Assembly (NCBI RefSeq): GCF_000764665.1
Contig: NZ_JRGM01000129.1
Span: 62,001 to 126,000, forward strand
DNA from: Aeromonas lacus
GTDB taxonomy: Bacteria; Pseudomonadota; Gammaproteobacteria; Enterobacterales; Aeromonadaceae
Direction: 5' to 3'
DNA length: 64,000 bases
The position numbers and the translations under genes are program-made. This document shows, in pieces, positions 1 through 64,000 of this stretch. The notes beneath the pieces are model-generated. The model ran no database searches and was not told the origin of the DNA. It saw only the letters and a list, made by a program, of their open reading frames with translations. The stretch's first letter is position 1, and each line of letters begins with the position of its first letter.

Positions 1-1
1 G

Positions 2-475
2 TTTCGCGCCATCAAGGAGGCGCCGGATCTGGCCCATCTCAGCTGTCTGCTCGACAGCAATGGCTCGCTCGCGGAGACAGGCTGGCGGCGGCTGCTGCCG
101 CAGCTCGACGGTGCCATGATCGACCTCAAGGGGTGGCGTGACTCGGTACACCTCTCCCTGACCGGCTATGGCCGCGATCGGGTGCTGGCTTCGCTCAGGT
201 TGCTGGCAAGTCACGGCAAGCTGGCCGAGTTGCGGCTGCTCCATGTGCCGGGCAGGAGCGATTTTCTGGACGCAGAGGGGAGGCTCGATCGCGGTCTTGC
301 CGATTTTCTGGGCCAGCTCGGCGCTGTGCCGATCCGGCTCAACGGTTTTCGTCACCACGGGGTGAGGGGTGAGGCGACCCGCTGGCCCGAGGCCACTCGT
401 GACGAGCTGGAACTGCTGGCAAGTCGTTTGCGTGAGGCCGAGCTGGGGCCAGTGACGCTGCCGCCGCTAATCTGA
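2..475 (+). CDS. yjjW: YjjW family glycyl-radical enzyme activase, C-terminal part
   Basis: The gene is cut by the left window edge; only the last 157 codons are present, open from base 2. The visible part has the C-terminal half of a radical-SAM activase fold, with a conserved MIDLKGW stretch and the segment LRLLHVPGR. The radical-SAM CxxxCxxC motif would lie upstream, outside the window. In Escherichia coli the YjjW activase installs the glycyl radical on its partner YjjI, whose gene should be just to the left here. The family call is by resemblance of the tail only, so the subfamily is less certain than the activase assignment. Confidence 0.7.
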   Translation, partial: FRAIKEAPDLAHLSCLLDSNGSLAETGWRRLLPQLDGAMIDLKGWRDSVHLSLTGYGRDRVLASLRLLASHGKLAELRLLHVPGRSDFLDAEGRLDRGLADFLGQLGAVPIRLNGFRHHGVRGEATRWPEATRDELELLASRLREAELGPVTLPPLI

Positions 476-604
476 TTTCGGAGTCATGCCACAATACGAC
501 AGGCAGCGCCGCCAAAGCGGACAACTGTGATTTCTGTCTATTGGAGGGGGCGAGGGGGACGGCTAGAATATCGGGCATCCTCTTCCCTGCAATGACAAAG
601 AATC

Positions 605-928
605 ATGAGTGAAAGCAAGGCGTTATATCGGGTTCAGTTTATTTGCCACAGCGAGCGCTACGAAGTGTATGTACGCGAGGTGAATCAGGGCCAGCTGTTC
701 GGTTTTATCGAGATCGCCGATTTTGTGTGGGACAACCACACGGCGCTTATCGTCGACCCCAGTCACGAGAAGCTCAAAAACGAATTTGCCGATGTCCGCC
801 ACACCATGATCCCCATGCATCAGGTGCTGCGCATCGATCAGGTGCAAAAGCAGGGGGCGGCCCGCATTACCGAGCTGGGCAACAATGTCTCCCACTTTCC
901 CAGCCCCATCTATACCAAACGCCCCTGA
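605..928 (+). CDS. DUF1820 family protein
   Basis: A 107-residue soluble protein without signal peptide or membrane segment. It matches from memory the small DUF1820 family of gammaproteobacteria, in which an N-terminal YRVQF strand and the central segment GFIEIADFVWD are conserved. Its function is unknown. It is transcribed alone, in the same direction as the preceding activase after a 129-bp gap, and convergently with the following LysR gene. No terminator is obvious in the 17 bp between the two convergent stop codons. Confidence 0.8.
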   Translation: MSESKALYRVQFICHSERYEVYVREVNQGQLFGFIEIADFVWDNHTALIVDPSHEKLKNEFADVRHTMIPMHQVLRIDQVQKQGAARITELGNNVSHFPSPIYTKRP

Positions 929-945
929 TGGCAGGGCCGCCCGGT

Positions 946-1878
946 TCAGGGCGGCGTCAACTCCCGACCCAGTTGCAGGATCCGCTGGCGGAACCAGTGA
1001 CGAGCCGAACCATCGCCGGCCGGGCCATACCAGACCAGACTGTGGCTTACCTTGCCGTAATCGAACGGAACCGGCCTGATCACCAGATCCTGCTGGCTGG
1101 CCATGCGTGTCGCCCAGCCACCGATGGCGGTGAGGATGAGATCGCAGTGAGGTAGCAGGGCCGCGGCGCTGGCAAAATCGGGCAGGGTGGCGCCAATCTG
1201 GCGGCGTACCTGCTGCTGGGCCAGACTCTGCTCGAAGAAGGGGTTGGCCAGCTCGCTGTCGCGGATGGCGATGTGGCGCCAGCTCAGGTAAGCATCGAGA
1301 TCCCATGGCTGTGCCAGCGCCGGATGATCCTTACGCAGCAGGCAGACCAGCTGCTCTTCCCGGAGTGTCTCCCACACCAGCCCTTGCTGGCGCGGCAACG
1401 GCTGGCTCTGATCGTGAGGCAGGATGACAAAGTCGAGCTTGCCCGCCGCCAGTGCCTCCAGCCCCTGTTCATCCTTGTTCCAAATTTCCGGCACCATGCC
1501 GGGCACCTCTCTCATCAGCTGCCCCAAAATCGGCCCCACCGGCCAGCTCATCACGCTCTCGCGCAATCCCAGCCGCAGGGTGCCTTGCCACTGCAAGGGG
1601 TCGAAGGCGTTCTGGCGAGTCAGTCCGCTCAGTTCGCTCAGCAGTCGGTGCAGGGTCGGGGCCAGCCGTTCGGCAAAGGGGGTGAGCAGCAACTGGTTGC
1701 CCTGGCGGTAGAGCAGCTGATCGCCGAGCTGCTCACGCAGCTGGTTGAGGGTCTTGCTGACGGTCGAGGGGGTGGTGCAGAGCCGTTCGGCGGTGCGGGT
1801 GACGCTTTGGTTGTCGAGCAGCAGGTGCAGGGTGACCAGATGGCGACCGCCCAATCTCGAGAGTGCGATCAGATCCAT
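946..1878 (-). CDS. LysR family transcriptional regulator
   Basis: A 310-residue regulator with an N-terminal winged helix-turn-helix (residues about 8-65, including TRTAERLCTTPSTVSKTLNQL) followed by a type 2 periplasmic-binding-like effector domain. The start is the ATG preceded by a GGAG ribosome-binding site; an upstream in-frame extension has none. It lies downstream of tyrB on the same strand but is separated from it by a strong terminator, so it is probably transcribed from its own short promoter region. The target and ligand cannot be inferred; no divergent gene is present to suggest one. Confidence 0.9.
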   Translation of the reverse strand: MDLIALSRLGGRHLVTLHLLLDNQSVTRTAERLCTTPSTVSKTLNQLREQLGDQLLYRQGNQLLLTPFAERLAPTLHRLLSELSGLTRQNAFDPLQWQGTLRLGLRESVMSWPVGPILGQLMREVPGMVPEIWNKDEQGLEALAAGKLDFVILPHDQSQPLPRQQGLVWETLREEQLVCLLRKDHPALAQPWDLDAYLSWRHIAIRDSELANPFFEQSLAQQQVRRQIGATLPDFASAAALLPHCDLILTAIGGWATRMASQQDLVIRPVPFDYGKVSHSLVWYGPAGDGSARHWFRQRILQLGRELTPP

Positions 1879-1905
1879 AAAGACTCCACAAGCGAATGAA
1901 ACAGA

Positions 1906-1930
1906 CAAAAAGCCCCGCCAAAGCGGGGCT
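1906..1930 (-). terminator. Intrinsic terminator after tyrB
   Basis: The stem AGCCCCGC/GCGGGGCT (1911-1918 with 1923-1930) has a short loop and, read on the minus strand, is followed by a TTTTT run. It sits just beyond the tyrB stop and insulates the downstream LysR gene. Confidence 0.9.
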
Positions 1931-1938
1931 GATGCGGA

Positions 1939-3135
1939 TTAGCCCTTGAGCACCGCCGCCATGGCGTCAGCCACATAGTCGACGTTGCGACTGTTGAGGC
2001 CCGCCACGCACATGCGGCCGGAGCGCACCAGATAGACGGCGAACTCCTCGCGCAGGCGATCTACCTGCTCCGGGGTGAAGCCGGTGTAGCTGAACATGCC
2101 GCGCTGGTTGATGAAGTAGCTGAAATCGCGGCCCGGCACCTTGGCGCTCAGCACCTCGAACAGCTTCTGGCGCATCGCCTTGATGCGGGTGCGCATCTCG
2201 GTCACTTCATCGACCCACATGGCGTGCAGCTCGGGCTGGCTCATCACCGCCGCGGTGATCTGGCCACCGTGGGTGGGAGGGCTGGAGTAGTTGCGACGCA
2301 CGGTGGCCTTCATCTGGCCCAGCACTCGGCTCGCCTCTTCGGCATCTTTGCAGATGACCGACAGGCCACCACAGCGCTCGCCGTAGAAGGAGAGGTTCTT
2401 GGAGAAGGAGTTGCTGACGAAGAAGCTGACACCGGCGGCCACCATGGCGCGGATGGCGTAGGCGTCCTCTTCCAGTCCATCACCGAAGCCCTGATAGGCG
2501 ATGTCCATAAAGGGGATCAGGTTCTTCTCGACCACCAGCGCAATCACCCGATCCCACTGGGCGCGGGAGAGATCCACCCCGGTCGGGTTGTGGCAGCAGG
2601 GGTGCAGCAGCACGATGCTCTTGGCCGGCAGGGTGCTCAGGCAGTCGATCATCGCATCGAACTGCACGCCGCCGGTGGCCGCATCGTAGTAGGGGTAGTC
2701 GTGCACCTTGATGCCGGCGCCCTCGAACATCGCCTTGTGGTTGTCCCAGGTCGGATTGCTGACCCACACCTCGGAGGTCGGGAAGTAGCGCTTGAGCAGG
2801 TCTGCGCCAATCTTCAGCGCGCCTGAGCCGCCGATGGTCTGGATGGTGGCGATGCGACCCGCCTTGACCGCTTCATGGTCGGCACCAAACAGCAGGTGCT
2901 GCACCGCAGTGCGGTAGTTGGCTGCACCCTCCATCGGCTGGTAGGGGCGTGGCGCCGGGGCTGCAGCGCGCTGTGCTTCGGCCTGCTGCACCGACGGCAG
3001 CAGCGGAATACGCCCCTGCTCGTCGTAATAGAGGCCGATCCCCAGGTTCACCTTCTGCTCGCGGGTGTCTTTGTGGAAGGTCTCGACCAGGGTCAGGATG
3101 GGGTCGCCAGCATAGGCATCGACGTGTTCAAACAT
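1939..3135 (-). CDS. tyrB: Aromatic amino acid aminotransferase
   Basis: A 398-residue class I PLP-dependent aminotransferase that transfers the amino group between glutamate and aromatic keto acids (final step of Tyr and Phe synthesis), with some aspartate activity. It resembles E. coli TyrB along its whole length: the N terminus [16 protein letters not shown], the loop [12 protein letters not shown], and [14 protein letters not shown] with the PLP lysine at about residue 246. The arginine near the C terminus that binds the substrate carboxylate ([10 protein letters not shown]) is present. It has an AAGGA ribosome-binding site and its own terminator. No clear TyrR box was found upstream. Confidence 0.92.
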
Positions 3136-3303
3136 GGGGGGTCCTTGCGAAATGGAATCCAGAGTATGGCGATCAATGATCGGCGCTCATCATGGCGTAA
3201 AGCCGGCGAGGGCTCAAGTCAGAAAGGGGTAGGGCTGGCGGGCCGACACTGGTCTGCTGTAAACGGGATGATGCGGAGCTGCCCGCAGCCCCATTCTGAG
3301 GCC

Positions 3304-3579
3304 TTACTTCAGATAGGATCGCAAGACCCGCACTACCTGATCCAGATCCTCCAGCCGCTCGGCGTGGGTCGCCTCTTCGGCGCCCAGGTGTTCGCGCATG
3401 TGCCCCTCCAGCACCTCCAGCATCAGGCCGTTGACGGCGCCGCGGATGGCGGCGATCTGCTGCAAAATGGCTGCGCACTCGCTCTCCTGCTCCAGCGCAC
3501 TTTCCAGCGCCCCGGCCTGTCCCTTGATGCGGCGCACCCGTGCCAGCAGCTTCTTCTTGTCGTGGATGGTGTGTGACAT
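3304..3579 (-). CDS. RcnR/DmeR-type nickel-cobalt-sensing repressor
   Basis: A 91-residue all-helical CsoR/RcnR/FrmR family repressor. The N terminus MSHTIHDKKKL and the core QQIAAIRGAVNGLM match RcnR most closely. The four RcnR metal ligands are all present: His3, Cys35, His60 and His64; the formaldehyde sensor FrmR lacks the full set. It is divergent from the CDF exporter next door, with a 71-bp shared promoter region containing an 18-bp inverted repeat. By analogy with DmeR/DmeF of rhizobia it should repress the exporter until Co(II) or Ni(II) binds. Specificity is inferred from ligands and neighbour, not shown. Confidence 0.85.
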   Translation of the reverse strand: MSHTIHDKKKLLARVRRIKGQAGALESALEQESECAAILQQIAAIRGAVNGLMLEVLEGHMREHLGAEEATHAERLEDLDQVVRVLRSYLK

Positions 3580-3602
3580 GCAGGATCCTTTCGATCAATA
3601 AA

Positions 3603-3620
3603 ACTATACTAGGGTATAGT
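3603..3620. promoter_or_regulatory. Candidate RcnR/DmeR operator
   Basis: A perfect inverted repeat ACTATAC-TAGG-GTATAGT lies between the divergent repressor and exporter genes. Read on the minus strand its centre is a CCC run flanked by TATAC/GTATA, the same layout (AT-rich arms around a short G/C tract) known for RcnR and DmeR operators. It is 31 bp upstream of the exporter start and 24 bp upstream of the repressor start, so one dimer or tetramer could control both. Confidence 0.7.
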
Positions 3621-3650
3621 ATATTGTATTGTCGTTCTCAGGAGAAATTC

Positions 3651-4610
3651 ATGTCATCCCTCGCCTCATCCCACTGCCACCAACCCGTTGTGCACGAAGG
3701 CAATCCGCTGGCCGAACAGAAGACCCGCTGGGCCGTGCTGCTCACAGTCATCATGATGGTGGCGGAGATCGGCGGCGGCTGGTTCTACAACTCCATGGCG
3801 CTGTTGGCCGATGGCTGGCACATGAGCTCCCACGCACTGGCCCTCGGTCTCTCGGTATTGGCCTACCGCGCCGCCCGCCACTTTGCCCGTGACCACAGAT
3901 TCAGCTTCGGCACCTGGAAGATCGAGGTGCTGGGTGGCTTTACCAGTGCTCTCTTGCTGGTGGGGGTGGCCGGCATGATGCTGTTCGAATCGGTGTTCCG
4001 GCTGCTGGATCCCAGCCCGATCCACTACCAGCAGGCTATCGCCATCGCCATCGTCGGCTTGCTGGTGAACCTTGCCTGTGCCTGGCTGCTTAAGGATGAT
4101 CACGGTCACCACCATCATCACGGCCATGGGCATGGTCACCATGATGATCATCACGACCACGATCACTCGCACGATCATCACCACGGCCATCAGGATCTAA
4201 ACCTGCGCGCCGCCTACATCCACGTGCTGGCAGATGCAGCCACCTCGGTGCTGGCGATTCTGGCGCTGGTGGGGGGCATGCTGTGGGGGGCCGACTGGCT
4301 CGATCCGCTGATGGGCATAGTGGGGGCCGGACTGGTCGCTGTATGGGCCTGGGGACTGCTGCGCGACTCCGGCCGGGTGTTGCTGGATGCCGAGATGGAT
4401 GCCCCGCTGGTGGCGGAGATCCGCGAGGTGATTGCCGAACTGCCACAGACCGAGATCCGTGATCTCCACGTCTGGCGGGTAGGTCAGCAGCAGTATGCCT
4501 GCGTGCTCTCCCTGCTGATGATGGCGCCCCTGTCGGCCAATCAGATCCGCGAGCGGCTCGCCATCCATGAAGAGCTGGTACATGTCACCATCGAGATCGC
4601 TACCGAATAA
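3651..4610 (+). CDS. dmeF: DmeF-type cation diffusion facilitator (Co/Ni exporter)
   Basis: A 319-residue CDF family exporter with six predicted inner-membrane helices, driving divalent metal out against protons. The CDF signature residues are visible in SMALLADGWHMSSHALAL (helix 2) and HVLADAATSVLAI (helix 5), two HxxxD-type metal sites. Between helices 4 and 5 is a very His/Asp-rich cytoplasmic loop, about residues 147-180, typical of DmeF-type and ZitB-like exporters. The start is set by CAGGAGA eight bases upstream; a longer frame would run into the repressor promoter. The neighbouring RcnR-type repressor argues for cobalt/nickel over zinc. Confidence 0.85.
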   Translation: MSSLASSHCHQPVVHEGNPLAEQKTRWAVLLTVIMMVAEIGGGWFYNSMALLADGWHMSSHALALGLSVLAYRAARHFARDHRFSFGTWKIEVLGGFTSALLLVGVAGMMLFESVFRLLDPSPIHYQQAIAIAIVGLLVNLACAWLLKDDHGHHHHHGHGHGHHDDHHDHDHSHDHHHGHQDLNLRAAYIHVLADAATSVLAILALVGGMLWGADWLDPLMGIVGAGLVAVWAWGLLRDSGRVLLDAEMDAPLVAEIREVIAELPQTEIRDLHVWRVGQQQYACVLSLLMMAPLSANQIRERLAIHEELVHVTIEIATE

Positions 4611-4617
4611 AAGCAAA

Positions 4618-4638
4618 CAGGGGGGCCTTGGCCCCCTG
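4618..4638. terminator. Bidirectional hairpin between dmeF and a convergent gene
   Basis: A GC-rich palindrome CAGGGGG...CCCCCTG closes both convergent genes. On the minus strand it is followed by TGTTTGCTTTT, on the plus strand only by a weak T tract. Confidence 0.7.
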
Positions 4639-4664
4639 ATTTCAGCACCGTTGGCTCTCTGATG

Positions 4665-5078
4665 TCAGTGCGGTTGCCCGGTGATCTCCTCCTGCGGCTT
4701 GTGTTGCCAGACCGCGCCCAGCAGCAGCTTGAGCAGCAGTTGCGGCGGGTTGTCGAGCAGTTTGCCTGACTCCAGCAGCAGCTGTCCGTCGGCACCAAAG
4801 CCAAGGCTTGCATCGACGGTGCCATCTTCGGCTACCACCTGGAGCAGACCATTGAGGGCACCGCGCTCGCCGGGCTGGCAGCGCAGCCGCAGTTCGCGGG
4901 GCTCTCCCAGCAGAGTAAATGCGCGGCTCAGGGGAGGTGAGTCCTCATAGTCGGGCCAGTTGAAGAAGTGATACTGCTCGGCCAGGGTGCCAGCCTGCTG
5001 GCAAAACTGGTCGAACAGCAGCCCGATCGCCTGGTACTCCAGATCCAGCCGTTGCGCCTGTTCCTCAATCCTTTTCAT
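4665..5078 (-). CDS. Conserved hypothetical protein
   Basis: A 137-residue acidic cytoplasmic protein I do not recognise. The N-terminal third (MKRIEEQAQRLDLEYQAIGLLFDQF) is a probable amphipathic helix; the middle has a beta-rich pattern (LRLRCQPGERGALNGLLQVV, DASLGFGADGQLLLESG); the C terminus is leucine-rich. There is no signal peptide. The start is the internal ATG preceded by AAGGAGCAGGTG; the upstream 19 codons have no ribosome-binding site. Codon use is like its neighbours, so it is probably a real single gene. It shares a 265-bp upstream region with the divergent pullulanase gene. Confidence 0.6.
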   Translation of the reverse strand: MKRIEEQAQRLDLEYQAIGLLFDQFCQQAGTLAEQYHFFNWPDYEDSPPLSRAFTLLGEPRELRLRCQPGERGALNGLLQVVAEDGTVDASLGFGADGQLLLESGKLLDNPPQLLLKLLLGAVWQHKPQEEITGQPH

Positions 5079-5343
5079 CACCTGCTCCTTCTCTATCCAC
5101 TTGATCGAAAATTGCTTTTCCCGACCCAGTGACAACCGTTAGTCAGATATGAAGCCAAATTGCCGCGGGGTCTGTGAGCCGGATCCAAGTTTCCATCTGA
5201 AAACGTTATCTTGTTGAAAAAGTTTGGCTTTTCTGCCCGTCTGCTCACATTTGCAACGATTTTCGCTGATTAAGATGGCACCACCTGGCAATGACCGGGG
5301 GCTCGACTATCGAGACTAACTACACAGCGGGAATTATAAAAAT

Positions 5344-8300
5344 ATGGATATGAAAAAGACCAAAGTGGCGCTGGTAACAGCCTCACTGCTCGCGCTTTTG
5401 TCTGGCTGTCATGACAACACATCACCCTCCAACCCCAAGCCCCCGGCCGAGCCTGTCGCTCGCCTGCCCAAGATAGATCCCCCCAAAGAGCTGCTGATGG
5501 CCGGTAACAATCAGGCGGTGATCGCCCTGGTTGATACCCAGACCGTGGCAGCCAGAAGTGCCGAAGGGCCCTTTGCCAGCTACAGCCTTCATCTCTGGAA
5601 CAACGAGGCCTGCTCTGCCACCGAGGCGAGCGGCCTGAACAGCGGTTGGGATGACAAGAGCAAGAGTCCCGCTGCGGCTGACAGCTTTGGCCCGGCCTGG
5701 GTGGTGCCGCTCAGCAAGCTGGAAGGGTGCATCAACTTTATCGCTCGCAACGGCGATCTGGCCAACCTGACCGGCAGCGACATGAAGGTGATCTTCAAGG
5801 ATCATCCGGATCGCACCGTAGCCATTGTGGCGGGCAAGAAAGAGGTGTTTGGCAGCCGCGCCGACGCCTTCACCGCCGCGTTTGGCGTGGCAGGGGCCAG
5901 CGCTCATCTGATCGATGGCAACACCCTGATTTGGCAAGGGGGCAAGGACAAGCCCCATGTTCGCCTCTACTACGCAGCATCAGGGCAGATCACAGCGAAT
6001 AACAAGGGGGTATTTGATTTCCCCTATATCAAACTGACTCCTACCACTCTGAGCGCCGAGCAGCATGCCAAATATCCGCACCTCAAGGATGCCGCTGCCT
6101 TTGCCCTGCCCAGCGGCAAGGATCTCAAGCCCCTGCTCAAGGGGGAGCTGGTGGCTATCGGTACCGATGCTGACGGCATTTTGCTGGGTGCAACTCTGGT
6201 ACAGAGCGCTGGCGCCCTCGATGCCCTCTATGCGACCGAGGCAACCAAGCTCAGCTATGGTGCCGTGGTAGATGGCAACCGAGTTACCTTCCGTCTCTGG
6301 GCGCCGACCGCCAAGTCGGTCAAGCTGGCTCTCTACAATGCCAATCACAAGAAACGTCGCAAGGTGGCGATGACCTTTGACAGCGCCAGCGGCAGCTGGA
6401 GTTACGAAGGGTGCAGCGAGCTGATCGGCCAGTTCTACCGCTACGACATGGAGGTTTACCACCCGCTGAGCCGCAAGGTCGAGCACTATGAGGTGACCGA
6501 CCCCTACTCCCTGAGTCTGGCGATGAACTCCGAGTTCAGTCAGGTGGTGGATCTCGATGATCCGGCCCTCAAGCCGGAAGGGTGGGACAGCCTGAAGGCA
6601 CCCCACAGCCAGCAGAACCCCGCCGACATCACCATCTATGAAGCCCATGTCCGCGATCTGACCGGCAACGATGATTCCACCCCGTTGGAGCATCGCGGCA
6701 AGTTCCTCGGCCTGGCCGATACCGATACCGCACCGGTCAAACATCTGCAGGAGCTGGCCAAGAGTGGCGTCAGTCACTTGCACCTGCTGCCGGTGTTCGA
6801 CATCGCTACTGTCAACGAGGATCCGGCCAAGGTGGCCAATATCGGCGATGACTTCAGCAAGCTCTGTCAGGTCAATCCGGATGTGAAAACATCCAGATTT
6901 GGTACTTACTGCGGCGGTGGCCAGACTGTCGGCCAGGTGTTGGATACGCTCAAGTCGGGCGACACCAGGGATAACCCGCAGGTGCAGGAGCTCTCCGGCT
7001 ATCTGCGCGGCGTCGACTCCTTCAACTGGGGTTATGACCCCTATCACTACACCACGCCGGAAGGCTCCTACGCCACCAATGCCGAGGGCACCCAGCGCAT
7101 CCTTGAGTTCCGCGAGATGGTCAAGGCCATCAAGCAGAACATCGGCATGAACGTGGTGATGGACGTGGTCTACAACCACACCAACGAATCCGGGCTCGGC
7201 CCCAAGTCGGTGCTCGACAAGATAGTGCCCTGGTACTATCAGCGCCTCAACCCGGAGACCGGCTCGGTGGAGAACTCCACCTGCTGCTCCAACACGGCGC
7301 CGGAACACGCCATGTTCGCCAAGCTGATGGATGATTCGCTGGTGACCTGGGCTCGCGACTACAAGATCGATGCCTTCCGCTTCGACCTGATGGGCCACCA
7401 CCCGAAAGCTCAGATGGTGCAGGCGCTGGCCGCAGTGAAGAAGGTCAACCCGGATATGTACTTCTACGGCGAGGGGTGGAACTTCGGCGAAGTGCAGGAT
7501 GACAAGCGCTTCGTGCAGGCGACCCAGAAGCATCTGGGCGGCACAGGCATCGGTTCCTTCTCCGACCGCTTGCGCGATGCGGTACGCGGCGGCAGTCCAT
7601 TCGACGGCGGCGATACCATTCGCGAGACTCAGGGCTTTGGCAACGGTGCCTTTGTCTACCCCAATGAAGCGAGCAAGGTGACCAGGGATCAGGCGCTCCA
7701 TCTGGCGGATCTGGTTCGTCTTGGCATGGCGGGCAACCTCAAGGATTTCGTCCTGACCGACAAGGACGGGGTGCCGAAGAAGGGCTCCGAGATCGACTAC
7801 AACGGCCAGAGCGCCGGTTATGCCAAGGATCCGGGGGAGGTGCAGAACTATGTCGACAAGCACGACAACCAGACCCTGTTCGACAACCTGATCTACAAGG
7901 CGCCTGCCAGTGCCGATCTGGTGCGGATGCAGGGGGTATCGCTGGCTACCGCCATGCTGGGACAGGGTATTCCCTTCACCCACGCCGGTGTCGAGCTGTT
8001 GCGTTCCAAATCCATGGAACGGGACAGCTACGACTCGGGCGACTGGTACAACAAGGTTGACTACACCTTGGCTGATAGCAACTTTGACAAGGGGTTGCCG
8101 CGCAAAGACAAGGATGGCGACAACTACCCGCTGATCGAGAAGGTGCTGACGCTCAATGGCAAGCCAAACGGCACCGATATGGAGACCATGGTGAGCTTCT
8201 ATCAGGAGCTGGCGGAGCTGCGCAAATCATCGCGTCTGCTGCGTCTGGGGAGTGGTGCCGAGGTGATCAAGCGGGTCGATTTCCGCAATACCGGCCCGGA

Positions 8301-8988
8301 TCAGGTTCCCGGCCTGATCGTGATGACGGTGGATGACGGTGTCAATGCGGGGGCAGATCTGGATCCGGCTATCGACGGTCTGGTGGTCATGATCAACGCC
8401 ACCAACCAGAGCCAAAGCATCGGCGACTTCCGTGATGGCAACGATCAGCCGATCGACCTGAGTGGTTTGCAACTGAGCTCAGCTCACCGCGCTGGCAACA
8501 GTATCGCCCGTGATGCCGCTGTCAGTGGCGGCACCCTGACGCTGGGGGCCTGGTCGGCCGCGGTGTTCGTCAAGCCGCAGTCCGGTGCGCAGGGGGCGGG
8601 TCTGCCGCTTGGCAAGAAAACTGACCTGAGCACGCTGCCACCGTTTGGCAACACGGGCATCTTTGTGCGTGGCTTCCTGGGTCAGTGGGATGTCGTCAAC
8701 CAGATGAGCTTTGATGGCAACTACATGTACGGGCTGACCGTGCCGGTCACCGATGGCCAATTGGGCCAGACCACCCTGAAGATCGCCGATGCCAGCTGGA
8801 ACATCGCCAACTACGGCAAGTGTGCGCCGAGCGATGTGCTGACCGTTTCAGCCCCTCTTACCCTGTGCAAAGGGGGGAGTGACGTCGGTATGACCCTGAG
8901 CAAGGCGGGTAACTACAAGTTTGTCTTTACCGCCATGGACAAGGAGAAGCCGACCCTGAGCGTCAGCGTGGCGGATGCAACACCCTAG
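5344..8988 (+). CDS. pulA: Pullulanase lipoprotein (type I, GH13)
   Basis: A 1214-residue secreted debranching enzyme cleaving alpha-1,6 bonds in pullulan and branched starch or glycogen. A signal peptide ends in the lipobox LSGC (Cys22), so it should be lipidated and anchored or surface-displayed through type II secretion. The order is a pullulanase-associated N-terminal domain (about 60-160), CBM48 (about 295-395), the GH13 barrel and a C-terminal beta domain. GH13 regions are intact: DVVYNHT, RFDLMGHH (nucleophile Asp681), YGEGWNF (acid/base Glu710) and KHDN (Asp841); the type I motif NWGYDPYHY is present. The first ATG or the one two codons later may start it. No MalT box was found upstream. 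Confidence 0.93.
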   Translation: MDMKKTKVALVTASLLALLSGCHDNTSPSNPKPPAEPVARLPKIDPPKELLMAGNNQAVIALVDTQTVAARSAEGPFASYSLHLWNNEACSATEASGLNSGWDDKSKSPAAADSFGPAWVVPLSKLEGCINFIARNGDLANLTGSDMKVIFKDHPDRTVAIVAGKKEVFGSRADAFTAAFGVAGASAHLIDGNTLIWQGGKDKPHVRLYYAASGQITANNKGVFDFPYIKLTPTTLSAEQHAKYPHLKDAAAFALPSGKDLKPLLKGELVAIGTDADGILLGATLVQSAGALDALYATEATKLSYGAVVDGNRVTFRLWAPTAKSVKLALYNANHKKRRKVAMTFDSASGSWSYEGCSELIGQFYRYDMEVYHPLSRKVEHYEVTDPYSLSLAMNSEFSQVVDLDDPALKPEGWDSLKAPHSQQNPADITIYEAHVRDLTGNDDSTPLEHRGKFLGLADTDTAPVKHLQELAKSGVSHLHLLPVFDIATVNEDPAKVANIGDDFSKLCQVNPDVKTSRFGTYCGGGQTVGQVLDTLKSGDTRDNPQVQELSGYLRGVDSFNWGYDPYHYTTPEGSYATNAEGTQRILEFREMVKAIKQNIGMNVVMDVVYNHTNESGLGPKSVLDKIVPWYYQRLNPETGSVENSTCCSNTAPEHAMFAKLMDDSLVTWARDYKIDAFRFDLMGHHPKAQMVQALAAVKKVNPDMYFYGEGWNFGEVQDDKRFVQATQKHLGGTGIGSFSDRLRDAVRGGSPFDGGDTIRETQGFGNGAFVYPNEASKVTRDQALHLADLVRLGMAGNLKDFVLTDKDGVPKKGSEIDYNGQSAGYAKDPGEVQNYVDKHDNQTLFDNLIYKAPASADLVRMQGVSLATAMLGQGIPFTHAGVELLRSKSMERDSYDSGDWYNKVDYTLADSNFDKGLPRKDKDGDNYPLIEKVLTLNGKPNGTDMETMVSFYQELAELRKSSRLLRLGSGAEVIKRVDFRNTGPDQVPGLIVMTVDDGVNAGADLDPAIDGLVVMINATNQSQSIGDFRDGNDQPIDLSGLQLSSAHRAGNSIARDAAVSGGTLTLGAWSAAVFVKPQSGAQGAGLPLGKKTDLSTLPPFGNTGIFVRGFLGQWDVVNQMSFDGNYMYGLTVPVTDGQLGQTTLKIADASWNIANYGKCAPSDVLTVSAPLTLCKGGSDVGMTLSKAGNYKFVFTAMDKEKPTLSVSVADATP

Positions 8989-9076
8989 GCAAACCCATTG
9001 AGCTCGGGGGATGGCTCGGCGTCCCCGGGTTGAATTCCACCTCGCCAAGGGTGGGATAATCCGAGAGAGTAAGCAA

Positions 9077-9113
9077 AGCGCGACTGCCGACCGGCAGGCG
9101 CGCTTTTTCTTTT
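9077..9113 (+). terminator. Intrinsic terminator after pullulanase
   Basis: Stem GCGCG-A-CTGCC with GGCAG-G-CGCGC around a GACC loop, followed by TTTTTCTTTT, 89 bp after the pullulanase stop. Confidence 0.85.
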
Positions 9114-9130
9114 ACGAGGAGTCGTGAGAG

Positions 9131-9164
9131 GAAAAAGAAAAGCCGTCCCGGTTGGGGGACGGCT
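9131..9164 (-). terminator. Intrinsic terminator after the P-type ATPase gene
   Basis: Stem AGCCGTCC/GGACGGCT (9141-9148 with 9157-9164); on the minus strand it is followed by TTTCTTTTTC. It directly follows the ATPase stop codon. Confidence 0.85.
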
Positions 9165-9189
9165 TTTGGCTGGGATGCTATCGGCTGGC

Positions 9190-11628
9190 TTAACGCTTGC
9201 GCAGCAGGCGCAGGGCGTTGGCGGTGACCAGCGCGGTGGCACCGGTATCGGCCAGCACCGCAATCCACAGGCCGGTGATGCCGAGCAGACTGGTGACCAG
9301 GAAGATGGCCTTCAGTCCCAGTGCCAGCGCGATATTCTGGTGAATATTGGCCAGCGCGGAGCGGGAGAGGCGGATCATGGCAGCGATACCGCCGAGCTGG
9401 TTGTGAGTCAGCGCCGCATCGGCTGTCTCCAGCGCCACGTCGGTGCCGCCACCCATGGCGATACCGATGCTGGCCCGCTTCATGGCCGGGGCATCGTTAA
9501 TGCCATCACCGATCATCGCGACTTTCTGAGTGCTGGCGAGCTTGGCGATTTCATCGACCTTGCCCTCCGGCAACAGGCCGGCGCGCCATCCCATCCCCAG
9601 TTCACCGGCGATGGCCTCAGCGGCGCGGGGGTTGTCCCCGGTCAGCATGATGCTCTGCAGGCCGAGCCGGTTGAGCTCTTGCAGCGCCTCTGCCGCTTCC
9701 GGCCGGATCTGATCTCGCAGCGCCAGCAGGGCAACCGGCAGAGCCTGGTCGCTGCTGCTCTGGCAGAGCACGACCACCGTCTTGCCCTGTTGCTCCAGCA
9801 TGGCGATCTGGGCGTGTTGGCTTTTGCTCAGCGTAGCGACGCGGCTCGGTGCCAGCAGTTGCCACAGCTCGCCGTTGATGCGCCCTTCAACACCCATGCC
9901 CGGCAGGGCGCGCAGATCGCGGGCTTCTACCTGTGCCAGCCCCTGCTCGTTGGCGGCGGCGACCACGGCGCGAGCCAGCGGGTGGTGGGAGCCCTGCTCG
10001 ATGGCGGCAGCCAACGTCAGCAGTTCGCCATTGCTCTGACCATTGAGACTCACCAGCTCGGTCAGTTGCGGCTTGCCCAAGGTCAGAGTACCGGTCTTGT
10101 CAAACGCCACGGTATCGATATGGGCCAGTCGCTCCAGTGCGGCACCACCCTTGATCAGGGCCCCCTGTCGGGTTGCCGCCGCCAGTGCGGAGGTCACCGC
10201 TGCCGGGGTGGAGATGACCAGCGCGCAGGGGCAGCCGATCAGCAGCAGCGCCAGCCCACGATAAACCCACTCGTCCCAGCTCTGGCCGAACAGCAGCGGC
10301 GGCACCAGCACCACCAGCAGGGCGATCAGCATCATGGCCGGGGTATACCAGCGGCTGAAGCGGTCGATAAAGCGCTCGATAGGGGCGCGCTGACTCTCGG
10401 CTTCCTCAATGAGGTGCAGGATGCGGTCGATGGCGTTGTTGCCCGGTTCCGATACCACTTCAAGGCGTAACACCCGATCGGCAGCCAGACTACCGGCCGG
10501 CACCTTGTCACCCTGGCGGCGCTCCACCGGAATGGATTCACCGGTCAGGGCGCTCTCGTCAAACGCACCGAGGGCGTCGAGCAGGCGGGCATCGGCCGGG
10601 AGGCGGGCACCCGGAGCGATTTCGATGATGTCGCCGGGACGCAGCTCATCGGCGCCGACCTCTTCCCGCACTTCGCCCTCGGCAGTGGTACGGATGCGCA
10701 ACGCCTTGTCAGGCACCAGCGCCATCAGGGCGGTGACCCCGGCACGGGCGCGGCCGGCGGCGTAGGCCTCCAGATGCTCACCCAGCATGAACAGCAGCAG
10801 CACCATGGCCGCTTCGGCGGTTTCGCCGAGGAATAGGGCACCCACGGCGGCGACCGTCATCAGGGTCTCGATGGCGAAGGGGGAGCCGCTCTTGGTCAGC
10901 GCCCACGCCTTGCGGGAGATGGGCCACAGCCCCCAGAGGGTGGCCAAGGTAAACAGCGGCTGACCGATGTCACCCGGCAGCAGGGCGGCAACCAGCATCA
11001 GGCCAGCCAGCGACAGGGGCTGCCAATATTTATTGAGAAAGTTGCCGAGCCGGGTCGGCTGCGGAGTGTGCTCGCGGCCAGCTGCCTGCTTGCCAGTGCT
11101 TTCCCCTTTGAGCTGGAAACCGGCGGCCAGTACGGCGGCGGTGACGGGATCGGGGGAGAGGCCGGGGGCCAGATCCACCACCAGCTTCTCGGTGGCAAAC
11201 AGCACGCGCGCCTGCTGCACGCCGCTCACCCGGCTGACGGCGGTCTCGATCTTGCGGGCACAACTGGGGCAATCCATTCCCATGACTTGCCAGCTGTGGC
11301 GACTGTTGCCTTGCGCCGGTGCGGTCAGCGGCTCGACAGGAGCCTGTGCATCGTGGTCATGATGGTCATGGTCATGGTCATGGTCATGGGATGAATTGGC
11401 TGTGCAGCAGCTCCGGGAGTGCGCGCCGCCTAGGGGGGGCTCTTCATCTCCCGGTGAGTCGCACTTCTCGTGATCCTGATAATCATGAGAAGCGGCGCCG
11501 CCACAGCAGCTGACCGGCGCGGCATTGTCACAGCAGTGACTGTTATGCTGGTGCTCGACGGGGCTGGTCTTGCTGACAGCCTTGATGGGGGCCGCAGCAT
11601 GCTGGGTGGAGCAGCAGGATTTGCTCAT
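9190..11628 (-). CDS. zntA: Zn/Cd/Pb-translocating P1B-type ATPase
   Basis: An 812-residue inner-membrane exporter of soft divalent metals. After a long Cys/His-rich N-terminal tail (about 1-115, four CC pairs and an HD-repeat run) comes a heavy-metal-associated domain with GMDCPSCARK, then the membrane part with the CPC motif (IGCPCALVIST), the phosphorylation site DKTGTLT, the HP motif (GSHHPLARA) and the hinge MIGDGINDAPA. The start is the ATG after GAGGA; a longer open frame of 109 codons upstream covers the promoter and is rejected. Regulation is probably by a MerR-family sensor, from the dyad promoter just upstream; no such regulator gene is adjacent. Zinc-type rather than copper-type is inferred from overall resemblance to ZntA. 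Confidence 0.88.
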   Translation of the reverse strand: MSKSCCSTQHAAAPIKAVSKTSPVEHQHNSHCCDNAAPVSCCGGAASHDYQDHEKCDSPGDEEPPLGGAHSRSCCTANSSHDHDHDHDHHDHDAQAPVEPLTAPAQGNSRHSWQVMGMDCPSCARKIETAVSRVSGVQQARVLFATEKLVVDLAPGLSPDPVTAAVLAAGFQLKGESTGKQAAGREHTPQPTRLGNFLNKYWQPLSLAGLMLVAALLPGDIGQPLFTLATLWGLWPISRKAWALTKSGSPFAIETLMTVAAVGALFLGETAEAAMVLLLFMLGEHLEAYAAGRARAGVTALMALVPDKALRIRTTAEGEVREEVGADELRPGDIIEIAPGARLPADARLLDALGAFDESALTGESIPVERRQGDKVPAGSLAADRVLRLEVVSEPGNNAIDRILHLIEEAESQRAPIERFIDRFSRWYTPAMMLIALLVVLVPPLLFGQSWDEWVYRGLALLLIGCPCALVISTPAAVTSALAAATRQGALIKGGAALERLAHIDTVAFDKTGTLTLGKPQLTELVSLNGQSNGELLTLAAAIEQGSHHPLARAVVAAANEQGLAQVEARDLRALPGMGVEGRINGELWQLLAPSRVATLSKSQHAQIAMLEQQGKTVVVLCQSSSDQALPVALLALRDQIRPEAAEALQELNRLGLQSIMLTGDNPRAAEAIAGELGMGWRAGLLPEGKVDEIAKLASTQKVAMIGDGINDAPAMKRASIGIAMGGGTDVALETADAALTHNQLGGIAAMIRLSRSALANIHQNIALALGLKAIFLVTSLLGITGLWIAVLADTGATALVTANALRLLRKR

Positions 11629-11646
11629 GGTGTGTTCCTCTTGGCT

Positions 11647-11668
11647 GGATCCCGCCCCTGCGGGATCC
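11647..11668 (-). promoter_or_regulatory. Leader hairpin before zntA
   Basis: A perfect 8-bp inverted repeat GGATCCCG/CGGGATCC with a six-base loop lies in the predicted 5' untranslated leader, ending about 10 bp before the GAGGA ribosome-binding site. It has no T tract, so it is not an ordinary terminator; it may stabilise or modulate the leader. Confidence 0.45.
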
Positions 11669-11683
11669 TGAATAACTGAATCG

Positions 11684-11715
11684 AGTGTAAACCTTGGTGT
11701 TATATCCAAGGTCAA
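11684..11715 (-). promoter_or_regulatory. MerR-family-type promoter and operator of zntA
   Basis: On the minus strand a -35 TTGACC (11710-11715) and a -10 TACACT (11684-11689) are 20 bp apart, longer than the usual 17. The spacer region carries the dyad ACCTTGG-N8-CCAAGGT (11691-11697 and 11706-11712). Over-long spacers holding a dyad are the hallmark of promoters activated by MerR-family metal sensors such as ZntR, CadR or CueR. Confidence 0.75.
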
Positions 11716-11857
11716 CCCCCTTTTTATCGCGTTGATGGATCGGCCGGGGAGCAGCCATTTTCCCGTTATATCCCTGTGGTTGGCGGGTGTTTGTGTACCT
11801 CGGGCACGCCTATACTGGGAAGCCTGATTTTTACAACACCAATAAAGGACATGACAC

Positions 11858-12358
11858 ATGAGCAACTCAGTCACTCTGCAAGGCAACCCGGTTTCCGTCG
11901 CTGGCCACTTCCCGCTTGCCGGTGAGCAGGCCAAGCCCTTCTCCCTAGTAGCCAAGGATCTCTCCGACCTGACCCTGGCGAGCTTCGCCGGTCAGCGCAA
12001 GATCCTGAATATCTTCCCGAGCGTCGATACCCCGACCTGCGCCACCTCGGTGCGCAAGTTCAACGAGCAGGCCAGTGCTCTGAACAACACCGTCGTGCTC
12101 TGCATCTCCGCCGACCTACCGTTCGCCCAGTCCCGCTTCTGCGGCGCCGAAGGGCTGGACAAGGTGGTGACCCTCTCCACCCTGCGTGGTGCCGCCTTCC
12201 TGCAGGATTACGGCGTAGCCTTCTCCTCCGGCCCGCTGGTAGGTCTGGCTGCCCGTGCCATCGTGGTGCTGGATGAAGAGAACAAGGTGCTGCACAGCGA
12301 GCTGGTTGGCGAAGTGGCCGACGAGCCGAACTACGCCGCCGCGCTGGCTGTGCTGTAA
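11858..12358 (+). CDS. tpx: Thiol peroxidase (Tpx)
   Basis: A 166-residue atypical 2-Cys peroxiredoxin reducing hydroperoxides with thioredoxin. The peroxidatic Cys61 ([13 protein letters not shown]) and resolving Cys95 (QSRFCGAEG) are at the family positions. No signal peptide is visible, although E. coli Tpx was once called periplasmic. The ribosome-binding site is AAAGGA. A TATACT -10-like element is at 11811-11816. It is monocistronic, ending in a strong terminator, and divergent from the zinc exporter. Confidence 0.95.
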
Positions 12359-12370
12359 GAGACAGAACGT

Positions 12371-12399
12371 AAAAAATCCCGCCAAGGCGGGATTTTTTT
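12371..12399. terminator. Bidirectional terminator between tpx and convergent gene
   Basis: The symmetric sequence AAAAAATCCCGCC/GGCGGGATTTTTT around an AA loop serves tpx and the convergent solute-binding protein gene. Confidence 0.92.
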
Positions 12400-12416
12400 A
12401 TGGGGAGAGAGCCTGT

Positions 12417-13235
12417 TCAGGGCTTGGTGGTTAGCGATTCAGCCTTGGCGAGCGGAGATGGTTGCCAATCAACATAGGGTCGGTGGATTTTCTCGTAAAT
12501 CTCGGCCAGTTTGCCGGAGGCGGCGAGTTGCTCGATGGAGCGACTTAAAAATTCGTCCATTTCATCTCCGTTTTCCCCTTTCTGGATGATGAAGACATCC
12601 TCGAAATCACCAAAGAATTCACGGTGAATATTGGTCAGTTTCAGATTTTTCAGCATGAGATCCGCCTCTTCCTGAGCCCAGACAAAGGCGTCGATGCGAC
12701 CCCGAGAGAGCTTGCGCAATGACTGCTCGATACTCATCGAGCGCTGTACCGGGAAGGGCATATAGTCGGGCACGGCTTCGATCAGCAGGTCCCGTTTGGT
12801 GGGAACTATGCCATAAGCCATGTCAGTGGTGACCGGATTGGCGGTATTGCTGTAAATCACATGGGTCACCTTGCCAAAGCTGCGGGTGCTGAAGCGGTAG
12901 GGCAGCATGTCGACATCCTTGAGATTACGGATGGCGGGCAGGCCGAGATCGGCTTTGCCGGCGATCACCCCAACCATGGCCCGTGCGATGGGATAGATAG
13001 TGATCTTGATGGTCACATCGGGGTAGAGATCGTCGATGGCGTGCACCAGATCGACAAAAGGACCCGTCTTGTCGGCATTGATCAGCCCCGGTAACTCGCC
13101 AAGGTGGGCATTGATGATGCGAACCGGTTTGCCCTGAGCGGTGGTTGTGTCGCTCGCCGTGCTGTGGGAGAGGCCGAGGGTGACGCTGCCGGTCAGGGCG
13201 GCAGCCAGCAGCAGGAGGGGGATGTGTCTGATCAT
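12417..13235 (-). CDS. Periplasmic solute-binding family 3 protein
   Basis: A 272-residue exported protein: an N-terminal hydrophobic signal (about 5-28), then a type 2 periplasmic-binding fold of the SBP_bac_3 kind, with the typical segment LRKLSRGRIDAFVWAQEEADLML and a C-terminal helix (AASGKLAEIYEKIHRPY). No ABC permease or ATPase gene is nearby, so it is an orphan. Such orphans are common in Aeromonas, Shewanella and Vibrio; whether it serves transport or signalling is unknown. A shorter relative is encoded about 5 kb further on. Confidence 0.8.
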   Translation of the reverse strand: MIRHIPLLLLAAALTGSVTLGLSHSTASDTTTAQGKPVRIINAHLGELPGLINADKTGPFVDLVHAIDDLYPDVTIKITIYPIARAMVGVIAGKADLGLPAIRNLKDVDMLPYRFSTRSFGKVTHVIYSNTANPVTTDMAYGIVPTKRDLLIEAVPDYMPFPVQRSMSIEQSLRKLSRGRIDAFVWAQEEADLMLKNLKLTNIHREFFGDFEDVFIIQKGENGDEMDEFLSRSIEQLAASGKLAEIYEKIHRPYVDWQPSPLAKAESLTTKP

Positions 13236-13381
13236 GGCTTCTCACTCTTTGCACAGGGTCAGGACAAGTGTAGCCATCCCCCTCTCCCTGCCGTGCCATA
13301 ACGGATTGGGTTTTACTTATCTCTCCCTGCTCACTAGACTTCGCCTTCCCCTCTTCATTCAGCCGATATCTGCGTAACGCC

Positions 13382-14602
13382 ATGACCTTTAACGAACTCG
13401 CCCTCGCCCCCGCTCTGCTGGCAGCCCTGCCAACCGACCTCAAGTGCCCGACCCGGGTGCAGCAACTGGCCATTCCTGCCGTGCTGGCGGGACGGGATCT
13501 GCTGGCGCTGGCCCGCACTGGCAGTGGCAAGACGCTGGCGTTCGGTCTGCCGCTGCTGCAGCGGCTGGATCCCGCCATGCCAGAGGTGCAGGGGGTGGTG
13601 CTGGTGCCGACCCGCGAGCTGGCCGCACAGGTGAGCGGTGCGCTGCAAGGTTTTGCCGATGGGCTGGGCGTGCGGCTGGTGACCCTGTGTGGCGGGGTGG
13701 CGCAGGAGTTGCAAAAGGCCGAGTTGGCACAGGGGCCGCAACTGCTGGTGGCGACGCCGGGGCGGTTGCGGGATCTGCTGGGTCAGCAACTGCTGACTTT
13801 GGCCGGGTTGCGCACCCTGATACTGGATGAGGCGGACCGGCTGCTGGAGATGGGCTTCTGGCCAGACATCCAGTGGTTGATGAATGGCATGCCGGTCGAG
13901 CGTCAGACCCTGCTCTTCTCTGCCACTCTGCCGGGCGAGCTCGAGGAGTTGGCGACCGGTCTGCTGAAGGATCCGGAGCGGGTGGAAGCGGATCCCCGCA
14001 ACAGCGTGGCCGACGATATCGAGGAGCGGCTCTATCTGGTCAACAAGAGCAGCAAGGTGCCGGCGCTTATCAGCCTGCTCAAGGCTCACGAGTGGCCGCA
14101 GGTGCTGGTCTTTATCAGTGCGCGTGATGATGCCGACGGGGTTGCCAGAAAGCTGGCCAAGGCGGGCATTGCGGTGGCCGCCCTCCATGGCGAGAAGGAG
14201 CAGGCGGTACGCGAGCAGGCGCTCGGCGATTTCAAGGAGGGTCGGGTGCGGGTGCTGGTCGCCACCGACCTGATGGCGCGCGGCATCCATGTGGAGGCGC
14301 TGCCGGTGGTGATCAATCTGGATCTCCCCGCCAGCGCGCCTGTCTATGTGCACCGTATTGGCCGTACTGCCCGGGCCGGGCGCAGCGGGCTCGCCATCTC
14401 GCTCACCTGCCACGGTGAGGCCGAGACGCTGACTGCGATCCGCACCCTGACCGGCCGTGAGCTGCCGTTGGGTGAGCTGGCCGGATTCCCGGTCACCGAC
14501 CAGCCTGCCAGCGGGGAGGGCAAGCGCCCGGCCCGCGACAAGCAGGCCAATCGCCGTACTCAGGCCAAGCGCAGCGTCAAGCAGTTCCAGGGCAAGCGCT
14601 GA
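13382..14602 (+). CDS. DEAD-box ATP-dependent RNA helicase
   Basis: A 406-residue superfamily 2 helicase. The motifs run in order: Q motif (PTRVQQLAIP), I ARTGSGKT, Ia PTRELAAQ, Ib TPGRLRD, II LDEADRLLEMGF, III SATLPGEL, IV-V ATDLMARGIHVEAL, VI HRIGRTARAG. A short basic tail (KQANRRTQAKRSVKQFQGKR) probably binds RNA. It is of the RhlE-like class by size and tail but I cannot name an orthologue. It is monocistronic and its stop lies 2 bp from that of the convergent next gene. Confidence 0.9.
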   Translation: MTFNELALAPALLAALPTDLKCPTRVQQLAIPAVLAGRDLLALARTGSGKTLAFGLPLLQRLDPAMPEVQGVVLVPTRELAAQVSGALQGFADGLGVRLVTLCGGVAQELQKAELAQGPQLLVATPGRLRDLLGQQLLTLAGLRTLILDEADRLLEMGFWPDIQWLMNGMPVERQTLLFSATLPGELEELATGLLKDPERVEADPRNSVADDIEERLYLVNKSSKVPALISLLKAHEWPQVLVFISARDDADGVARKLAKAGIAVAALHGEKEQAVREQALGDFKEGRVRVLVATDLMARGIHVEALPVVINLDLPASAPVYVHRIGRTARAGRSGLAISLTCHGEAETLTAIRTLTGRELPLGELAGFPVTDQPASGEGKRPARDKQANRRTQAKRSVKQFQGKR

Positions 14603-14604
14603 CC

Positions 14605-15390
14605 CTAGGGTTTTCCTTGCTCCCGGGCGAAGAAGTCACGGCGCCACTGGCTCAACACCTCCTCTTTGTGTTGTTGCCATAGCGCGGGATCCATCTGCTG
14701 TTGGCTGGCCGCCAGTTGCTGCTCCAGCGCGGCCAGCTCTTGCTGGTAGCGGCTGCGTTGATCCAGCTGCTGCTGGCGCGCCCCGGCAAACGCCAGCGTG
14801 GCGTCGGCCTGCTCTGTGGGCAGGAAGTGGCGGGCCAGGGTGGCCAGCTCCTCATCTCCCCACAGCTGACGAGCTTGCTGCAGGCGGGCATCCGGGTTGA
14901 ACAGGTCCACTGCTAGGTCCGGATGATCCGCCGCCCACCGATCCTGCAAGCGGCTGAGGGCGTCCAGCCGTTCGGCCAGCGGCAACTGCTCGCTCTCTTG
15001 CGCCAGTTGATCCAGCGCCAGGGCATAGCGCCCCTGTAGCCGGATCAGGCTCTCCCCCTCGCTCAGCCACCCGGCCTCTGTTGCCTCCAGATTGCTCAAG
15101 CGCTGCGCCAGCGGCAACTCGCTGTCGCTGATCTCGCTGGCAAGCTGGCGGATCAGTTCATCCGGCATCGCCAGCCAACTGCTGGGCACTCCCTTGCTTT
15201 TGCCATCCATCCCCTCCGCGTGTGTCATGCGGGGAGGCGGGCTCCCCGGTGCTGCTGGCAACTGCGCATCGGCCAGAGAGGGGGTCGTCGGCCGTTCTGG
15301 CGATATGGAGGACGGCTCTTCCTGCCAGCCCAGATTCACCAGTAAAAGCGTCAGAATTGCCAGCGCCAGCAAGCCGTAGTGACGCTTCAT
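14605..15390 (-). CDS. Membrane-anchored helical protein, putative sphingomyelinase chaperone
   Basis: A 261-residue protein with one N-terminal membrane segment (about 5-21), a Pro/Ser-rich linker (about 25-70) and a long helical domain rich in Leu, Gln, Glu and Arg (about 75-261). This layout is that of lipase-specific foldases (Lif/LifO), steric chaperones that hold a secreted lipase in the periplasm; the C-terminal helices also look Lif-like by eye. The conserved Lif motif RxxFDYxLSA is not seen, so homology is unproven. Its ATG overlaps the sphingomyelinase stop (ATGA), implying translational coupling and a shared job. Confidence 0.5.
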   Translation of the reverse strand: MKRHYGLLALAILTLLLVNLGWQEEPSSISPERPTTPSLADAQLPAAPGSPPPRMTHAEGMDGKSKGVPSSWLAMPDELIRQLASEISDSELPLAQRLSNLEATEAGWLSEGESLIRLQGRYALALDQLAQESEQLPLAERLDALSRLQDRWAADHPDLAVDLFNPDARLQQARQLWGDEELATLARHFLPTEQADATLAFAGARQQQLDQRSRYQQELAALEQQLAASQQQMDPALWQQHKEEVLSQWRRDFFAREQGKP

Positions 15391-16703
15391 CGGCTGATCT
15401 CTCCCTTGATCGGGAAGTGGTCTGAGAGGTTGCTGGCTGGCCAGAGGCTGCCATCACTGCTGCGGGGGATCCAGACGCTGTTGAGGTTGCGGCTGGTGCT
15501 GCCGTACTCCCGGCTCACCACCAGATAGTCCAGATACTCGACGTTGGCACCACCGGAGAGCGGGCCACCGGCATAGGGGTTGATCCTGGGATCGAAGGTG
15601 GCTTCGGTGTAGCCGCCGTAGGTGGGTTCATGGGCGTTCAGATTGGCCAGCATGCTGGCGTAGTCATCGGCAAACTTGCGTTTGTTGACGTTGAAGTCGC
15701 CGCCATAGATGACGGTGTCGCTGGCGGGGATCTTCAGGCTGGCAGCCAGCGCGCGGATCTGGCCGAACTGGATCTGGCGCAGCTTGCGCGCCTCGTCGGT
15801 GTCGAAGCTGGCGGTGTGGGTGGCGAACAGGTGCCACGCCTTGCCCCCCTTGATCACCTCTGCGTACATCACCCCCTTGTCGGCGAAGCAGTCGGTGCCG
15901 GTGCATTGGGGATAGACCAGCTGTGCCTCCCGCACTATGGGATAGCGGCTGACGATCACCACGCCGCCGTCGTGGACGTTGACCCCTGGCTTGTCGAGCA
16001 CCTTGGTCTGGTAAGGGTACTCTTTTGCCAGTGCCTGTAAAAAGCCCTCGCGACGGCCATCGAATACCTCTTGTAGCAGCAGAGCGTCATAGCCCTTGAG
16101 ATGCTCTGGCAGCAGAGCCAGCCGCTCACCGATGCTGGAGGCGATCACCGGCAGCGCCCAGATGTTGTAGCTGGCCACCTTGAGCCTGTTTTCTGCCGGT
16201 TCCGGCTGCTCCCGTTTTGGGGGGGGCGTGATCATATAGTGCAGATCGTCGTAGCGGCCGGTGAACTTGGCGGCAAAGGCCAGCTCTTGTGGTCCCGCAA
16301 CGCGATGGATCTCCCGATCGTTTTGCCAGCCGGATGCGCTGGTCGGTGTCTCGCCACCGTGCTGCAAGGTGGTGTTCCACCAGGTTCCCTCCATCAGCTG
16401 GTTGAGGCGATAGACGTCGCCACTCGCTGTAGTCACGCGGGTTTCGAACAGATAGCTCTTGCCCGCCTTGACCCCCTCATAGCGATTGAAGCTGAGCACC
16501 ATGGCACTCTCCCAGGGGCCCAGCTCGGTGCGGTGCTGAAGCCACTGACTGCCGGGTTGCAGCTGGCCGCTACCGCTTTGGCGGATGTCGATCTGGAGCG
16601 GTTCAGGACTGTTGTTGGTGAGATAGACATCGGTATCGGCCAGCACCAGTTGCGGGAACTGGCTGACCAGCAGCAGGGCGGCATAACTGAGGGTTTTCTG
16701 CAT
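15387..16703 (-). CDS. Secreted sphingomyelinase C (endonuclease/exonuclease/phosphatase fold)
   Basis: A 438-residue exported phosphodiesterase. A signal peptide (MQKTLSYAALLLVSQFPQLVLA) is followed by a beta-rich N-terminal domain (about 25-150) and the DNase I-like metal hydrolase core: SYNIWALP, LLQEVFDG (metal Glu), HTASFD, YGGDFNVN and the catalytic SDHFP near the C terminus. Bacterial neutral sphingomyelinases (beta-haemolysins) have this core and cleave sphingomyelin to ceramide. The start follows AAAGGATCCTGTG; the in-frame ATG nine codons earlier lacks a ribosome-binding site. It is the first gene of a two-gene operon with the putative chaperone. Confidence 0.85.
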   Translation of the reverse strand: MQKTLSYAALLLVSQFPQLVLADTDVYLTNNSPEPLQIDIRQSGSGQLQPGSQWLQHRTELGPWESAMVLSFNRYEGVKAGKSYLFETRVTTASGDVYRLNQLMEGTWWNTTLQHGGETPTSASGWQNDREIHRVAGPQELAFAAKFTGRYDDLHYMITPPPKREQPEPAENRLKVASYNIWALPVIASSIGERLALLPEHLKGYDALLLQEVFDGRREGFLQALAKEYPYQTKVLDKPGVNVHDGGVVIVSRYPIVREAQLVYPQCTGTDCFADKGVMYAEVIKGGKAWHLFATHTASFDTDEARKLRQIQFGQIRALAASLKIPASDTVIYGGDFNVNKRKFADDYASMLANLNAHEPTYGGYTEATFDPRINPYAGGPLSGGANVEYLDYLVVSREYGSTSRNLNSVWIPRSSDGSLWPASNLSDHFPIKGEISR

Positions 16704-16872
16704 CACAGGATCCTTTTGGTTGCAGGGCAATGGAAAGTGACTGTTATGGCGAATGCAGAGGTCAGTTTGTTTACATTTTGGTTACAAGTAAATGAATTGG
16801 TTTTGTTTGGAGCTTTATGGAGGTGTAAAGCGAGCAAGGCAACACGCTTGAAGAGAGGGCGGTTCGAGAGAG

Positions 16873-16891
16873 GGCGCCCGTGTCGGGCGCC
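16873..16891. terminator. GC-rich hairpin after the CPBP protease gene
   Basis: The inverted repeat GGCGCCCG-TGT-CGGGCGCC lies 9 bp beyond the stop of the minus-strand protease gene. It lacks a T tract on either strand, so it may be a weak or Rho-assisted terminator. Confidence 0.4.
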
Positions 16892-16899
16892 TGCAGGAG

Positions 16900-17730
16900 T
16901 TAGTGGTGGGCCAGCGGATAGGTGAAGAGCGCCAGATGCGCGAAGTTGAAGGCGAAGTGCACTGCGATGGCTACGCTGAGGCGGCCGCTTAGCTGGAAGG
17001 CCAGACCATAACAGCAGCCTGCAAGAGTAGCGAAGAGCGCCAGCAGGGGGCCACCGGGCAGGTGGATGGCGCCAAACAGCAGGGCACTGATCACAATGGC
17101 AAACCAGGGTTTACTGCGGCTTGCCAGCTCCTGCTGGATCGCGCCGCGAAACAGCACCTCTTCCGCCACACAGGTGAACAGCAGATTGTTGAGGGCAAAC
17201 AGCCACCACCAGTGGGGCAGTCCCACCTCGGGGCGCAGAGCTCCCAGTTGCCACGCAATGCCGAACAGCGCCGCCAGCGGCAGGATCAGCAGAGCCAGCG
17301 GACGCCAGCGAATGACCCCTCCTTTACCAAACAGGGTCGGGAAGGCGAGCAGCAGGGCAAAGATCAGCAGCGGCTTGTCCAGATTGAGGTACATGTTGAA
17401 CGGCACGCTGCCGGGGCCGGCGAGCACCTTGTCCAGCACCTTGAGATTGCTGAAACCCGGTATGAAGTGCAGGGTCAGCGCAATCGACCAGACAATCAGC
17501 ACAACTCTGGCCGTGGTCGCCCAGCGGGGGGGCAGGGCGGGTGTGCGCCACGCCAACAGCAATCCCGCCAGCGTGATGATCAGCGCAGGCAGCGTGATGC
17601 GGCCAAGCCACAGGGCCAGCAGCAGAGAGAGGCCCAGCAGGCCAAATGCGGGAAGACGCTGGCGCAGCAGGGCAAACAGCACGGCCAGCGCCAGCGCGCC
17701 CCAGATAAGCGAATCGGGCAGGGGTAACAT
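16900..17730 (-). CDS. CPBP family intramembrane metalloprotease
   Basis: A 276-residue polytopic membrane protein with about eight predicted helices. The CPBP (Abi/CAAX-protease-like) motifs are present: EEVLFRG (motif 1), LLFGAIHL (motif 2) and HFAFNFAHL (motif 3). The start follows AAGGAGATCC; 19 codons upstream in frame are rejected. Its substrate is unknown. It is divergent from a small solute-binding protein gene, with about 119 bp of shared upstream sequence. Confidence 0.88.
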   Translation of the reverse strand: MLPLPDSLIWGALALAVLFALLRQRLPAFGLLGLSLLLALWLGRITLPALIITLAGLLLAWRTPALPPRWATTARVVLIVWSIALTLHFIPGFSNLKVLDKVLAGPGSVPFNMYLNLDKPLLIFALLLAFPTLFGKGGVIRWRPLALLILPLAALFGIAWQLGALRPEVGLPHWWWLFALNNLLFTCVAEEVLFRGAIQQELASRSKPWFAIVISALLFGAIHLPGGPLLALFATLAGCCYGLAFQLSGRLSVAIAVHFAFNFAHLALFTYPLAHH

Positions 17731-17849
17731 TGGATCTCCTTGGTCGAGGCAAACGGCAACCTTAACAAGGGGCCGCAGCGAGAACAACCGCGCAGCAGGT
17801 GGTCGGGCCCCTTCTCTATACTCATCACAGGGTGAAGGGAGAGTCGGTG

Positions 17850-18590
17850 ATGAAGCACTATCTGTGGTTGTTCTGTTGTTGGTGCGCCTGGTTGCAGGCA
17901 GCCCCCGTGTTGCTGGCGACCGGGGAGTTTGCTCCCTACAGCGGCAAGGAGCTGGCGGATGGCGGGGAGAGCACCCGGCTGGTGACGGCGCTGCTGCGCC
18001 AGGCCGGCTATGACGAGGTGAAGGTGGATTATCTGCCCTGGAACCGGGGCTATGAGCTGACCCGCAATGGCCTGATGACGGCCACCTACCCCTACGCCTG
18101 GACGAGCGAGCGGGCCAAACTCTTCTACTACAGCGCCCCGCTCCATATTGATCACCTCTCCTGGTTCACCTATCAGGGCAGCGATGCGGTGCTCGATGGC
18201 AAGTGGCAGGGGCTGCGGGTCTGCATTCCGGCGGGCTGGAGCACCAGTCATGCCGACGAGGTGATCGCCCGCTTTTCACTGCAGCTGATCCGTCCCGCCA
18301 CTCTGGCGCAGTGCCTGCAGATGGTGGCGCTCAAGCGGGTGGAGCTGATGCCGATGAACGATGCGGTCACCGCCGATGCCAGCATGCGGGTCTTTGGCGA
18401 TCCCAACTATCTGCAGCCGCTCCCCTACTTTCGCCAGACCGATAGCTTCTATCTGATGGTCTCGCGCAAGGCACCCGATGGCCGAGAGCTGATCGATCGG
18501 TTCAACGAGGCGCTGGCGGCGAGTCGTGCCAGCGGTCATTACGACAAGCTGGTGCCAAGAAGCATGCCCCGCTCGCCTCGCTGCAAGTAA
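17850..18590 (+). CDS. Small periplasmic solute-binding family 3 protein
   Basis: A 246-residue exported protein with a short signal peptide (MKHYLWLFCCWCAWLQA) followed directly by the binding domain: LLATGEFAPYSGKEL, then GLMTATYPYAWTSERAKLFYYSAPL and a hinge segment WQGLRVCIPAGWST. Such proteins resemble amino-acid-binding proteins but stand alone without a transporter. It has an AGGGAGA ribosome-binding site and its own terminator. The ligand is unknown. Confidence 0.82.
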   Translation: MKHYLWLFCCWCAWLQAAPVLLATGEFAPYSGKELADGGESTRLVTALLRQAGYDEVKVDYLPWNRGYELTRNGLMTATYPYAWTSERAKLFYYSAPLHIDHLSWFTYQGSDAVLDGKWQGLRVCIPAGWSTSHADEVIARFSLQLIRPATLAQCLQMVALKRVELMPMNDAVTADASMRVFGDPNYLQPLPYFRQTDSFYLMVSRKAPDGRELIDRFNEALAASRASGHYDKLVPRSMPRSPRCK

Positions 18591-18606
18591 GGGGGTCAGA
18601 AACAAC

Positions 18607-18632
18607 AAAGCCGGAGCAGTTGCTCCGGCTTT
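18607..18632. terminator. Bidirectional terminator
   Basis: A long symmetric stem AAAGCCGGAGCA/TGCTCCGGCTTT separates two convergent genes. Confidence 0.9.
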
Positions 18633-18650
18633 GTTCATTCAGGGGCGCGA

Positions 18651-18947
18651 TTAGCGGCCTGATTCGGCGATGACGCGGGCGATGATATCGGCGCGCTGGT
18701 TGGCATCCAGCTCACCCAACGCGATCAGGCCGGCCTTGAAGATGACGTTCTTCGGCAGACTGACATCATCCAGGGTGGTGATTGCTTCAACGTGCATGCC
18801 GTTCAGACGGCTGGCATCGCGCGGGCTCAGGTTGACCTGAGTGTTCAGCACCTGCTTGCCTTTCTTCTTGGCGGGAGCAGCTGCTTTCTTGGTGGATTCC
18901 TGTTCTTCGTCTTCCGGCAGTTCGTCATCAAAATCGTAAATAGACAT
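18651..18947 (-). CDS. Conserved hypothetical protein, acidic N terminus
   Basis: A 98-residue cytoplasmic protein I do not recognise. It has an acidic start (MSIYDFDDELPEDEEQES), a short Lys/Ala linker (KKAAAPAKKKGK), then a compact 65-residue domain beginning NTQVNLSPRDASRLNG. The ATG is preceded by AGGA at good spacing; an in-frame TTG two codons earlier is the alternative. It precedes yacL by 65 bp in the opposite order of transcription (yacL first, then this gene), so the two may be co-transcribed. Confidence 0.7.
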   Translation of the reverse strand: MSIYDFDDELPEDEEQESTKKAAAPAKKKGKQVLNTQVNLSPRDASRLNGMHVEAITTLDDVSLPKNVIFKAGLIALGELDANQRADIIARVIAESGR

Positions 18948-19012
18948 AGTCAATCCTGTTGGTTTGGATGGTCGACCGCAGTGGCCGACCAGAATAAGCG
19001 AAACGGGGTCAA

Positions 19013-19387
19013 TCAGCCCATATCCTCATTGCGGATAAAGGCGCGCCAGGAGGTGAGCACCTGGGCAAAATCTTCCAGCCCGCACATGGCCAGCTGTTCA
19101 TCATCGTAGTAGGCGAGATCGTCGAGATCCTCGCCCAGTTCGATATTGAGGACGTTGGCCTTCACCTCCGCCTCTTCGTGAGTCAGCAGCAGGGAGTAAT
19201 CCCCGCCGGTGAGCCGGTATTCGGTGCGACTCCGACTGGAGAGCTGGTCGATGATGGCGAAGAGCTCGTCAATCTTCTCCTCATCTTTGCCCACTTCGTC
19301 GATCAGCCACTGGCCGATGGCTTCATGGCCCATGGAGAAGCGGGCGCGATAACCACCGAACGGGTCGCGGCGAAATTCATAATCCAT
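19013..19387 (-). CDS. yacL: YacL family protein (UPF0231)
   Basis: A 124-residue acidic cytoplasmic protein of the UPF0231 family, recognised from the start MDYEFRRDPFGGYRARFSMG and the acidic middle. The function is unknown. The start is chosen at the ATG with a GGAG site seven bases upstream; eleven upstream in-frame codons are rejected. It is probably followed in the same transcript by the small hypothetical gene 65 bp downstream. Confidence 0.85.
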   Translation of the reverse strand: MDYEFRRDPFGGYRARFSMGHEAIGQWLIDEVGKDEEKIDELFAIIDQLSSRSRTEYRLTGGDYSLLLTHEEAEVKANVLNIELGEDLDDLAYYDDEQLAMCGLEDFAQVLTSWRAFIRNEDMG

Positions 19388-19582
19388 AGCGCACTCCAAA
19401 TCGGGGGGATGGGCCTGCACGAAGCCGGGGTGGCAGCACCAAATCCTGCTCCATGGCGGGCTTACATCGGGTAAAGTGGCCTATTCTAGCGATCCCCCTC
19501 TCGCTTGTCTTGATGATGTGGCATCTTTGCCCCGCAGCAGGTGCTTTCCTGCGGGTTGCCGAGTCCCTTCTTTGGAGATGTT

Positions 19583-20698
19583 ATGCAGCTAAACGATACC
19601 CTGGCGCGCCAGATTGTGAGCCGGGCGATGAAGATCCTTTCGTTCTCGGTCAACGTGATGGACGAACACGGTCTCATCATTGCGTCCGGCAATCCGGAGC
19701 GGCTCCACCAGCGCCACGAGGGGGCCGTGCTGGCGCTGACCGAAAACCGGGTGGTGGAGATCAGCGAAGCGACCGCCCGCGAGCTTAAGGGGGTGCGCCC
19801 CGGCATCAACCTGCCCATCGCCTATCAGGGGGAGTTGCTGGGGGTCATCGGTATCTCCGGCGATCCGGATGAAGTGCGAGCTTACGCCGAGCTGGTACGA
19901 ATGACTGCCGAGCTGATCCTAGAGCAGGCGGCGCTCACCGAACAGCTGCAGTGGGACAAGCGTCACAAGGAGGAGCTGGTGCTGCAGCTCATTCGTGGCG
20001 AGGGGCGGGTCGATCAGCTGCAGCAGGCAGCTCGCTTCCTCGGGCTCGATCTCGGTCAGCCACGAGTGGTGGCGGTGCTGGCACTGGAGGAGAGCGACCC
20101 GGCCCGGCTGCGAGAGCTGGTACATCTGCTGGAGAACCCGGAGCGGGACAATCTGGTGGCTATCAACGGTCTCGACGAGATAGTGGTGCTAAAACCGGCC
20201 CAGCTCAGCGACGGCCTCTGGCAATCGGCGCAGGAGCGCAGCCGGATCAAGCAGCTGCTGGCGCGTATCCCTCACTTCAAAGTGCGGATCGGGGTGGGGG
20301 ATTACTTCGCCGGGATCGACGGGCTGGCGCGCTCCTACCAGACGGCGCGGGATACCTTGCGCCGTGGCATGCGCCAAGCGCCGCGCAAGCAGGTCTACTT
20401 CTTCGAGGATTACCGCTTGCCGGTGCTGCTCGGCAGTCTGGCAGACTCCTGGCAGGCGGATCAGCTGCGCACACCGCTGCAGAAACTGGCCCGGGAAGAT
20501 GGCAAGGGAGCGCTGCAGAAGACCCTGCGCCAATATTTCTTGCAGGATTGTGATCTGCATCGCTGTGCCGAAGCTTTGTTCATTCACCCCAATACCCTGC
20601 GTTACCGACTAAGCCGGATCGAGCAGATAACCGGATTGAATTTCAATAAGTTAGACGACAAATTTTTGCTCTATCTCGGCCTTAATCTCGACTTGTGA
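19583..20698 (+). CDS. cdaR: CdaR-type carbohydrate diacid/glycerate regulator
   Basis: A 371-residue regulator with an N-terminal diacid-sensing domain (about 1-135), a middle GGDEF-like/linker region and a C-terminal PucR/Fis-type helix-turn-helix (LHRCAEALFIHPNTLRYRLSRIEQITG). This is the architecture of CdaR (SdaR), which activates uptake and breakdown of glucarate, galactarate and glycerate in E. coli. The start follows TTGGAG. It lies just upstream of a GntP permease and a glycerate kinase gene and should activate them; a perfect inverted repeat in the intergenic region is a plausible operator. Confidence 0.9.
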   Translation: MQLNDTLARQIVSRAMKILSFSVNVMDEHGLIIASGNPERLHQRHEGAVLALTENRVVEISEATARELKGVRPGINLPIAYQGELLGVIGISGDPDEVRAYAELVRMTAELILEQAALTEQLQWDKRHKEELVLQLIRGEGRVDQLQQAARFLGLDLGQPRVVAVLALEESDPARLRELVHLLENPERDNLVAINGLDEIVVLKPAQLSDGLWQSAQERSRIKQLLARIPHFKVRIGVGDYFAGIDGLARSYQTARDTLRRGMRQAPRKQVYFFEDYRLPVLLGSLADSWQADQLRTPLQKLAREDGKGALQKTLRQYFLQDCDLHRCAEALFIHPNTLRYRLSRIEQITGLNFNKLDDKFLLYLGLNLDL

Positions 20699-20739
20699 TT
20701 GTTAAAATAGACAAATAAATCCTGTTCAATGATCCAATA

Positions 20740-20757
20740 TTTGGCCATTTGGCCAAA
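20740..20757. promoter_or_regulatory. Candidate CdaR operator
   Basis: A perfect inverted repeat TTTGGCC-ATTT-GGCCAAA lies 60 bp upstream of the permease start and 42 bp after the regulator stop. Its position suits an activator of the permease-kinase operon. The assignment to CdaR is by neighbourhood only. Confidence 0.5.
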
Positions 20758-20816
20758 GCATTCTGATTGCAGATCTCCATAATGGCGGCCATTCACTCCC
20801 ATTGAAGGTGTCCGTC

Positions 20817-22079
20817 ATGATCCCGGTTACAGCCCTTGGCGCCATCGCGGCGCTCTCCATCGCCATCTTCCTCATTTTGAAGAAGGTACCGCCCGCATAC
20901 GGCATGATCGTTGGCGCGCTCGCCGGCGGCCTGATCGGCGGCGCCGATCTGACCCAGACCGTTGCCCTGATGATTGGCGGCGCCCAGGGGATCACCACTG
21001 CGGTGATGCGGATCCTGGCGGCCGGCGTACTGGCCGGTGTGCTGATCGAATCGGGTGCGGCCACCACCATCGCCGAGACCATCGTCAAGAAGCTGGGTGA
21101 GACGCGCGCCCTGCTGGCGCTGGCGCTGGCGACCATGATCCTGACCGCGGTCGGTGTATTCGTAGACGTGGCAGTCATTACGGTCGCCCCCATTGCGCTG
21201 GCCATCGCTCGCCGTGCCGACCTCTCCAAGGCGGCCATCCTGCTGGCTATGATCGGTGGCGGCAAGGCGGGCAACGTCATGTCACCCAACCCCAACGCCA
21301 TCGCGGCTGCGGATGCCTTCCACCTACCCCTGACCTCGGTCATGGCGGCCGGCATCATCCCGGGCCTGTTTGGTCTGGTGATGGCCTACTGGTTGGCCAA
21401 GCGTCTGAATAACAAGGGCAGCAAGGTTGCCGCCGACGAGGTGGTGAGCTTCGAGGGCACCAAACTGCCGGGCTTTGCCGCCGCCATCAGTGCGCCGCTG
21501 GTTGCCATCCTGCTGCTGGCCCTGCGTCCGGTTGCCGGTATCGTGGTGGATCCGCTGATTGCGCTGCCCCTCGGTGGTCTGGTCGGTGCCCTGATGATGG
21601 GCAAGTTCAGCAAGGTGAACCAGTTTGCGGTCTCCGGTCTTTCCCGCATGGCGCCGGTGGCCATCATGCTGCTGGGTACCGGTACTCTGGCGGGCATCAT
21701 TGCCAACTCCGGTCTGAAAGATGTGCTGATCAGCGGCCTGACCGCCTCCGGTCTGCCCTCCTACCTGCTGGCCCCCATCTCCGGTGCCCTGATGTCGCTG
21801 GCAACCGCCTCGACTACCGCTGGTACCGTAGTCGCTTCCAACGTATTCAGCTCCACCCTGCTTGAACTGGGTGTCAGCGCGCTGGCGGGTGCTGCCATGA
21901 TCCATGCCGGTGCCACCGTATTTGACCATATGCCCCACGGCTCCTTCTTCCATGCCACTGGCGGCAGCGTCCACATGGGCGTGGGTGAGCGACTCAAGCT
22001 TATCCCCTACGAAACCGCAGTCGGTCTGACCATTGCAGCTGTCTCCACCCTGATGTTTGGCGTGTTTGGCCTCGCCTAA
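20817..22079 (+). CDS. GntP family permease, probably for glycerate
   Basis: A 420-residue inner-membrane symporter with about 12 helices, of the gluconate permease (GntP) family. Conserved segments include GGGKAGNVMSPNPNAIAAADAF and a Gly/Ala-rich C-terminal half. The start is the ATG preceded by GAAGG; the in-frame TTG five codons earlier overlaps that site. It is followed after 9 bp by glycerate kinase and preceded by a CdaR-type regulator, so the substrate is likely glycerate or a related sugar acid. Confidence 0.88.
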   Translation: MIPVTALGAIAALSIAIFLILKKVPPAYGMIVGALAGGLIGGADLTQTVALMIGGAQGITTAVMRILAAGVLAGVLIESGAATTIAETIVKKLGETRALLALALATMILTAVGVFVDVAVITVAPIALAIARRADLSKAAILLAMIGGGKAGNVMSPNPNAIAAADAFHLPLTSVMAAGIIPGLFGLVMAYWLAKRLNNKGSKVAADEVVSFEGTKLPGFAAAISAPLVAILLLALRPVAGIVVDPLIALPLGGLVGALMMGKFSKVNQFAVSGLSRMAPVAIMLLGTGTLAGIIANSGLKDVLISGLTASGLPSYLLAPISGALMSLATASTTAGTVVASNVFSSTLLELGVSALAGAAMIHAGATVFDHMPHGSFFHATGGSVHMGVGERLKLIPYETAVGLTIAAVSTLMFGVFGLA

Positions 22080-22088
22080 GGAATTGAT

Positions 22089-23222
22089 ATGAAAATTGTT
22101 ATTGCCCCCGATTCATTCAAGGAGAGCCTGAGCGCCATGGCGGTGGCTGATGCCATCGAGGCCGGTTTCAAACAGGTGTTGCCAAACGCCACCTACGTCA
22201 AATTGCCGATGGCCGATGGCGGCGAGGGCACGGTGCAGTCGCTGGTCGATGCCACCGGCGGCCGCATCCTCCCGGTCGAAGTGACCGCCCCCCTTGGCAA
22301 CAAGGTACAGGGTTTTGTCGGCCTGCTGGGTGATGGTCAGCGCGCCGTTATCGAGATGGCCGCCGCCTCCGGTATCCATCTGGTCGCTCCCGAGCAGCGC
22401 AATCCGCTGCTCACCTCCAGCTTCGGCACTGGCGAGCTGATCCTGGCTGCGCTGGAGATGGGGGTGAAACACCTCATCCTCGGTATCGGCGGCAGCGCCA
22501 CCAATGACGGCGGTGCCGGCATGATCCAGGCGCTCGGCGGCAAGTTGCTCAAAGCCGATGGCTCAGCCATCGAGCTGGGCGGTGCAGGTCTGGCAGAACT
22601 CGCGACTATCGACCTGAGCGGTCTGGATCCGCGTCTGGGCGATCTGGTTATCGAGGTGGCGTGCGATGTGAACAACCCGCTGTGCGGCCCGAAAGGCGCC
22701 TCAGCGGTGTTTGGCCCGCAGAAGGGGGCGACCCCGGAGATGGTGCAGCAGCTCGATGCTAACCTTTCCCGTTATGCCGACTGCATCGAGCAGGCCCTTG
22801 GCAAGCAGGTGAAGGATATTCCGGGGGCAGGCGCCGCCGGTGGCATGGGGGCCGCACTGGTCGGTCTGCTTGGTGCCGAGCTCAAGCCCGGTATCCAGAT
22901 CGTCATCGAAGCCCTGAAACTGGCCGATGAAGTGGCCGATGCGGATCTGGTCATTACCGGTGAAGGTCGTATCGACAGCCAGACCATCCACGGCAAGACG
23001 CCAATCGGTGTCGCACGCTGTGCCAAGCAGTTCGGCAAGCCGGTGATCGGTATCTCCGGCTGTCTGACCGATGATTGCGGCGTGGTGCACGAGCACGGGC
23101 TGGATGCGGTGTTCGCCGTGGTCAACCGTGCCATGTCCCTGCCGGAAGCACTGGAGACCGCCAGCACCAACATTCAGCTGACCGCGCGCAACGTCGCGGC
23201 ACTCTATCAGCTCAAGGGCTGA
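22089..23222 (+). CDS. garK: Glycerate kinase (GarK/GlxK type)
   Basis: A 377-residue class I glycerate kinase phosphorylating D-glycerate to 2-phosphoglycerate, feeding lower glycolysis. The family hallmarks are visible: the N terminus MKIVIAPDSFKESLSA, MADGGEGTVQSLVDATGG, the glycine-rich GIGGSATNDGGAGMIQALGG and GEGRIDSQTIHGKTPIGVA. It follows the permease by 9 bp and is the last gene of the operon. Confidence 0.93.
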   Translation: MKIVIAPDSFKESLSAMAVADAIEAGFKQVLPNATYVKLPMADGGEGTVQSLVDATGGRILPVEVTAPLGNKVQGFVGLLGDGQRAVIEMAAASGIHLVAPEQRNPLLTSSFGTGELILAALEMGVKHLILGIGGSATNDGGAGMIQALGGKLLKADGSAIELGGAGLAELATIDLSGLDPRLGDLVIEVACDVNNPLCGPKGASAVFGPQKGATPEMVQQLDANLSRYADCIEQALGKQVKDIPGAGAAGGMGAALVGLLGAELKPGIQIVIEALKLADEVADADLVITGEGRIDSQTIHGKTPIGVARCAKQFGKPVIGISGCLTDDCGVVHEHGLDAVFAVVNRAMSLPEALETASTNIQLTARNVAALYQLKG

Positions 23223-23230
23223 TCCGGTTC

Positions 23231-23251
23231 GGCCGATGGGCGCCATCGGCC
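23231..23251 (+). repeat. Palindrome after the glycerate kinase gene
   Basis: GGCCGATGG-GCG-CCATCGGCC is a perfect 9-bp stem 8 bp after the kinase stop. It lacks a T tract and is followed by a second, terminator-like hairpin, so it may protect the mRNA 3' end. Confidence 0.5.
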
Positions 23252-23316
23252 ACCCAATATCCCCGTATGGGGCATCTCTCATCCCGCGAGATGTCTGGCT
23301 GCCCTGGCACTTCTTT

Positions 23317-23345
23317 GCCGATCCTCCGTGATCGGCTTTTTTCTT
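23317..23345 (+). terminator. Intrinsic terminator of the glycerate operon
   Basis: Stem GCCGATC/GATCGGC with a short loop and a TTTTTTCTTG tail. Confidence 0.85.
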
Positions 23346-23451
23346 GTTACATCCTCCAGCTCCATGTTCGATGCCATGGGGCCGCGTGGTTTCTATAGGC
23401 GCATCCCGCCCTTTCCGGCATAGTGGTAGCCACACGAACAAGGAGAGACCC

Positions 23452-24015
23452 ATGATCCTGCTGACTCTGGGCGTCGCGCTGTTTACCCTGATCCACCTCT
23501 ACCCCTGTTTTGCAGCGGCGCATCGGGCACGGCTGCGCGAGCGGCTCGGGGAAAATCGTTACAAGGGGCTCTTCTCCCTGCTGGTGTTCGTTGCCATCGC
23601 CTGCATCATCGCCGGCTGGCGCACCGTCCGGCCATTTCCGCTCTATTTCCTGCCGGATTGGGGGCCGCTGGCCATGATGGGGCTGATGCCCATCTCCCTC
23701 ATTCTCTTTTTTTCGGGGCAGGGTCCCAACCATTTGCGGCGCTGGCTGGTTCATCCGCAGCTGCTCGGCACCCTGCTCTGGGCCATTGCCCACCTGCTGG
23801 TCAATAGCGAGGCGCGTTCACTGGTGCTGTTTGGCGGTATCGGGCTGTGGGCGTTGGTGAGCATCGTCTGGATTTCGGTGCGGGACTGGCAGAAATATCC
23901 ACGGCCCGAGGCCAACTGGACCGGTACCGGCATCAGTGTCGGGGCCGGACTGGCGGCCACGGCGCTGCTCATCTTCTGGGGCCACGGTTGGCTGACCGGC
24001 ATTCCTCTCCATTGA
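23452..24015 (+). CDS. NnrU family membrane protein
   Basis: A 187-residue polytopic membrane protein with about five predicted helices, recognised as NnrU-like from HLYPCFAAAHRARLRERLGENRYKGLFSL at its N-terminal end and from the segment GPNHLRRWLVHPQLLGTLLWAIAHLL in the middle. NnrU was first described near nitric-oxide reduction genes and resembles isoprenoid/carotenoid isomerases; the function here is not known. The start follows AAGGAGAGACCC. A secreted peroxidase-like gene follows after 59 bp. Confidence 0.85.
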   Translation: MILLTLGVALFTLIHLYPCFAAAHRARLRERLGENRYKGLFSLLVFVAIACIIAGWRTVRPFPLYFLPDWGPLAMMGLMPISLILFFSGQGPNHLRRWLVHPQLLGTLLWAIAHLLVNSEARSLVLFGGIGLWALVSIVWISVRDWQKYPRPEANWTGTGISVGAGLAATALLIFWGHGWLTGIPLH

Positions 24016-24074
24016 GAGTGAACCGCCCCGGTGCAAGGGACGTATCAGAGAGAAAACCACAAGGAGTGTTGCCG

Positions 24075-24611
24075 ATGAAATGGTTAGCGCTGTTGTTGCT
24101 GCTTGGCAGCGGCATGGCATCTGCCGCCTGTCCCGACTATTTCAATGTGGAGATGCGCGAGCTCAACAGCACCCAGCGCCACAATCTCTGTCAGCTGACC
24201 GAGGGCAAGGTGGTGCTGGTGGTCAATACCGCCTCCTACTGCGGCTATAGCGGCCAGTTTCGCGATCTGGAGAAGCTTTATCAGAGCTACAAGGACAAGG
24301 GGCTGATTATTCTCGGTTTCCCCTCCAACGACTTCTGGCAGGAGGCGGGCAACGAGAACAAGACCGCCGAGGTGTGCCGTCGCGACTATGGTGTGACCTT
24401 CCCGATGTTCAACCGGGTGGCGGTACGTGGTTCTGATGCCGTGCCGCTGTTCAAGGGGCTGGCGGCGGCCGCAGATGGCGATGAACCGAACTGGAACTTC
24501 CACAAGTATCTGGTGGGGCGCGATGGCAAGCTGATTGCAAGCTACGGCGCCAACCAGAATCCGTCCGATGATCCCCTCAAGCTACAGATAACCCGGGCGT
24601 TGGGGCTCTGA
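24075..24611 (+). CDS. Secreted glutathione peroxidase-like protein
   Basis: A 178-residue thioredoxin-fold peroxidase with a signal peptide (MKWLALLLLLGSGMASA) and a predicted periplasmic location. The peroxidatic Cys56 sits in NTASYCGYSGQF, and the WNFHKYLVG motif with the conserved tryptophan is intact. Odd: the usual FPCNQFG motif reads FPSNDF, so the active-site glutamine is replaced by aspartate and the nearby cysteine is missing. It may reduce lipid or organic hydroperoxides with thioredoxin-like partners. It has an AAGGAG site and may be co-transcribed with the NnrU-like gene. Confidence 0.85.
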   Translation: MKWLALLLLLGSGMASAACPDYFNVEMRELNSTQRHNLCQLTEGKVVLVVNTASYCGYSGQFRDLEKLYQSYKDKGLIILGFPSNDFWQEAGNENKTAEVCRRDYGVTFPMFNRVAVRGSDAVPLFKGLAAAADGDEPNWNFHKYLVGRDGKLIASYGANQNPSDDPLKLQITRALGL

Positions 24612-24673
24612 CCCTACCCCTTGGCGAGGAGCTCTGGAATAATGGGCTCCCGCCCTTTCAACCCGGTTATCCT

Positions 24674-25630
24674 GTGCTGCAACGTCTTCCGCAAATGGTG
24701 ATCTTCGACGCGCTGGTGCGCGAGCAGGGTATCTCTGCCGCCGCCCGCCGTCTCGGGGTCTCCAAATCTCATATCAGCAAGCAGCTGGCGCTGCTGGAGA
24801 CCGCCCTCGGCGCCCAGCTGGTACAGCGAACCACCCGTCGCTTCGCCCTGACCGAGCTGGGTCAGGAGTATGCCCGCCACTGCCATGCGCTGGTGGCGGT
24901 CGCGCAGGAGGCGAACTCGATGATCGCCGAGCGGCGCGGCAAGGTGAGTGGCGTGCTTCATCTCGGGGTGGGCCAATCTTTCGGCCGTCTGCATGTCATT
25001 CCTCATCTCAAGGCGTTTCAGGACCGTTATCCCGAGCTGGAGCTGGAGGTCTCCCTGTTCGACCACAAAACCAATCTGGTGGATGAGGGGCTGGATCTCT
25101 GGCTGACCACCTATGAAGACAAACCGGAAGGGCTGGTCGGGCAGCGGCTGGCCGATATCGGCTTCGTGCTGGCGGCTTCGCCGGATTACCTGTTGAGCCA
25201 CGGTACGCCGCTCCATCCGAAAGAGCTGGCCCAGCACAACTGCATCACCTATCAGAGCCGGGAGCGGCGCTATCACCAGTGGTCATTCCGTCAGGGCAAG
25301 GAGCGCCAGACGGTGCAGGTTGCTGGCAACTATCGGGTCGATATGGCGGAGGCGGTGCGCGATGCGGCGTTGGCCGGGCTTGGCATCGCCTACATCGCCA
25401 ACTACTTGCTGGACAAGGAGCTGCAGAGCGGCAAGCTGATCCCGTTGCTGCCCGAGTGGCGGCCGAACCAGCAGATGGCGGTGCATGCCGTCTATGCCCG
25501 GCGCGAACATCTGGATCCCAAGATCCGTCTCTTCATCGATTTCCTCAAGGCTCGCTTTGGCCCGGAGCCCTACTGGGAACAGCGGCTGGCCCCCTGGCTT
25601 GGTGGTCGATTGTCCGGTAGTGAGGAATGA
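24674..25630 (+). CDS. LysR family transcriptional regulator
   Basis: A 318-residue regulator with helix-turn-helix SAAARRLGVSKSHISKQLALLE (about residues 21-42) and an effector domain typical of the group that regulates redox or quinone enzymes (for example RLGVGQSFGRLHVIPHLKAF-like segment; wing residues RTTRRFALTELG). A GTG codon gives the best N-terminal length; an ATG seven codons later is the alternative. No strong ribosome-binding site supports either. The target is unknown; nupC follows but has its own upstream region. Confidence 0.88.
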   Translation: MLQRLPQMVIFDALVREQGISAAARRLGVSKSHISKQLALLETALGAQLVQRTTRRFALTELGQEYARHCHALVAVAQEANSMIAERRGKVSGVLHLGVGQSFGRLHVIPHLKAFQDRYPELELEVSLFDHKTNLVDEGLDLWLTTYEDKPEGLVGQRLADIGFVLAASPDYLLSHGTPLHPKELAQHNCITYQSRERRYHQWSFRQGKERQTVQVAGNYRVDMAEAVRDAALAGLGIAYIANYLLDKELQSGKLIPLLPEWRPNQQMAVHAVYARREHLDPKIRLFIDFLKARFGPEPYWEQRLAPWLGGRLSGSEE

Positions 25631-25638
25631 TTGTTTTT

Positions 25639-25662
25639 AAGTGGAAACACTTGATTTCTTCT
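25639..25662 (+). terminator. Weak hairpin after the LysR gene
   Basis: AAGTG-GAAA-CACTT with a GNRA-type loop followed by a mixed T-rich tail, just after the LysR stop. Short stem, so only a weak candidate. Confidence 0.4.
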
Positions 25663-25812
25663 GATACTAAAATCGAGCCAAATCAGCCAGTTGGCGCAAC
25701 CGGTATCGTGCAAACGTTTTTTCTAACAGAGCCGTAACCAAGTGGACTTGCAGTGACGGGGGGAGAGGCGCAGAATCCGCGCCCATCTTTTTCCCCACCT
25801 GATGGAGTCCCT

Positions 25813-27009
25813 ATGATTGCCCTGCTCGGCATCCTGAGTATCCTGGCGCTTGCCGTGATCTGCTCTGATAATCGTCGTCGTATCCCGTTGCGAACAGTTG
25901 GCCTTGCCCTCTGCCTGCAGGTCATGTTTGCCGCGCTGGTACTCTGGCTGCCTGCTGGTCAGCACGTGCTGAACGGGGTGAGCGAGAGTGTCAGCAGCGT
26001 GATTGGCTACGGTCAGGAGGGGATCGCCTTCCTGTTCGGCGATCTGGCAAAGTTCAAGCTGGGTTTCATCTTTGCCTTCAACGTGCTGCCGGTCATCATC
26101 TTCTTCTCCGCGGTGATCGCCATCCTCTATCACATCGGCATCATGCCGCGGGTCATCGCCCTGCTGGGCGGCGGTCTGCAGAAGCTGCTGGGCACCGGCC
26201 GTGCCGAGAGCCTCTCCGCCACCGCCAACATCTTCGTCGGCATGGTGGAAGCGCCGCTGGTGGTCAAACCCTACCTCTCCAAGATGTCCGACTCCCAGTT
26301 CTTCGCAGTGATGAGCTGTGGTCTCGCCTCCGTCGCCGGTGGCACTCTGGTGGGTTATGCCAGTATCGGGGTTGAGCTGAAATATCTGATTGCGGCCGCC
26401 TTCATGTCCGCGCCGGCCGGTCTGGCGATGGCCAAGATCTTGGTGCCGCCGAGTGTTGAAGAGGTGGATCACCATCAGGATGTCGAGATCCCCCGTGCCA
26501 CCAACGTGATTGAAGCGGCTGCCGATGGTGCCATGGCCGGCCTCAATATCGCTGTGGCGGTCGGTGCAACCCTGCTGGCCTTCGTTGGCGTGATCGCCAT
26601 GCTCAACGGTCTGCTCGGCTGGGCTGGCGGTCTGGTGGGTCTTGATCTGAGCTTCCAGATCATTCTGGGCTGGCTGTTTGCCCCGGTATCCTGGCTGATC
26701 GGTGTGCCCTGGGAGCAGGCACAGGCGGCCGGTGCCCTGATTGGTACCAAGATCGTGGTCAACGAGTTCGTCGCCTTCATCGCATTGGTGCAGGATCAGA
26801 CCCTGAGCGAGTCGAGCAAGGCCATCGTGACCTTCGCCCTGTGCGGCTTCGCCAATATCTCCTCCATGGCCATCCTGATCGGCGGTCTGGGCGCCATGGT
26901 GCCGGAGCGCAAAGGCTTTATCGCCCGTTACGGTATGCGTGCCATCCTCTCCGGCGTGCTGGCCAACCTGATGAGCGCCTCCCTCGCGAGCATCTTCCTC
27001 GCCCTGTAA
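25813..27009 (+). CDS. nupC: NupC family concentrative nucleoside transporter
   Basis: A 398-residue inner-membrane symporter for nucleosides with about ten helices. The NupC signatures are present: GFIFAFNVLPVIIFFSA, the nucleoside-site region ESLSATANIFVGMVEAPLVVKPYL and the second half motif GTKIVVNEFVAFIAL with CGFANISS. The start follows GATGGAG; an upstream in-frame GTG is rejected. The upstream region contains GCAAACGTTT, faintly like part of a CytR site, but this is not convincing. It is monocistronic and ends at a strong terminator. Confidence 0.93.
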   Translation: MIALLGILSILALAVICSDNRRRIPLRTVGLALCLQVMFAALVLWLPAGQHVLNGVSESVSSVIGYGQEGIAFLFGDLAKFKLGFIFAFNVLPVIIFFSAVIAILYHIGIMPRVIALLGGGLQKLLGTGRAESLSATANIFVGMVEAPLVVKPYLSKMSDSQFFAVMSCGLASVAGGTLVGYASIGVELKYLIAAAFMSAPAGLAMAKILVPPSVEEVDHHQDVEIPRATNVIEAAADGAMAGLNIAVAVGATLLAFVGVIAMLNGLLGWAGGLVGLDLSFQIILGWLFAPVSWLIGVPWEQAQAAGALIGTKIVVNEFVAFIALVQDQTLSESSKAIVTFALCGFANISSMAILIGGLGAMVPERKGFIARYGMRAILSGVLANLMSASLASIFLAL

Positions 27010-27031
27010 CAGGCCTGGATAATTCATAAAA

Positions 27032-27065
27032 CAAGGGCGCCATCATGGCGCCCTTGCTGTTTTTC
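27032..27065 (+). terminator. Intrinsic terminator after nupC
   Basis: A 10-bp perfect stem CAAGGGCGCC/GGCGCCCTTG with loop ATCAT, followed by a TGTTTTTT-like tail. Confidence 0.93.
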
Positions 27066-27071
27066 CCGAAC

Positions 27072-27100
27072 AAAAACCCCGACCTGAGTCGGGGCTTTTT
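27072..27100 (-). terminator. Terminator after the DUF4426 gene
   Basis: Stem CCCCGAC/GTCGGGG around CTGA, flanked by A and T runs so that it can act in both directions. It lies 10 bp from the stop of the minus-strand gene. Confidence 0.9.
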
Positions 27101-27110
27101 GCTGCGCTAT

Positions 27111-27530
27111 TCAGTCCACGTAGAAGGTTTGCTGGAAGGTGAGGATCTGCTGCTGACCGCCCCCCATGATCTTCAAGGTGAACTGGTAGGTATCTTCATT
27201 GCGATATGGGAGGGTTGCCAGATAGTAGATGGCATCCCCCTCCTTGACCTCCTGGAAGCTGAGGTTGCGGATGGTGCCGGTGAGGTTCTTGGCTTCGCCG
27301 GTGACGGAGACCGCCTGGGCCTTGGCCTGCTTGTCCTGCACCGCAATGTTGATGATGCCGTTGTAGCGGCTGCGCTCCAGACCGTAGGTCTTGGCTACCT
27401 CGGGAGTGAGGAAGCTGGAGTTGAAGGCGTTGTAGTGCACCTGCCATGGGCCCAGCTCCTTCATCTGTTCAGCCCGCAGGGGCAGGGTCATCAGCAGTGC
27501 CAACAGGCAGCTCATCCAGGCTGTTTTCAT
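27111..27530 (-). CDS. DUF4426 domain-containing secreted protein
   Basis: A 139-residue periplasmic protein: signal peptide (MKTAWMSCLLALLMTLPLRA) followed by a single beta-sandwich domain of the DUF4426 family, seen in the segments WQVHYNAFNSSFLTPEVAKTYG and YRNEDTYQFTLKIMGGGQQQILTFQQTFY. The function is unknown. It lies downstream of yggU in the same direction, at the end of the yggS-proC-yggT-yggU series, with its own GAGGG ribosome-binding site. Confidence 0.85.
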   Translation of the reverse strand: MKTAWMSCLLALLMTLPLRAEQMKELGPWQVHYNAFNSSFLTPEVAKTYGLERSRYNGIINIAVQDKQAKAQAVSVTGEAKNLTGTIRNLSFQEVKEGDAIYYLATLPYRNEDTYQFTLKIMGGGQQQILTFQQTFYVD

Positions 27531-27559
27531 GGTGTCATCCCTCTCGTATCAATGTTGGC

Positions 27560-27859
27560 TCAGGCCGGATTGTCCAGCAGAGCGCTCACTTCCGGTGGCA
27601 ACTGTTTGGGGCTGTCGATGGCGACCGTCTTGTGTCGCCCCAGCTCGCCCCGCACTATGGTGACCTGCCCCTTGGCCACCTTGAACTGCTTGGCCAGAAA
27701 CTTGATCAAATGGCTGTTGGCCTGGCCATCGACGGGCGGTGCCGTGATGGCCACTTTCAACTCTTCTCCGTGCAATCCGACGATCTGATCCCGGCTCGCC
27801 TTGGGCTGGATCATCAGATGCAGTACCAGTTCATCCCCCTGTAGCAGGACGGCAGGCAT
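27560..27859 (-). CDS. yggU: YggU family protein (DUF167)
   Basis: A 99-residue protein of the YggU/DUF167 family, recognised from [24 protein letters not shown]-type N terminus and [24 protein letters not shown]. The function is unknown. Its ATG overlaps the yggT stop by one base (TGATG), so translation is coupled. A much longer frame runs upstream through yggT but is a shadow. Confidence 0.9.
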
Positions 27860-28410
27860 CAAATCATCCACCACAGCTGGCCGAACAGGTCGCCCAGCAG
27901 ATAGTTGATGGCCTGCAGCCCGATAAAGGCAACCAGTACCGAGAGATCCAGCCCGCCCAGCGCCGGCAGTACGCGGCGGATCGGAGAGAGGAAGGGCTCG
28001 GTCAACTGGTACATCACATATTCGATGGGGTTGCGGCCCTGGCTGACCCAGCTCAGGATGGCGCGGATCAGCAGTACCCAGAAGATCATCGAACCGGCTT
28101 TCTTCAGCACGGTCAGTGCCGCGAACAGGCTGATGCTGAGCCAGTCGGCCAGCAGTACGTTCATGCTCTTGAGCAGGGCCAGCTTGAGGAAGGCGACAGC
28201 CAGCGCCAGCACCACGGAGGCGAGATCCAGCCCCCCCAGACCCGGGATGACCCGGCGCAGCGGCACCACCAGCGGGTTGGTCAGTTTGACCACCATCTGG
28301 CTCATGGGGTTGTAGAAGTCGGCGCGGGCCCACTGCAGCCAGACGCGCAGCAGAACCACCATCAGGTAGAGATCGAAAACGGTATTGATCAGAAAGTAAG
28401 CGGTGTTCAT
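27859..28410 (-). CDS. yggT: YggT family membrane protein
   Basis: A 183-residue inner-membrane protein with two tandem YGGT domains, each a pair of helices with a conserved P-shaped loop ([20 protein letters not shown] in the first; [19 protein letters not shown] in the second). Related proteins are implicated in osmotic or membrane homeostasis, but the role is not settled. It lies between proC and yggU in the common yggS-proC-yggT-yggU order and has an AGGAG site. Confidence 0.93.
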
Positions 28411-28421
28411 CTGGGCTCCTG

Positions 28422-29249
28422 TCAGAAAAGAGTTTCCATTTCGGCGGCGCGAGCGACGGCTGCCTGCATGGCGTTGGCAGTCAGCGGCATCAGCCCCTGC
28501 TGCTGGAATGTCTTGATGGCTTCGGCGGTTGTGCCGCCCTTGCTGGTGACCTGCTCACGCAGGGTTTGCAGCGACAGTTCGGGATTTTGCTCCACCATGG
28601 CCGCCGCACCGAGGGCGGTCTGCTGCACCAGATGGCGTGCCTGCTCGGGGGAGAAGCCCATCGCTTCTGCCTCTTCGGCGATCGCCTGCATAAAGAGGAA
28701 GAAGTAGGCCGGGGCGCTGCCGGCTGCGGCGATGATGCTGTTGATGCCAGACTCCTGCTCCACCCAGAGGGTCTTGCCGACCGCCTGCATCATCTGCTCG
28801 GCAAAGTCGCGATCGCTGGCGGCAATATGCTTGGGGGCGTAGAGGCCAGTCATACCCAGACCCAGCAGGGCCGGGGTATTGGGCATGGTACGGATGATGC
28901 GGTCGTGACCACCGGCCATCTCGCCAAGGCGAGCAACCTTGATGCCGGCCGCGATGGAGACGAGCAGCTTGCCCGCAAGGGAGCCCAGCTCGGCAACAAG
29001 TGCTGCCAGCATGCCGGCCATCAGCTGTGGTTTGACCGCCAGCACGATCACCTCGGCATGGCGGGCAGCCTCGGCATTGGACCGGGTGGTGCGAATGCCG
29101 TAGTCGTTGGCTAGCGCATCCAGTTTGGGCTGGCTCGGGTTGGCGGCAGTGATAAGCGTTGCCGGATAACCCGCTTTGACCAGACCGGCGATGATGCTGC
29201 GGCTCATGTTGCCTGCGCCGATAAAGGCGAGCGTCCTGTGCTGTTGCAT
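28422..29249 (-). CDS. proC: Pyrroline-5-carboxylate reductase
   Basis: A 275-residue NAD(P)H-dependent enzyme reducing 1-pyrroline-5-carboxylate to L-proline, the last step of proline synthesis. The N-terminal Rossmann motif is [15 protein letters not shown] and the C-terminal helical domain shows the family signature around [17 protein letters not shown]. An AGGAG site precedes the start. It is followed after 11 bp by yggT. Confidence 0.96.
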
Positions 29250-29315
29250 TAAAGGCTCCTGTTGCTTGGTGGGGCGCTGGCACGCGGCGTGCGTTGCATG
29301 CGCTCGCGCACCGGC

Positions 29316-30017
29316 TTATGAGTAGTCGCGGGCGCCGAAGATAGCGGTGCCGACCCGCACCATGGTGCTGCCGTGGGCGATCGCCAGTTCAAGATCCTCG
29401 GTCATCCCCATCGAGAGGGTATCGACGCTCGGGTATTGTCGCGCAAGCTCGGTGAACAGAGTCTGCATACGGGCCATTTGGGCGGCCAATATGGTCTCGT
29501 CACTGGTGTGTTCGGGAATGGCCATCAGCCCGCGCAGCACCAGCCGCTCACTTTGAGAAACCAGTTCGGCGAGGCGGAAAATCTCTTGTTCCGACGTTCC
29601 GGATTTGCTGCTCTCTCCGCTAATATTGATTTGCAGACAAACATTTAGCGGTGCCATGCTGGCAGGGCGCTGATTGTTCAGACGTTCGATCAGCTTCTCT
29701 CTGTCCACGCTTTGCACCCAGTCGAACCGTTCGGCAACCAGCCTGGATTTGTTCGATTGCAAAGGGCCGATAAAGTGCCACTCTATGTCGTTATATTCGG
29801 GTTGCTGGCGCAGGGTGTCGATCTTGGTGGCCGCTTCCTGAGCGTAGGATTCGCCAAAGCAGCGCTGGCCGGCAGCGTGAGCGGCCATCAGGGCCTCAAG
29901 GGGTTTGGTTTTGCTGACCGCAAGCAACCGGACCTGCTCCGGATTGCGGCTCGCCCCTCTGGCTGCTAGGGCAATACGTTCTTTTACCTGAAGCAGGTGC
30001 TGGGCAATCTGGTTCAT
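29316..30017 (-). CDS. yggS: YggS pyridoxal-phosphate homeostasis protein
   Basis: A 233-residue single-domain PLP-binding TIM barrel (PLPBP/YggS), which binds PLP without enzymatic turnover and buffers cellular vitamin B6. The PLP lysine is Lys36 in LLAVSKTKPLEAL; the segments WHFIGPLQSNKSR and LSMGMTEDLELAIAHGSTMVRVGTAIFG are typical. It is divergent from pilT with only 39 bp between start codons, so one of the two promoters must overlap coding sequence. Confidence 0.95.
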   Translation of the reverse strand: MNQIAQHLLQVKERIALAARGASRNPEQVRLLAVSKTKPLEALMAAHAAGQRCFGESYAQEAATKIDTLRQQPEYNDIEWHFIGPLQSNKSRLVAERFDWVQSVDREKLIERLNNQRPASMAPLNVCLQINISGESSKSGTSEQEIFRLAELVSQSERLVLRGLMAIPEHTSDETILAAQMARMQTLFTELARQYPSVDTLSMGMTEDLELAIAHGSTMVRVGTAIFGARDYS

Positions 30018-30056
30018 GTTTCGTTAGTGATCTTGTGATGGGAGAATGACAAATCT

Positions 30057-31091
30057 ATGGATATCACAGAGTTATTGGCTTTCAGTGTAAAGCATAAAGC
30101 GTCGGATCTACACCTGTCAGCCGGGGTTCCCCCGATGATCAGGGTTGATGGCGAGGTTCGCAAGATCAATTTGCCCGCCCTCGAACATCGGGAAGTGCAC
30201 GCCCTCATTTACGACATCATGAACGATCACCAGCGCAAGGAGCTGGAGGAGAATTTCGAGGTCGACTTCTCGTTCGAGGTGCCCAATCTGGCCCGTTTCC
30301 GGGTCAACGCCTTCCAGCAAGCGCGTGGTTCGGGCGCGGTATTTCGTACCATCCCCAGCACAGTGCTGAGCCTCGAAGATCTCGATGCGCCGGAGATCTT
30401 CCGCAAGATCGCCGAGTTCCCGCGTGGTCTGGTGCTGGTGACCGGGCCGACCGGTTCCGGTAAGTCGACCACGCTGGCGGCCATGGTCAACTACATCAAC
30501 GAGAACTTCCATCACCATATCCTCACCATCGAAGACCCTATCGAATTTGTGCACGAGAACAAGCGCTGTCTGGTGAACCAGCGCGAAGTGCACCGCGATA
30601 CCAAGAGCTTCAGCAATGCCCTGCGCTCGGCACTGCGGGAAGACCCTGACATCATTCTGGTGGGCGAGATGCGCGATCTTGAAACCATTCGCCTCGCCAT
30701 GACCGCAGCCGAAACCGGCCATTTGGTGTTCGGTACCCTGCACACCTCGTCGGCGGCCAAGACCATCGACCGTATCATCGACGTCTTTCCCGGCGCGGAG
30801 AAAGACATGGTGCGCTCCATGCTCTCCGAATCCCTGCGGGCGGTTATCTCCCAGACCCTGCTCAAGCGCATTGGCGGCGGTCGGGTGGCCGCCCACGAGA
30901 TCATGATGGGGATCCCGGCGGTGCGTAACCTTATTCGGGAGGACAAGATTGCCCAGCTCTACTCGGTGATCCAGACCGGGATGACCCACGGCATGCAGAC
31001 CATGGATCAGAGCCTCAAACAGCTGGTCAGCCGTGGCATGGTCGCGTCTCTCGATGCCAAGGCCAAGGCGGTTGACCCCAACAGCATCTGA
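30057..31091 (+). CDS. pilT: Type IV pilus retraction ATPase PilT
   Basis: A 344-residue hexameric secretion-type ATPase that depolymerises type IV pili for twitching and DNA uptake. Walker A is GPTGSGKST (Lys136), followed by Asp box DPIEFVHENK, Walker B ILVGEMRDLETIRLA and the His box GHLVFGTLHTSSA. The AIRNLIRE-type retraction motif is present as AVRNLIRE. GGGAGA precedes the start. It is followed by the paralogue pilU after 25 bp. Confidence 0.96.
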   Translation: MDITELLAFSVKHKASDLHLSAGVPPMIRVDGEVRKINLPALEHREVHALIYDIMNDHQRKELEENFEVDFSFEVPNLARFRVNAFQQARGSGAVFRTIPSTVLSLEDLDAPEIFRKIAEFPRGLVLVTGPTGSGKSTTLAAMVNYINENFHHHILTIEDPIEFVHENKRCLVNQREVHRDTKSFSNALRSALREDPDIILVGEMRDLETIRLAMTAAETGHLVFGTLHTSSAAKTIDRIIDVFPGAEKDMVRSMLSESLRAVISQTLLKRIGGGRVAAHEIMMGIPAVRNLIREDKIAQLYSVIQTGMTHGMQTMDQSLKQLVSRGMVASLDAKAKAVDPNSI

Positions 31092-31116
31092 TGATGCCGG
31101 ATCCAGGGAGGGATCG

Positions 31117-32229
31117 ATGATGAATCTGGATGAACTGCTGGGCCAGCTGGTGGAGAAAAAAGGGTCGGATCTCTTTGTGACGGTGGGGACGCCCCCCACC
31201 CTCAAGGTGAACGGCCATCTGCTCTCTTTGGGGGGCGAAGTGCTCGATAAAAAGGCTGCCTTGACGCTGGTGAGGGAGACCCTGAGCCCCGAGCATTTCG
31301 AGCGCTATATCCGCACCAAGGAGGCCAACTACGCCATCCATCGCGAAACCTTGGGTCGGTTTCGGGTCAGCGCTTTCTGGCAGCAGGAGCTGCCGGGCAT
31401 GGTGGTGCGGCGTATCGAGACCCGCATCCCAACCTTCGATGACCTGCAATTGCCTGTGATCCTGCAGGAGGTCGCATTGGCCAAGCGCGGACTGGTGCTG
31501 TTTGTTGGCGCCACCGGGGCGGGCAAATCGACCACCCAGGCGACCATGATTGGTTATCGCAACCAGAATGCCGACGGCCATATTCTGACGGTGGAAGACC
31601 CGGTGGAGTTTGTCCATCAGCATGGCCGCAGCCTGATCACCCAGCGGGAGGTGGGGATCGATACCGAGTCGTTCGATGTGGCGTTGAAAAGCTCGCTGCG
31701 TCAGGCGCCGGACGTGATCCTGATCGGCGAAATCAGAAGCTCTGAGACCATGGAGTTTGCCCTGCAATTCGCCGAGACAGGTCACCTCTGCCTCGCGACC
31801 CTTCATGCCAACAACGCCAACCAGGCGCTGGATCGCATTTTGCATCTGGTGCCGCAGGAGAAGCATCGCCAGTTCCTGTTCGATCTATCTTTCAACCTCA
31901 AGGCTATTGTCGCCCAGCAACTGGTGCCGAGCGTGGATGGCAAGCGGCGCTGCGCCGCATTCGAGATCCTGCTCAACACCCCGCTTATCACCGACATTAT
32001 CCGCAAGGGGGAGATGCACCGTCTCAAGGAGGTGATGACCAAATCGACCGAGCTTGGCATGCAAACCTTCGATCAATCGCTGTTCAACCTGTTCTGCTCC
32101 GGCCAGATTGGCTACAGTGAGGCCCTTGCCCATGCCGACTCGGCCAACGACCTGCGGCTGCTGATCAAGCTTTCCGGCCGAGATCAGCTTGGTACCGGTA
32201 CGCTGGACAATGTGACGCTGGATGAATGA
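31117..32229 (+). CDS. pilU: PilT-dependent retraction ATPase PilU
   Basis: A 370-residue PilT paralogue that assists pilus retraction. It keeps Walker A (GATGAGKSTT), DPVEFVHQHG, Walker B ILIGEIRSSETMEFA and GHLCLATLHANNA, with the PilU-type segment TPLITDIIRKGEMHRLKEVM. The start is one of two adjacent ATGs (31117 or 31120) after AGGGAGGG. It follows pilT in the same operon; the two form a conserved pair in gammaproteobacteria. Confidence 0.95.
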   Translation: MMNLDELLGQLVEKKGSDLFVTVGTPPTLKVNGHLLSLGGEVLDKKAALTLVRETLSPEHFERYIRTKEANYAIHRETLGRFRVSAFWQQELPGMVVRRIETRIPTFDDLQLPVILQEVALAKRGLVLFVGATGAGKSTTQATMIGYRNQNADGHILTVEDPVEFVHQHGRSLITQREVGIDTESFDVALKSSLRQAPDVILIGEIRSSETMEFALQFAETGHLCLATLHANNANQALDRILHLVPQEKHRQFLFDLSFNLKAIVAQQLVPSVDGKRRCAAFEILLNTPLITDIIRKGEMHRLKEVMTKSTELGMQTFDQSLFNLFCSGQIGYSEALAHADSANDLRLLIKLSGRDQLGTGTLDNVTLDE

Positions 32230-32276
32230 ATCATGGGGCCGCTCTGCCGTTCGGCCCCTCGCCATAAAGGAACCTT

Positions 32277-33050
32277 ATGCTGATTGTGGTCTCCCCGGCC
32301 AAGACGCTGGATTACGAGTCACCGCTGGTGACAACCCGATTCACCCAACCCGAGCTGCTGGATCACTCTGCAGAGCTCATCAAGCGGGCTCACCAACTGA
32401 GCCCGGATCAAATTGCCACCCTGATGAAGATCAGCGACAAGCTGGCGGGTCTCAACGCCGCTCGCTTTGCCGAGTGGCAGCCTGATTTCAACCCGACCAA
32501 CGCCCGTCAGGCATTGTTGGCCTTCAAGGGGGATGTCTACACCGGGCTGGCAGTAGAAGATTTCAGCGAGGCTGATTTTGACTTCGCTCAGGCGCATCTG
32601 CGAATGCTCTCCGGTCTCTACGGTGTGCTGCGCCCCCTCGATCTGATGATGCCCTACCGGCTTGAGATGGGAACCAAGCTCGACAATGGCCGCGGCAAGG
32701 ATCTCTACCAGTTTTGGGGTGAGGTGATCACTCACCACCTCAATGAGGCATTGGTGGCACAGGGGGATGAGGTGCTGATCAATCTGGCCTCCGACGAGTA
32801 TTTCAAGTCGGTACGACCCAAGAGCCTGAAAGGGCGGATCGTCACCCCGGTGTTCAAGGATGAGAAGAACGGCCAGTTCAAGATCATCAGCTTCTACGCC
32901 AAGAAGGCGCGTGGCATGATGGCCCGCCACATCATCAAGCACCGCCTGACCGAGGTGGAACAGCTGACCGGTTTCAACGCCGATGGCTACTACTTCGTGC
33001 CGGAAGAGTCAGACGCCAATACCCTGGTGTTTAAACGCGCCGAAAATTAA
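32277..33050 (+). CDS. yaaA: Peroxide stress protein YaaA
   Basis: A 257-residue YaaA (UPF0246) family protein, which in E. coli lowers free intracellular iron and limits oxidative DNA damage. Family marks: [16 protein letters not shown] at the N terminus, [15 protein letters not shown] in the middle and [29 protein letters not shown]. The ribosome-binding site is AAAGGAA. In E. coli it is OxyR-regulated; no OxyR site could be recognised here. A terminator lies 77 bp downstream. Confidence 0.95.
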
Positions 33051-33126
33051 TTACAAAAAGAGGGAACCAATCTTTCGACCCGCGGGTCTGAATATGTGAA
33101 TCCTCTGTTGTAAGCACTTTTTATTC

Positions 33127-33154
33127 GCCGACGTTTGATACGTCGGCTTTTTTA
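33127..33154 (+). terminator. Intrinsic terminator after yaaA
   Basis: Stem GCCGACGT/ACGTCGGC with loop TTGAT and a TTTTTTATT tail. Confidence 0.9.
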
Positions 33155-33244
33155 TTGCCGTTTTTATTGTCCATCGATTGCCTTCGCGGGGACTATGTGG
33201 TTCAGATAGACTCAAGACAGGGAGTGAGTCGTCGCGAGGTTTGT

Positions 33245-33673
33245 ATGGAACAGAAAAATGCCATTCGGCAGGTTGCCGTACCTTGGGCTCCGTCCCGCCA
33301 GCTTCCACCCGGACTGGTCGTTGCCGAGCTGCATCAGGATCTCTGGAGCGACTCCCTGACCATCATGCTGGGTCGGGCGCGCAGCATCGATCTGCCTCCG
33401 CAAATCCTCTGCCGGGTCTATTTCCGCCATATCTACGCCCTGCGGGTGATCGAAGATTGCGATCTGGCGGAGGGGAAGGATAGCCACGCCATCGAAGAGC
33501 AGATCCAGCTCATCACCCCATCCCGTTTCGCCAGCTGGTTTCATCAGGAGTCGGACGGTCTGCATCTGGACGAAGATTTGCAGCACTATCGCATCTCGAC
33601 CTGGGATTACTGCGCCGACGTGCTTACATCTTCGGCACCTGAGCTGCAGTTTGTCGCTCCGCGAGAATCCTGA
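33245..33673 (+). CDS. Conserved hypothetical protein
   Basis: A 142-residue cytoplasmic protein that I do not recognise. It has no signal or membrane segment. An N-terminal half with a strand-rich pattern (LPPGLVVAELHQDLWSDSLT, LPPQILCRVYFRHIYALRVIEDC) is followed by an acidic half ending in DEDLQHYRISTWDYCADVL. The ATG chosen has GAGG upstream; a longer frame reaches back into the yaaA terminator and is rejected. Strong terminators on both sides make it a single-gene transcript. Confidence 0.65.
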   Translation: MEQKNAIRQVAVPWAPSRQLPPGLVVAELHQDLWSDSLTIMLGRARSIDLPPQILCRVYFRHIYALRVIEDCDLAEGKDSHAIEEQIQLITPSRFASWFHQESDGLHLDEDLQHYRISTWDYCADVLTSSAPELQFVAPRES

Positions 33674-33696
33674 TCCGGTCATCGTCTGGTAGCAAC

Positions 33697-33736
33697 AAGG
33701 GGGAAGGCCGTTTCAGCCTTCCCCCTTCTCTTTGCA
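33697..33736 (+). terminator. Intrinsic terminator after the hypothetical gene
   Basis: A 12-bp stem AAGGGGGAAGGC/GCCTTCCCCCTT with a seven-base loop, then CTCTTTG. Confidence 0.88.
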
Positions 33737-33754
33737 GACGAATACTTCCGGACA

Positions 33755-33781
33755 CAAAAAAAGCGCCTCAAGGGAGGCGCT
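33755..33781 (-). terminator. Intrinsic terminator downstream of ogt
   Basis: Stem AGCGCCTC/GAGGCGCT around AAGG; on the minus strand it is followed by TTTTTTTG. It lies about 200 bp past the ogt stop. Confidence 0.8.
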
Positions 33782-33979
33782 GGGGAAAAAAGACAGATTG
33801 GAAGCGTCACATGGGTGCTACTTGGAGTGGTGAATGAGCCGTGCCACTCAAGTATGGAGCCATCATGCCAGCTTCTATCTGAAGTAGTTCTGAGACAATT
33901 CTTCATCCTCTGTTCATCTTGTCAGCAAGGTGACCAACGTCGGTTGCCGTAACATTTGGCTATTGTCAGAGCAGGAGAC

Positions 33980-34471
33980 TCACGGGGTAAGAACAAACGG
34001 TGCGTGACGCTGCTCCAGCTCCAGCAGCCAGCGTTTGATGGGAATGCCGCCGGCATAACCGGTTAGCTCGCCGCTGCGGCCGATCACCCGGTGGCACGGC
34101 ACTATGATGCTGAGCGGATTGCGGCCATTGGCGGCTCCCACGGCTCTGACCGATTTGGGATTGCCGATGGCCCGGGCGATATCGAGATAGCTGACGGTTT
34201 CGCCGTAGGGGATGTCACAGAGGGCGCGCCATACCGCCTGCTGGAATGGCGTGCCACGGACGGCCAGCGGCAGGTCGAATTGCTGCAGACGACCGGCGAA
34301 GTAGGCGGCGAACTGCTCGACGAAGGGAGCCAGCGCCAGATCATCCCGTTGCCACTCATTGGTCGGAGTTACTGGTTGTTCCCCCCGCACGAACTCCACA
34401 TAGCGCAGACCATCCCGATCGATGGCGATGAGCAGAGGGCCATGGGTGCTGTCGCAAAAACTGTATTTCAT
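33980..34471 (-). CDS. ogt: Methylated-DNA-[protein]-cysteine S-methyltransferase
   Basis: A 163-residue suicide repair protein that removes O6-alkyl groups from guanine. The acceptor cysteine lies in IIVPCHRVIG, followed by GYAGGIPIKRWLLELE; the DNA-binding helix region is GTPFQQAVWRALCDIPYGETVSYLDIA. It has the Ogt-type size without the Ada regulatory domain. arfB lies upstream on the same strand with 21 bp between, so the two may be co-transcribed. Confidence 0.93.
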   Translation of the reverse strand: MKYSFCDSTHGPLLIAIDRDGLRYVEFVRGEQPVTPTNEWQRDDLALAPFVEQFAAYFAGRLQQFDLPLAVRGTPFQQAVWRALCDIPYGETVSYLDIARAIGNPKSVRAVGAANGRNPLSIIVPCHRVIGRSGELTGYAGGIPIKRWLLELEQRHAPFVLTP

Positions 34472-34492
34472 GCTGTCATCCTCGGGTCAGGG

Positions 34493-34909
34493 TTAGTCCA
34501 AAACCAGCTTGCCGCGGGTCGATTTGATCTCCCCCTTGCGCTTCTTGGCATCGACCCGTTTGCGTTGGGAGCTGCGGGTCGGCTTGGTTGCATGGCGGGC
34601 CTTGGGGCGCCACGCCGCCTTTTTCAGCAGTTCCACCAGACGGCTCATCGCCTCCTTGCGGTTCATGTCCTGACTGCGATGGCTCTCGACCCGGATCAGG
34701 ATAAAGCCGTCGTGCACCCGGCTGTCGCTCAGCTTGTCGAGCCCCTCCTTGTAGAGCGGGGTCAGGCTGGGGGAGTTGCGGTAATCGAAGCGCAACCAGA
34801 CGGCGGAGTCGGTCTTGTTGACGTGCTGGCCACCGTTGCCCTGGGCCCGCATGGTCTGGAATTGCAGCTCATGCCAGGGGAGGGTAACGCTGTTGGAGAT
34901 GACTAACAT
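34493..34909 (-). CDS. arfB: ArfB (YaeJ) ribosome-rescue peptidyl-tRNA hydrolase
   Basis: A 138-residue release-factor-like protein that frees ribosomes stalled at the end of non-stop mRNA. The catalytic GGQ is in MRAQGNGGQHVNKTDSAV, and a basic, disordered C-terminal tail (KKAAWRPKARHATKPTRSSQ and onward) that would thread into the mRNA channel is present. The start is at MLVISNSVTLP, since upstream codons are not conserved in the family; its ribosome-binding site is weak. ogt follows after 21 bp. Confidence 0.93.
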   Translation of the reverse strand: MLVISNSVTLPWHELQFQTMRAQGNGGQHVNKTDSAVWLRFDYRNSPSLTPLYKEGLDKLSDSRVHDGFILIRVESHRSQDMNRKEAMSRLVELLKKAAWRPKARHATKPTRSSQRKRVDAKKRKGEIKSTRGKLVLD

Positions 34910-35056
34910 ACTGCTGTGCTCTTGTTTGGTGCAGAGGCGCTGGCCGCCACAGCGTGGTGCCTCATTATGGGGCGCGTGGCAGGCCGATCCTGGCTCGCTT
35001 TGGGTGTTGCTCCGCAATTAGACGCTATCTTTATGAAATTTAATAATAAAAATACT

Positions 35057-35072
35057 TGGCACAAGAATTGAT
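35057..35072 (+). promoter_or_regulatory. Candidate sigma-54 promoter of the PII gene
   Basis: TGGCAC-AAGAA-TTGAT fits the -24/-12 consensus (TGGCAC-N5-TTGCW) except for A in place of C in the -12 GC. It ends 38 bp upstream of the PII start. Nitrogen-regulated PII genes are classic NtrC/sigma-54 targets, which strengthens the reading. TGGTGC half-sites further upstream near 34926 and 34953 could be NtrC half-sites, but are not full palindromes. Confidence 0.6.
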
Positions 35073-35110
35073 TCCCGGTTTATGACACACCATGGATTGG
35101 GAGCAACCAG

Positions 35111-35449
35111 ATGAAACTGATTAGTGCGATTATCAAACCGTTCAAGCTGGACGATGTCCGCGAGGCCATTGCCAACCTGGGGGTGGAGGGGTTGACCGTG
35201 TCCGAGGTCAAGGGATTTGGCCGCCAGAAGGGACACACCGAATTATACCGGGGGGCCGAGTATCAGGTCGACTTTTTACCCAAGGTGAAGCTGGAGATCG
35301 CCACCACGGATGACAATGTGGAGGGGGTGATCGAGGCGATCTGCAAGGCTGCCTATACCGGCAAGATCGGTGACGGCAAGATCTTCGTATACGACCTGTT
35401 GCAGGCGGTGCGTATTCGTACCGGCGAGAACGACGAAGAGGCGCTCTGA
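35111..35449 (+). CDS. Nitrogen regulatory protein P-II (GlnB/GlnK)
   Basis: A 112-residue trimeric signal protein that binds ATP/ADP and 2-oxoglutarate and reports nitrogen status. The T-loop with uridylylated Tyr51 (TELYRGAEYQVDFLPK), the B-loop TGKIGDGKIF and the C-terminal IRIRTGE are intact. No amtB follows, unlike the usual glnK-amtB pair, and no glnB-type neighbours are present. The start MKLISAIIKPF is slightly GlnK-like and the sigma-54-like promoter also favours GlnK, but GlnB cannot be excluded. Confidence 0.93.
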   Translation: MKLISAIIKPFKLDDVREAIANLGVEGLTVSEVKGFGRQKGHTELYRGAEYQVDFLPKVKLEIATTDDNVEGVIEAICKAAYTGKIGDGKIFVYDLLQAVRIRTGENDEEAL

Positions 35450-35491
35450 TCGCCGGTTTGTCACATCACTTGCCATGGCAAAACCCGATTG

Positions 35492-35526
35492 GGGCTGGAT
35501 GGGATTCTATCCGGCCCTTTTATTTA
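35492..35526 (+). terminator. Intrinsic terminator after the PII gene
   Basis: Stem GGGCTGGAT/ATCCGGCCC (one G-U pair) with loop GGGATTCT and a TTTTATTTA tail. Confidence 0.85.
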
Positions 35527-35596
35527 TGGCGCGTTTAAATATGTGAACTTCCCCCGCCACTCCTCCTTGATCTCGCAATTGGAATATGCAGAATGC

Positions 35597-35616
35597 AAAC
35601 GGAAATTGTTCTCACT
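35597..35616 (+). promoter_or_regulatory. Candidate Fur box upstream of fbpA
   Basis: AAACGGAAATTGTTCTCACT agrees at about 14 of 20 positions with the AAATGATAATTATTATCATT consensus as I recall it, and sits 24 bp upstream of the iron-binding protein start. Iron import operons of this type are normally Fur-repressed. Confidence 0.45.
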
Positions 35617-35639
35617 CGGTTTAGCAACTCAAGGAATGG

Positions 35640-36650
35640 ATGATGAAAATGAAGATGCTGGCACTGGCTTTCTCTGCATTGGCAGCCCAGTCTGCGTTGG
35701 CGGCAGGAGAGGTGAATGTCTACTCCAACCGGCAGGATGAGCTGATCAAGCCCATCATCCAGCAGTTCGAGAAGGAATCGGGCATCAAGGTGAACGTGGT
35801 GTTCGCCAAAGAGGGGCTGAACGAGCGTCTGGAGCGGGAAGGCAAGCTCTCTCCGGCTGACCTGATGCTGACGACCGATATCAGCCGTCTGACCGATCTG
35901 GTAGACAAGCGGCTGGTGCAGCCGGTGGACAGCAAAATCCTGCAGGAGAACATCCCCGCCAGCTATCGCGATCCGGAGAACCGCTGGTTCGCCCTGACCA
36001 CCCGGGTGCGTGCCATCTACTCCAGCAAGGATCGCCTCGGCAAGCTCGACACCATCAGCTACGAAGATCTGGCAAAGCCGGAATTCAAAGGGAAAATCTG
36101 CACCCGCAGCGGCAAGCATGAGTACAATGTGGCGCTGGTCTCCTCCATGATCGTCCATCACGGCATGGCCGAGACCAAAACCTGGCTGGAAGGGGTCAAG
36201 GCCAACCTGGCACGCAAGCCGCAGGGCAACGACCGGGATCAGGTCAAGGCGATCAAGGATGGCATCTGCGACGTGTCGCTCGGCAACAGCTACTATCTGG
36301 GCGCCATGTTGAAAGATCCGGCGCAGAAGTCCTGGGCGGATGCGGTCTACATCAACTTCCCGAACCAGGCTGACCGCGGTGCCCACGTCAACGTGAGTGG
36401 CGTGGCCATGACCAAGTATGCCAAGAACAAAGAGGCCGCCCAGAAGCTGATGGAGTTTCTGGCTGGTGACACCGCCCAGCACATGTATGCCGACGTGAAT
36501 GCCGAGTATCCGGTCAAGGCCGGGGTCGAGCCTTCCGCCATGGTCAAGTCCTGGGGCAGTTTCAAGTCTGACGCGCTACCGGTCAGCGATTACGCCAAGC
36601 ACCGCAAGGACGCCTTGCAGTTGCTGGATGAAGTGAAGTTCGACTTGTAA
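35640..36650 (+). CDS. fbpA: Fe(III) ABC transporter periplasmic binding protein
   Basis: A 336-residue periplasmic iron-binding protein of the FbpA/IdiA family. Signal peptide MMKMKMLALAFSALAAQSALA precedes EVNVYSNRQDELIKPIIQQFEKESGI; the tandem tyrosines in LGNSYYLGAML are the expected iron ligands, together with Tyr in VYSNRQ. It starts a three-gene fbpABC unit; the permease follows after 39 bp. Two ATGs are adjacent; the first is given. Confidence 0.93.
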   Translation: MMKMKMLALAFSALAAQSALAAGEVNVYSNRQDELIKPIIQQFEKESGIKVNVVFAKEGLNERLEREGKLSPADLMLTTDISRLTDLVDKRLVQPVDSKILQENIPASYRDPENRWFALTTRVRAIYSSKDRLGKLDTISYEDLAKPEFKGKICTRSGKHEYNVALVSSMIVHHGMAETKTWLEGVKANLARKPQGNDRDQVKAIKDGICDVSLGNSYYLGAMLKDPAQKSWADAVYINFPNQADRGAHVNVSGVAMTKYAKNKEAAQKLMEFLAGDTAQHMYADVNAEYPVKAGVEPSAMVKSWGSFKSDALPVSDYAKHRKDALQLLDEVKFDL

Positions 36651-36689
36651 TCAGATGGGGCCAACGGCCCCATCAACCTCTGTGGTCTC

Positions 36690-38315
36690 ATGAAAAATTT
36701 TGGATGGATTACCGGCAGCTGGGCCACCGCCCTGCTGCTGGCTTTACCGGTTATTGCCCTTGTTTTCTCTGCCTTCTCGGCTGAGGGAGATCTGTTTCGC
36801 CACCTCGCCGATACCGTGCTGCTCGACTATCTGGCCAATACCCTGGGGCTGGTGGTTGGTGTGGTGCTGCTCAGCCTGCTGTTTGGCGTGCCCACCGCCT
36901 GGCTGGTGGCCATGTGCCAGGTGCCGGGGCGCCGTGCCCTGCAGTGGGCCTTGATGCTGCCAATGGCCATGCCCTCCTATATCGTCGCCTACGTCTATAC
37001 CGACTTGCTCGACTACTCGGGCCCGCTACAGGCCGGGTTGCGCGCACTCTTTGGCTGGAACAGTCCGGCCGATTACTGGTTTCCGGCCATTCGCTCCCTT
37101 GGCGGCGCTGCCTGGGTGCTGGCGCTGGTGCTGTTCCCCTATGTCTATCTGTTGACTCGCGCCTCTTTTCTCGAGCAGTCAGTCAGCCTGATCCACTCCA
37201 GCCGCCTGCTCGGCTGTACCCCCTGGCAGAGCTTTCGCCGTCTCAGTCTGCCGCTGGCGCGCCCCGCCATCATGGTGGCCGTGTCGCTGGTGGCCATGGA
37301 GACGCTGGCAGATTTTGCCACCGTCCACTTCTTTGCCATCAACACCCTGACCACGGCGGTCTACGACACCTGGCTCGGCTACGGCAGTCTGGCCACCGCG
37401 GCGAAACTCTCCTGCCTGATGCTGCTGGCTGTGGTGCTGTTGATCGCGCTGGAGCGACGCTCTCGCAGTCGGCAGCAGGTGTTCCAGAAGTCCATGGGTC
37501 ATGAGCAGCCGCTGCGCTATCCGCTCAAGGGGATGGGCCGTTGGTTGGCCGGTCTCTGGTGCTGGGGGTTGGTGCTGGCCGGTTTCGGCCTGCCGTTCGT
37601 CATCCTGCTCGATTACGGGGTGCGCTACTTCGAGTTGTCGTGGACACCGGAGTTCGTCCGCTTCGCTGGCAACAGTCTGCTTATCTCGGCGCTGACCGCC
37701 CTGCTGGCGATGGGCATCGCCCTGCTGCTCGGCTTCTTCCGCCGCCTCGATGGCGGGATAAAGAGTCTGTTGCCCCTGCGCCTCGCCGCCATGGGTTACA
37801 CCATGCCGGGTACCGTGCTCGCCATCGGGGTGCTGGTGCCACTCACCGCCCTCGACTTTGCCATCAACGATCTGGCCGAATGGTTGGGGCGTCAGGGCCC
37901 GGGCTTGCTGCTGACCGGTACCATTACCGCCATCGTGTTCGGCTATCTGGTGCGCTTCGTGGCTATCGCCATCGGCTCGGTGGAGAGCAGCATGGGCAAG
38001 ATCTCCCCAAGCCTCGATATGGCGGCCCGATCCTTGGGGCAGGGAGATGGCGCCATGCTGCGGCGGGTCCATCTGCCGCTGGTGCGGCGCGGCCTGTTTG
38101 CCGGTGCCATGCTGGTGTTCATCGAGTCCATGAAGGAGCTGCCTGCCGCCCTGCTGCTGCGGCCGTTCAACTTCGATACCCTGGCGACCCACGTCTACCA
38201 GTTCGTCTCGGACGAGATGCTGGAGCGCGGCGCGCTGGGGGCCATCGTCATCGTGCTGGTGGGTCTGTTGCCGCTGATCTGGGTCAATCGCAGTCTGGAC
38301 AGCCCGGGCCACTGA
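36690..38315 (+). CDS. fbpB: Fe(III) ABC transporter permease
   Basis: A 541-residue inner-membrane permease made of two fused binding-protein-dependent transport domains (about 1-260 and 280-541), about 12 helices in all. Each half carries an EAA loop: SLIHSSRLLGCTPWQSFRRLSLPLARP in the first half and SPSLDMAARSLGQGDGAMLRRVHLPL in the second. This fused form is typical of FbpB/SfuB. It follows fbpA and precedes the ATPase gene. Confidence 0.93.
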   Translation: MKNFGWITGSWATALLLALPVIALVFSAFSAEGDLFRHLADTVLLDYLANTLGLVVGVVLLSLLFGVPTAWLVAMCQVPGRRALQWALMLPMAMPSYIVAYVYTDLLDYSGPLQAGLRALFGWNSPADYWFPAIRSLGGAAWVLALVLFPYVYLLTRASFLEQSVSLIHSSRLLGCTPWQSFRRLSLPLARPAIMVAVSLVAMETLADFATVHFFAINTLTTAVYDTWLGYGSLATAAKLSCLMLLAVVLLIALERRSRSRQQVFQKSMGHEQPLRYPLKGMGRWLAGLWCWGLVLAGFGLPFVILLDYGVRYFELSWTPEFVRFAGNSLLISALTALLAMGIALLLGFFRRLDGGIKSLLPLRLAAMGYTMPGTVLAIGVLVPLTALDFAINDLAEWLGRQGPGLLLTGTITAIVFGYLVRFVAIAIGSVESSMGKISPSLDMAARSLGQGDGAMLRRVHLPLVRRGLFAGAMLVFIESMKELPAALLLRPFNFDTLATHVYQFVSDEMLERGALGAIVIVLVGLLPLIWVNRSLDSPGH

Positions 38316-38397
38316 GTCGCCACGTCGGCCAATGAAATTGCATGCGGTGTGCTTGAGCGAAAGGTAGTGCGCCGCCAGAAACAAGAGGAAGTCAGCC

Positions 38398-39432
38398 TTG
38401 TCCTGTTTGCAGGTTGAAAATGTCAGCTGCCGTTACAACGGCCGCAATGTGCTGGAACAGCTCTCCCTGACGGTGGCAGACAACGAGATCGTCTGCCTGC
38501 TGGGGGCCAGCGGCTGCGGCAAAACCACGCTGCTCAAGGCCATCGCCGGGCTGTTGCCGTTGGCAGAGGGCTCGATTCGCCTCGGCGATACCCTGTTCGA
38601 TGGGCCCGGTGCCAGCGTGCCGCCCGAGGCGCGCAATATCGGGATGATCTTTCAGGATTACGCCCTCTTCCCCCACCTGACGGTGGCCGACAACGTCGGT
38701 TTCGGTCTGACCAAACTTGAGCGCCGGGCCCGCCAGCAGCAGGTGGACGAGGCGCTGGCGCTGGTCAATCTGCAGGGGCTGGGGGATCGTTATCCGCACC
38801 AGCTCTCCGGCGGTCAGCAGCAGCGGGTGGCCATCGCCCGGGCGCTGGTGTGCAAGCCTCGGCTGATGCTGCTGGATGAGCCCTTCTCCAACATCGATAC
38901 CCAGGTGCGGATGAAGCTGATCCTGGAGATCCGTGCCCTGCTCAAGCAGCAGGGGATCGGCGCCATCTTCGTCAGCCATAGCAAGGAGGAGGCGTTTGCC
39001 TTCGCCGATCGGCTGGCACTGTTTCGCGCAGGTCATATCGAGCAGGTGGGCCAGCCGGAGCAGCTCTATCGCCGCCCGCAAAACCGCTTCGTGGCGGAGT
39101 TTCTCGGTGGGGTCAACTATCTGGCGGCCGAGGTGGTGGACAGCCACTGCGTGCAGACGGTGCTCGGGGTCATCTGTGGCAGCGAACCCCATGGTCGGGC
39201 GGTGGGTGAGCAGTTGCAGCTGATGCTCAGACCCCAGCAACTGCTGCTGGAGAGCGCCGCGGAGGGCGAGCTCAAGGTGGTGGAGCAGCAGTTCCTCGGC
39301 CATCACTGCCGGGTGCTGTTCGAGTGTGGCGATCTGCAGCTGGAGGCGAGTATTGGCGAGCCTCTTGAGGGAATGCGGGCCCGCATCCGGGTGGCGCCTC
39401 ACACGCTGGTGTTGTTTGACCCTTTACCCTGA
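38398..39432 (+). CDS. fbpC: Fe(III) ABC transporter ATP-binding protein
   Basis: A 344-residue ABC ATPase. Walker A GASGCGKTT, Q-loop MIFQDYALFPHL, signature LSGGQQQRVAIARAL, Walker B LMLLDEPFSN and the switch FVSHSKEE are intact, and the C-terminal regulatory TOBE-like domain (about 240-344) is as in FbpC. The start is a TTG after AGAGGAAG; no in-frame ATG is near the N terminus. It is separated from fbpB by 82 bp but is surely part of the same uptake system. Confidence 0.92.
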   Translation: MSCLQVENVSCRYNGRNVLEQLSLTVADNEIVCLLGASGCGKTTLLKAIAGLLPLAEGSIRLGDTLFDGPGASVPPEARNIGMIFQDYALFPHLTVADNVGFGLTKLERRARQQQVDEALALVNLQGLGDRYPHQLSGGQQQRVAIARALVCKPRLMLLDEPFSNIDTQVRMKLILEIRALLKQQGIGAIFVSHSKEEAFAFADRLALFRAGHIEQVGQPEQLYRRPQNRFVAEFLGGVNYLAAEVVDSHCVQTVLGVICGSEPHGRAVGEQLQLMLRPQQLLLESAAEGELKVVEQQFLGHHCRVLFECGDLQLEASIGEPLEGMRARIRVAPHTLVLFDPLP

Positions 39433-39535
39433 ACGCGTGATATCGTCGTGAAATCAAAGAACTGGAGCTGCTCTGGTTTATAATCGCGCAACGCTAATAG
39501 CCCATAACGCTAACGCCTACTCAGGGGAGAGATAT

Positions 39536-40441
39536 ATGAAAGCCCAAGCCGGGATCTGCGCAGAGCCGAATCTGCACGCCCTCTATCTGATGTTCAATCG
39601 CACCGGCGATGCCGCCGAACTGGTCGGCCGTCTGGCCAAACTGCCCGCCTTGTGGCAGGCGGTCGCCGCCGATTTCCCCGAGGCCGGTTTCAGCGGTCTG
39701 GTTGCCGTCGGCGCCGATGCCTGGGATGGTCTCTACCCTGCGGCCCGTCCGCCCCAGTTCCGCAGCTTTATGGCGCAATCCGCCAACGGTCAGGAAGCCC
39801 CCAACACCCCGTTTGATCTCTTCATTCAGCTGCGTGCCGATCGGGTCGACGTGCTGCACCACGCAGGTCACCGCGTGATGGCGCTGTTGGCCGGAGTGGT
39901 AGAGCTGGCCGAAGAGGTGCGCGGTTTCCGCAATCTGGATTGCCGTGACCTGACCGGTTTCGTCGACGGCACCGAAAACCCGCAGGATGAGCACCGTGCC
40001 GAAGTGGCGCTGCTGGCCGAGGGCGAGTTTGCCGGTGGCTCCTACATTCACGTCCAGCGCTGGGTCCACGCCATGAGCGACTGGGAGAAGCTGGCGCAGA
40101 AAGAGCAGGAAGACATCATTGGTCGCACCAAGCCCGACAACATCGAGTATGAGTCTGCCGCCAAGCCGCTGACCGCCCACATCAAGCGGGTCAACCTCAA
40201 GACCCCGAAAGGGGAGTCCATGGAGATCCTGCGCCAGAGCATGCCCTGGGGCACCATGACTGAGCAGGGGCTCTACTTCATCTCCTGCTGCCGCACTCAG
40301 CAGCACTTCAACGCCATGCTGGCCAGCATGTACAAGGGGGAGGGCAGCCACTTCGACCACCTGCTGCGCTTCACCAAGGCAGTGACTGGCGCCGCCTTCT
40401 TCGCCCCGTCGGAAGGTTTTTTGATGGCGCAGGGCAAGTAA
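39536..40441 (+). CDS. DyP-type heme peroxidase (YfeX-like)
   Basis: A 301-residue dye-decolourising peroxidase of the YfeX type, a heme enzyme acting in the cytoplasm. The hallmark GxxDG motif is seen as TGFVDGTENPQ, the proximal His region in SYIHVQRWVHAMSDW and the distal Arg region in NLKTPKGESMEILRQSMPWG. E. coli YfeX has been proposed to act in heme or porphyrin metabolism; the iron importer upstream makes a link to iron plausible but unproven. A TATAAT -10 is at 39479-39484. Confidence 0.92.
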   Translation: MKAQAGICAEPNLHALYLMFNRTGDAAELVGRLAKLPALWQAVAADFPEAGFSGLVAVGADAWDGLYPAARPPQFRSFMAQSANGQEAPNTPFDLFIQLRADRVDVLHHAGHRVMALLAGVVELAEEVRGFRNLDCRDLTGFVDGTENPQDEHRAEVALLAEGEFAGGSYIHVQRWVHAMSDWEKLAQKEQEDIIGRTKPDNIEYESAAKPLTAHIKRVNLKTPKGESMEILRQSMPWGTMTEQGLYFISCCRTQQHFNAMLASMYKGEGSHFDHLLRFTKAVTGAAFFAPSEGFLMAQGK

Positions 40442-40756
40442 TAGCGGCTGTGACAGCGCCACCTTCCCCCTCGTGCCGCCAAGTGCGCAGAGAGCGTCCG
40501 GTTGCCAAGAGATCGGGCGGTGGGGGTGGCTTGTCATGCTCCGAGAGCTGCTGACGCTGCTGGCTAGATTGTTTCGCAGATGCAACGAATATCAATTTAT
40601 GCCAGTGAGAAGTGCAACAATCTCGATCAACATCGCGAGGATGGGCGCAGAGAGAGGGGGCAGAATAGACTCCCGATCTGCTGGCTCACCAAACAAAAAT
40701 CCCGGCCTTGGCCGGGATTTTTCGTTCTGGCGTGACCGCGATGACGCGGTAGACCA
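40442..40756. other. Gene-free region between DyP peroxidase and argR
   Basis: About 315 bp between convergent genes. It holds the terminator listed separately and otherwise nothing I can identify; a 107-codon plus-strand frame across it runs through the terminator and into argR and has no ribosome-binding site. Confidence 0.55.
40695..40722. terminator. Bidirectional terminator downstream of argR
   Basis: Symmetric AAAAATCCCGGC-CTTG-GCCGGGATTTTT, serving argR on the minus strand and possibly the peroxidase gene on the plus strand. Confidence 0.93.
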
Positions 40757-41227
40757 TTACGGGGTCTGTTCGAACAGCTCGAGGGCGGAGAGGTAGAGCT
40801 CTTCGATATCGGTGTCGCTGGTCGGGGTGATGAAGATGGTGTCGTCACCGGCGATGGTACCGAGGATCCCCTCTGCCTTGCCGAGGGAGTCGAGCAGGCG
40901 GGCGATCAGTTGGGCTGCGCCCGGGCTGGTGTGGATCACTACCAGTGCGCCGTTGTGGTCGACATCCAGCACCAGATTCTTGAGCGGACTGGAGGTGGTG
41001 GGCACGCCCAGTTCCACCGGCAGGCAGTAGACCATCTCCATCTTGGCGTTGCGGGTGCGAACGGCGCCGAAGCGGCTCAGCATGCGCGATACCTTGGACT
41101 GGTTGATGTTCTCGAAGCCCAGTTCTTGCAGGGCAGTGACGATCTCTGCCTGGGAGCCAAAGCGCTCTTCTTTCAGCAAGGCTTTAAAGGCCTTGGCCAG
41201 TTTTTCTTGCTTGTCGTTGTGTTTCAT
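40757..41227 (-). CDS. argR: Arginine repressor
   Basis: A 156-residue hexameric repressor that binds ARG boxes when arginine is present. The N-terminal winged helix has [26 protein letters not shown], and the C-terminal core shows the arginine-binding [32 protein letters not shown], almost identical to E. coli ArgR. The start is [18 protein letters not shown], matching the family; 43 upstream in-frame codons are rejected. It is divergent from an arginine importer, with ARG-like boxes between them. Confidence 0.97.
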
Positions 41228-41339
41228 CTTGGTCTCACGAATGAGGAGGTGTGGCGGCCTGTGCGAGACAGGCGGCAGATACGAACAGCGAGGCCATTTT
41301 GCATTCATATGCCGTTTTTTGCAAGGAAGCGGCGCTTGT

Positions 41340-41357
41340 TCTGCATATTGATTCAAA
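41340..41357. promoter_or_regulatory. Candidate ARG box 1
   Basis: The core TGCATATTGATTCA fits the ArgR half-site pattern TGAATWWWWATTCA with two mismatches. It lies between the divergent argR and artP. Confidence 0.6.
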
Positions 41358-41402
41358 AATGGCTTGCATCAACCTCTATTAGGGATAGAATCGGGATGAA
41401 AT

Positions 41403-41420
41403 TTTGAAAACTTATTCAAT
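41403..41420. promoter_or_regulatory. Candidate ARG box 2
   Basis: The core TGAAAACTTATTCA matches TGAATWWWWATTCA with two mismatches and ends about 10 bp before the artP start, where bound ArgR would block transcription or initiation. Confidence 0.6.
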
Positions 41421-41428
41421 TGGGCTGT

Positions 41429-42169
41429 ATGGGTATTGAATTAATAGGTATCGAGAAGTCCTGGCACAAGGTGCCGGTTCTGCAACAGGTCAGCTTTCGG
41501 ACATCCCCCGGTGAAACCTTGGTGTTGCTGGGCCCGAGCGGTGCTGGCAAGAGTTCCCTGCTACGGATGATGAACCTGCTGGATACCCCGGATGCGGGTG
41601 TTTTGCGGATTGGTGAAAGTGAATTTTCTTTCCCGAACTCCCTCTCTGCTGCCGAATTCAACCGCCAGTGCCAACTGCTGCGCCGCAAGGTGGGCATGGT
41701 GTTCCAGCAGTACAATCTCTGGCCACATCTCACCGTGATGGAGAATCTGATTGAAGCGCCGGTCAAGGTGCTTGGAATGAGCAAGGAGGCCGCCATCGAG
41801 AAGGGGGCCTATCTGCTGGCCCAGTTGCAACTGGCCGACAAGCGCGATGCCTGGCCTGCCCGTCTCTCCGGCGGCCAGCAGCAACGGGTGGCTATTGCCC
41901 GTACCCTGATGATGGACCCGGAAGTGCTGCTGTTTGACGAGCCGACCGCCGCCCTCGATCCCGAGATCACCAAAGAGGTGGCCGAGATCATCCGCAACCT
42001 GAGCCAGACCGGCATTACCCAGGTAGTGGTGACCCACGAGGTCGACTTTGCCCGCAAGGTGGCCAGTCAGGTGATTTATCTGGAGAAGGGGCGGATCATC
42101 GAATCCGGCACCGCTGCCATTTTCCAATCCCCGCAAACCAGCCGGTTTGCCGAATTCTTGATGCATTGA
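41429..42169 (+). CDS. artP: Arginine ABC transporter ATP-binding protein
   Basis: A 246-residue ABC ATPase of the polar-amino-acid type. Walker A GPSGAGKSSL, Q-loop VFQQYNLWPHLTV, signature LSGGQQQRVAIARTL, Walker B VLLFDEPTAALDPE and the switch VVTHEVDFA are intact. The start is the ATG at MGIELIGIEKSWHK; an in-frame TTG three codons upstream is the alternative. It is the first gene of artPIQM, and its upstream region carries ARG-like boxes. Confidence 0.93.
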   Translation: MGIELIGIEKSWHKVPVLQQVSFRTSPGETLVLLGPSGAGKSSLLRMMNLLDTPDAGVLRIGESEFSFPNSLSAAEFNRQCQLLRRKVGMVFQQYNLWPHLTVMENLIEAPVKVLGMSKEAAIEKGAYLLAQLQLADKRDAWPARLSGGQQQRVAIARTLMMDPEVLLFDEPTAALDPEITKEVAEIIRNLSQTGITQVVVTHEVDFARKVASQVIYLEKGRIIESGTAAIFQSPQTSRFAEFLMH

Positions 42170-42193
42170 TATTGAATCGATAAGGAAGCTGTC

Positions 42194-42931
42194 ATGAAAA
42201 AGAGTCTGTTGTTGGTTGCTGCCATGGGCCTGTTGAGTACCTCCGTCATGGCCAAGGAGATCAAGTTTGCCACCGAGGCTACCTACGCGCCGTTCGAATA
42301 CCTGGATGACAAGAACGAGTTTCAGGGGTTTGACATCGATCTGGCTCGCGCCATCTGCGAGCAGGCCAAGCTGGAGTGCAGCTTCCACAACCAGGCTTTT
42401 GACAGCCTGATCCCCAGCCTGAAATTCCGTCGCTACGATGCCGCCATCGCCGCCATGGACGTGACTCCGGAGCGCGCTGCTCAGGTCGATTTCTCCGACA
42501 TCTACTACGAGAACTCGGCGGTATTCGTCGCCAAGAAAGGGGCCTTCAAGGGGCCGGAAGAGATGGTCGACAAGACCGTTGGCGTGCAGAACGGCACCTC
42601 TCACCAGTCCTATCTGGTGGATAACTGGGTGAGCAAGGGTCTGCTGACCGTGCCGTACGCCAGCTACCAGAGCGCTTTCCTTGACATGATGAATGGCCGT
42701 ACCGACGGTGTATTTGCCGATACTGCGGTCGCTGCCGACTGGCTGAAGCAGCACAAGGAGTATGCGGTAGTGGGTACACCGGTGACGGACACCAAGTACT
42801 TCGGTACCGGCTTTGGCATCGCAGTGGCCAAGGGTAATCAGGAGCTGCTGACTCAGCTGAACAAGGGGCTGGCCGAGATCAAGGCCAACGGCACCTATCA
42901 GAAAATCTTCGACAAATACTTCGCGCAGTAA
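42194..42931 (+). CDS. artI: Arginine periplasmic binding protein
   Basis: A 245-residue secreted binding protein: signal peptide MKKSLLLVAAMGLLSTSVMA, then KEIKFATEATYAPFEYLDDKNEFQGFDIDLA, the SBP_bac_3 signature region. The segments RRYDAAIAAMDVTPERAAQVDFSDIYYENSA and GRTDGVFADTAV are typical of ArtI/ArtJ. It has an AAGGAAG site and lies between artP and artQ. Whether it binds arginine alone or also other basic amino acids cannot be told. Confidence 0.92.
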   Translation: MKKSLLLVAAMGLLSTSVMAKEIKFATEATYAPFEYLDDKNEFQGFDIDLARAICEQAKLECSFHNQAFDSLIPSLKFRRYDAAIAAMDVTPERAAQVDFSDIYYENSAVFVAKKGAFKGPEEMVDKTVGVQNGTSHQSYLVDNWVSKGLLTVPYASYQSAFLDMMNGRTDGVFADTAVAADWLKQHKEYAVVGTPVTDTKYFGTGFGIAVAKGNQELLTQLNKGLAEIKANGTYQKIFDKYFAQ

Positions 42932-42934
42932 GCC

Positions 42935-43585
42935 ATGTTGAGCCTGTTGTTGGATGCAGCCTGGATGACCCTCGGGCTGGCCTTGGCATCACTGGTCGGG
43001 GGCATGGTATTGGCACTGGCGTTCAGTGCCGCCGAGCTCAGCAAGCAGCGTGCACTGGTGTGGCCGGTGGCCACCCTGACCACGCTGATCCGTGGCCTGC
43101 CCGAGTTGCTGGTGGTGCTGTTCATCTACTTTGGCTCGACCCAGGTGTTGTTCCTCATTACCGGCGAGTATGTGGAGTTCAGCCCGTTTGCTTGCGGCGT
43201 GCTGGCGCTCTCCCTGCTGTTCGCCAGCTATGCGACCCAGACCCTGCGGGCGGCGCTCAATGCAGTGCCCTCAGGGCAGCGGCTGGCGGCGCTGGCGCTC
43301 GGCCTTGGCAAGAGTCACATCTTCTTTCGCATCGTGTTGCCGCAGGCGTGGCGTCACGCCCTGCCGGGCCTCGGCAACCAGTGGCTGGTGCTGCTGAAAG
43401 ACACCGCGCTGGTGTCGCTTATCGGGGTGAACGAGATGATGCGTCAGGCGCAGATGGCCTCGGCCAGTACCTATGAGCCCTTCACCTGGTATGCCGCCGC
43501 CGCCCTCATCTATCTGGCCATCAGTTTGGTGAGCGAGTATGGCCTCGGTCTTGCGGCCCGCTACACCCGTCGCTACGGAGGCTAA
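42935..43585 (+). CDS. artQ: Arginine ABC transporter permease
   Basis: A 216-residue inner-membrane permease with about five helices and the HisM/ArtQ-type EAA loop ([31 protein letters not shown]). It begins 3 bp after artI. Together with artM it should form the heterodimeric channel. Confidence 0.92.
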
Positions 43586-43588
43586 TCG

Positions 43589-44251
43589 ATGCAAGAGTAT
43601 CTTGTAACCCTGCTGGGTGGGCTGCTCACCACGCTGGAGCTGACTCTGTTCAGCCTGCTGCTCGGCTTCGTGTTGGCGGCCCTGATGACCTGGGTGCTGG
43701 AGTTGCGGCTGCCGGTAGCGACCCAGCTGGTGCAGCTGTGGGTGTTGCTCTTTACCGGTACGCCGCTGCTGATCCAGATCTTTCTCATCTACTACGGGCC
43801 GGGTCAGTTCGAGTGGCTTAAAGAGAGCCCGCTCTGGCCGCTGCTCAAGCAGCCATGGTTCTGTGCCGTGCTGGCGCTGGGCCTCAACACAGCGGCTTAC
43901 TCCACCCGGTTGTTCAAGGGGGCGCTCGACGCCATTCCGGCCGGTGAGGTGGAGGCGTGCCGTGCACTCGGTTTTAACGGTCGTCAGACCCTCTGGATGA
44001 AGGTGCGCCATGCCGCCCGTCATCTGGTGCCCGCCTACTCCAACGAGGTGATCCTGGTGCTCAAGGGGAGTTCCCTCGCCAGTACCATCACCATCATGGA
44101 CATCATGGGGCTGGCGCAGGGGCTCAATGCCCAGACCTATGACACCCTTGCCGTCTTCGGCGTCGCGGGGGCCCTCTACCTCACCATGAACGGATTGTTA
44201 ACAATTGGTTTTCGCTGGTGTGAAAAGCGGGCGTTGGCATTCCAGGTCTGA
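43589..44251 (+). CDS. artM: Arginine ABC transporter permease
   Basis: A 220-residue permease paired with artQ. It has about five helices and an EAA loop (ALGFNGRQTLWMKVRHAARHLVPAYSNEVILVLKGSSL). ACGGAGG precedes the ATG. It is the last gene of the operon; no good terminator is visible before mdh. Confidence 0.92.
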   Translation: MQEYLVTLLGGLLTTLELTLFSLLLGFVLAALMTWVLELRLPVATQLVQLWVLLFTGTPLLIQIFLIYYGPGQFEWLKESPLWPLLKQPWFCAVLALGLNTAAYSTRLFKGALDAIPAGEVEACRALGFNGRQTLWMKVRHAARHLVPAYSNEVILVLKGSSLASTITIMDIMGLAQGLNAQTYDTLAVFGVAGALYLTMNGLLTIGFRWCEKRALAFQV

Positions 44252-44471
44252 GTCGGCATAACTACCTCTTTATGGGAGGGTGAAGTGCAGAAAAACTGTG
44301 CTTCCCCTCCAATTTTTTGGATTTTTCCCCATTTTTATTCGCTGCCTGTTTCTTGGCTCACAGAACCCGTGACTGCAACTGTTATCAGATTGTTTTTTAT
44401 GGGGGGATCCATTAAGGTTGGGCGCACAAGAACAAATAACCTTAAACCTACGCTTAAACATGGAGTTGATC

Positions 44472-45407
44472 ATGAAAGTTGCCGTTCTGGGTGCCGCTGG
44501 TGGCATCGGTCAAGCCCTTGCTCTGCTGTTGAAAAACCGTCTGCCGGCCGGCTCCGAGCTGAGCCTGTATGACATTGCCCCGGTCACTCCGGGCGTAGCC
44601 GTAGACCTCAGCCATATTCCTACCGACGTCGCCATCAAGGGTTTCTGCGGTGAAGATCCGACTCCTGCGCTGGTTGGTGCCGATGTGGTGCTGATCTCCG
44701 CCGGTGTGGCGCGCAAGCCGGGTATGGATCGCTCCGACCTGTTCAACATCAACGCCGGTATCGTCAAGAATCTGGTCGAGAAGTGCGCGGCAGCCTGCCC
44801 GAAAGCGCTGATCGGCATCATCACCAACCCGGTCAACACCACCGTCGCCATCGCCGCCGAAGTGCTGAAAAAAGCCGGAGTCTATGACAAGCGTCGCCTG
44901 TTCGGTGTCACCACTCTGGACGTGATCCGCGCCGAGACCTTCGTCGCCGCCGCCAAAGGGCTGAACGTGGACAAGGTTCGCGTCAACGTCATCGGTGGCC
45001 ACAGTGGCGTGACCATTCTGCCGCTGCTCTCCCAGATTGAAGGCGCTTCCTTCACTGCCGAAGAAGTGGCTGCCATGACCAAGCGTATCCAGAACGCCGG
45101 TACCGAAGTGGTTGAAGCCAAGGCCGGTGGCGGTTCCGCCACCCTCTCCATGGGTCAGGCTGCCTGCCGTTTCGGTCTGTCGCTCATCAAGGGCCTGCAG
45201 GGCGAAGCCAATGTTATCGAGTGTGCCTATGTTGAAGGCAACGGCGAACACGCTACCTTCTTTGCACAGCCCATCCTGCTGTGCAAGAACGGTGTTGAAA
45301 CCGTGCTGGACTACGGCAAGCTGAGTGCCTTCGAGCAGGAAGCGATGGAAGGGATGCTGGCCACCCTGAAAGCCGATATCCAGCTGGGGGTCGACTTCGT
45401 CAAATAA
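44472..45407 (+). CDS. mdh: Malate dehydrogenase
   Basis: A 311-residue NAD-dependent TCA-cycle enzyme interconverting malate and oxaloacetate. The Rossmann motif is [18 protein letters not shown]; substrate arginines and the catalytic His lie in [24 protein letters not shown] and [15 protein letters not shown]. The start follows TGGAG. In E. coli and Vibrio mdh is directly divergent from argR; here the art operon lies between them. Confidence 0.97.
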
Positions 45408-45423
45408 GCGGCATGACCGCATC

Positions 45424-45447
45424 AAAAGGGAGCTTCGGCTCCCTTTT
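45424..45447 (+). terminator. Intrinsic terminator after mdh
   Basis: A 10-bp stem AAAAGGGAGC/GCTCCCTTTT closed by the stable UUCG tetraloop. Confidence 0.92.
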
Positions 45448-45520
45448 GCATTGTTGGGCTCCCGCCAGCTTAAGGAGATGGGGGTTGTGGCCGATAACAG
45501 AGAGCAGCAGGAGATCCCTT

Positions 45521-46426
45521 ATGATGAAACCCCTTACCCTTCTCTCCCTTATCTGTCTGGCTGGCGCGCCTCTTTATGCCGCCGAGCCGGTGCCGGCTGC
45601 CCCGGCTGCTCCCGCCACCGCTGGCGAAACGGCGCCAGCATCAGCGGCGACTGCTACTCCGGCTCCCGTGTTGTTGCCAGCCGACGCGACGGCACCTGCT
45701 CCCGCAGCTACCGGTGAGGCGGCTCCGTCGGCAGCTGTGACTGCGGCCCCTGCGCCTGTGCTGCTGCCAGTCGATCCTGTGGTACCAGCTCCGGCTACAG
45801 AGCCCGCTTCAGCCCCCGTGCCAGCCGCGCCACCTGCCGAACCGGCGCCTTCGGTGGCACCTTTGAATACCGGCGACCTGCAGGCGGTGGCCATCTATCG
45901 TCAGGACGAGCTGCTCAACTGGATCGAGCAGGGTCGTCACCTCACTCAGGTTAAACAGGATCGCTGCCAGTTGACTCAGGATATCGAGGCGCGGGCGTCG
46001 GTGATGAAGATCCCTGCCTACCAGTTTCTCTGGGGGGATATGCTGGCCTGGGGCGTCTGTACCAAGTCCAACGCCGAGCTGGGTGTGCAATATATGTGGG
46101 AAGCGGCCAATCAGGGGCTGGCTCCCGCGCTGGAGCAGCTGGGCCGCTACTACTGGAAAGGGACGCTGGTGCAGAAGGATCTGGTTCGCGCCGAGACGCT
46201 GATGCGTGAGGCTGCCAGCCTCGGTTTTCTGCGGGCTCGCATGGAGTGGGTCGAGATGCTGCTGCAGGGGATGGGGAGCCCGCTCGATTACGAGGATGCC
46301 TACCGTTGGCTGCACGGCTCCGTTATCGGTGATAAAGCCCTGCACCAGAAGGCAGCCAGTCTGTTGAGTCGGCTTGGCAACCGGATGCCGGCCAACGTGG
46401 TGGCCCGCGCCAAGGCGATGCACTGA
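45521..46426 (+). CDS. motX: Sodium-type flagellar motor protein MotX
   Basis: A 301-residue periplasmic protein with a signal peptide (MMKPLTLLSLICLAGAPLYA), an Ala/Pro-rich linker (about 22-120) and Sel1-like repeats in the C-terminal half, with DLQAVAIYRQDELLNWIEQGRHL, CQLTQDIEARASVMKIPAYQFLWGDMLAWGVC and YEDAYRWL as in Vibrio MotX. MotX forms the T ring with MotY that anchors the PomAB-type stator of the polar flagellum. The linker contains two copies of an APVLLP unit. The first of two adjacent ATGs is given; GGAG precedes it. Confidence 0.88.
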   Translation: MMKPLTLLSLICLAGAPLYAAEPVPAAPAAPATAGETAPASAATATPAPVLLPADATAPAPAATGEAAPSAAVTAAPAPVLLPVDPVVPAPATEPASAPVPAAPPAEPAPSVAPLNTGDLQAVAIYRQDELLNWIEQGRHLTQVKQDRCQLTQDIEARASVMKIPAYQFLWGDMLAWGVCTKSNAELGVQYMWEAANQGLAPALEQLGRYYWKGTLVQKDLVRAETLMREAASLGFLRARMEWVEMLLQGMGSPLDYEDAYRWLHGSVIGDKALHQKAASLLSRLGNRMPANVVARAKAMH

Positions 46427-46430
46427 CCCA

Positions 46431-46462
46431 AAAAATGACCCACAGGTCTGCACCTGTGGGTC
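46431..46462 (-). terminator. Terminator after hmp
   Basis: An 11-bp stem GACCCACAGGT/ACCTGTGGGTC around CTGC; on the minus strand it is followed by ATTTTTT. It may also serve motX. Confidence 0.88.
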
Positions 46463-46524
46463 CGGTTCCTGCCGCCGTGCCATGACAGGCTGGAACCTCC
46501 TTTCGTTATATGGCTACCCGGCTG

Positions 46525-47718
46525 TTATAGATCTTGGTGGGGGCCAAAAACTTCGTAATGGAGCTGGCTTGCGGGGATCCCGGCCTCAGTCAGCTGTCGC
46601 TTCACCTCCTGCATGAAACCGAGCGGGCCGCAGAAGTAGTAGTGGGCCTCTGGTGTGATGCGCTCCTTCACTGCGTTCAGATCCATGGTGCCGCTGAAGT
46701 CGTAATCCTCTCCCTGCTTGTCGCTCTCTGCGGGCTCCCGATACCAGACCCGACTGACCAGATTGGTGTGCTGGCTGATTTTGCTGCGGATATCTTCCCG
46801 GAAGGCGTGGACACGTCCATGCTCGCAGGCGTGCAGCCAGGTGATGCCGGCCAGATGCCCGCTCGCCAGCAGCTGGTTGAGCATGCTCATCATGGGTGTG
46901 AGACCGACCCCGGCCGAGAGCAGCACAACCGGCGTCTGGCCATCCGCTTTCAGGTAGAAATCGCCGGTGGGGGGCATTACCTCGATTTTGTCGCCCGCTT
47001 GCAGCCGGTCGTGCAGCAGGTTGGAGACCTGACCCTGCGGCTCGCGCTTGACGCTGATGCGATAGTCGCGGCCATTTGGCGCATCCGAGAGCGAATACTG
47101 GCGGATTTCGTGATGTTCGAGTTCGGGGTGCACCAGCTTGATGCTGAGGTACTGGCCCGGCTGGAAGGTCAGCACCGGCTTGCCATCTTCCGGTGTCAGC
47201 AGGAAGGAGGTGATAAGCTCGCTCTCGGCTCGCTTCTCCTTGATGATGAAGCTGCGGGTCCCTTGCCAGCCGCCGCTCTGGTTCGCCTTCTCCTGATAGA
47301 TCTCCCGCTCGCGGCCGATGAAGATGTTGGCCAGCACGCCATATGCCTTGCCCCATGCCTCCAGCACCTCGTCAGTGACCGCACTTCCGCCCAATTCTTT
47401 GAGCGTGGCCAAGAGATGACTACCTACAATGTGATATTGTTCTGGCTGGATCAGGAATCCGGTATGCTTGTGGGCAATCCGCTCGACCGCGCCGGCCAGC
47501 ACCCCCAGATTGTCGATATTTTTGGCGTAGGCAGCGACGGCGTTGAACAGCGCCAGTGGCTGACCACCGCTGCGCTGATGGGCCAGATTGAAGATATCTT
47601 TCAGCTCCGGGTTATGGCTGAACATCCGTTGGTAGAAGTGCTGCGTCAGCGCCGGGCCGGCTGATTCGAGCAGAGGAATGGTGCTTTTGATGACGGCAAT
47701 GGTGGTTTGGTCTAGCAT
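46525..47718 (-). CDS. hmp: Flavohaemoprotein (nitric oxide dioxygenase)
   Basis: A 397-residue fusion: globin domain (about 1-140, MLDQTTIAVIKSTIPLLES, proximal His in the HKHTGFLIQPEQYHIVG region), FAD-binding domain (RQYSLSDAPN) and NAD-binding domain (GVGLTPMMSMLNQLL). It oxidises NO to nitrate with O2 and NADH. It is divergent from nsrR, and the 113-bp gap contains a long symmetric element that fits an NsrR operator. The start has a GAGG site. Confidence 0.96.
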   Translation of the reverse strand: MLDQTTIAVIKSTIPLLESAGPALTQHFYQRMFSHNPELKDIFNLAHQRSGGQPLALFNAVAAYAKNIDNLGVLAGAVERIAHKHTGFLIQPEQYHIVGSHLLATLKELGGSAVTDEVLEAWGKAYGVLANIFIGREREIYQEKANQSGGWQGTRSFIIKEKRAESELITSFLLTPEDGKPVLTFQPGQYLSIKLVHPELEHHEIRQYSLSDAPNGRDYRISVKREPQGQVSNLLHDRLQAGDKIEVMPPTGDFYLKADGQTPVVLLSAGVGLTPMMSMLNQLLASGHLAGITWLHACEHGRVHAFREDIRSKISQHTNLVSRVWYREPAESDKQGEDYDFSGTMDLNAVKERITPEAHYYFCGPLGFMQEVKRQLTEAGIPASQLHYEVFGPHQDL

Positions 47719-47738
47719 AGGGAGCCTCGTCGTTAATT

Positions 47739-47781
47739 AAACATCTAAAATGCCATTTAATAAGTGGCATCCTAGATGTTT
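47739..47781. promoter_or_regulatory. Symmetric element between hmp and nsrR, candidate NsrR operator
   Basis: Outer arms AAACATCTA (47739-47747) and TAGATGTTT (47773-47781) are perfectly complementary, as are the inner arms ATGCCA (47750-47755) and TGGCAT (47765-47770). The whole is a 43-bp dyad centred at 47760. Known NsrR sites (ATG(C/T)ATTT type halves) have similar half-sites. It lies 21 bp from the hmp start and 51 bp from the nsrR start. Confidence 0.7.
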
Positions 47782-47831
47782 ATTTGATTTGAATCAATAC
47801 TCCACTTTTCGCATCGCGCTAATCAGGCTTT

Positions 47832-48302
47832 ATGAGACTAACCAGTTATACAGATTTCGGATTGAGAGCCCTGCTCTACCTTGCCACCCTGCCGGAAGGG
47901 GAGCTCTCGAGCGTAGCCAAGGTCTCTGCCTTGTACGACGTTTCTCGCAACCACATGGTGAAGGTGGTCAATCAGCTGGTGAAGCTGGGCTATCTGCAAT
48001 CCCAGCGTGGCAAGAATGGGGGGATCCGCATGGCATGCGATCCCGCTACCATCAATATCGGGCAGGTGATCCGGGCGCTGGAAGGGAATCTGGACGGGAT
48101 AGATTGCGGCTCGCCCGCCTGTCACATCGTCTCTGTCTGTCTGCTCAAGAATGCGCTGAAAGAGGCGATGGATGCGTTTCTGGCGGTGATGGACAGCTAC
48201 ACCCTGCAGGATTTGCTGGCCAATCGTGACGAGCTGCAGAGGGTGTTTGGCGAGTTGATCCCGACGCTGGTACTGGAGCCGGATGACGAAGATGAACAGT
48301 GA
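47832..48302 (+). CDS. nsrR: NO-sensitive repressor NsrR (Rrf2 family)
   Basis: A 156-residue Rrf2-family iron-sulfur regulator. The winged helix is in SSVAKVSALYDVSRNHMVKVVNQLVKLGYL, and the three cluster cysteines sit in IDCGSPACHIVSVCLLKNAL with the C-x4-C-x5-C spacing of NsrR. NO destroys the cluster and relieves repression of hmp. It is about 15 residues longer than the E. coli protein, mostly an acidic C-terminal tail (ending DDEDEQ). Confidence 0.95.
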   Translation: MRLTSYTDFGLRALLYLATLPEGELSSVAKVSALYDVSRNHMVKVVNQLVKLGYLQSQRGKNGGIRMACDPATINIGQVIRALEGNLDGIDCGSPACHIVSVCLLKNALKEAMDAFLAVMDSYTLQDLLANRDELQRVFGELIPTLVLEPDDEDEQ

Positions 48303-48314
48303 CGAGTTGCAATG

Positions 48315-48343
48315 AAAAAGGGCTGCCAGTGGCAGCCCTTTTT
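48315..48343. terminator. Bidirectional terminator between nsrR and yfjD
   Basis: A symmetric AAAAAGGGCTGCC-AGT-GGCAGCCCTTTTT; its right end touches the yfjD stop. Confidence 0.93.
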
Positions 48344-49623
48344 CAATTCTGCGGTGCAGTTGCAGCCCGGTAGGAAGCCGGCATGATCCGCGCCATTTTG
48401 ACCATGTTGTTCTCGACTTCGAGGATCTCGATGGGGTAGCCCGCCAGCCGGATCCCGATATTAGGCTGGGGGATCTCCTCCAGATATTCGAGGATCAGGC
48501 CATTGAGGGTGCGCGGTCCGTCGATGGGCAGATGCCAGTTCATCTCCTTGTTCAGCTCGCGCACGCTGGCCGAGCCTTCCACCAGAAACGAGCCGTCCGG
48601 CTGGGGATGGATTTCGTCGCTCGGAGTCGGCGTCATGGAGGTGGTGAAGTCGCCCACTATCTCTTCCAGAATGTCGTCCAGGGTGATCAGCCCCTGAATG
48701 TCGCCATATTCGTCAACGATCAGGCCAATTCGTTCCTTGTTGCGCTGGAATTTGGCCAGCTGCACGTTGAGCGGCGTACCTTCCGGAATGAAGTAGATCT
48801 CGTCCACTTCCCGCAGCAGGCTCGACTTGTTGAACTGATCCCGGGCCATCAACCGCAGGGCGTCGCGGGCGTGTAGAAAGCCCACCACGTCGTCGATGCT
48901 GTCGCGATAGAGCAGGATCTTGGTGTGGGCACAGTGAGCCAGCTGGCGCTGGATGCTCTTCCAGTCGTCATTGATATCGATGGCATAGATATCGCTGCGG
49001 GGCACCATGATGTCCTCGACCAGCATCTTGTCCAGATCCAGAATGCTGAGCAGCATCTCCTGATGGCGCTGGGGGATCAGGCTGCCCGCCTCGTTGACTA
49101 TGGTGCGTAGCTCCTCGGTGTTGAGGGAGTCATCCTTGTTTGGCGTGATCTTCAGCATCTTGAGCAGACCACTGGTGATGCCGTTGATCAGCCAGACCAG
49201 CGGGGAGAGCGGCACCATCAGCCCCTTGAGGATCCAGGAGGCGGGGTAGGCAATCTTCTCGGGGAACATGGCAGCCAGCGTCTTGGGAGTCACTTCACCA
49301 AATACCAGCACTACCAGCGTCAGGCCAAAAGTGGCCACCGCGACACCGAGATCGCCGAACAGCCTGATACAGACGATGGTGGCAATGGCGGAGGCGAGGA
49401 TATTGACCAGGTTGTTGCCGATAAGGATGAGGCCAAGCAGCCGATCCGGGCGTGACAGCAGCTTCTCTACCCGACGGGCCGCCTTGTGTTTGGTCTGTGC
49501 CAGATGCCGCAGCTTGTAGCGGTTGATGGACATCAGACCGGTTTCGGAACTGGAGAAGAAGGCGGATAGAAGGATCAAGATAACGAGAACAATCAGTAGT
49601 GTGCTCGTTGAGATGCTGTCCAA
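48343..49623 (-). CDS. yfjD: CNNM/CBS domain membrane protein YfjD (CorB-like)
   Basis: A 426-residue HlyC/CorC-family protein: CNNM (DUF21) membrane domain (about 1-185), CBS pair (about 200-330, VEDIMVPRSDIYAIDIND, DEYGDIQGLITLDDILEEI) and a C-terminal CorC_HlyC domain. This family (CorB) is linked to magnesium or cobalt efflux. The start is a TTG after AGGAGC; no in-frame ATG fits. It shares the ypjD-ffh neighbourhood known from E. coli. Confidence 0.92.
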   Translation of the reverse strand: MDSISTSTLLIVLVILILLSAFFSSSETGLMSINRYKLRHLAQTKHKAARRVEKLLSRPDRLLGLILIGNNLVNILASAIATIVCIRLFGDLGVAVATFGLTLVVLVFGEVTPKTLAAMFPEKIAYPASWILKGLMVPLSPLVWLINGITSGLLKMLKITPNKDDSLNTEELRTIVNEAGSLIPQRHQEMLLSILDLDKMLVEDIMVPRSDIYAIDINDDWKSIQRQLAHCAHTKILLYRDSIDDVVGFLHARDALRLMARDQFNKSSLLREVDEIYFIPEGTPLNVQLAKFQRNKERIGLIVDEYGDIQGLITLDDILEEIVGDFTTSMTPTPSDEIHPQPDGSFLVEGSASVRELNKEMNWHLPIDGPRTLNGLILEYLEEIPQPNIGIRLAGYPIEILEVENNMVKMARIMPASYRAATAPQN

Positions 49624-49657
49624 AAAGGGCTCCTGTAGATGGTGTGACTAACGGTTA

Positions 49658-50446
49658 TCAGCTCAGCAGCACTTCTTTGACGAAGCGGCTGCCGAAATAG
49701 GCCAGGGTCAGGATGACGCTGCCGATCAGGCTCAGGGTGACCACCTTGCGGCCACGCCAGCCATAGGTGTGATGGCCCCACAAGAGCAGCACGTAGATGC
49801 ACCATGCGATGATGGAGAGCACGGCCTTGTGGGATTTGCCCTGGGCGAACATGTCTTCGAGGAAGAAGAGCCCCGAGGCGATGGAGAGGGTCAGCAGCAG
49901 CACGCCGGCAGAGATGAGCTGGAACAGCCGCTTCTCGACGGTCATCAAGGGGGGCATGGCTGGCAACTGGCTGATCTTTCTCGACTTGAGCTGCTTGTCC
50001 AGACAGGCGAGCTGAAGAGCAAACAGGCAGGCGATCATCAATACCGAGTAGGCCATCAGCGCCAGACCGATATGCAGCAACAGCTGGGGATGGGCCTCAA
50101 GGTGGGTGATATAGCGCCCGGGAATGAGGGCACTGGCCGCCAGCAGCAGCGCCGAAAAGCTGTAGACAACCGGCAGCAGGATCCAGCCGTTGAAGCGGCG
50201 GGTAATGCAGGTCATGAAGGTGCTGATGATCAGACTCACCAGCGAGGCCACGTTGAGCATGCTCAGGTTCTGGCCGGAGCCTTGCAACACCTCGGTTCCG
50301 AGGGCGGTAGCATGGGCGATCAGGGCCAGTCCGATGCAGGCAAAGAGGGAGCGCTGTCCTACCGGCTTGGCGCTCAGTAACAGATGCAGGGAGGCGATGA
50401 TGGCCAGCAGATAAAACGCCAGGGCCAGAACAGAGATTACGATCAT
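49658..50446 (-). CDS. ypjD: Inner membrane protein YpjD (CcmC/CcsA-like)
   Basis: A 262-residue polytopic protein with about eight helices, of the cytochrome c assembly (CcmC/CcsA-like) family, with the Trp/His-containing C-terminal part IIAWCIYVLLLWGHHTYGWRGRK. Its exact role is unknown; it lies between ffh (divergent) and yfjD as in E. coli. The start is MIVISVLALAF; the upstream 32 codons overlap the ffh promoter region. Its ribosome-binding site is weak. Confidence 0.9.
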   Translation of the reverse strand: MIVISVLALAFYLLAIIASLHLLLSAKPVGQRSLFACIGLALIAHATALGTEVLQGSGQNLSMLNVASLVSLIISTFMTCITRRFNGWILLPVVYSFSALLLAASALIPGRYITHLEAHPQLLLHIGLALMAYSVLMIACLFALQLACLDKQLKSRKISQLPAMPPLMTVEKRLFQLISAGVLLLTLSIASGLFFLEDMFAQGKSHKAVLSIIAWCIYVLLLWGHHTYGWRGRKVVTLSLIGSVILTLAYFGSRFVKEVLLS

Positions 50447-50649
50447 AACCAGGTCGTTGATGCACAAGCTTTTGAGGGTAAGAGGGGCAGTATACCTTGC
50501 ACGCGAAATGCTCGCCAGTTGTGCAATGGCCGATCCGCCCATATATAGGGATGAAGCATCGATGAGCGGCAGTGCGGCGAATAATCGTCCTCGCGGCTGC
50601 TCTGGGTTATAATGCCCCCCATTTACAACGCCAAGAACCGGAATGCGTC

Positions 50650-52026
50650 ATGTTTGAGAATTTGACTGAACGACTCTCGCGCACCTTGCGCAATGTCAGT
50701 GGCCGCGGCCGCCTGACCGAAGAGAACATCAAGGAAACCCTGCGCGAAGTCCGCATGGCGCTGCTCGAGGCGGACGTCGCCCTGCCGGTCGTGCGTGATT
50801 TCGTGGCGCGCGTCAAAGAGCGTGCCGTCGGCCAGGAAGTGGCCAAATCCCTGAGCCCGGGTCAGGCGTTCATCAAGATTGTGCACGGCGAACTGGTCAC
50901 CGTAATGGGTGAGGCCAACGAGCAGCTCAATCTGGCAGCCCAACCGCCCGCTATTATCCTGATGGCCGGTCTGCAGGGTGCCGGTAAAACCACCACGGTC
51001 GGCAAACTGGCCAAGCTGCTAAAAGAGCGCAACAAGAAGAAGGTGCTGGTAGTCAGTGCCGACGTTTACCGCCCTGCGGCGATCAAGCAGCTGGAAACCC
51101 TGGCGGGCGATATCGGCGTCGACTTCTTCCCGAGCGATGCCAGCCAGAAGCCGGTTGCCATCGCGACTGCCGCCATCGATCAGGCGCGCAAGAAATTCTA
51201 TGACGTGGTGATCGTCGATACCGCAGGTCGTCTGCACGTCGATAGCGAGATGATGGCCGAGATCCAGGATCTGCACGCCACCATCAAGCCGGTCGAGACC
51301 CTGTTCGTGGTGGATGCAATGACCGGTCAGGATGCCGCCAACACCGCCAAGGCATTCAACGAGGCGCTGCCGCTCACCGGCGTGATCCTCACCAAGGCGG
51401 ACGGCGACGCCCGCGGCGGTGCCGCCCTGTCGGTACGCCACATCACCGGCAAGCCGGTCAAGTTCATCGGTATGGGTGAGAAGACCGACGCGCTGGAGCC
51501 GTTCCATCCGGATCGTCTTGCCTCCCGTATTCTCGGTATGGGTGACGTGCTGTCCCTTATCGAAGAGGTCGAGCGCAACGTCGATAAAGAGAAGGCGGCC
51601 AAGCTGGCCAGCAAGGTCAAGAGCGGCAAGGGCTTCGATCTGGAAGATTTCCGCGAGCAGCTGGCCCAGATGCGCAACATGGGCGGCATGATGGGGATGC
51701 TGGACAAGCTGCCCGGTATGTCCGGTCTGCCGGACAACATCAAGGATCAGATGGATGACAAGCTCACCGTGCGCATGGAGGCCATCATCAGCTCCATGAC
51801 GCCGAAGGAGCGTGCTCATCCAGACCTCATCAAGGGCTCCCGCAAGCGTCGTATCGCAGCAGGCTCCGGCATGCAGGTGCAGGACGTGAACAAGCTGCTC
51901 AAGCAGTTCACCGAGATGCAGCGCATGATGAAGAAGATGTCCGGCAAGGGCGGCATGCGCAAAATGATGAGCCAGATGAAGAACATGCTGCCACCGGGAT
52001 TTGGTGGTGGTCGCGGCCCGTTCTGA
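50650..52026 (+). CDS. ffh: Signal recognition particle GTPase Ffh
   Basis: A 458-residue SRP54-type protein delivering nascent membrane proteins to FtsY. N domain (about 1-85), G domain with Walker A GLQGAGKTTTVGKLA, DTAGRLHVD and TKADGDARGG, then a methionine-rich M domain (QRMMKKMSGKGGMRKMMSQM) that binds signal sequences and 4.5S RNA. The start is at MFENLTERLS, as in the family. The ribosomal S16 gene follows after a terminator. Confidence 0.97.
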   Translation: MFENLTERLSRTLRNVSGRGRLTEENIKETLREVRMALLEADVALPVVRDFVARVKERAVGQEVAKSLSPGQAFIKIVHGELVTVMGEANEQLNLAAQPPAIILMAGLQGAGKTTTVGKLAKLLKERNKKKVLVVSADVYRPAAIKQLETLAGDIGVDFFPSDASQKPVAIATAAIDQARKKFYDVVIVDTAGRLHVDSEMMAEIQDLHATIKPVETLFVVDAMTGQDAANTAKAFNEALPLTGVILTKADGDARGGAALSVRHITGKPVKFIGMGEKTDALEPFHPDRLASRILGMGDVLSLIEEVERNVDKEKAAKLASKVKSGKGFDLEDFREQLAQMRNMGGMMGMLDKLPGMSGLPDNIKDQMDDKLTVRMEAIISSMTPKERAHPDLIKGSRKRRIAAGSGMQVQDVNKLLKQFTEMQRMMKKMSGKGGMRKMMSQMKNMLPPGFGGGRGPF

Positions 52027-52051
52027 TTATCCGGGCTGACGTATTGCATGA

Positions 52052-52080
52052 GGGTCTGCCGGTGGCAGACCCTTTTCATT
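52052..52080 (+). terminator. Intrinsic terminator after ffh
   Basis: Stem GGGTCTGCC/GGCAGACCC with loop GGT and a TTTTCATT tail; it separates ffh from the ribosomal operon. Confidence 0.88.
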
Positions 52081-52208
52081 GCTGCTCTGCGCAAAAAATG
52101 GCTGGCTTGGTTGCATTTATTACGAATCCAAGTAGAATTATGCGGCTTATTTTAAGCTAGGGTCCGCGTGTTTGCGGGCCTTGTTCATTAGATGTTAATG
52201 AGGACGAT

Positions 52209-52457
52209 ATGGTAACCATTCGTTTACAACGTGGTGGCGCGAAAAAGCGTCCGTTCTACCAGGTAGTAGTTGCTGACAGCCGTAACGCCCGCGACGGTCG
52301 TTTCATCGAGCGCGTTGGTTTCTTCAACCCGGTTGCTGCTGGTCAAGCTGAAAAGCTGAACCTGGACCTGGCTCGTATCGAGCATTGGGTTGCTACTGGT
52401 GCCGCTGTTTCTGAGCGCGTTGCCAAGCTGATCAAAGACGCTGCCAAAGCTGCTTAA
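52209..52457 (+). CDS. rpsP: 30S ribosomal protein S16
   Basis: An 82-residue S16 protein ([34 protein letters not shown]), first gene of the rpsP-rimM-trmD-rplS operon. AT-richer codon choice, including GCT and CGT use, is that of highly expressed genes. Confidence 0.98.
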
Positions 52458-52481
52458 TCAGTCAAACGGTAAGGAGTTAAG

Positions 52482-53003
52482 GTGGAAAAACCTGTAGTTC
52501 TGGGCACCCTGGGTACCGTATACGGCATCAAGGGGTGGCTTAAAGTGAACTCCTTCACCGATGTTGCCGAAGCGATTTTCGATTACAACCCTTGGCTGAT
52601 TAATCAGAACGGGGCGTGGCGTGAAATTCGGGTTTCATCTTGGAAACGTCACAACAAGGGTCTGATCTGCAAACTCGATGGTATCGATGTGCGCGAGGAT
52701 GCCCTGGCATTGACCAATGTCGAGATTGGCGTAGCCGCCGATCTGTTGCCTGCGTTGCCCGAGGGCGAGTTCTACTGGCGTGACCTGATTGGTTGCTCGG
52801 TAGTGACCACCAAGGGATACGACCTGGGCAAAGTGACCGAATTGATGGAAACCGGCTCCAACGATGTGTTGGTGGTTGAGGCCAATGTAAAAGATGCCTT
52901 TGGTGCAAAGGAGCGGTTGATTCCGTTCCTGGAAGAGCAGGTGATCAAGAATATTGATCTGACTGCTCGAACAATCGAAGTTGATTGGGATCCTGGTTTC
53001 TAG
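52482..53003 (+). CDS. rimM: Ribosome maturation factor RimM
   Basis: A 173-residue 16S rRNA processing factor that assists assembly of the 30S head near S19. The N-terminal RimM domain ([18 protein letters not shown]) and the PRC-barrel C-terminal half ([21 protein letters not shown]) are clear. The start is a GTG after AAGGAG; no in-frame ATG is nearby. Confidence 0.97.
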
Positions 53004-53037
53004 TTTCCCGCGGTAACACGAGTGCCGGAGGTTTCTT

Positions 53038-53787
53038 ATGTGGATTGGGGTGATTAGCCTCTTCCCTGAAATGTTCCGAGCCATTACCGAGCACGGGGTA
53101 ACGGGTCGGGCCGTCAAGAGTGGCCTGCTGCAGATTGAGTGCTGGAACCCCCGGGACTTTACCCACGACAAACACCGTACGGTCGATGATCGTCCTTATG
53201 GTGGTGGGCCCGGCATGTTAATGATGGTTCAGCCGCTGCGTGACGCGATTCATGCAGCCAAGCAAGCGGCGGGAGACGGGGCGAAAGTCATCTATCTCTC
53301 CCCTCAGGGACGCAAGCTGACTCAAGCGGGCGTAACCGAGTTGGCGACGAATCAGAAACTGATTCTGGTAGCCGGTCGATACGAAGGTATCGATGAACGC
53401 GTGATACAAACCGAAGTCGACGAAGAGTGGTCTATCGGGGATTACGTGTTAAGTGGTGGCGAGTTGCCTGCCATGACCCTGATCGATGCGGTTTCGCGTC
53501 TGGTTCCAGGAGTCTTGGGTGATCAGGCCAGTGCCGAGCAGGACTCCTTTACGGATGGCTTGCTGGATCATCCCCACTATACTCGGCCGGAGGTGTTGGA
53601 TGGGCTGGCGGTGCCCGAGGCGCTGACAAGCGGCAATCACGAAGTGATTAGGCGCTGGCGTCTCAAGCAATCGCTCGGACGAACCTGGCAAAGAAGGCCG
53701 GAACTTATTAACAACCTAGCTCTGACTGACGAGCAAGAATCACTTCTTGCCGAGTATGTCCGCGAAGTGCGTGACAGCGTTAAGTAG
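53038..53787 (+). CDS. trmD: tRNA (guanine37-N1)-methyltransferase
   Basis: A 249-residue SPOUT methyltransferase producing m1G37, which prevents frameshifting. Signatures [40 protein letters not shown] and the knot region [15 protein letters not shown] are all present. It lies between rimM and rplS in the standard order. Confidence 0.98.
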
Positions 53788-53819
53788 AGTTTTCAGTTTA
53801 TCCTAGGTAAGGAAAGACA

Positions 53820-54167
53820 ATGAGCAAGATTATTCAGCAGCTTGAACAAGAGCAAATGCGTACCGACATCCCGGCTTTTGCCCAGGGCGACACCGTACGT
53901 GTTCAAGTTCGTGTTAAAGAAGGTGGTAAAGAGCGTCTGCAGGCTTTCGAAGGCATCGTAATTGCCAAGCGTAACCGCGGTCTGCACTCTGCTTTCACCG
54001 TTCGCAAGATCTCTAACGGCGAAGGTGTTGAGCGTGTATTCCAGACTCACTCTCCGCTGATCCACAGTGTAGAACTGAAGCGTCGTGGTGATGTTCGCCG
54101 CGCCAAACTGTACTACCTGCGCAACCTGTCCGGTAAAGCTGCTCGTATCAAAGAGAAGCTCAACTAA
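53820..54167 (+). CDS. rplS: 50S ribosomal protein L19
   Basis: A 115-residue L19 ([33 protein letters not shown]), the last gene of the operon, located at the 30S-50S interface. AAGGAAAG precedes the ATG. Confidence 0.98.
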
Positions 54168-54205
54168 TTCGATTCGAATTGGTGTCGATTTATCGACAGG
54201 TAGTG

Positions 54206-54234
54206 AAAAGGCTCGCCAATGGCGAGCCTTTTTT
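54206..54234 (+). terminator. Intrinsic terminator of the rpsP operon
   Basis: A 12-bp stem AAAAGGCTCGCC-AAT-GGCGAGCCTTTT followed by T bases. Confidence 0.93.
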
Positions 54235-54263
54235 GTATCCGTCTATTGGCTATCTGGTTGCCG

Positions 54264-54587
54264 TTACTGGATCACTCGTACCACCGAGTTGTCGCGGCCG
54301 TAGGGGCTGGGTACGTAGGCATCAGCTTGCCAGTCATTCTCGTAAAGGGTCTCTCCCTCCGGAGTGATGAACTGGTAGCAATACTCGAAACTCTCCGGTC
54401 CGTCGGTCGGCAGGTTGAGGGTGGCCTTGAACTCACCGCTCTTCATGCGCTTCAGTTCGACCGGTTGCCACTGGGTAAACTCGCCGATCAGCATCACCTG
54501 TTCTGCGCCTGCTGCGGCCTCCTTCTCGACGGCGAAGGTCACCTTCACCTCGGGTTTGGACTTGAGAAACTGTTTGGTAAGTGGCAT
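54264..54587 (-). CDS. Stand-alone CBM48/isoamylase N-terminal-like protein
   Basis: A 107-residue cytoplasmic protein consisting of one beta-sandwich resembling the glycogen-binding domain of AMP kinase beta and branching enzymes (CBM48): KVTFAVEKEAAAGAEQVMLIGEFTQWQPVELKRM, ending YENDWQADAYVPSPYGRDNSV. No catalytic domain is attached. AGGAGG precedes the start, so it is probably well translated. Function unknown; a glycogen-sensing or -tethering role would be an inference. It is on the opposite strand to rplS and separated from mutH by about 80 bp. Confidence 0.8.
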   Translation of the reverse strand: MPLTKQFLKSKPEVKVTFAVEKEAAAGAEQVMLIGEFTQWQPVELKRMKSGEFKATLNLPTDGPESFEYCYQFITPEGETLYENDWQADAYVPSPYGRDNSVVRVIQ

Positions 54588-54667
54588 GACGCCTCCTTGT
54601 CTGTGAGTTAAAAATGGCTCCTGCCTATTTTTATACCACCTTATGACAAAGATGTTGATAAAGCAGA

Positions 54668-55342
54668 TCAAACTGGCAGGGCAAAATAGCGTTGCAGCAG
54701 GCTGTGGGTGAAATCGATCTTGAGATAGAAACCGCGCGGCAGGGTCATAATCGGTTGACCATCGCGACCGATGGCGCGAGTCAGCGCCTTGTTGTTGGCG
54801 GCCTTGGGGCGCAGCTGCATCACCTGGCCGTGGCGTGCGCTGATCTGCTCCACCTCGCCCAGCACGATCATGTCCATCAGCTCTTCCCAGTCCTGGCGCA
54901 GTAGCTGATCTTCCTCCTCGCTGGGGCTCCACATCAGCGGCATCCCCACCCGCCGCTCGCCAACCGGGATCTCGCGGCTCCCCTCGACCGGGATCCAGAG
55001 CACCCGTGACAGCTTGTTGCGCACGTTGGACTCCTCCCAGCGCTGACCGCTGACGCCGATCAGCGGCGCGACGCAGACAAAGGTGGTTTCCAGTGGTCGG
55101 CCCTGAGGATCGACCGGGATCGTCTTGAGCTCGATCCCGAGATCCGGAAAGTCCTGCTCCGGCTTGCTGCCTGCACTGGCCCCCAGCTGCAGCTCGATCA
55201 ACTGGCCCACCCACCCCTTGTCCCGGCGCAGATCTTTGGGCACCGCCACACCTACCTCGGCGGCCAGCTGCGCCAGCGTGAAGCCTGCCATGGCGTAGGC
55301 ACGGCTCAGCAACTCCTGTTCGGATTGGGGATTGTTTGGCAT
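54668..55342 (-). CDS. mutH: DNA mismatch repair endonuclease MutH
   Basis: A 224-residue type II-like endonuclease that nicks the unmethylated strand at hemimethylated GATC in MutHLS repair. The catalytic Asp-Glu-Lys triad is visible in [15 protein letters not shown]. The start at [11 protein letters not shown] follows GGAG; an ATG four codons earlier is less likely. Its presence implies Dam methylation, consistent with many GATC sites in the region upstream. Confidence 0.96.
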
Positions 55343-56074
55343 GTTTGGCTCCATATTGCTCGGCCTATTCTAACAGGGCAGGATCCCGGGAGGATCGCTG
55401 TTTTTATAACCGATCCTGAGTGGATAAGGGTAAATGGGGATAATTCGGCTGTGTAGGTCTTATGATTATGATTTTAAAGAAATTTGTCTTTTTTATCGAG
55501 CAAGGATATTCAGCCGATCCGGGCCCGAAATAGTTGTCCAAGGGTTTGAGGATGATGTTACACACAGTTATCCACAGAAATCTTGGATAAGTGGCATAAA
55601 GTGGGATGAGTATCTTATATGTTACAAAAAATTGTGAATCCGACCCCATTTTCATCGAGGAAACAGGGCAGATATTGTGCCACTCCTGTGGATAATTTGG
55701 CCTTGGTGGATCTTTAAGCAGTAGAACTTGTTCACAATCATCGTCGCGGATCCTGCGTGAGCAAAACCATGGATCCAGATCCAGTTGTTTGTATTTAACT
55801 GTATGTATAATAAATAAAAATTAGTTTTAACTCTGATCTGTGAGGTGATAGTCTGTTTTTCACTTACAGTTAAAAAGTACTGTATATACCAGCTTGCTCA
55901 CAGGCTTATGCACAGTCTGGGTGGGCAACTTGGTAGAGCAGATCTTCCCGTTTGTTTATAAGTATGTGTGAAATTGAAAGTTATTCATGAACGCCGGGAG
56001 TCACTCCTTGTTTGCTGCCACGAAGTGAATGTGGAACAATCTCTTTATAGATTCAGCCTTTATAAGGTGATCAC
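55343..56074. promoter_or_regulatory. Non-coding mutH-rppH region with DnaA boxes (DARS2-like candidate)
   Basis: A 732-bp, AT-rich stretch with no supported gene. It holds two perfect TTATCCACA-type DnaA boxes (55568-55576 plus; 55687-55695 minus), a third fitting TTATNCACA (55906-55914 plus), near matches at 55419-55427 and 55728-55736, and several GATC sites. In E. coli the DnaA-reactivating sequence DARS2 occupies the same mutH-rppH (nudH) intergenic region, as I recall. Synteny plus boxes suggest the Aeromonas DARS2. It must also contain the mutH and rppH promoters. No IHF or Fis site could be fixed by eye. Confidence 0.6.
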
Positions 56075-56605
56075 GTGATTGATGGCGACGGATTTCGTCC
56101 CAATGTCGGTATCGTGATCTGTAACCGTGAAGGACAGGTGTTGTGGGCTAAACGCTATGGGCAGCACTCCTGGCAGTTTCCGCAGGGGGGGGTTGATGAT
56201 GGTGAAACGCCGGAGCAGGCCATGTATCGCGAGCTGTATGAGGAGATAGGCCTCAAGCCCGAAGATGTGACCATCATGGCCACCAGTCGTAACTGGCTTA
56301 AATACCGTTTACCCAAACGTCTTGTCCGCTGGGACAGTTCACCGGTCTGTATTGGCCAAAAACAAAAATGGTTCCTGTTGCAGCTCAATTCGGGCCGAGA
56401 GTCGCGGATCCAGTTCGGTTGTCATGGTCATCCCGAATTTGACGACTGGCGCTGGGTCAGCTTCTGGTACCCGGTACGCCAGGTCGTCTCGTTCAAGCGG
56501 GAGGTTTACCGCCGGGTCATGAAGGAGTTTGCTCCGCTGGCGATGCCGGCGCCGGCAGTGCAGCAGGTCAACAAGAAGGATGGGCGGCGTAACCGCGCTC
56601 GCTAA
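56075..56605 (+). CDS. rppH: RNA pyrophosphohydrolase RppH
   Basis: A 176-residue Nudix hydrolase removing pyrophosphate from mRNA 5' ends to trigger RNase E decay. The N terminus [26 protein letters not shown] and the Nudix box [22 protein letters not shown] are clear. A GTG start after AAGGTG matches the E. coli protein's start position. It is followed after 14 bp by ptsP. Confidence 0.96.
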
Positions 56606-56619
56606 GGAGCACAGATTAG

Positions 56620-58896
56620 TTGTTAACGGAACTGAGACGTATCGTCGAGAGCATGGCCGGGGCCAACACCCTGGAACAGGCCTTGCAGGCACTGGTGAGC
56701 CAGACCCGGCACGCCATGGTGGTGGACTGCTGCTCTGTCTACGTTTCGGAACCCGAGATGCGCCGCTACCGGCTGGCGGCGACCGATGGTCTTGCCCCTT
56801 CGGCGGTCGGCAAGGTCACTCTGCCCTTCGAGCAGGGTATCGTCGGTCTGGTCGGTCAGCGGGAAGAGCTGATCAACTTGGCCGATGCCCCTGCGCACCC
56901 CAGCTTTAAATTCCTGCCCGATGTCGCCGAAGAGGCGTTTCGCTCATTTCTGGGCGCCCCCATCATGCACCAGCGTCAGGTGGTCGGCATTCTGGTGGTG
57001 CAGCAAAAAGAGAGCCGCCGTTTCGATGAGGGGGAAGAGTCCTTCATGGTCACGCTGGCGGCCCAGCTGGCAGCGCATATCGCTCAGGCGCAGGCCAAGG
57101 GGTGGTTGCAGAAGACCGACTGGAGCAAGCCGCTGCGCGGCATTGCCGGTGCCAGCGGCATCGCTATGGCCAAGGCCTGGGTGTGGCGACCACGCAAAGC
57201 GCTCTCTTCCATTACTCCGCGCAAGGATGAGGATCATGCCGGCCAGCTGGAACGGCTGGAGTTGGCGGTAGAAGAGGTTCGCCACGATCTGGAGAGTCTG
57301 GCGCTGCGTTTTCGCGAGAGCTATAGCGAGGATTCGGTCGCCATCTTCGACATCTATCTCCATCTACTCGCCGATCCCGGCTACATCAAGCCGATCCGCA
57401 ACAAGGTGAGCAAGGAGCACTGGACCGCGGTCTCCGCCGTCAAGCTGGTCAGTGATCGCCTCATCGAGCAGTTTAAGGGGATGAAGGATCCCTACCTGCA
57501 GGAGCGATCCACCGATGTGAAGGATATCGCCCAGCGCCTCATCAGTCGTCTGGTGCAAAACGAGCCGGAACATATCTCCATCGGTGAGCCTGTGGTGCTG
57601 GTCGCCGACGAGGTGACGGCCACCATTCTGGCGGAAGTCCCCCGTGAATACCTGACTGGTGTGGTCTCGCTCAAGGGGGGCACCAACTCCCACGCCGCCA
57701 TTCTGGCCCGCGCCATGGGGGTGGCCGCCATCATGGGGGTGGATCTGCCGCTCGGTGATATCGGTGGCCGCATGCTGGTCGTCGATGGCTATAGCGGCGA
57801 TCTCTTCATCGAACCCAATCAGGTGATCCTGACCGAGTATCGCCAGCTGCTGAGCGAAGAGCGAGCACTCGACAGTCTGGTGCGCAGCGTCGACAACCAG
57901 CCTTCGGAGACGGCGGACGGTACCAAGGTCTCCCTGCTGCTCAACGCCGGGCTCAGCGCCGATACCGAGATTTCTCTCAATCATCTGGCAGACGGGGTCG
58001 GTCTCTATCGCACCGAGATTCCCTTCATGCTGCAGGACAGCTTCCCCTCCGAGTGGGAGCAGACTGCCCGCTATCGCGGCATTCTCGAGACCTATCGCAA
58101 CCGGCCGGTCTGCATGCGGACGCTGGATGTGGGCGGAGACAAGCAGCTACCCTACTTCCCCATCGTCGAGGAAAACCCCTTCCTTGGCTGGCGGGGGATC
58201 CGGCTTACCCTGGATCACCCCGAACTGTTTCTGGTGCAGCTCAAGGCGATGTTGCGGGCCAGTGAAGGGCTCGACAATCTGGCCATTATGCTGCCGATGA
58301 TCAGCAGTGTCAGTGAAATCAAGGCGTCCCGCCGTCTGCTGGATCAGGCATGGCGCGAAGTATCGGAAGAGGCGGCCAGTCGCAATGCCGAGATCCGCTA
58401 CCCCAGCCTCGGGGTGATGATCGAGGTGCCTTCCGCCCTCTACATACTGCCGGAGATGGCACCACTCATCGACTTCTGGTCGGTGGGCAGCAACGACCTG
58501 ACCCAGTACCTGCTGGCGGTGGATCGCAACAATTCCCGCGTCGCCAACATCTACGATGCGTTCCATCCGGCGGTGATCCGCGCGCTGCAACTGCTGGTCG
58601 ATGCCTCCCACCGCTATCAGAAACCGGTCTCGGTCTGTGGCGAGCTGGCCGGTGATCCGGTCGGTGTGCTGCTGCTGCTGGCCATGGGCTATCGCCGCTT
58701 CAGTATGAACACCCACAACATCGCCCGGATCAAGTATGTGTTGCGCCAATCGACCCTGAGCGAGCTGACCGAGCTGCTGGCCGATGGCCTCAAGCACGAC
58801 AATCCCCACGTGCTGCGCGGCCTGTTTGCCCGCTATCTGGAAGAGCACGGTTTGGGCGGTTTGCTGCGCGCCGGCCACAAACCGAAAATCGGTTGA
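56620..58896 (+). CDS. ptsP: Phosphoenolpyruvate-protein phosphotransferase PtsP (EI-Ntr)
   Basis: A 758-residue nitrogen-PTS enzyme I that passes phosphate from PEP to NPr. Residues about 1-165 are a GAF domain (SFKFLPDVAEEAFRSFLGAP), about 170-400 the phospho-His domain (GGTNSHAAILARAMGVAAIMG, active-site His), and the rest the PEP-binding barrel (RTLDVGGDKQLPYF; SVGSNDLTQYLLAVDRNN; VSVCGELAGDP). The start is a TTG with AAGGAG upstream, giving a family-like N terminus. It is probably co-transcribed with rppH. Confidence 0.96.
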   Translation: MLTELRRIVESMAGANTLEQALQALVSQTRHAMVVDCCSVYVSEPEMRRYRLAATDGLAPSAVGKVTLPFEQGIVGLVGQREELINLADAPAHPSFKFLPDVAEEAFRSFLGAPIMHQRQVVGILVVQQKESRRFDEGEESFMVTLAAQLAAHIAQAQAKGWLQKTDWSKPLRGIAGASGIAMAKAWVWRPRKALSSITPRKDEDHAGQLERLELAVEEVRHDLESLALRFRESYSEDSVAIFDIYLHLLADPGYIKPIRNKVSKEHWTAVSAVKLVSDRLIEQFKGMKDPYLQERSTDVKDIAQRLISRLVQNEPEHISIGEPVVLVADEVTATILAEVPREYLTGVVSLKGGTNSHAAILARAMGVAAIMGVDLPLGDIGGRMLVVDGYSGDLFIEPNQVILTEYRQLLSEERALDSLVRSVDNQPSETADGTKVSLLLNAGLSADTEISLNHLADGVGLYRTEIPFMLQDSFPSEWEQTARYRGILETYRNRPVCMRTLDVGGDKQLPYFPIVEENPFLGWRGIRLTLDHPELFLVQLKAMLRASEGLDNLAIMLPMISSVSEIKASRRLLDQAWREVSEEAASRNAEIRYPSLGVMIEVPSALYILPEMAPLIDFWSVGSNDLTQYLLAVDRNNSRVANIYDAFHPAVIRALQLLVDASHRYQKPVSVCGELAGDPVGVLLLLAMGYRRFSMNTHNIARIKYVLRQSTLSELTELLADGLKHDNPHVLRGLFARYLEEHGLGGLLRAGHKPKIG

Positions 58897-58967
58897 TTGA
58901 TAAACATGCCTTGTCCCTGCTGGCGAATGATCGGAAAATGCGGCTTTTCTTATGACTGGGGCCGCTT

Positions 58968-59795
58968 ATGCAGCACGATGGATATTGGGTTTTCTCGCAG
59001 ATTGATCCCGTAGCATTCAGTTTGGGACCACTATCGGTACGCTGGTATGGTCTCATGTACCTGTTCGGTTTTGCGTTTGCCATGTGGCTGGCTGGCCGTC
59101 GCGCCGATGCGCCGAACAGCGGCTGGACACGCAACGAGGTCTCTGACCTGCTCTTCTACGGCTTCCTCGGGGTGATCCTCGGCGGCCGTGTCGGTTACGT
59201 ACTTTTCTACAACTTCGATCTCTTCCTCGCGGATCCGACCTACCTGTTCAAGATCTGGACTGGTGGTATGTCGTTCCACGGCGGTCTGATCGGGGTGATC
59301 ACCGCCATGATCTGGTTTGCCCACAAGACCAAGCGCCACTTCTTCACCGTGGCCGATTTTGTGGCACCGCTCATTCCGTTTGGTCTCGGCGTCGGCCGTA
59401 TCGGCAACTTCCTCAATGGCGAGCTGTGGGGCCGGATCACCGATGTGCCTTGGGCCATCATATTCCCGGAGGCTGGCCCCGAGCCGCGTCACCCTTCCCA
59501 GCTCTACCAGTTCGCGTTGGAAGGGGTGGTGCTGTTCATCATCCTCAACCTGTTCTGGCGCAAGAATCCGCCGCGTGGCGCCATCTCCGGCATGTTCCTG
59601 CTGTTCTACGGCCTGTTCCGCTTCCTGGTGGAATTTGTCCGCCAGCCAGACAGCCAGCTGGGCCTCTACTTCAACGAGATCAGCATGGGCCAGATCCTCT
59701 CCACCCCGATGATCTTCATCGGTGCCCTGATGATTTGGGTTGCCTACAAGCGCCCGCAGCTGTTCGGTAACGCCGTGAAGGAGGCAAAACAATGA
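58968..59795 (+). CDS. lgt: Prolipoprotein diacylglyceryl transferase
   Basis: A 275-residue seven-helix inner-membrane enzyme that adds diacylglycerol to the lipobox cysteine of prolipoproteins, such as the pullulanase in this window. The signature [20 protein letters not shown] and the HGGLIGV segment with its essential His are present. Its stop overlaps the thyA start (ATGA), so the two are coupled. Confidence 0.97.
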
Positions 59796-60586
59796 GAGCC
59801 TATCTCGACCTGATGCAGAAGATCCTGGACGAGGGTACCGTCAAGTCCGATCGCACCGGTACCGGCACCGTCTCTCTGTTTGGTCATCAGATGCGCTTCA
59901 ATCTGGCGGAGGGTTTTCCGCTGGTGACCACCAAGAAGTGCCACCTGCGCTCCATCATTCATGAGCTGCTCTGGTTCCTCAACGGCGACACCAACACCGC
60001 CTATCTGAAAGAGAACGGCGTCAGCATCTGGGATGAGTGGGCCGATGAGAACGGCGATTTGGGGCCGGTTTATGGCGCCCAGTGGCGCTCCTGGCCGACC
60101 GCCGACGGTGGCGTGGTGGATCAGATCCAGAAAGCGGTGGATGACATCAAGCACAACCCGGATTCGCGCCGCATCATTGTCTCCGCCTGGAACGTAGGTG
60201 AACTGGACAAGATGGCGCTGGCTCCCTGCCATGCCTTCTTCCAGTTCTACGTGGCGGACGGCAAGCTCTCCTGCCAGCTCTACCAGCGCAGCTGTGACGT
60301 GTTCCTCGGCTTGCCGTTCAACATTGCCAGCTATGCTTTGCTGACCCATATGATGGCCCAGCAGTGTGGTCTGGAAGTGGGCGACTTTGTCTGGACCGGT
60401 GGTGATGTGCACCTCTACTCCAACCACATGGAGCAGACTGCACTGCAGCTCACCCGTGAGCCGCGTCCGCTGCCGACCTTGGTGATCAAGCGCAAGCCGG
60501 ACTCCATCTTCGATTACAAGTTCGAGGATTTCGAGATAGAGGGTTACGACCCCCATCCCGGCATCAAGGCGCCCGTCGCCATCTGA
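59792..60586 (+). CDS. thyA: Thymidylate synthase
   Basis: A 264-residue folate-dependent enzyme making dTMP from dUMP. The catalytic cysteine is in [25 protein letters not shown] and the dUMP-binding segment in [12 protein letters not shown]; the sequence is close to E. coli ThyA. It is translationally coupled to lgt and followed by a strong terminator. Confidence 0.98.
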
Positions 60587-60590
60587 TTGC

Positions 60591-60615
60591 AAGGCGCCCT
60601 AGGGCGCCTTTTTTA
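60591..60615 (+). terminator. Intrinsic terminator after thyA
   Basis: A 20-bp palindrome AAGGCGCCCT/AGGGCGCCTT followed directly by TTTTT. Confidence 0.92.
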
Positions 60616-60811
60616 TGCTTAAAAACAGTTAGATATTCATTTTTGTGATTGAAAATCGAGAACTGGTTACACCGCTATGAAAGATGCCTTTGGCGGAGCA
60701 GTTTTGGTTTTACTTCGGTTTTTTCGTTGTATTGAGCAGTAAGAAACGATTTTCCAAGAGTTGTTATCGGTTGTAGACTCAACGTAAAGTAATTTTGTGG
60801 ATATTTTAACC

Positions 60812-62002
60812 ATGAGCGACGTAATCAAAAAGTTCCTGAAGCTGGAGGCCGCCTCCGGAATTATTCTGATCATGGCGGCCATGCTGGCAATGATATTGGC
60901 CAATTCCGGTCTCTCTGGCAGCTACCAGGCCTTCCTCGATACGCCAGTGCAGGTACGCATTGCGGCACTGGATATCGACAAGCCGTTGCTGCTCTGGATC
61001 AACGATGGCTTTATGGCGATCTTCTTCCTGCTGGTCGGGCTCGAGGTGAAGCGCGAGATGCTGGAAGGGGCGCTCTCCTCCCGGGTGCAGGCGACCTTCC
61101 CGGCCATCGCTGCGGTGGGCGGCATGCTGGCTCCGGCCCTGATCTACGCCTTCTTCAACTACTCGGATGAAGTGGCGCGCGCTGGCTGGGCCATTCCTGC
61201 CGCGACCGATATTGCCTTTGCCCTCGGGGTGATGGCGCTGCTCGGCAAGCGGGTGCCGGTGAGCCTCAAGGTGTTCCTGCTGGCGCTGGCCATCATGGAT
61301 GATCTGGGCGTCATCATCATCATCGCGCTCTTCTACACCCAGCAACTGTCGCTGGCGGCGTTGACGGTCGGTATTCTGGCGACCCTGACGCTGTTCTGGA
61401 TGAACCGCCGCGGTGAGGATCGGATCAGTCTCTACATGCTGGTCGGGCTGGTGCTCTGGGTGGCGGTGCTGAAATCCGGTGTCCATGCGACCCTGGCTGG
61501 CGTGGTGGTTGGCTTTATGATCCCGCTTAACGGCAAGCGCTATGCCTCGCCGCTCAAGCATCTGGAGCATGCCCTGCACCCCTGGAGTGCCTACCTGATC
61601 CTGCCGCTGTTTGCCTTTGCCAACGCGGGGGTATCGCTGGAGGGGATCGGTCTCTCATCCCTGCTGAGCCCGGTGCCCATGGGTATCATGCTGGGGCTGT
61701 TTATCGGCAAGCCGCTCGGGGTATTCACTATCAGCTGGTTGTCGGTCAAGCTGGGTGTGGCGCAGTTGCCACCGGGAGTCAACTTCAAGCAGATCTTCGC
61801 GGTCAGCATCCTCTGCGGCATTGGTTTCACCATGTCGATGTTTATCGCATCGCTGGCATTCGAGCACGGTGGGCTGGATTACGGCAGCTACTCTCGCCTC
61901 GGTATTCTGGTGGGATCCACCCTGGCGGCGGTAGTCGGTTATCTGGCCTTGCGATTGGCTCTTCCCAAGTGTGACGGGGATCAGAGTGCGGAGGGACTAT
62001 GA
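60812..62002 (+). CDS. nhaA: Na+/H+ antiporter NhaA
   Basis: A 396-residue, 12-helix antiporter exporting Na+ or Li+ in exchange for two protons, active at alkaline pH. The transport-site aspartates are in [21 protein letters not shown]; the conserved [19 protein letters not shown] and [20 protein letters not shown] segments are present. The given ATG gives a family-like N terminus but has a poor ribosome-binding site; an in-frame GTG five codons earlier is an alternative. It starts a three-gene run with a small secreted protein and nhaR. Confidence 0.95.
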
Positions 62003-62406
62003 AAAAACAGGCATGGCTGGCAGTGATGTTGCTGAGCCCGTTGGCATGGGCGGGCGGGTTTGAGGATTGCAGGCAGGATGCCGCCTCGGCAAGCTGCTCT
62101 GCCTATCTCAACGGCGTGGTGGATAGCGCCGTGCTGCTGGGGGACAAGCAGGCCAAGGCCCGCTTTGGCGAGACCTTCTCCGAGCGGGCGCTGAGCAGCC
62201 GGGCAGGGGAGATGGTCAAGCGTTCCAACAACCGCTACTGCGGTGAGCGCCAGCCCGACAAGGCGCGGCTCAAGGCCAACCTGATGGCGCAGTTCGGCGC
62301 GAACAAGGTTGACTCGGTCAGCGACATGTATGACATTCTGGCGGTTGAACTCAGCTGCTACCGGAGTCCGCGCCAGGCGGGAACCCCATCGGATGTCACA
62401 CCTTAA
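61999..62406 (+). CDS. Small secreted protein, possibly Rap1a/Tai-like
   Basis: A 135-residue exported protein with a signal peptide ([18 protein letters not shown]) and four cysteines (C23, C32, about C80 and C118 by eye). The pattern of [12 protein letters not shown] after a cysteine, then [20 protein letters not shown], is faintly like Rap1a/Tai immunity proteins, but this is weak. It overlaps the nhaA stop (ATGA) and its own stop overlaps nhaR by 14 bp, so it is embedded in the nhaA-nhaR operon. I do not recognise a proven function. Confidence 0.65.
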
Positions 62407-63325
62407 CTACAACCATCTCTACTATTTCTGGATGACGCAGAAGAAGGGCTCTGTCACTCAGGCGGCAGAAGCCCTTTTTTTGACCCCGCAGACGGTGACC
62501 GGTCAGATCAAGCTGCTGGAGCAGCGTTTGGGCGGCAAGCTGCTCAAGCGCAAGGGGCGCACCCTTGAGGCAACCGAGCTGGGTCAGCTGGTGTTTCGCT
62601 ACGCCGACAAGATGTTCAGCCTCTCCTACGAGATGCTCGATATCGTCAACTACCGCAAAGAGAGCCAGATCCTGTTCGACGTCGGCATCGCCGATGCCCT
62701 CTCCAAACGTCTTGCCAGCCGGGTGCTGCTCTCAGTCATCCCCAATGACGGCTCCATTCACCTGCGCTGCTTCGAATCGACCCACGAGTTGCTGTTGGAG
62801 CAGCTGAGCGAGCACAAGCTCGACATGATCCTCTCCGACTGTCCGGTGGACTCCAGCCAGCATGCGGGACTGCTCTCCAAACGGCTTGGTGGCTGTGGTG
62901 TCAGCTTCTTCTGCAAGGCGCCGCTGCCATCGCTCCCTTTCCCGGCCTGTCTTGAGGAGCGCAAGCTGCTTATTCCTGGGCGCCGTACTGCCATGGGGCG
63001 CCAGCTGACCCAATGGTTTGAACAGCAGGGGGTCTCCCCCAGCATCCTTGGCGAGTTTGACGATGCGGCGCTGATGAAGGCGTTTGGCTTCTTCAATCAG
63101 GGTATCTTCATGGCTCCCACCATCTATCGGGAGGAGATCCTCGAGGGAGAGGGGGTAATGTTGCTGGGCGAGACCCAGGAGCTGATGGAGGAGTACTACG
63201 TCATCTTCGCCGAGCGGATGATCCAGCATCCGGCGGTAAAACGGGTGTGCGAGAGTGATTTCACCTTCCTCTTTGCCGGGGAGGAGAACTTCTCCGCCAT
63301 CCAGCCAGCATCCCTGTCGTTTTAA
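62393..63325 (+). CDS. nhaR: Na+-responsive activator NhaR (LysR family)
   Basis: A 310-residue LysR regulator that activates nhaA in response to Na+. The start [21 protein letters not shown] matches NhaR, followed by the helix-turn-helix [28 protein letters not shown]. coli has nhaA and nhaR adjacent; here one small gene is inserted between them. It begins inside the preceding gene, implying coupling. Confidence 0.94.
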
Positions 63326-63376
63326 AACGGCGCGTCACCACGTATCATCGGCGATGAGTGGCAGAGGAGAGATGTG

Positions 63377-63679
63377 ATGCAACTTGAAGAGATGGAAGCC
63401 AGTGCGGGTCAGGCGGTTGCCCTGCTCAAGGCGCTGGCCAATGAGCGGCGGCTCTTTATCCTGTGCCATCTGCTGGAGCGGGAGCTGTCGGTGGGGGAAC
63501 TCAACGAGCGGTTGGGATTGAGCCAGTCTGCGTTATCACAGCATCTGGCATTGCTGCGGCGCGATGAGCTGGTCAACACGCGAAAAGAGGCCCAGACGGT
63601 CTACTATTCGCTGCGCAGCCACGAGGTACGCGAGATGATCACCTTGCTGCATCGGCTTTACTGCAGCGCAGATAAATAA
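63377..63679 (+). CDS. hlyU: HlyU-type ArsR family regulator
   Basis: A 100-residue winged-helix protein of the SmtB/ArsR family, close to Vibrio HlyU (QAVALLKALANERRLFILCHLL; LSQSALSQHLALLRRDELVNTRKEAQTVYY). Cys30 and Cys96 lie 66 residues apart, equal to the redox pair of Vibrio HlyU, and the metal site of SmtB is absent. HlyU derepresses haemolysin and other virulence genes by displacing H-NS. The start is the ATG after GAGGAGAGATGTG. Confidence 0.9.
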   Translation: MQLEEMEASAGQAVALLKALANERRLFILCHLLERELSVGELNERLGLSQSALSQHLALLRRDELVNTRKEAQTVYYSLRSHEVREMITLLHRLYCSADK

Positions 63680-63704
63680 AAAACCGGCACTAGGCCGGTT
63701 TTTT
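63678..63704. terminator. Bidirectional terminator between hlyU and rpsT
   Basis: AACCGGC/GCCGGTT with A and T runs outside, between the convergent genes. Confidence 0.9.
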
Positions 63705-63727
63705 CAGCTTTTATCAGCAGAAGCTGA

Positions 63728-63991
63728 TTAAGCCATAGCTTTGATCTGGGCAGACAGGCGGCTCTTGTGACGAGCAGCTTTGTTCTTGTGGATCAGGCCT
63801 TTGGTCGCCATACGATCCATGATCGGCTGAGCAACAGCGAAAGCGGCAGTCGCGGCAGCTTTGTCGCCAGAGGCGATAGCAGCGATGACTTTCTTCAGGT
63901 AGGTACGGGTCATGGAACGACGGCTGGCGTTGTGCTGACGGCGTTTCTCTGACTGAAGAGCGCGCTTCTTAGCAGATTTGATGTTAGCCAA
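63728..63991 (-). CDS. rpsT: 30S ribosomal protein S20
   Basis: An 87-residue S20 ([35 protein letters not shown]), a basic helical protein of the 30S body. Its promoter region lies beyond the right window edge. It is convergent with hlyU. Confidence 0.98.
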
Positions 63992-64000
63992 GGTAAAACT

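Follow-up and report, generated by a model that had tools for sequence, protein, structure and literature searches.

A DARS2-like locus between mutH and rppH of Aeromonas lacus that appears to carry two copies of the three-box core

The window analyzed here, a stretch of 64,000 nucleotides from Aeromonas lacus, contains the divergent genes mutH (54668..55354, minus strand) and rppH (56075..56605, plus strand, with a GTG start), each recognized as an open reading frame and by tblastn, with 68% and 73% identity to the E. coli mutH and rppH regions respectively. The only uncertainty in the coordinates of the intergenic region between them (55355..56074) is the start of mutH, which is either 55354 or an internal ATG at 55342. 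A first-pass annotation had described this region as the longest non-coding stretch of the window (732 bp) and as AT-rich, and both descriptions hold: it is the longest stretch without an open reading frame of at least 100 amino acids (720 bp, the second longest being 455 bp), with a GC content of 0.41 versus 0.60 across the 64 kb. Together with roughly 20 bp of the adjoining genes, the extracted region measures 729–744 bp across 37 Aeromonas genomes. Many GATC sites had also been noted; the count is right (11) but a special density is not, since the 64 kb is rich in GATC and 5% of its windows of this size have as many, and GATC enrichment was accordingly rejected as a SeqA signal. Two sub-threshold Rfam matches at E ≤ 1, drz-agam-1 and ASdes, were judged to be chance, and a terminator scan of the region found 2 against 0.9 expected.

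Three matches to the DnaA box pattern TTATNCACA occur in the 64 kb, against 0.62 expected and with 4 of 100 shuffles reaching three, and all of them lie inside the mutH-rppH stretch; shuffles of the 732-bp stretch itself have a mean of 0.053 matches, and none of 5000 reaches three. The boxes are exactly as first listed, namely TTATCCACA at 55568 (plus strand) and, opposed to it, at 55687 (minus strand), and TTATGCACA at 55906 (plus strand), and the two near boxes are likewise present, TTATCCACT at 55419 (minus strand) and TTGTTCACA at 55728 (plus strand). Boxes at 55419 and 55435 were rejected as elements of the site, being poorly conserved in the Aeromonas alignment.

That alignment comprises 37 regions, the window's own among them, and because the genomes are related the counts over it are not independent. 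The first-pass annotation had made box conservation between Aeromonas species the sequence half of a test of its reading, and on that half the reading stands, as the three full boxes are kept in 36, 37 and 37 of the 37: the distal box II' (55568..55576, plus strand) is identical in 36, box V (55687..55695, minus strand) is identical in all, and core box II (55906..55914, plus strand) matches TTWTNCACA in all. Their spacing is nearly as constant, with 119 bp from II' to V in 34 genomes (118 bp in 3) and 219 bp from V to II in 36 (218 bp in 1). The extra box TTGTTCACA (55728..55736, plus strand), which is 41 bp away from box V, is unchanged in all 37; full boxes 41–42 bp from box V were also seen in all three loci labeled f13 and in one of three labeled f16 (L080), and the counterpart in f1g26 is weaker. 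Mean pairwise identity among the 37 is 0.67 for the region, 0.85 for the classical core and 0.88 for the box V flank at 55703, and reaches 0.94 in a distal module around box II' described below. The highest peak, also 0.94, is the rppH leader at 56026, and parts of the rppH-proximal 125 bp (55950–56074), presumably the rppH promoter and leader, rank near the top of the region in conservation.

DARS2 is regarded as a site on the DNA at which DnaA, the protein that starts replication, is recharged. The first-pass annotation had proposed a DARS2-like locus here, noting that E. coli DARS2 lies between the same two genes. A box-for-box alignment bears this out. In the direction from mutH to rppH, E. 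coli MG1655 has TTATCCACA on the plus strand, TTATCCACA on the minus strand 119 bp on, which we take as box V, and then the core. The counterpart of the E. coli distal box is thus the box at 55568, that of box V is at 55687 and that of core box II at 55906. A DARS core consists of three DnaA boxes, with box I opposed to II and III and with a spacing common to DARS1 and DARS2 (PMC5742627). Using this shared spacing and the reversal of box I (PMC5742627), the E. coli DARS2 core was assigned as TTCTTCACA-ACT-CTATCCACA-GAAAA-GGTGAATAA, and a scan of E. coli DARS1 likewise gave spacers of 3 bp and 5 bp. The window has a core of identical design, in register with that of E. coli, on the plus strand at 55894..55928, with III TTGCTCACA, GGC, II TTATGCACA, GTCTG and, on the opposite strand, I GGTGGGCAA; the earlier statement that the boxes are spaced more widely than in the compact E. 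coli core is thus mistaken, a compact core being present. Its boxes match the consensus at 9/9 (II), 7/9 (III) and 6/9 (I) positions, these being match counts and not affinities. Box I (TTGCCCACC) is therefore degenerate, yet it is conserved, reading GGTGGGCAA in 30 of the 37 Aeromonas genomes; II and I of this classical core are both well conserved, and III, with 8 variants, is less so. Gene neighbors and box order make a strong case, on the sequence, that the whole region 55355..56074 is the positional and sequence ortholog of DARS2.

Two other identities were considered. DARS1 is ruled out by position, as a separate DARS1-like site lies upstream of uvrB. The locus datA, a cluster of DnaA boxes that lowers ATP-DnaA, is ruled out by location only, the neighbors here being mutH and rppH. 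In E. coli, datA lies downstream of glyV-glyX-glyY, between yjeV and queG (PMC10380432).

Box V with the Fis sites FBS2-3 is a criterion of DARS2, and a box V with predicted counterparts of those sites was found here. A perfect Fis consensus match lies beside box V at 55666..55680 (0 mismatches; at most 1 mismatch there in 33 of 37 Aeromonas), and the flank at 55703..55718 (TTGGTGGATCTTTAAG) is the predicted equivalent of the E. coli FBS2-3 region, judged by the position of GATCTTT, which lies 22 bp from the start of box V in 35 of 37 Aeromonas and 23 bp from it in E. coli and is also seen in f22 and f11. The genome encodes Fis (71% identity over 98 amino acids). In E. coli, IHF is also required for DARS2. 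An AT-rich, partly conserved stretch lies where an IHF site would be expected (55793..55827), and its match to the IHF consensus is no better than shuffles; the best match per Aeromonas locus has 1 mismatch in 3 of 37 loci, 2 in 30 and 3 in 4, which is not above mononucleotide shuffles (0.8%, 16.6%, 66.5% and 16.1% at 0, 1, 2 and 3 mismatches). In E. coli the scan did find two sites, 3 bp apart and each with 1 mismatch, a pair that fits the description of IBS1-2 (PMC4245941), the IHF sites located between box V and the core. Box V is reported to act in negative feedback (PMC8682772).

The box list of the first-pass annotation overlooked a second core-like module centered on the box at 55568. 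On the plus strand at 55556..55590, the sequence TGTTACACA-CAG-TTATCCACA-GAAAT-CTTGGATAA has the geometry of the DARS1 and DARS2 cores, with III' and II' separated by 3 bp and I', on the opposite strand, 5 bp further on. Of its 35 positions it shares 28 with the E. coli DARS1 core and 29 with the E. coli distal element; compared with the module, 35-mers of the region match at 9.1 positions on average. The conservation of this distal module ranks 4 of the 688 overlapping 35-bp windows of the region; III' reads TGTTNCACA in 34 of 37 Aeromonas, and its most variable base (18 G, 13 A, 3 T) is the free fifth base of TTATNCACA. Summed over three boxes, and again as match counts rather than affinities, consensus matches in the distal module outnumber those in the classical core in 34 of 37 Aeromonas (equal in 2, fewer in 1), with means of 23.8 versus 21.8 of 27. 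The order is reversed in E. coli (distal 22, classical 24) and in f19 (means of 21.6 and 22.6, with one of seven classical cores missed by the threshold). The p-values of this per-locus scoring cannot fall below 1/61 and also cover the chance that a box is there at all. Aeromonas DARS2 thus appears to carry two copies of the three-box core, and the distal one is predicted to equal or surpass the classical in strength. Helical phasing of the core-to-core distance was rejected by inspection, as the distances, 301–355 bp in loci where both modules reach a score, do not fit one phase.

The geometry was examined more broadly by scoring DnaA box matches at offsets of -45 to +45 on both strands, or 181 offsets for each anchor box. 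In 41 regions picked by hand from 99, with the box arrangements already known (11 groups in 10 families, Aeromonas and f1g26 counting as one family and E. coli being placed with f19 by resemblance), the top two offsets from the distal anchor are -12 on the plus strand (6.66 of 9) and +14 on the minus strand (6.49), and the top two from classical box II are identical (7.02 and 6.49) over a background of about 3.5. Four families, f2, f3, f7 and f9 (16 loci), had been left out of the 41 because the arrangement is missing or different there, and in view of such hand-picking the scan was repeated on all 99 loci and averaged within groups. The same two offsets remained on top, at 5.93 (-12) and 6.23 (+14) from the distal anchor (85 loci, 14 groups) and at 6.66 and 6.28 from the classical anchor (86 loci, 15 groups; background 3.5), the anchor box being absent in 14 and 13 of the 99 loci respectively; the signal is weakened because some proximal anchors fell on a neighboring box (for example in L046, L054-L057 and L099). 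These offsets bear on the view that the locus is a titration site whose boxes merely sequester DnaA. Several strong boxes do lie together, and chromosomal titration has been argued for E. coli (PMC12371093), but sequestration needs no fixed orientation or spacing, and the head-to-tail 3-bp and head-to-head 5-bp arrangements are the top two of 181 in both modules; we consider this view very improbable.

A genome-wide search with the geometry pattern CACANNNTTATNCACANNNNNNNTGGATAA, using the reversed pattern as control, gave three matches in the window's own genome at up to 3 mismatches, namely the distal module, the classical core and, on another contig, a site upstream of uvrB, against none for the control. 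The third is a DARS1-like core (L108:2433-2467, contig C63) 432 bp upstream of uvrB, which is also the neighborhood of E. coli DARS1 (bioD-uvrB). At up to 2 mismatches, the 37 Aeromonas genomes gave 94 matches and the control none; sorted by sequence and counted by hand, these are 38 distal modules, 36 DARS1-like cores and 20 classical cores. The DARS1-like match is present in 36 of the 37 genomes and adjoins uvrB in all five checked, the window's own included. One Aeromonas genome, G029 (L231-L236, 490001-592387), has two copies of the distal module, within a directly duplicated segment that is at least 46.6 kb long and 99.95% identical between copies; the duplication places the second DARS2 copy 55.8 kb away and may be real or an assembly artefact. 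Outside Aeromonas, 26 genomes searched at up to 3 mismatches gave 135 matches versus 11 for the control by hand count, some of the 135 being one near-palindromic site read on both strands; many are not tied to a locus, and the geometry is therefore not confined to two loci there.

In a collection that represents each species by a single genome, at least 119 contigs have the twin arrangement, and the 80 matches listed are mostly from Enterobacteriaceae and relatives, together with Aeromonas, Oceanimonas, Zobellella and Psychromonas. Of 119 such loci, 98 are flanked by recognizable mutH and rppH genes, while within reach of the others there was mutH alone in 16, rppH alone in 2 and neither gene in 3. 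Since the search pattern itself prescribes 6 of 9 bases in I', CACA in III and 313–343 bp from core to core, the 119 loci are no evidence for those features, and the 6/9 found for I' in 86 of them is merely the pattern's minimum. Left free by the pattern were III', which matches at 7/9 in 80 loci, at 8/9 in 15 and lower in 24, and the distance from II' to box V, which is 117–119 bp in 114 of the 119, the other 5 having no box there. Among 60 further mutH-rppH regions, a core-like triple is missing in 8 of 10 from f7 and in both from f3. The f7 regions concerned are L089 and L091-L097, and 7 of the 10 f7 regions lack any full box; a genome-wide search of one f7 genome (G137, L091) found close matches to the core geometry elsewhere, and the site may have relocated.

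The rigidity of the II'-to-V distance, over more than 100 bp, exceeds what promoters need, and it speaks against the idea that the boxes mainly regulate transcription of mutH, rppH or both through DnaA and thereby tie mismatch repair and RNA turnover to replication. In favor of that idea, the region does lie between divergent genes, its rppH-proximal 125 bp is in parts as strongly conserved as a promoter and leader would be, and E. coli DnaA regulates transcription from sites upstream of genes (PMC11317965). Promoter-like matches in the region are nevertheless at shuffle level (2 found versus 2.2 expected). The same geometry upstream of uvrB is a further argument against it, and a weak one, as uvrB is a reported DnaA-regulated gene of E. 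coli (PMC11317965). On balance, we regard transcriptional regulation as an unlikely main role.

We are instead confident that the region is the Aeromonas DARS2, with DnaA recharging at the core and a switch at box V and Fis; orthology and spacing are observed, and DnaA binding, ADP release and Fis control would follow by analogy with work in E. coli. ADP-DnaA would bind the core boxes, and DnaA molecules on II and I would meet head to head through their AAA+ domains, loosening ADP; apo-DnaA would then leave and rebind ATP, giving more initiation-competent ATP-DnaA. The box V and Fis region between the modules would turn the site on before initiation and off at high ATP-DnaA. Nucleotide exchange activity is likely by homology, and the head-to-head arrangement of I and II is reported to be a hallmark of DARSs and essential for their function (PMC10380432). 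Counting against the DARS2 reading are the 6/9 match of box I, the absence of an IHF match above chance, the reported dispensability of E. coli boxes IV-VI and a distance from dnaA unlike that in E. coli.

As regards the distal module, a second working core and a docking role seem to us about equally plausible. Both cores have the same orientation, usually lie roughly 300–355 bp apart and flank the Fis and box V hub, and it is tentatively possible, though somewhat short of an even chance, that both would catalyze ADP release, with the dominant core differing by lineage: the proximal in E. coli and its relatives, the distal in Aeromonas and only the proximal in f22. Alternatively, and with a chance just under even, the distal module may be a docking or feedback site that supports a single classical core. 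E. coli DnaA boxes IV-VI, which we take to include the distal box, are reported to be dispensable in a plasmid over-initiation test (PMC4245941), the E. coli distal boxes flanking the central one are weak (7, 9 and 6 of 9 for the three), and in the five f22 loci the central distal box is kept while its flanking boxes are unrecognizable (3–5 and 3–6 of 9), all of which would suit docking. Against docking stand the two flanking offsets, prominent over 99 loci without hand-picking, and the closer consensus match of the distal module in Aeromonas. In E. coli, DnaA ChIP-seq gave three DARS2 peaks with coverages of 78, 199 and 213, the last listed with the double box of the distal element and the other two with that of the core (PMC11317965); if the numbering is that of MG1655 version 3, we would place the middle peak closer to box V (48 bp) than to the core (about 150 bp).

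The Aeromonas DARS2 itself is the expected ortholog, and what matters is the second module. Published accounts, in the parts available, describe one core; here the geometry occurs twice, throughout the genus and in most of the other examined families that keep the site, and the distal copy in E. coli coincides with the strongest DARS2 peak in the published DnaA ChIP-seq (PMC11317965). In the available part of the paper on DARS2 double DnaA boxes, boxes are paired and a second core is not described. Our literature search found no paper on DARS2 or a DnaA-reactivating sequence in Aeromonas, where an earlier mention in figures or supplements, which lay outside the search, is possible, and none linking DARS2 with DnaA box VI. 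The second module bears on the number of DnaA molecules processed, and the half of DARS2 reported to be dispensable may serve as a reserve or as a second core under regulation. The geometry search also yields a candidate DARS1 for Aeromonas, which makes DnaA recharging testable outside Enterobacteriaceae.

DARS2-homologous sequences have been published for V. cholerae, Shewanella denitrificans, Yersinia, Photorhabdus and others (PMC8682772); Aeromonas is missing from the legend of Fig. 8 there, and the available part of that paper makes no mention of a second core. Aeromonas resembles E. coli DARS2 in its neighbors, in the order of distal box, box V with its Fis region and core, in the 119 bp from distal box to V and in the III-3-II-5-I spacing of the core. 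It differs in having 219 rather than 197 bp from V to core II, a degenerate core box I with a distal module nearer the consensus, the 55728 box, which is absent from E. coli, and no IHF match above chance in place of two matches 3 bp apart. The chromosomal position, for which a conserved distance from oriC would be expected of a DARS2, differs as well: in six single-contig Aeromonas genomes, with dnaA standing in for oriC and the arms split half-way, the distance from dnaA is 0.24–0.30 of a replichore for the locus and 0.86–0.94 for the DARS1-like site, the two being on different arms in four of the six and on the same arm in two, whereas E. coli DARS2 lies at 0.41, measured from oriC, and DARS1 at 0.66, on different arms. 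The likeness to E. coli DARS1 (bioD-uvrB), finally, is one of core sequence and spacing, the 28 of 35 positions shared with the Aeromonas distal module being identically spaced; it is not one of locus, as Aeromonas has a DARS1-like site of its own upstream of uvrB.
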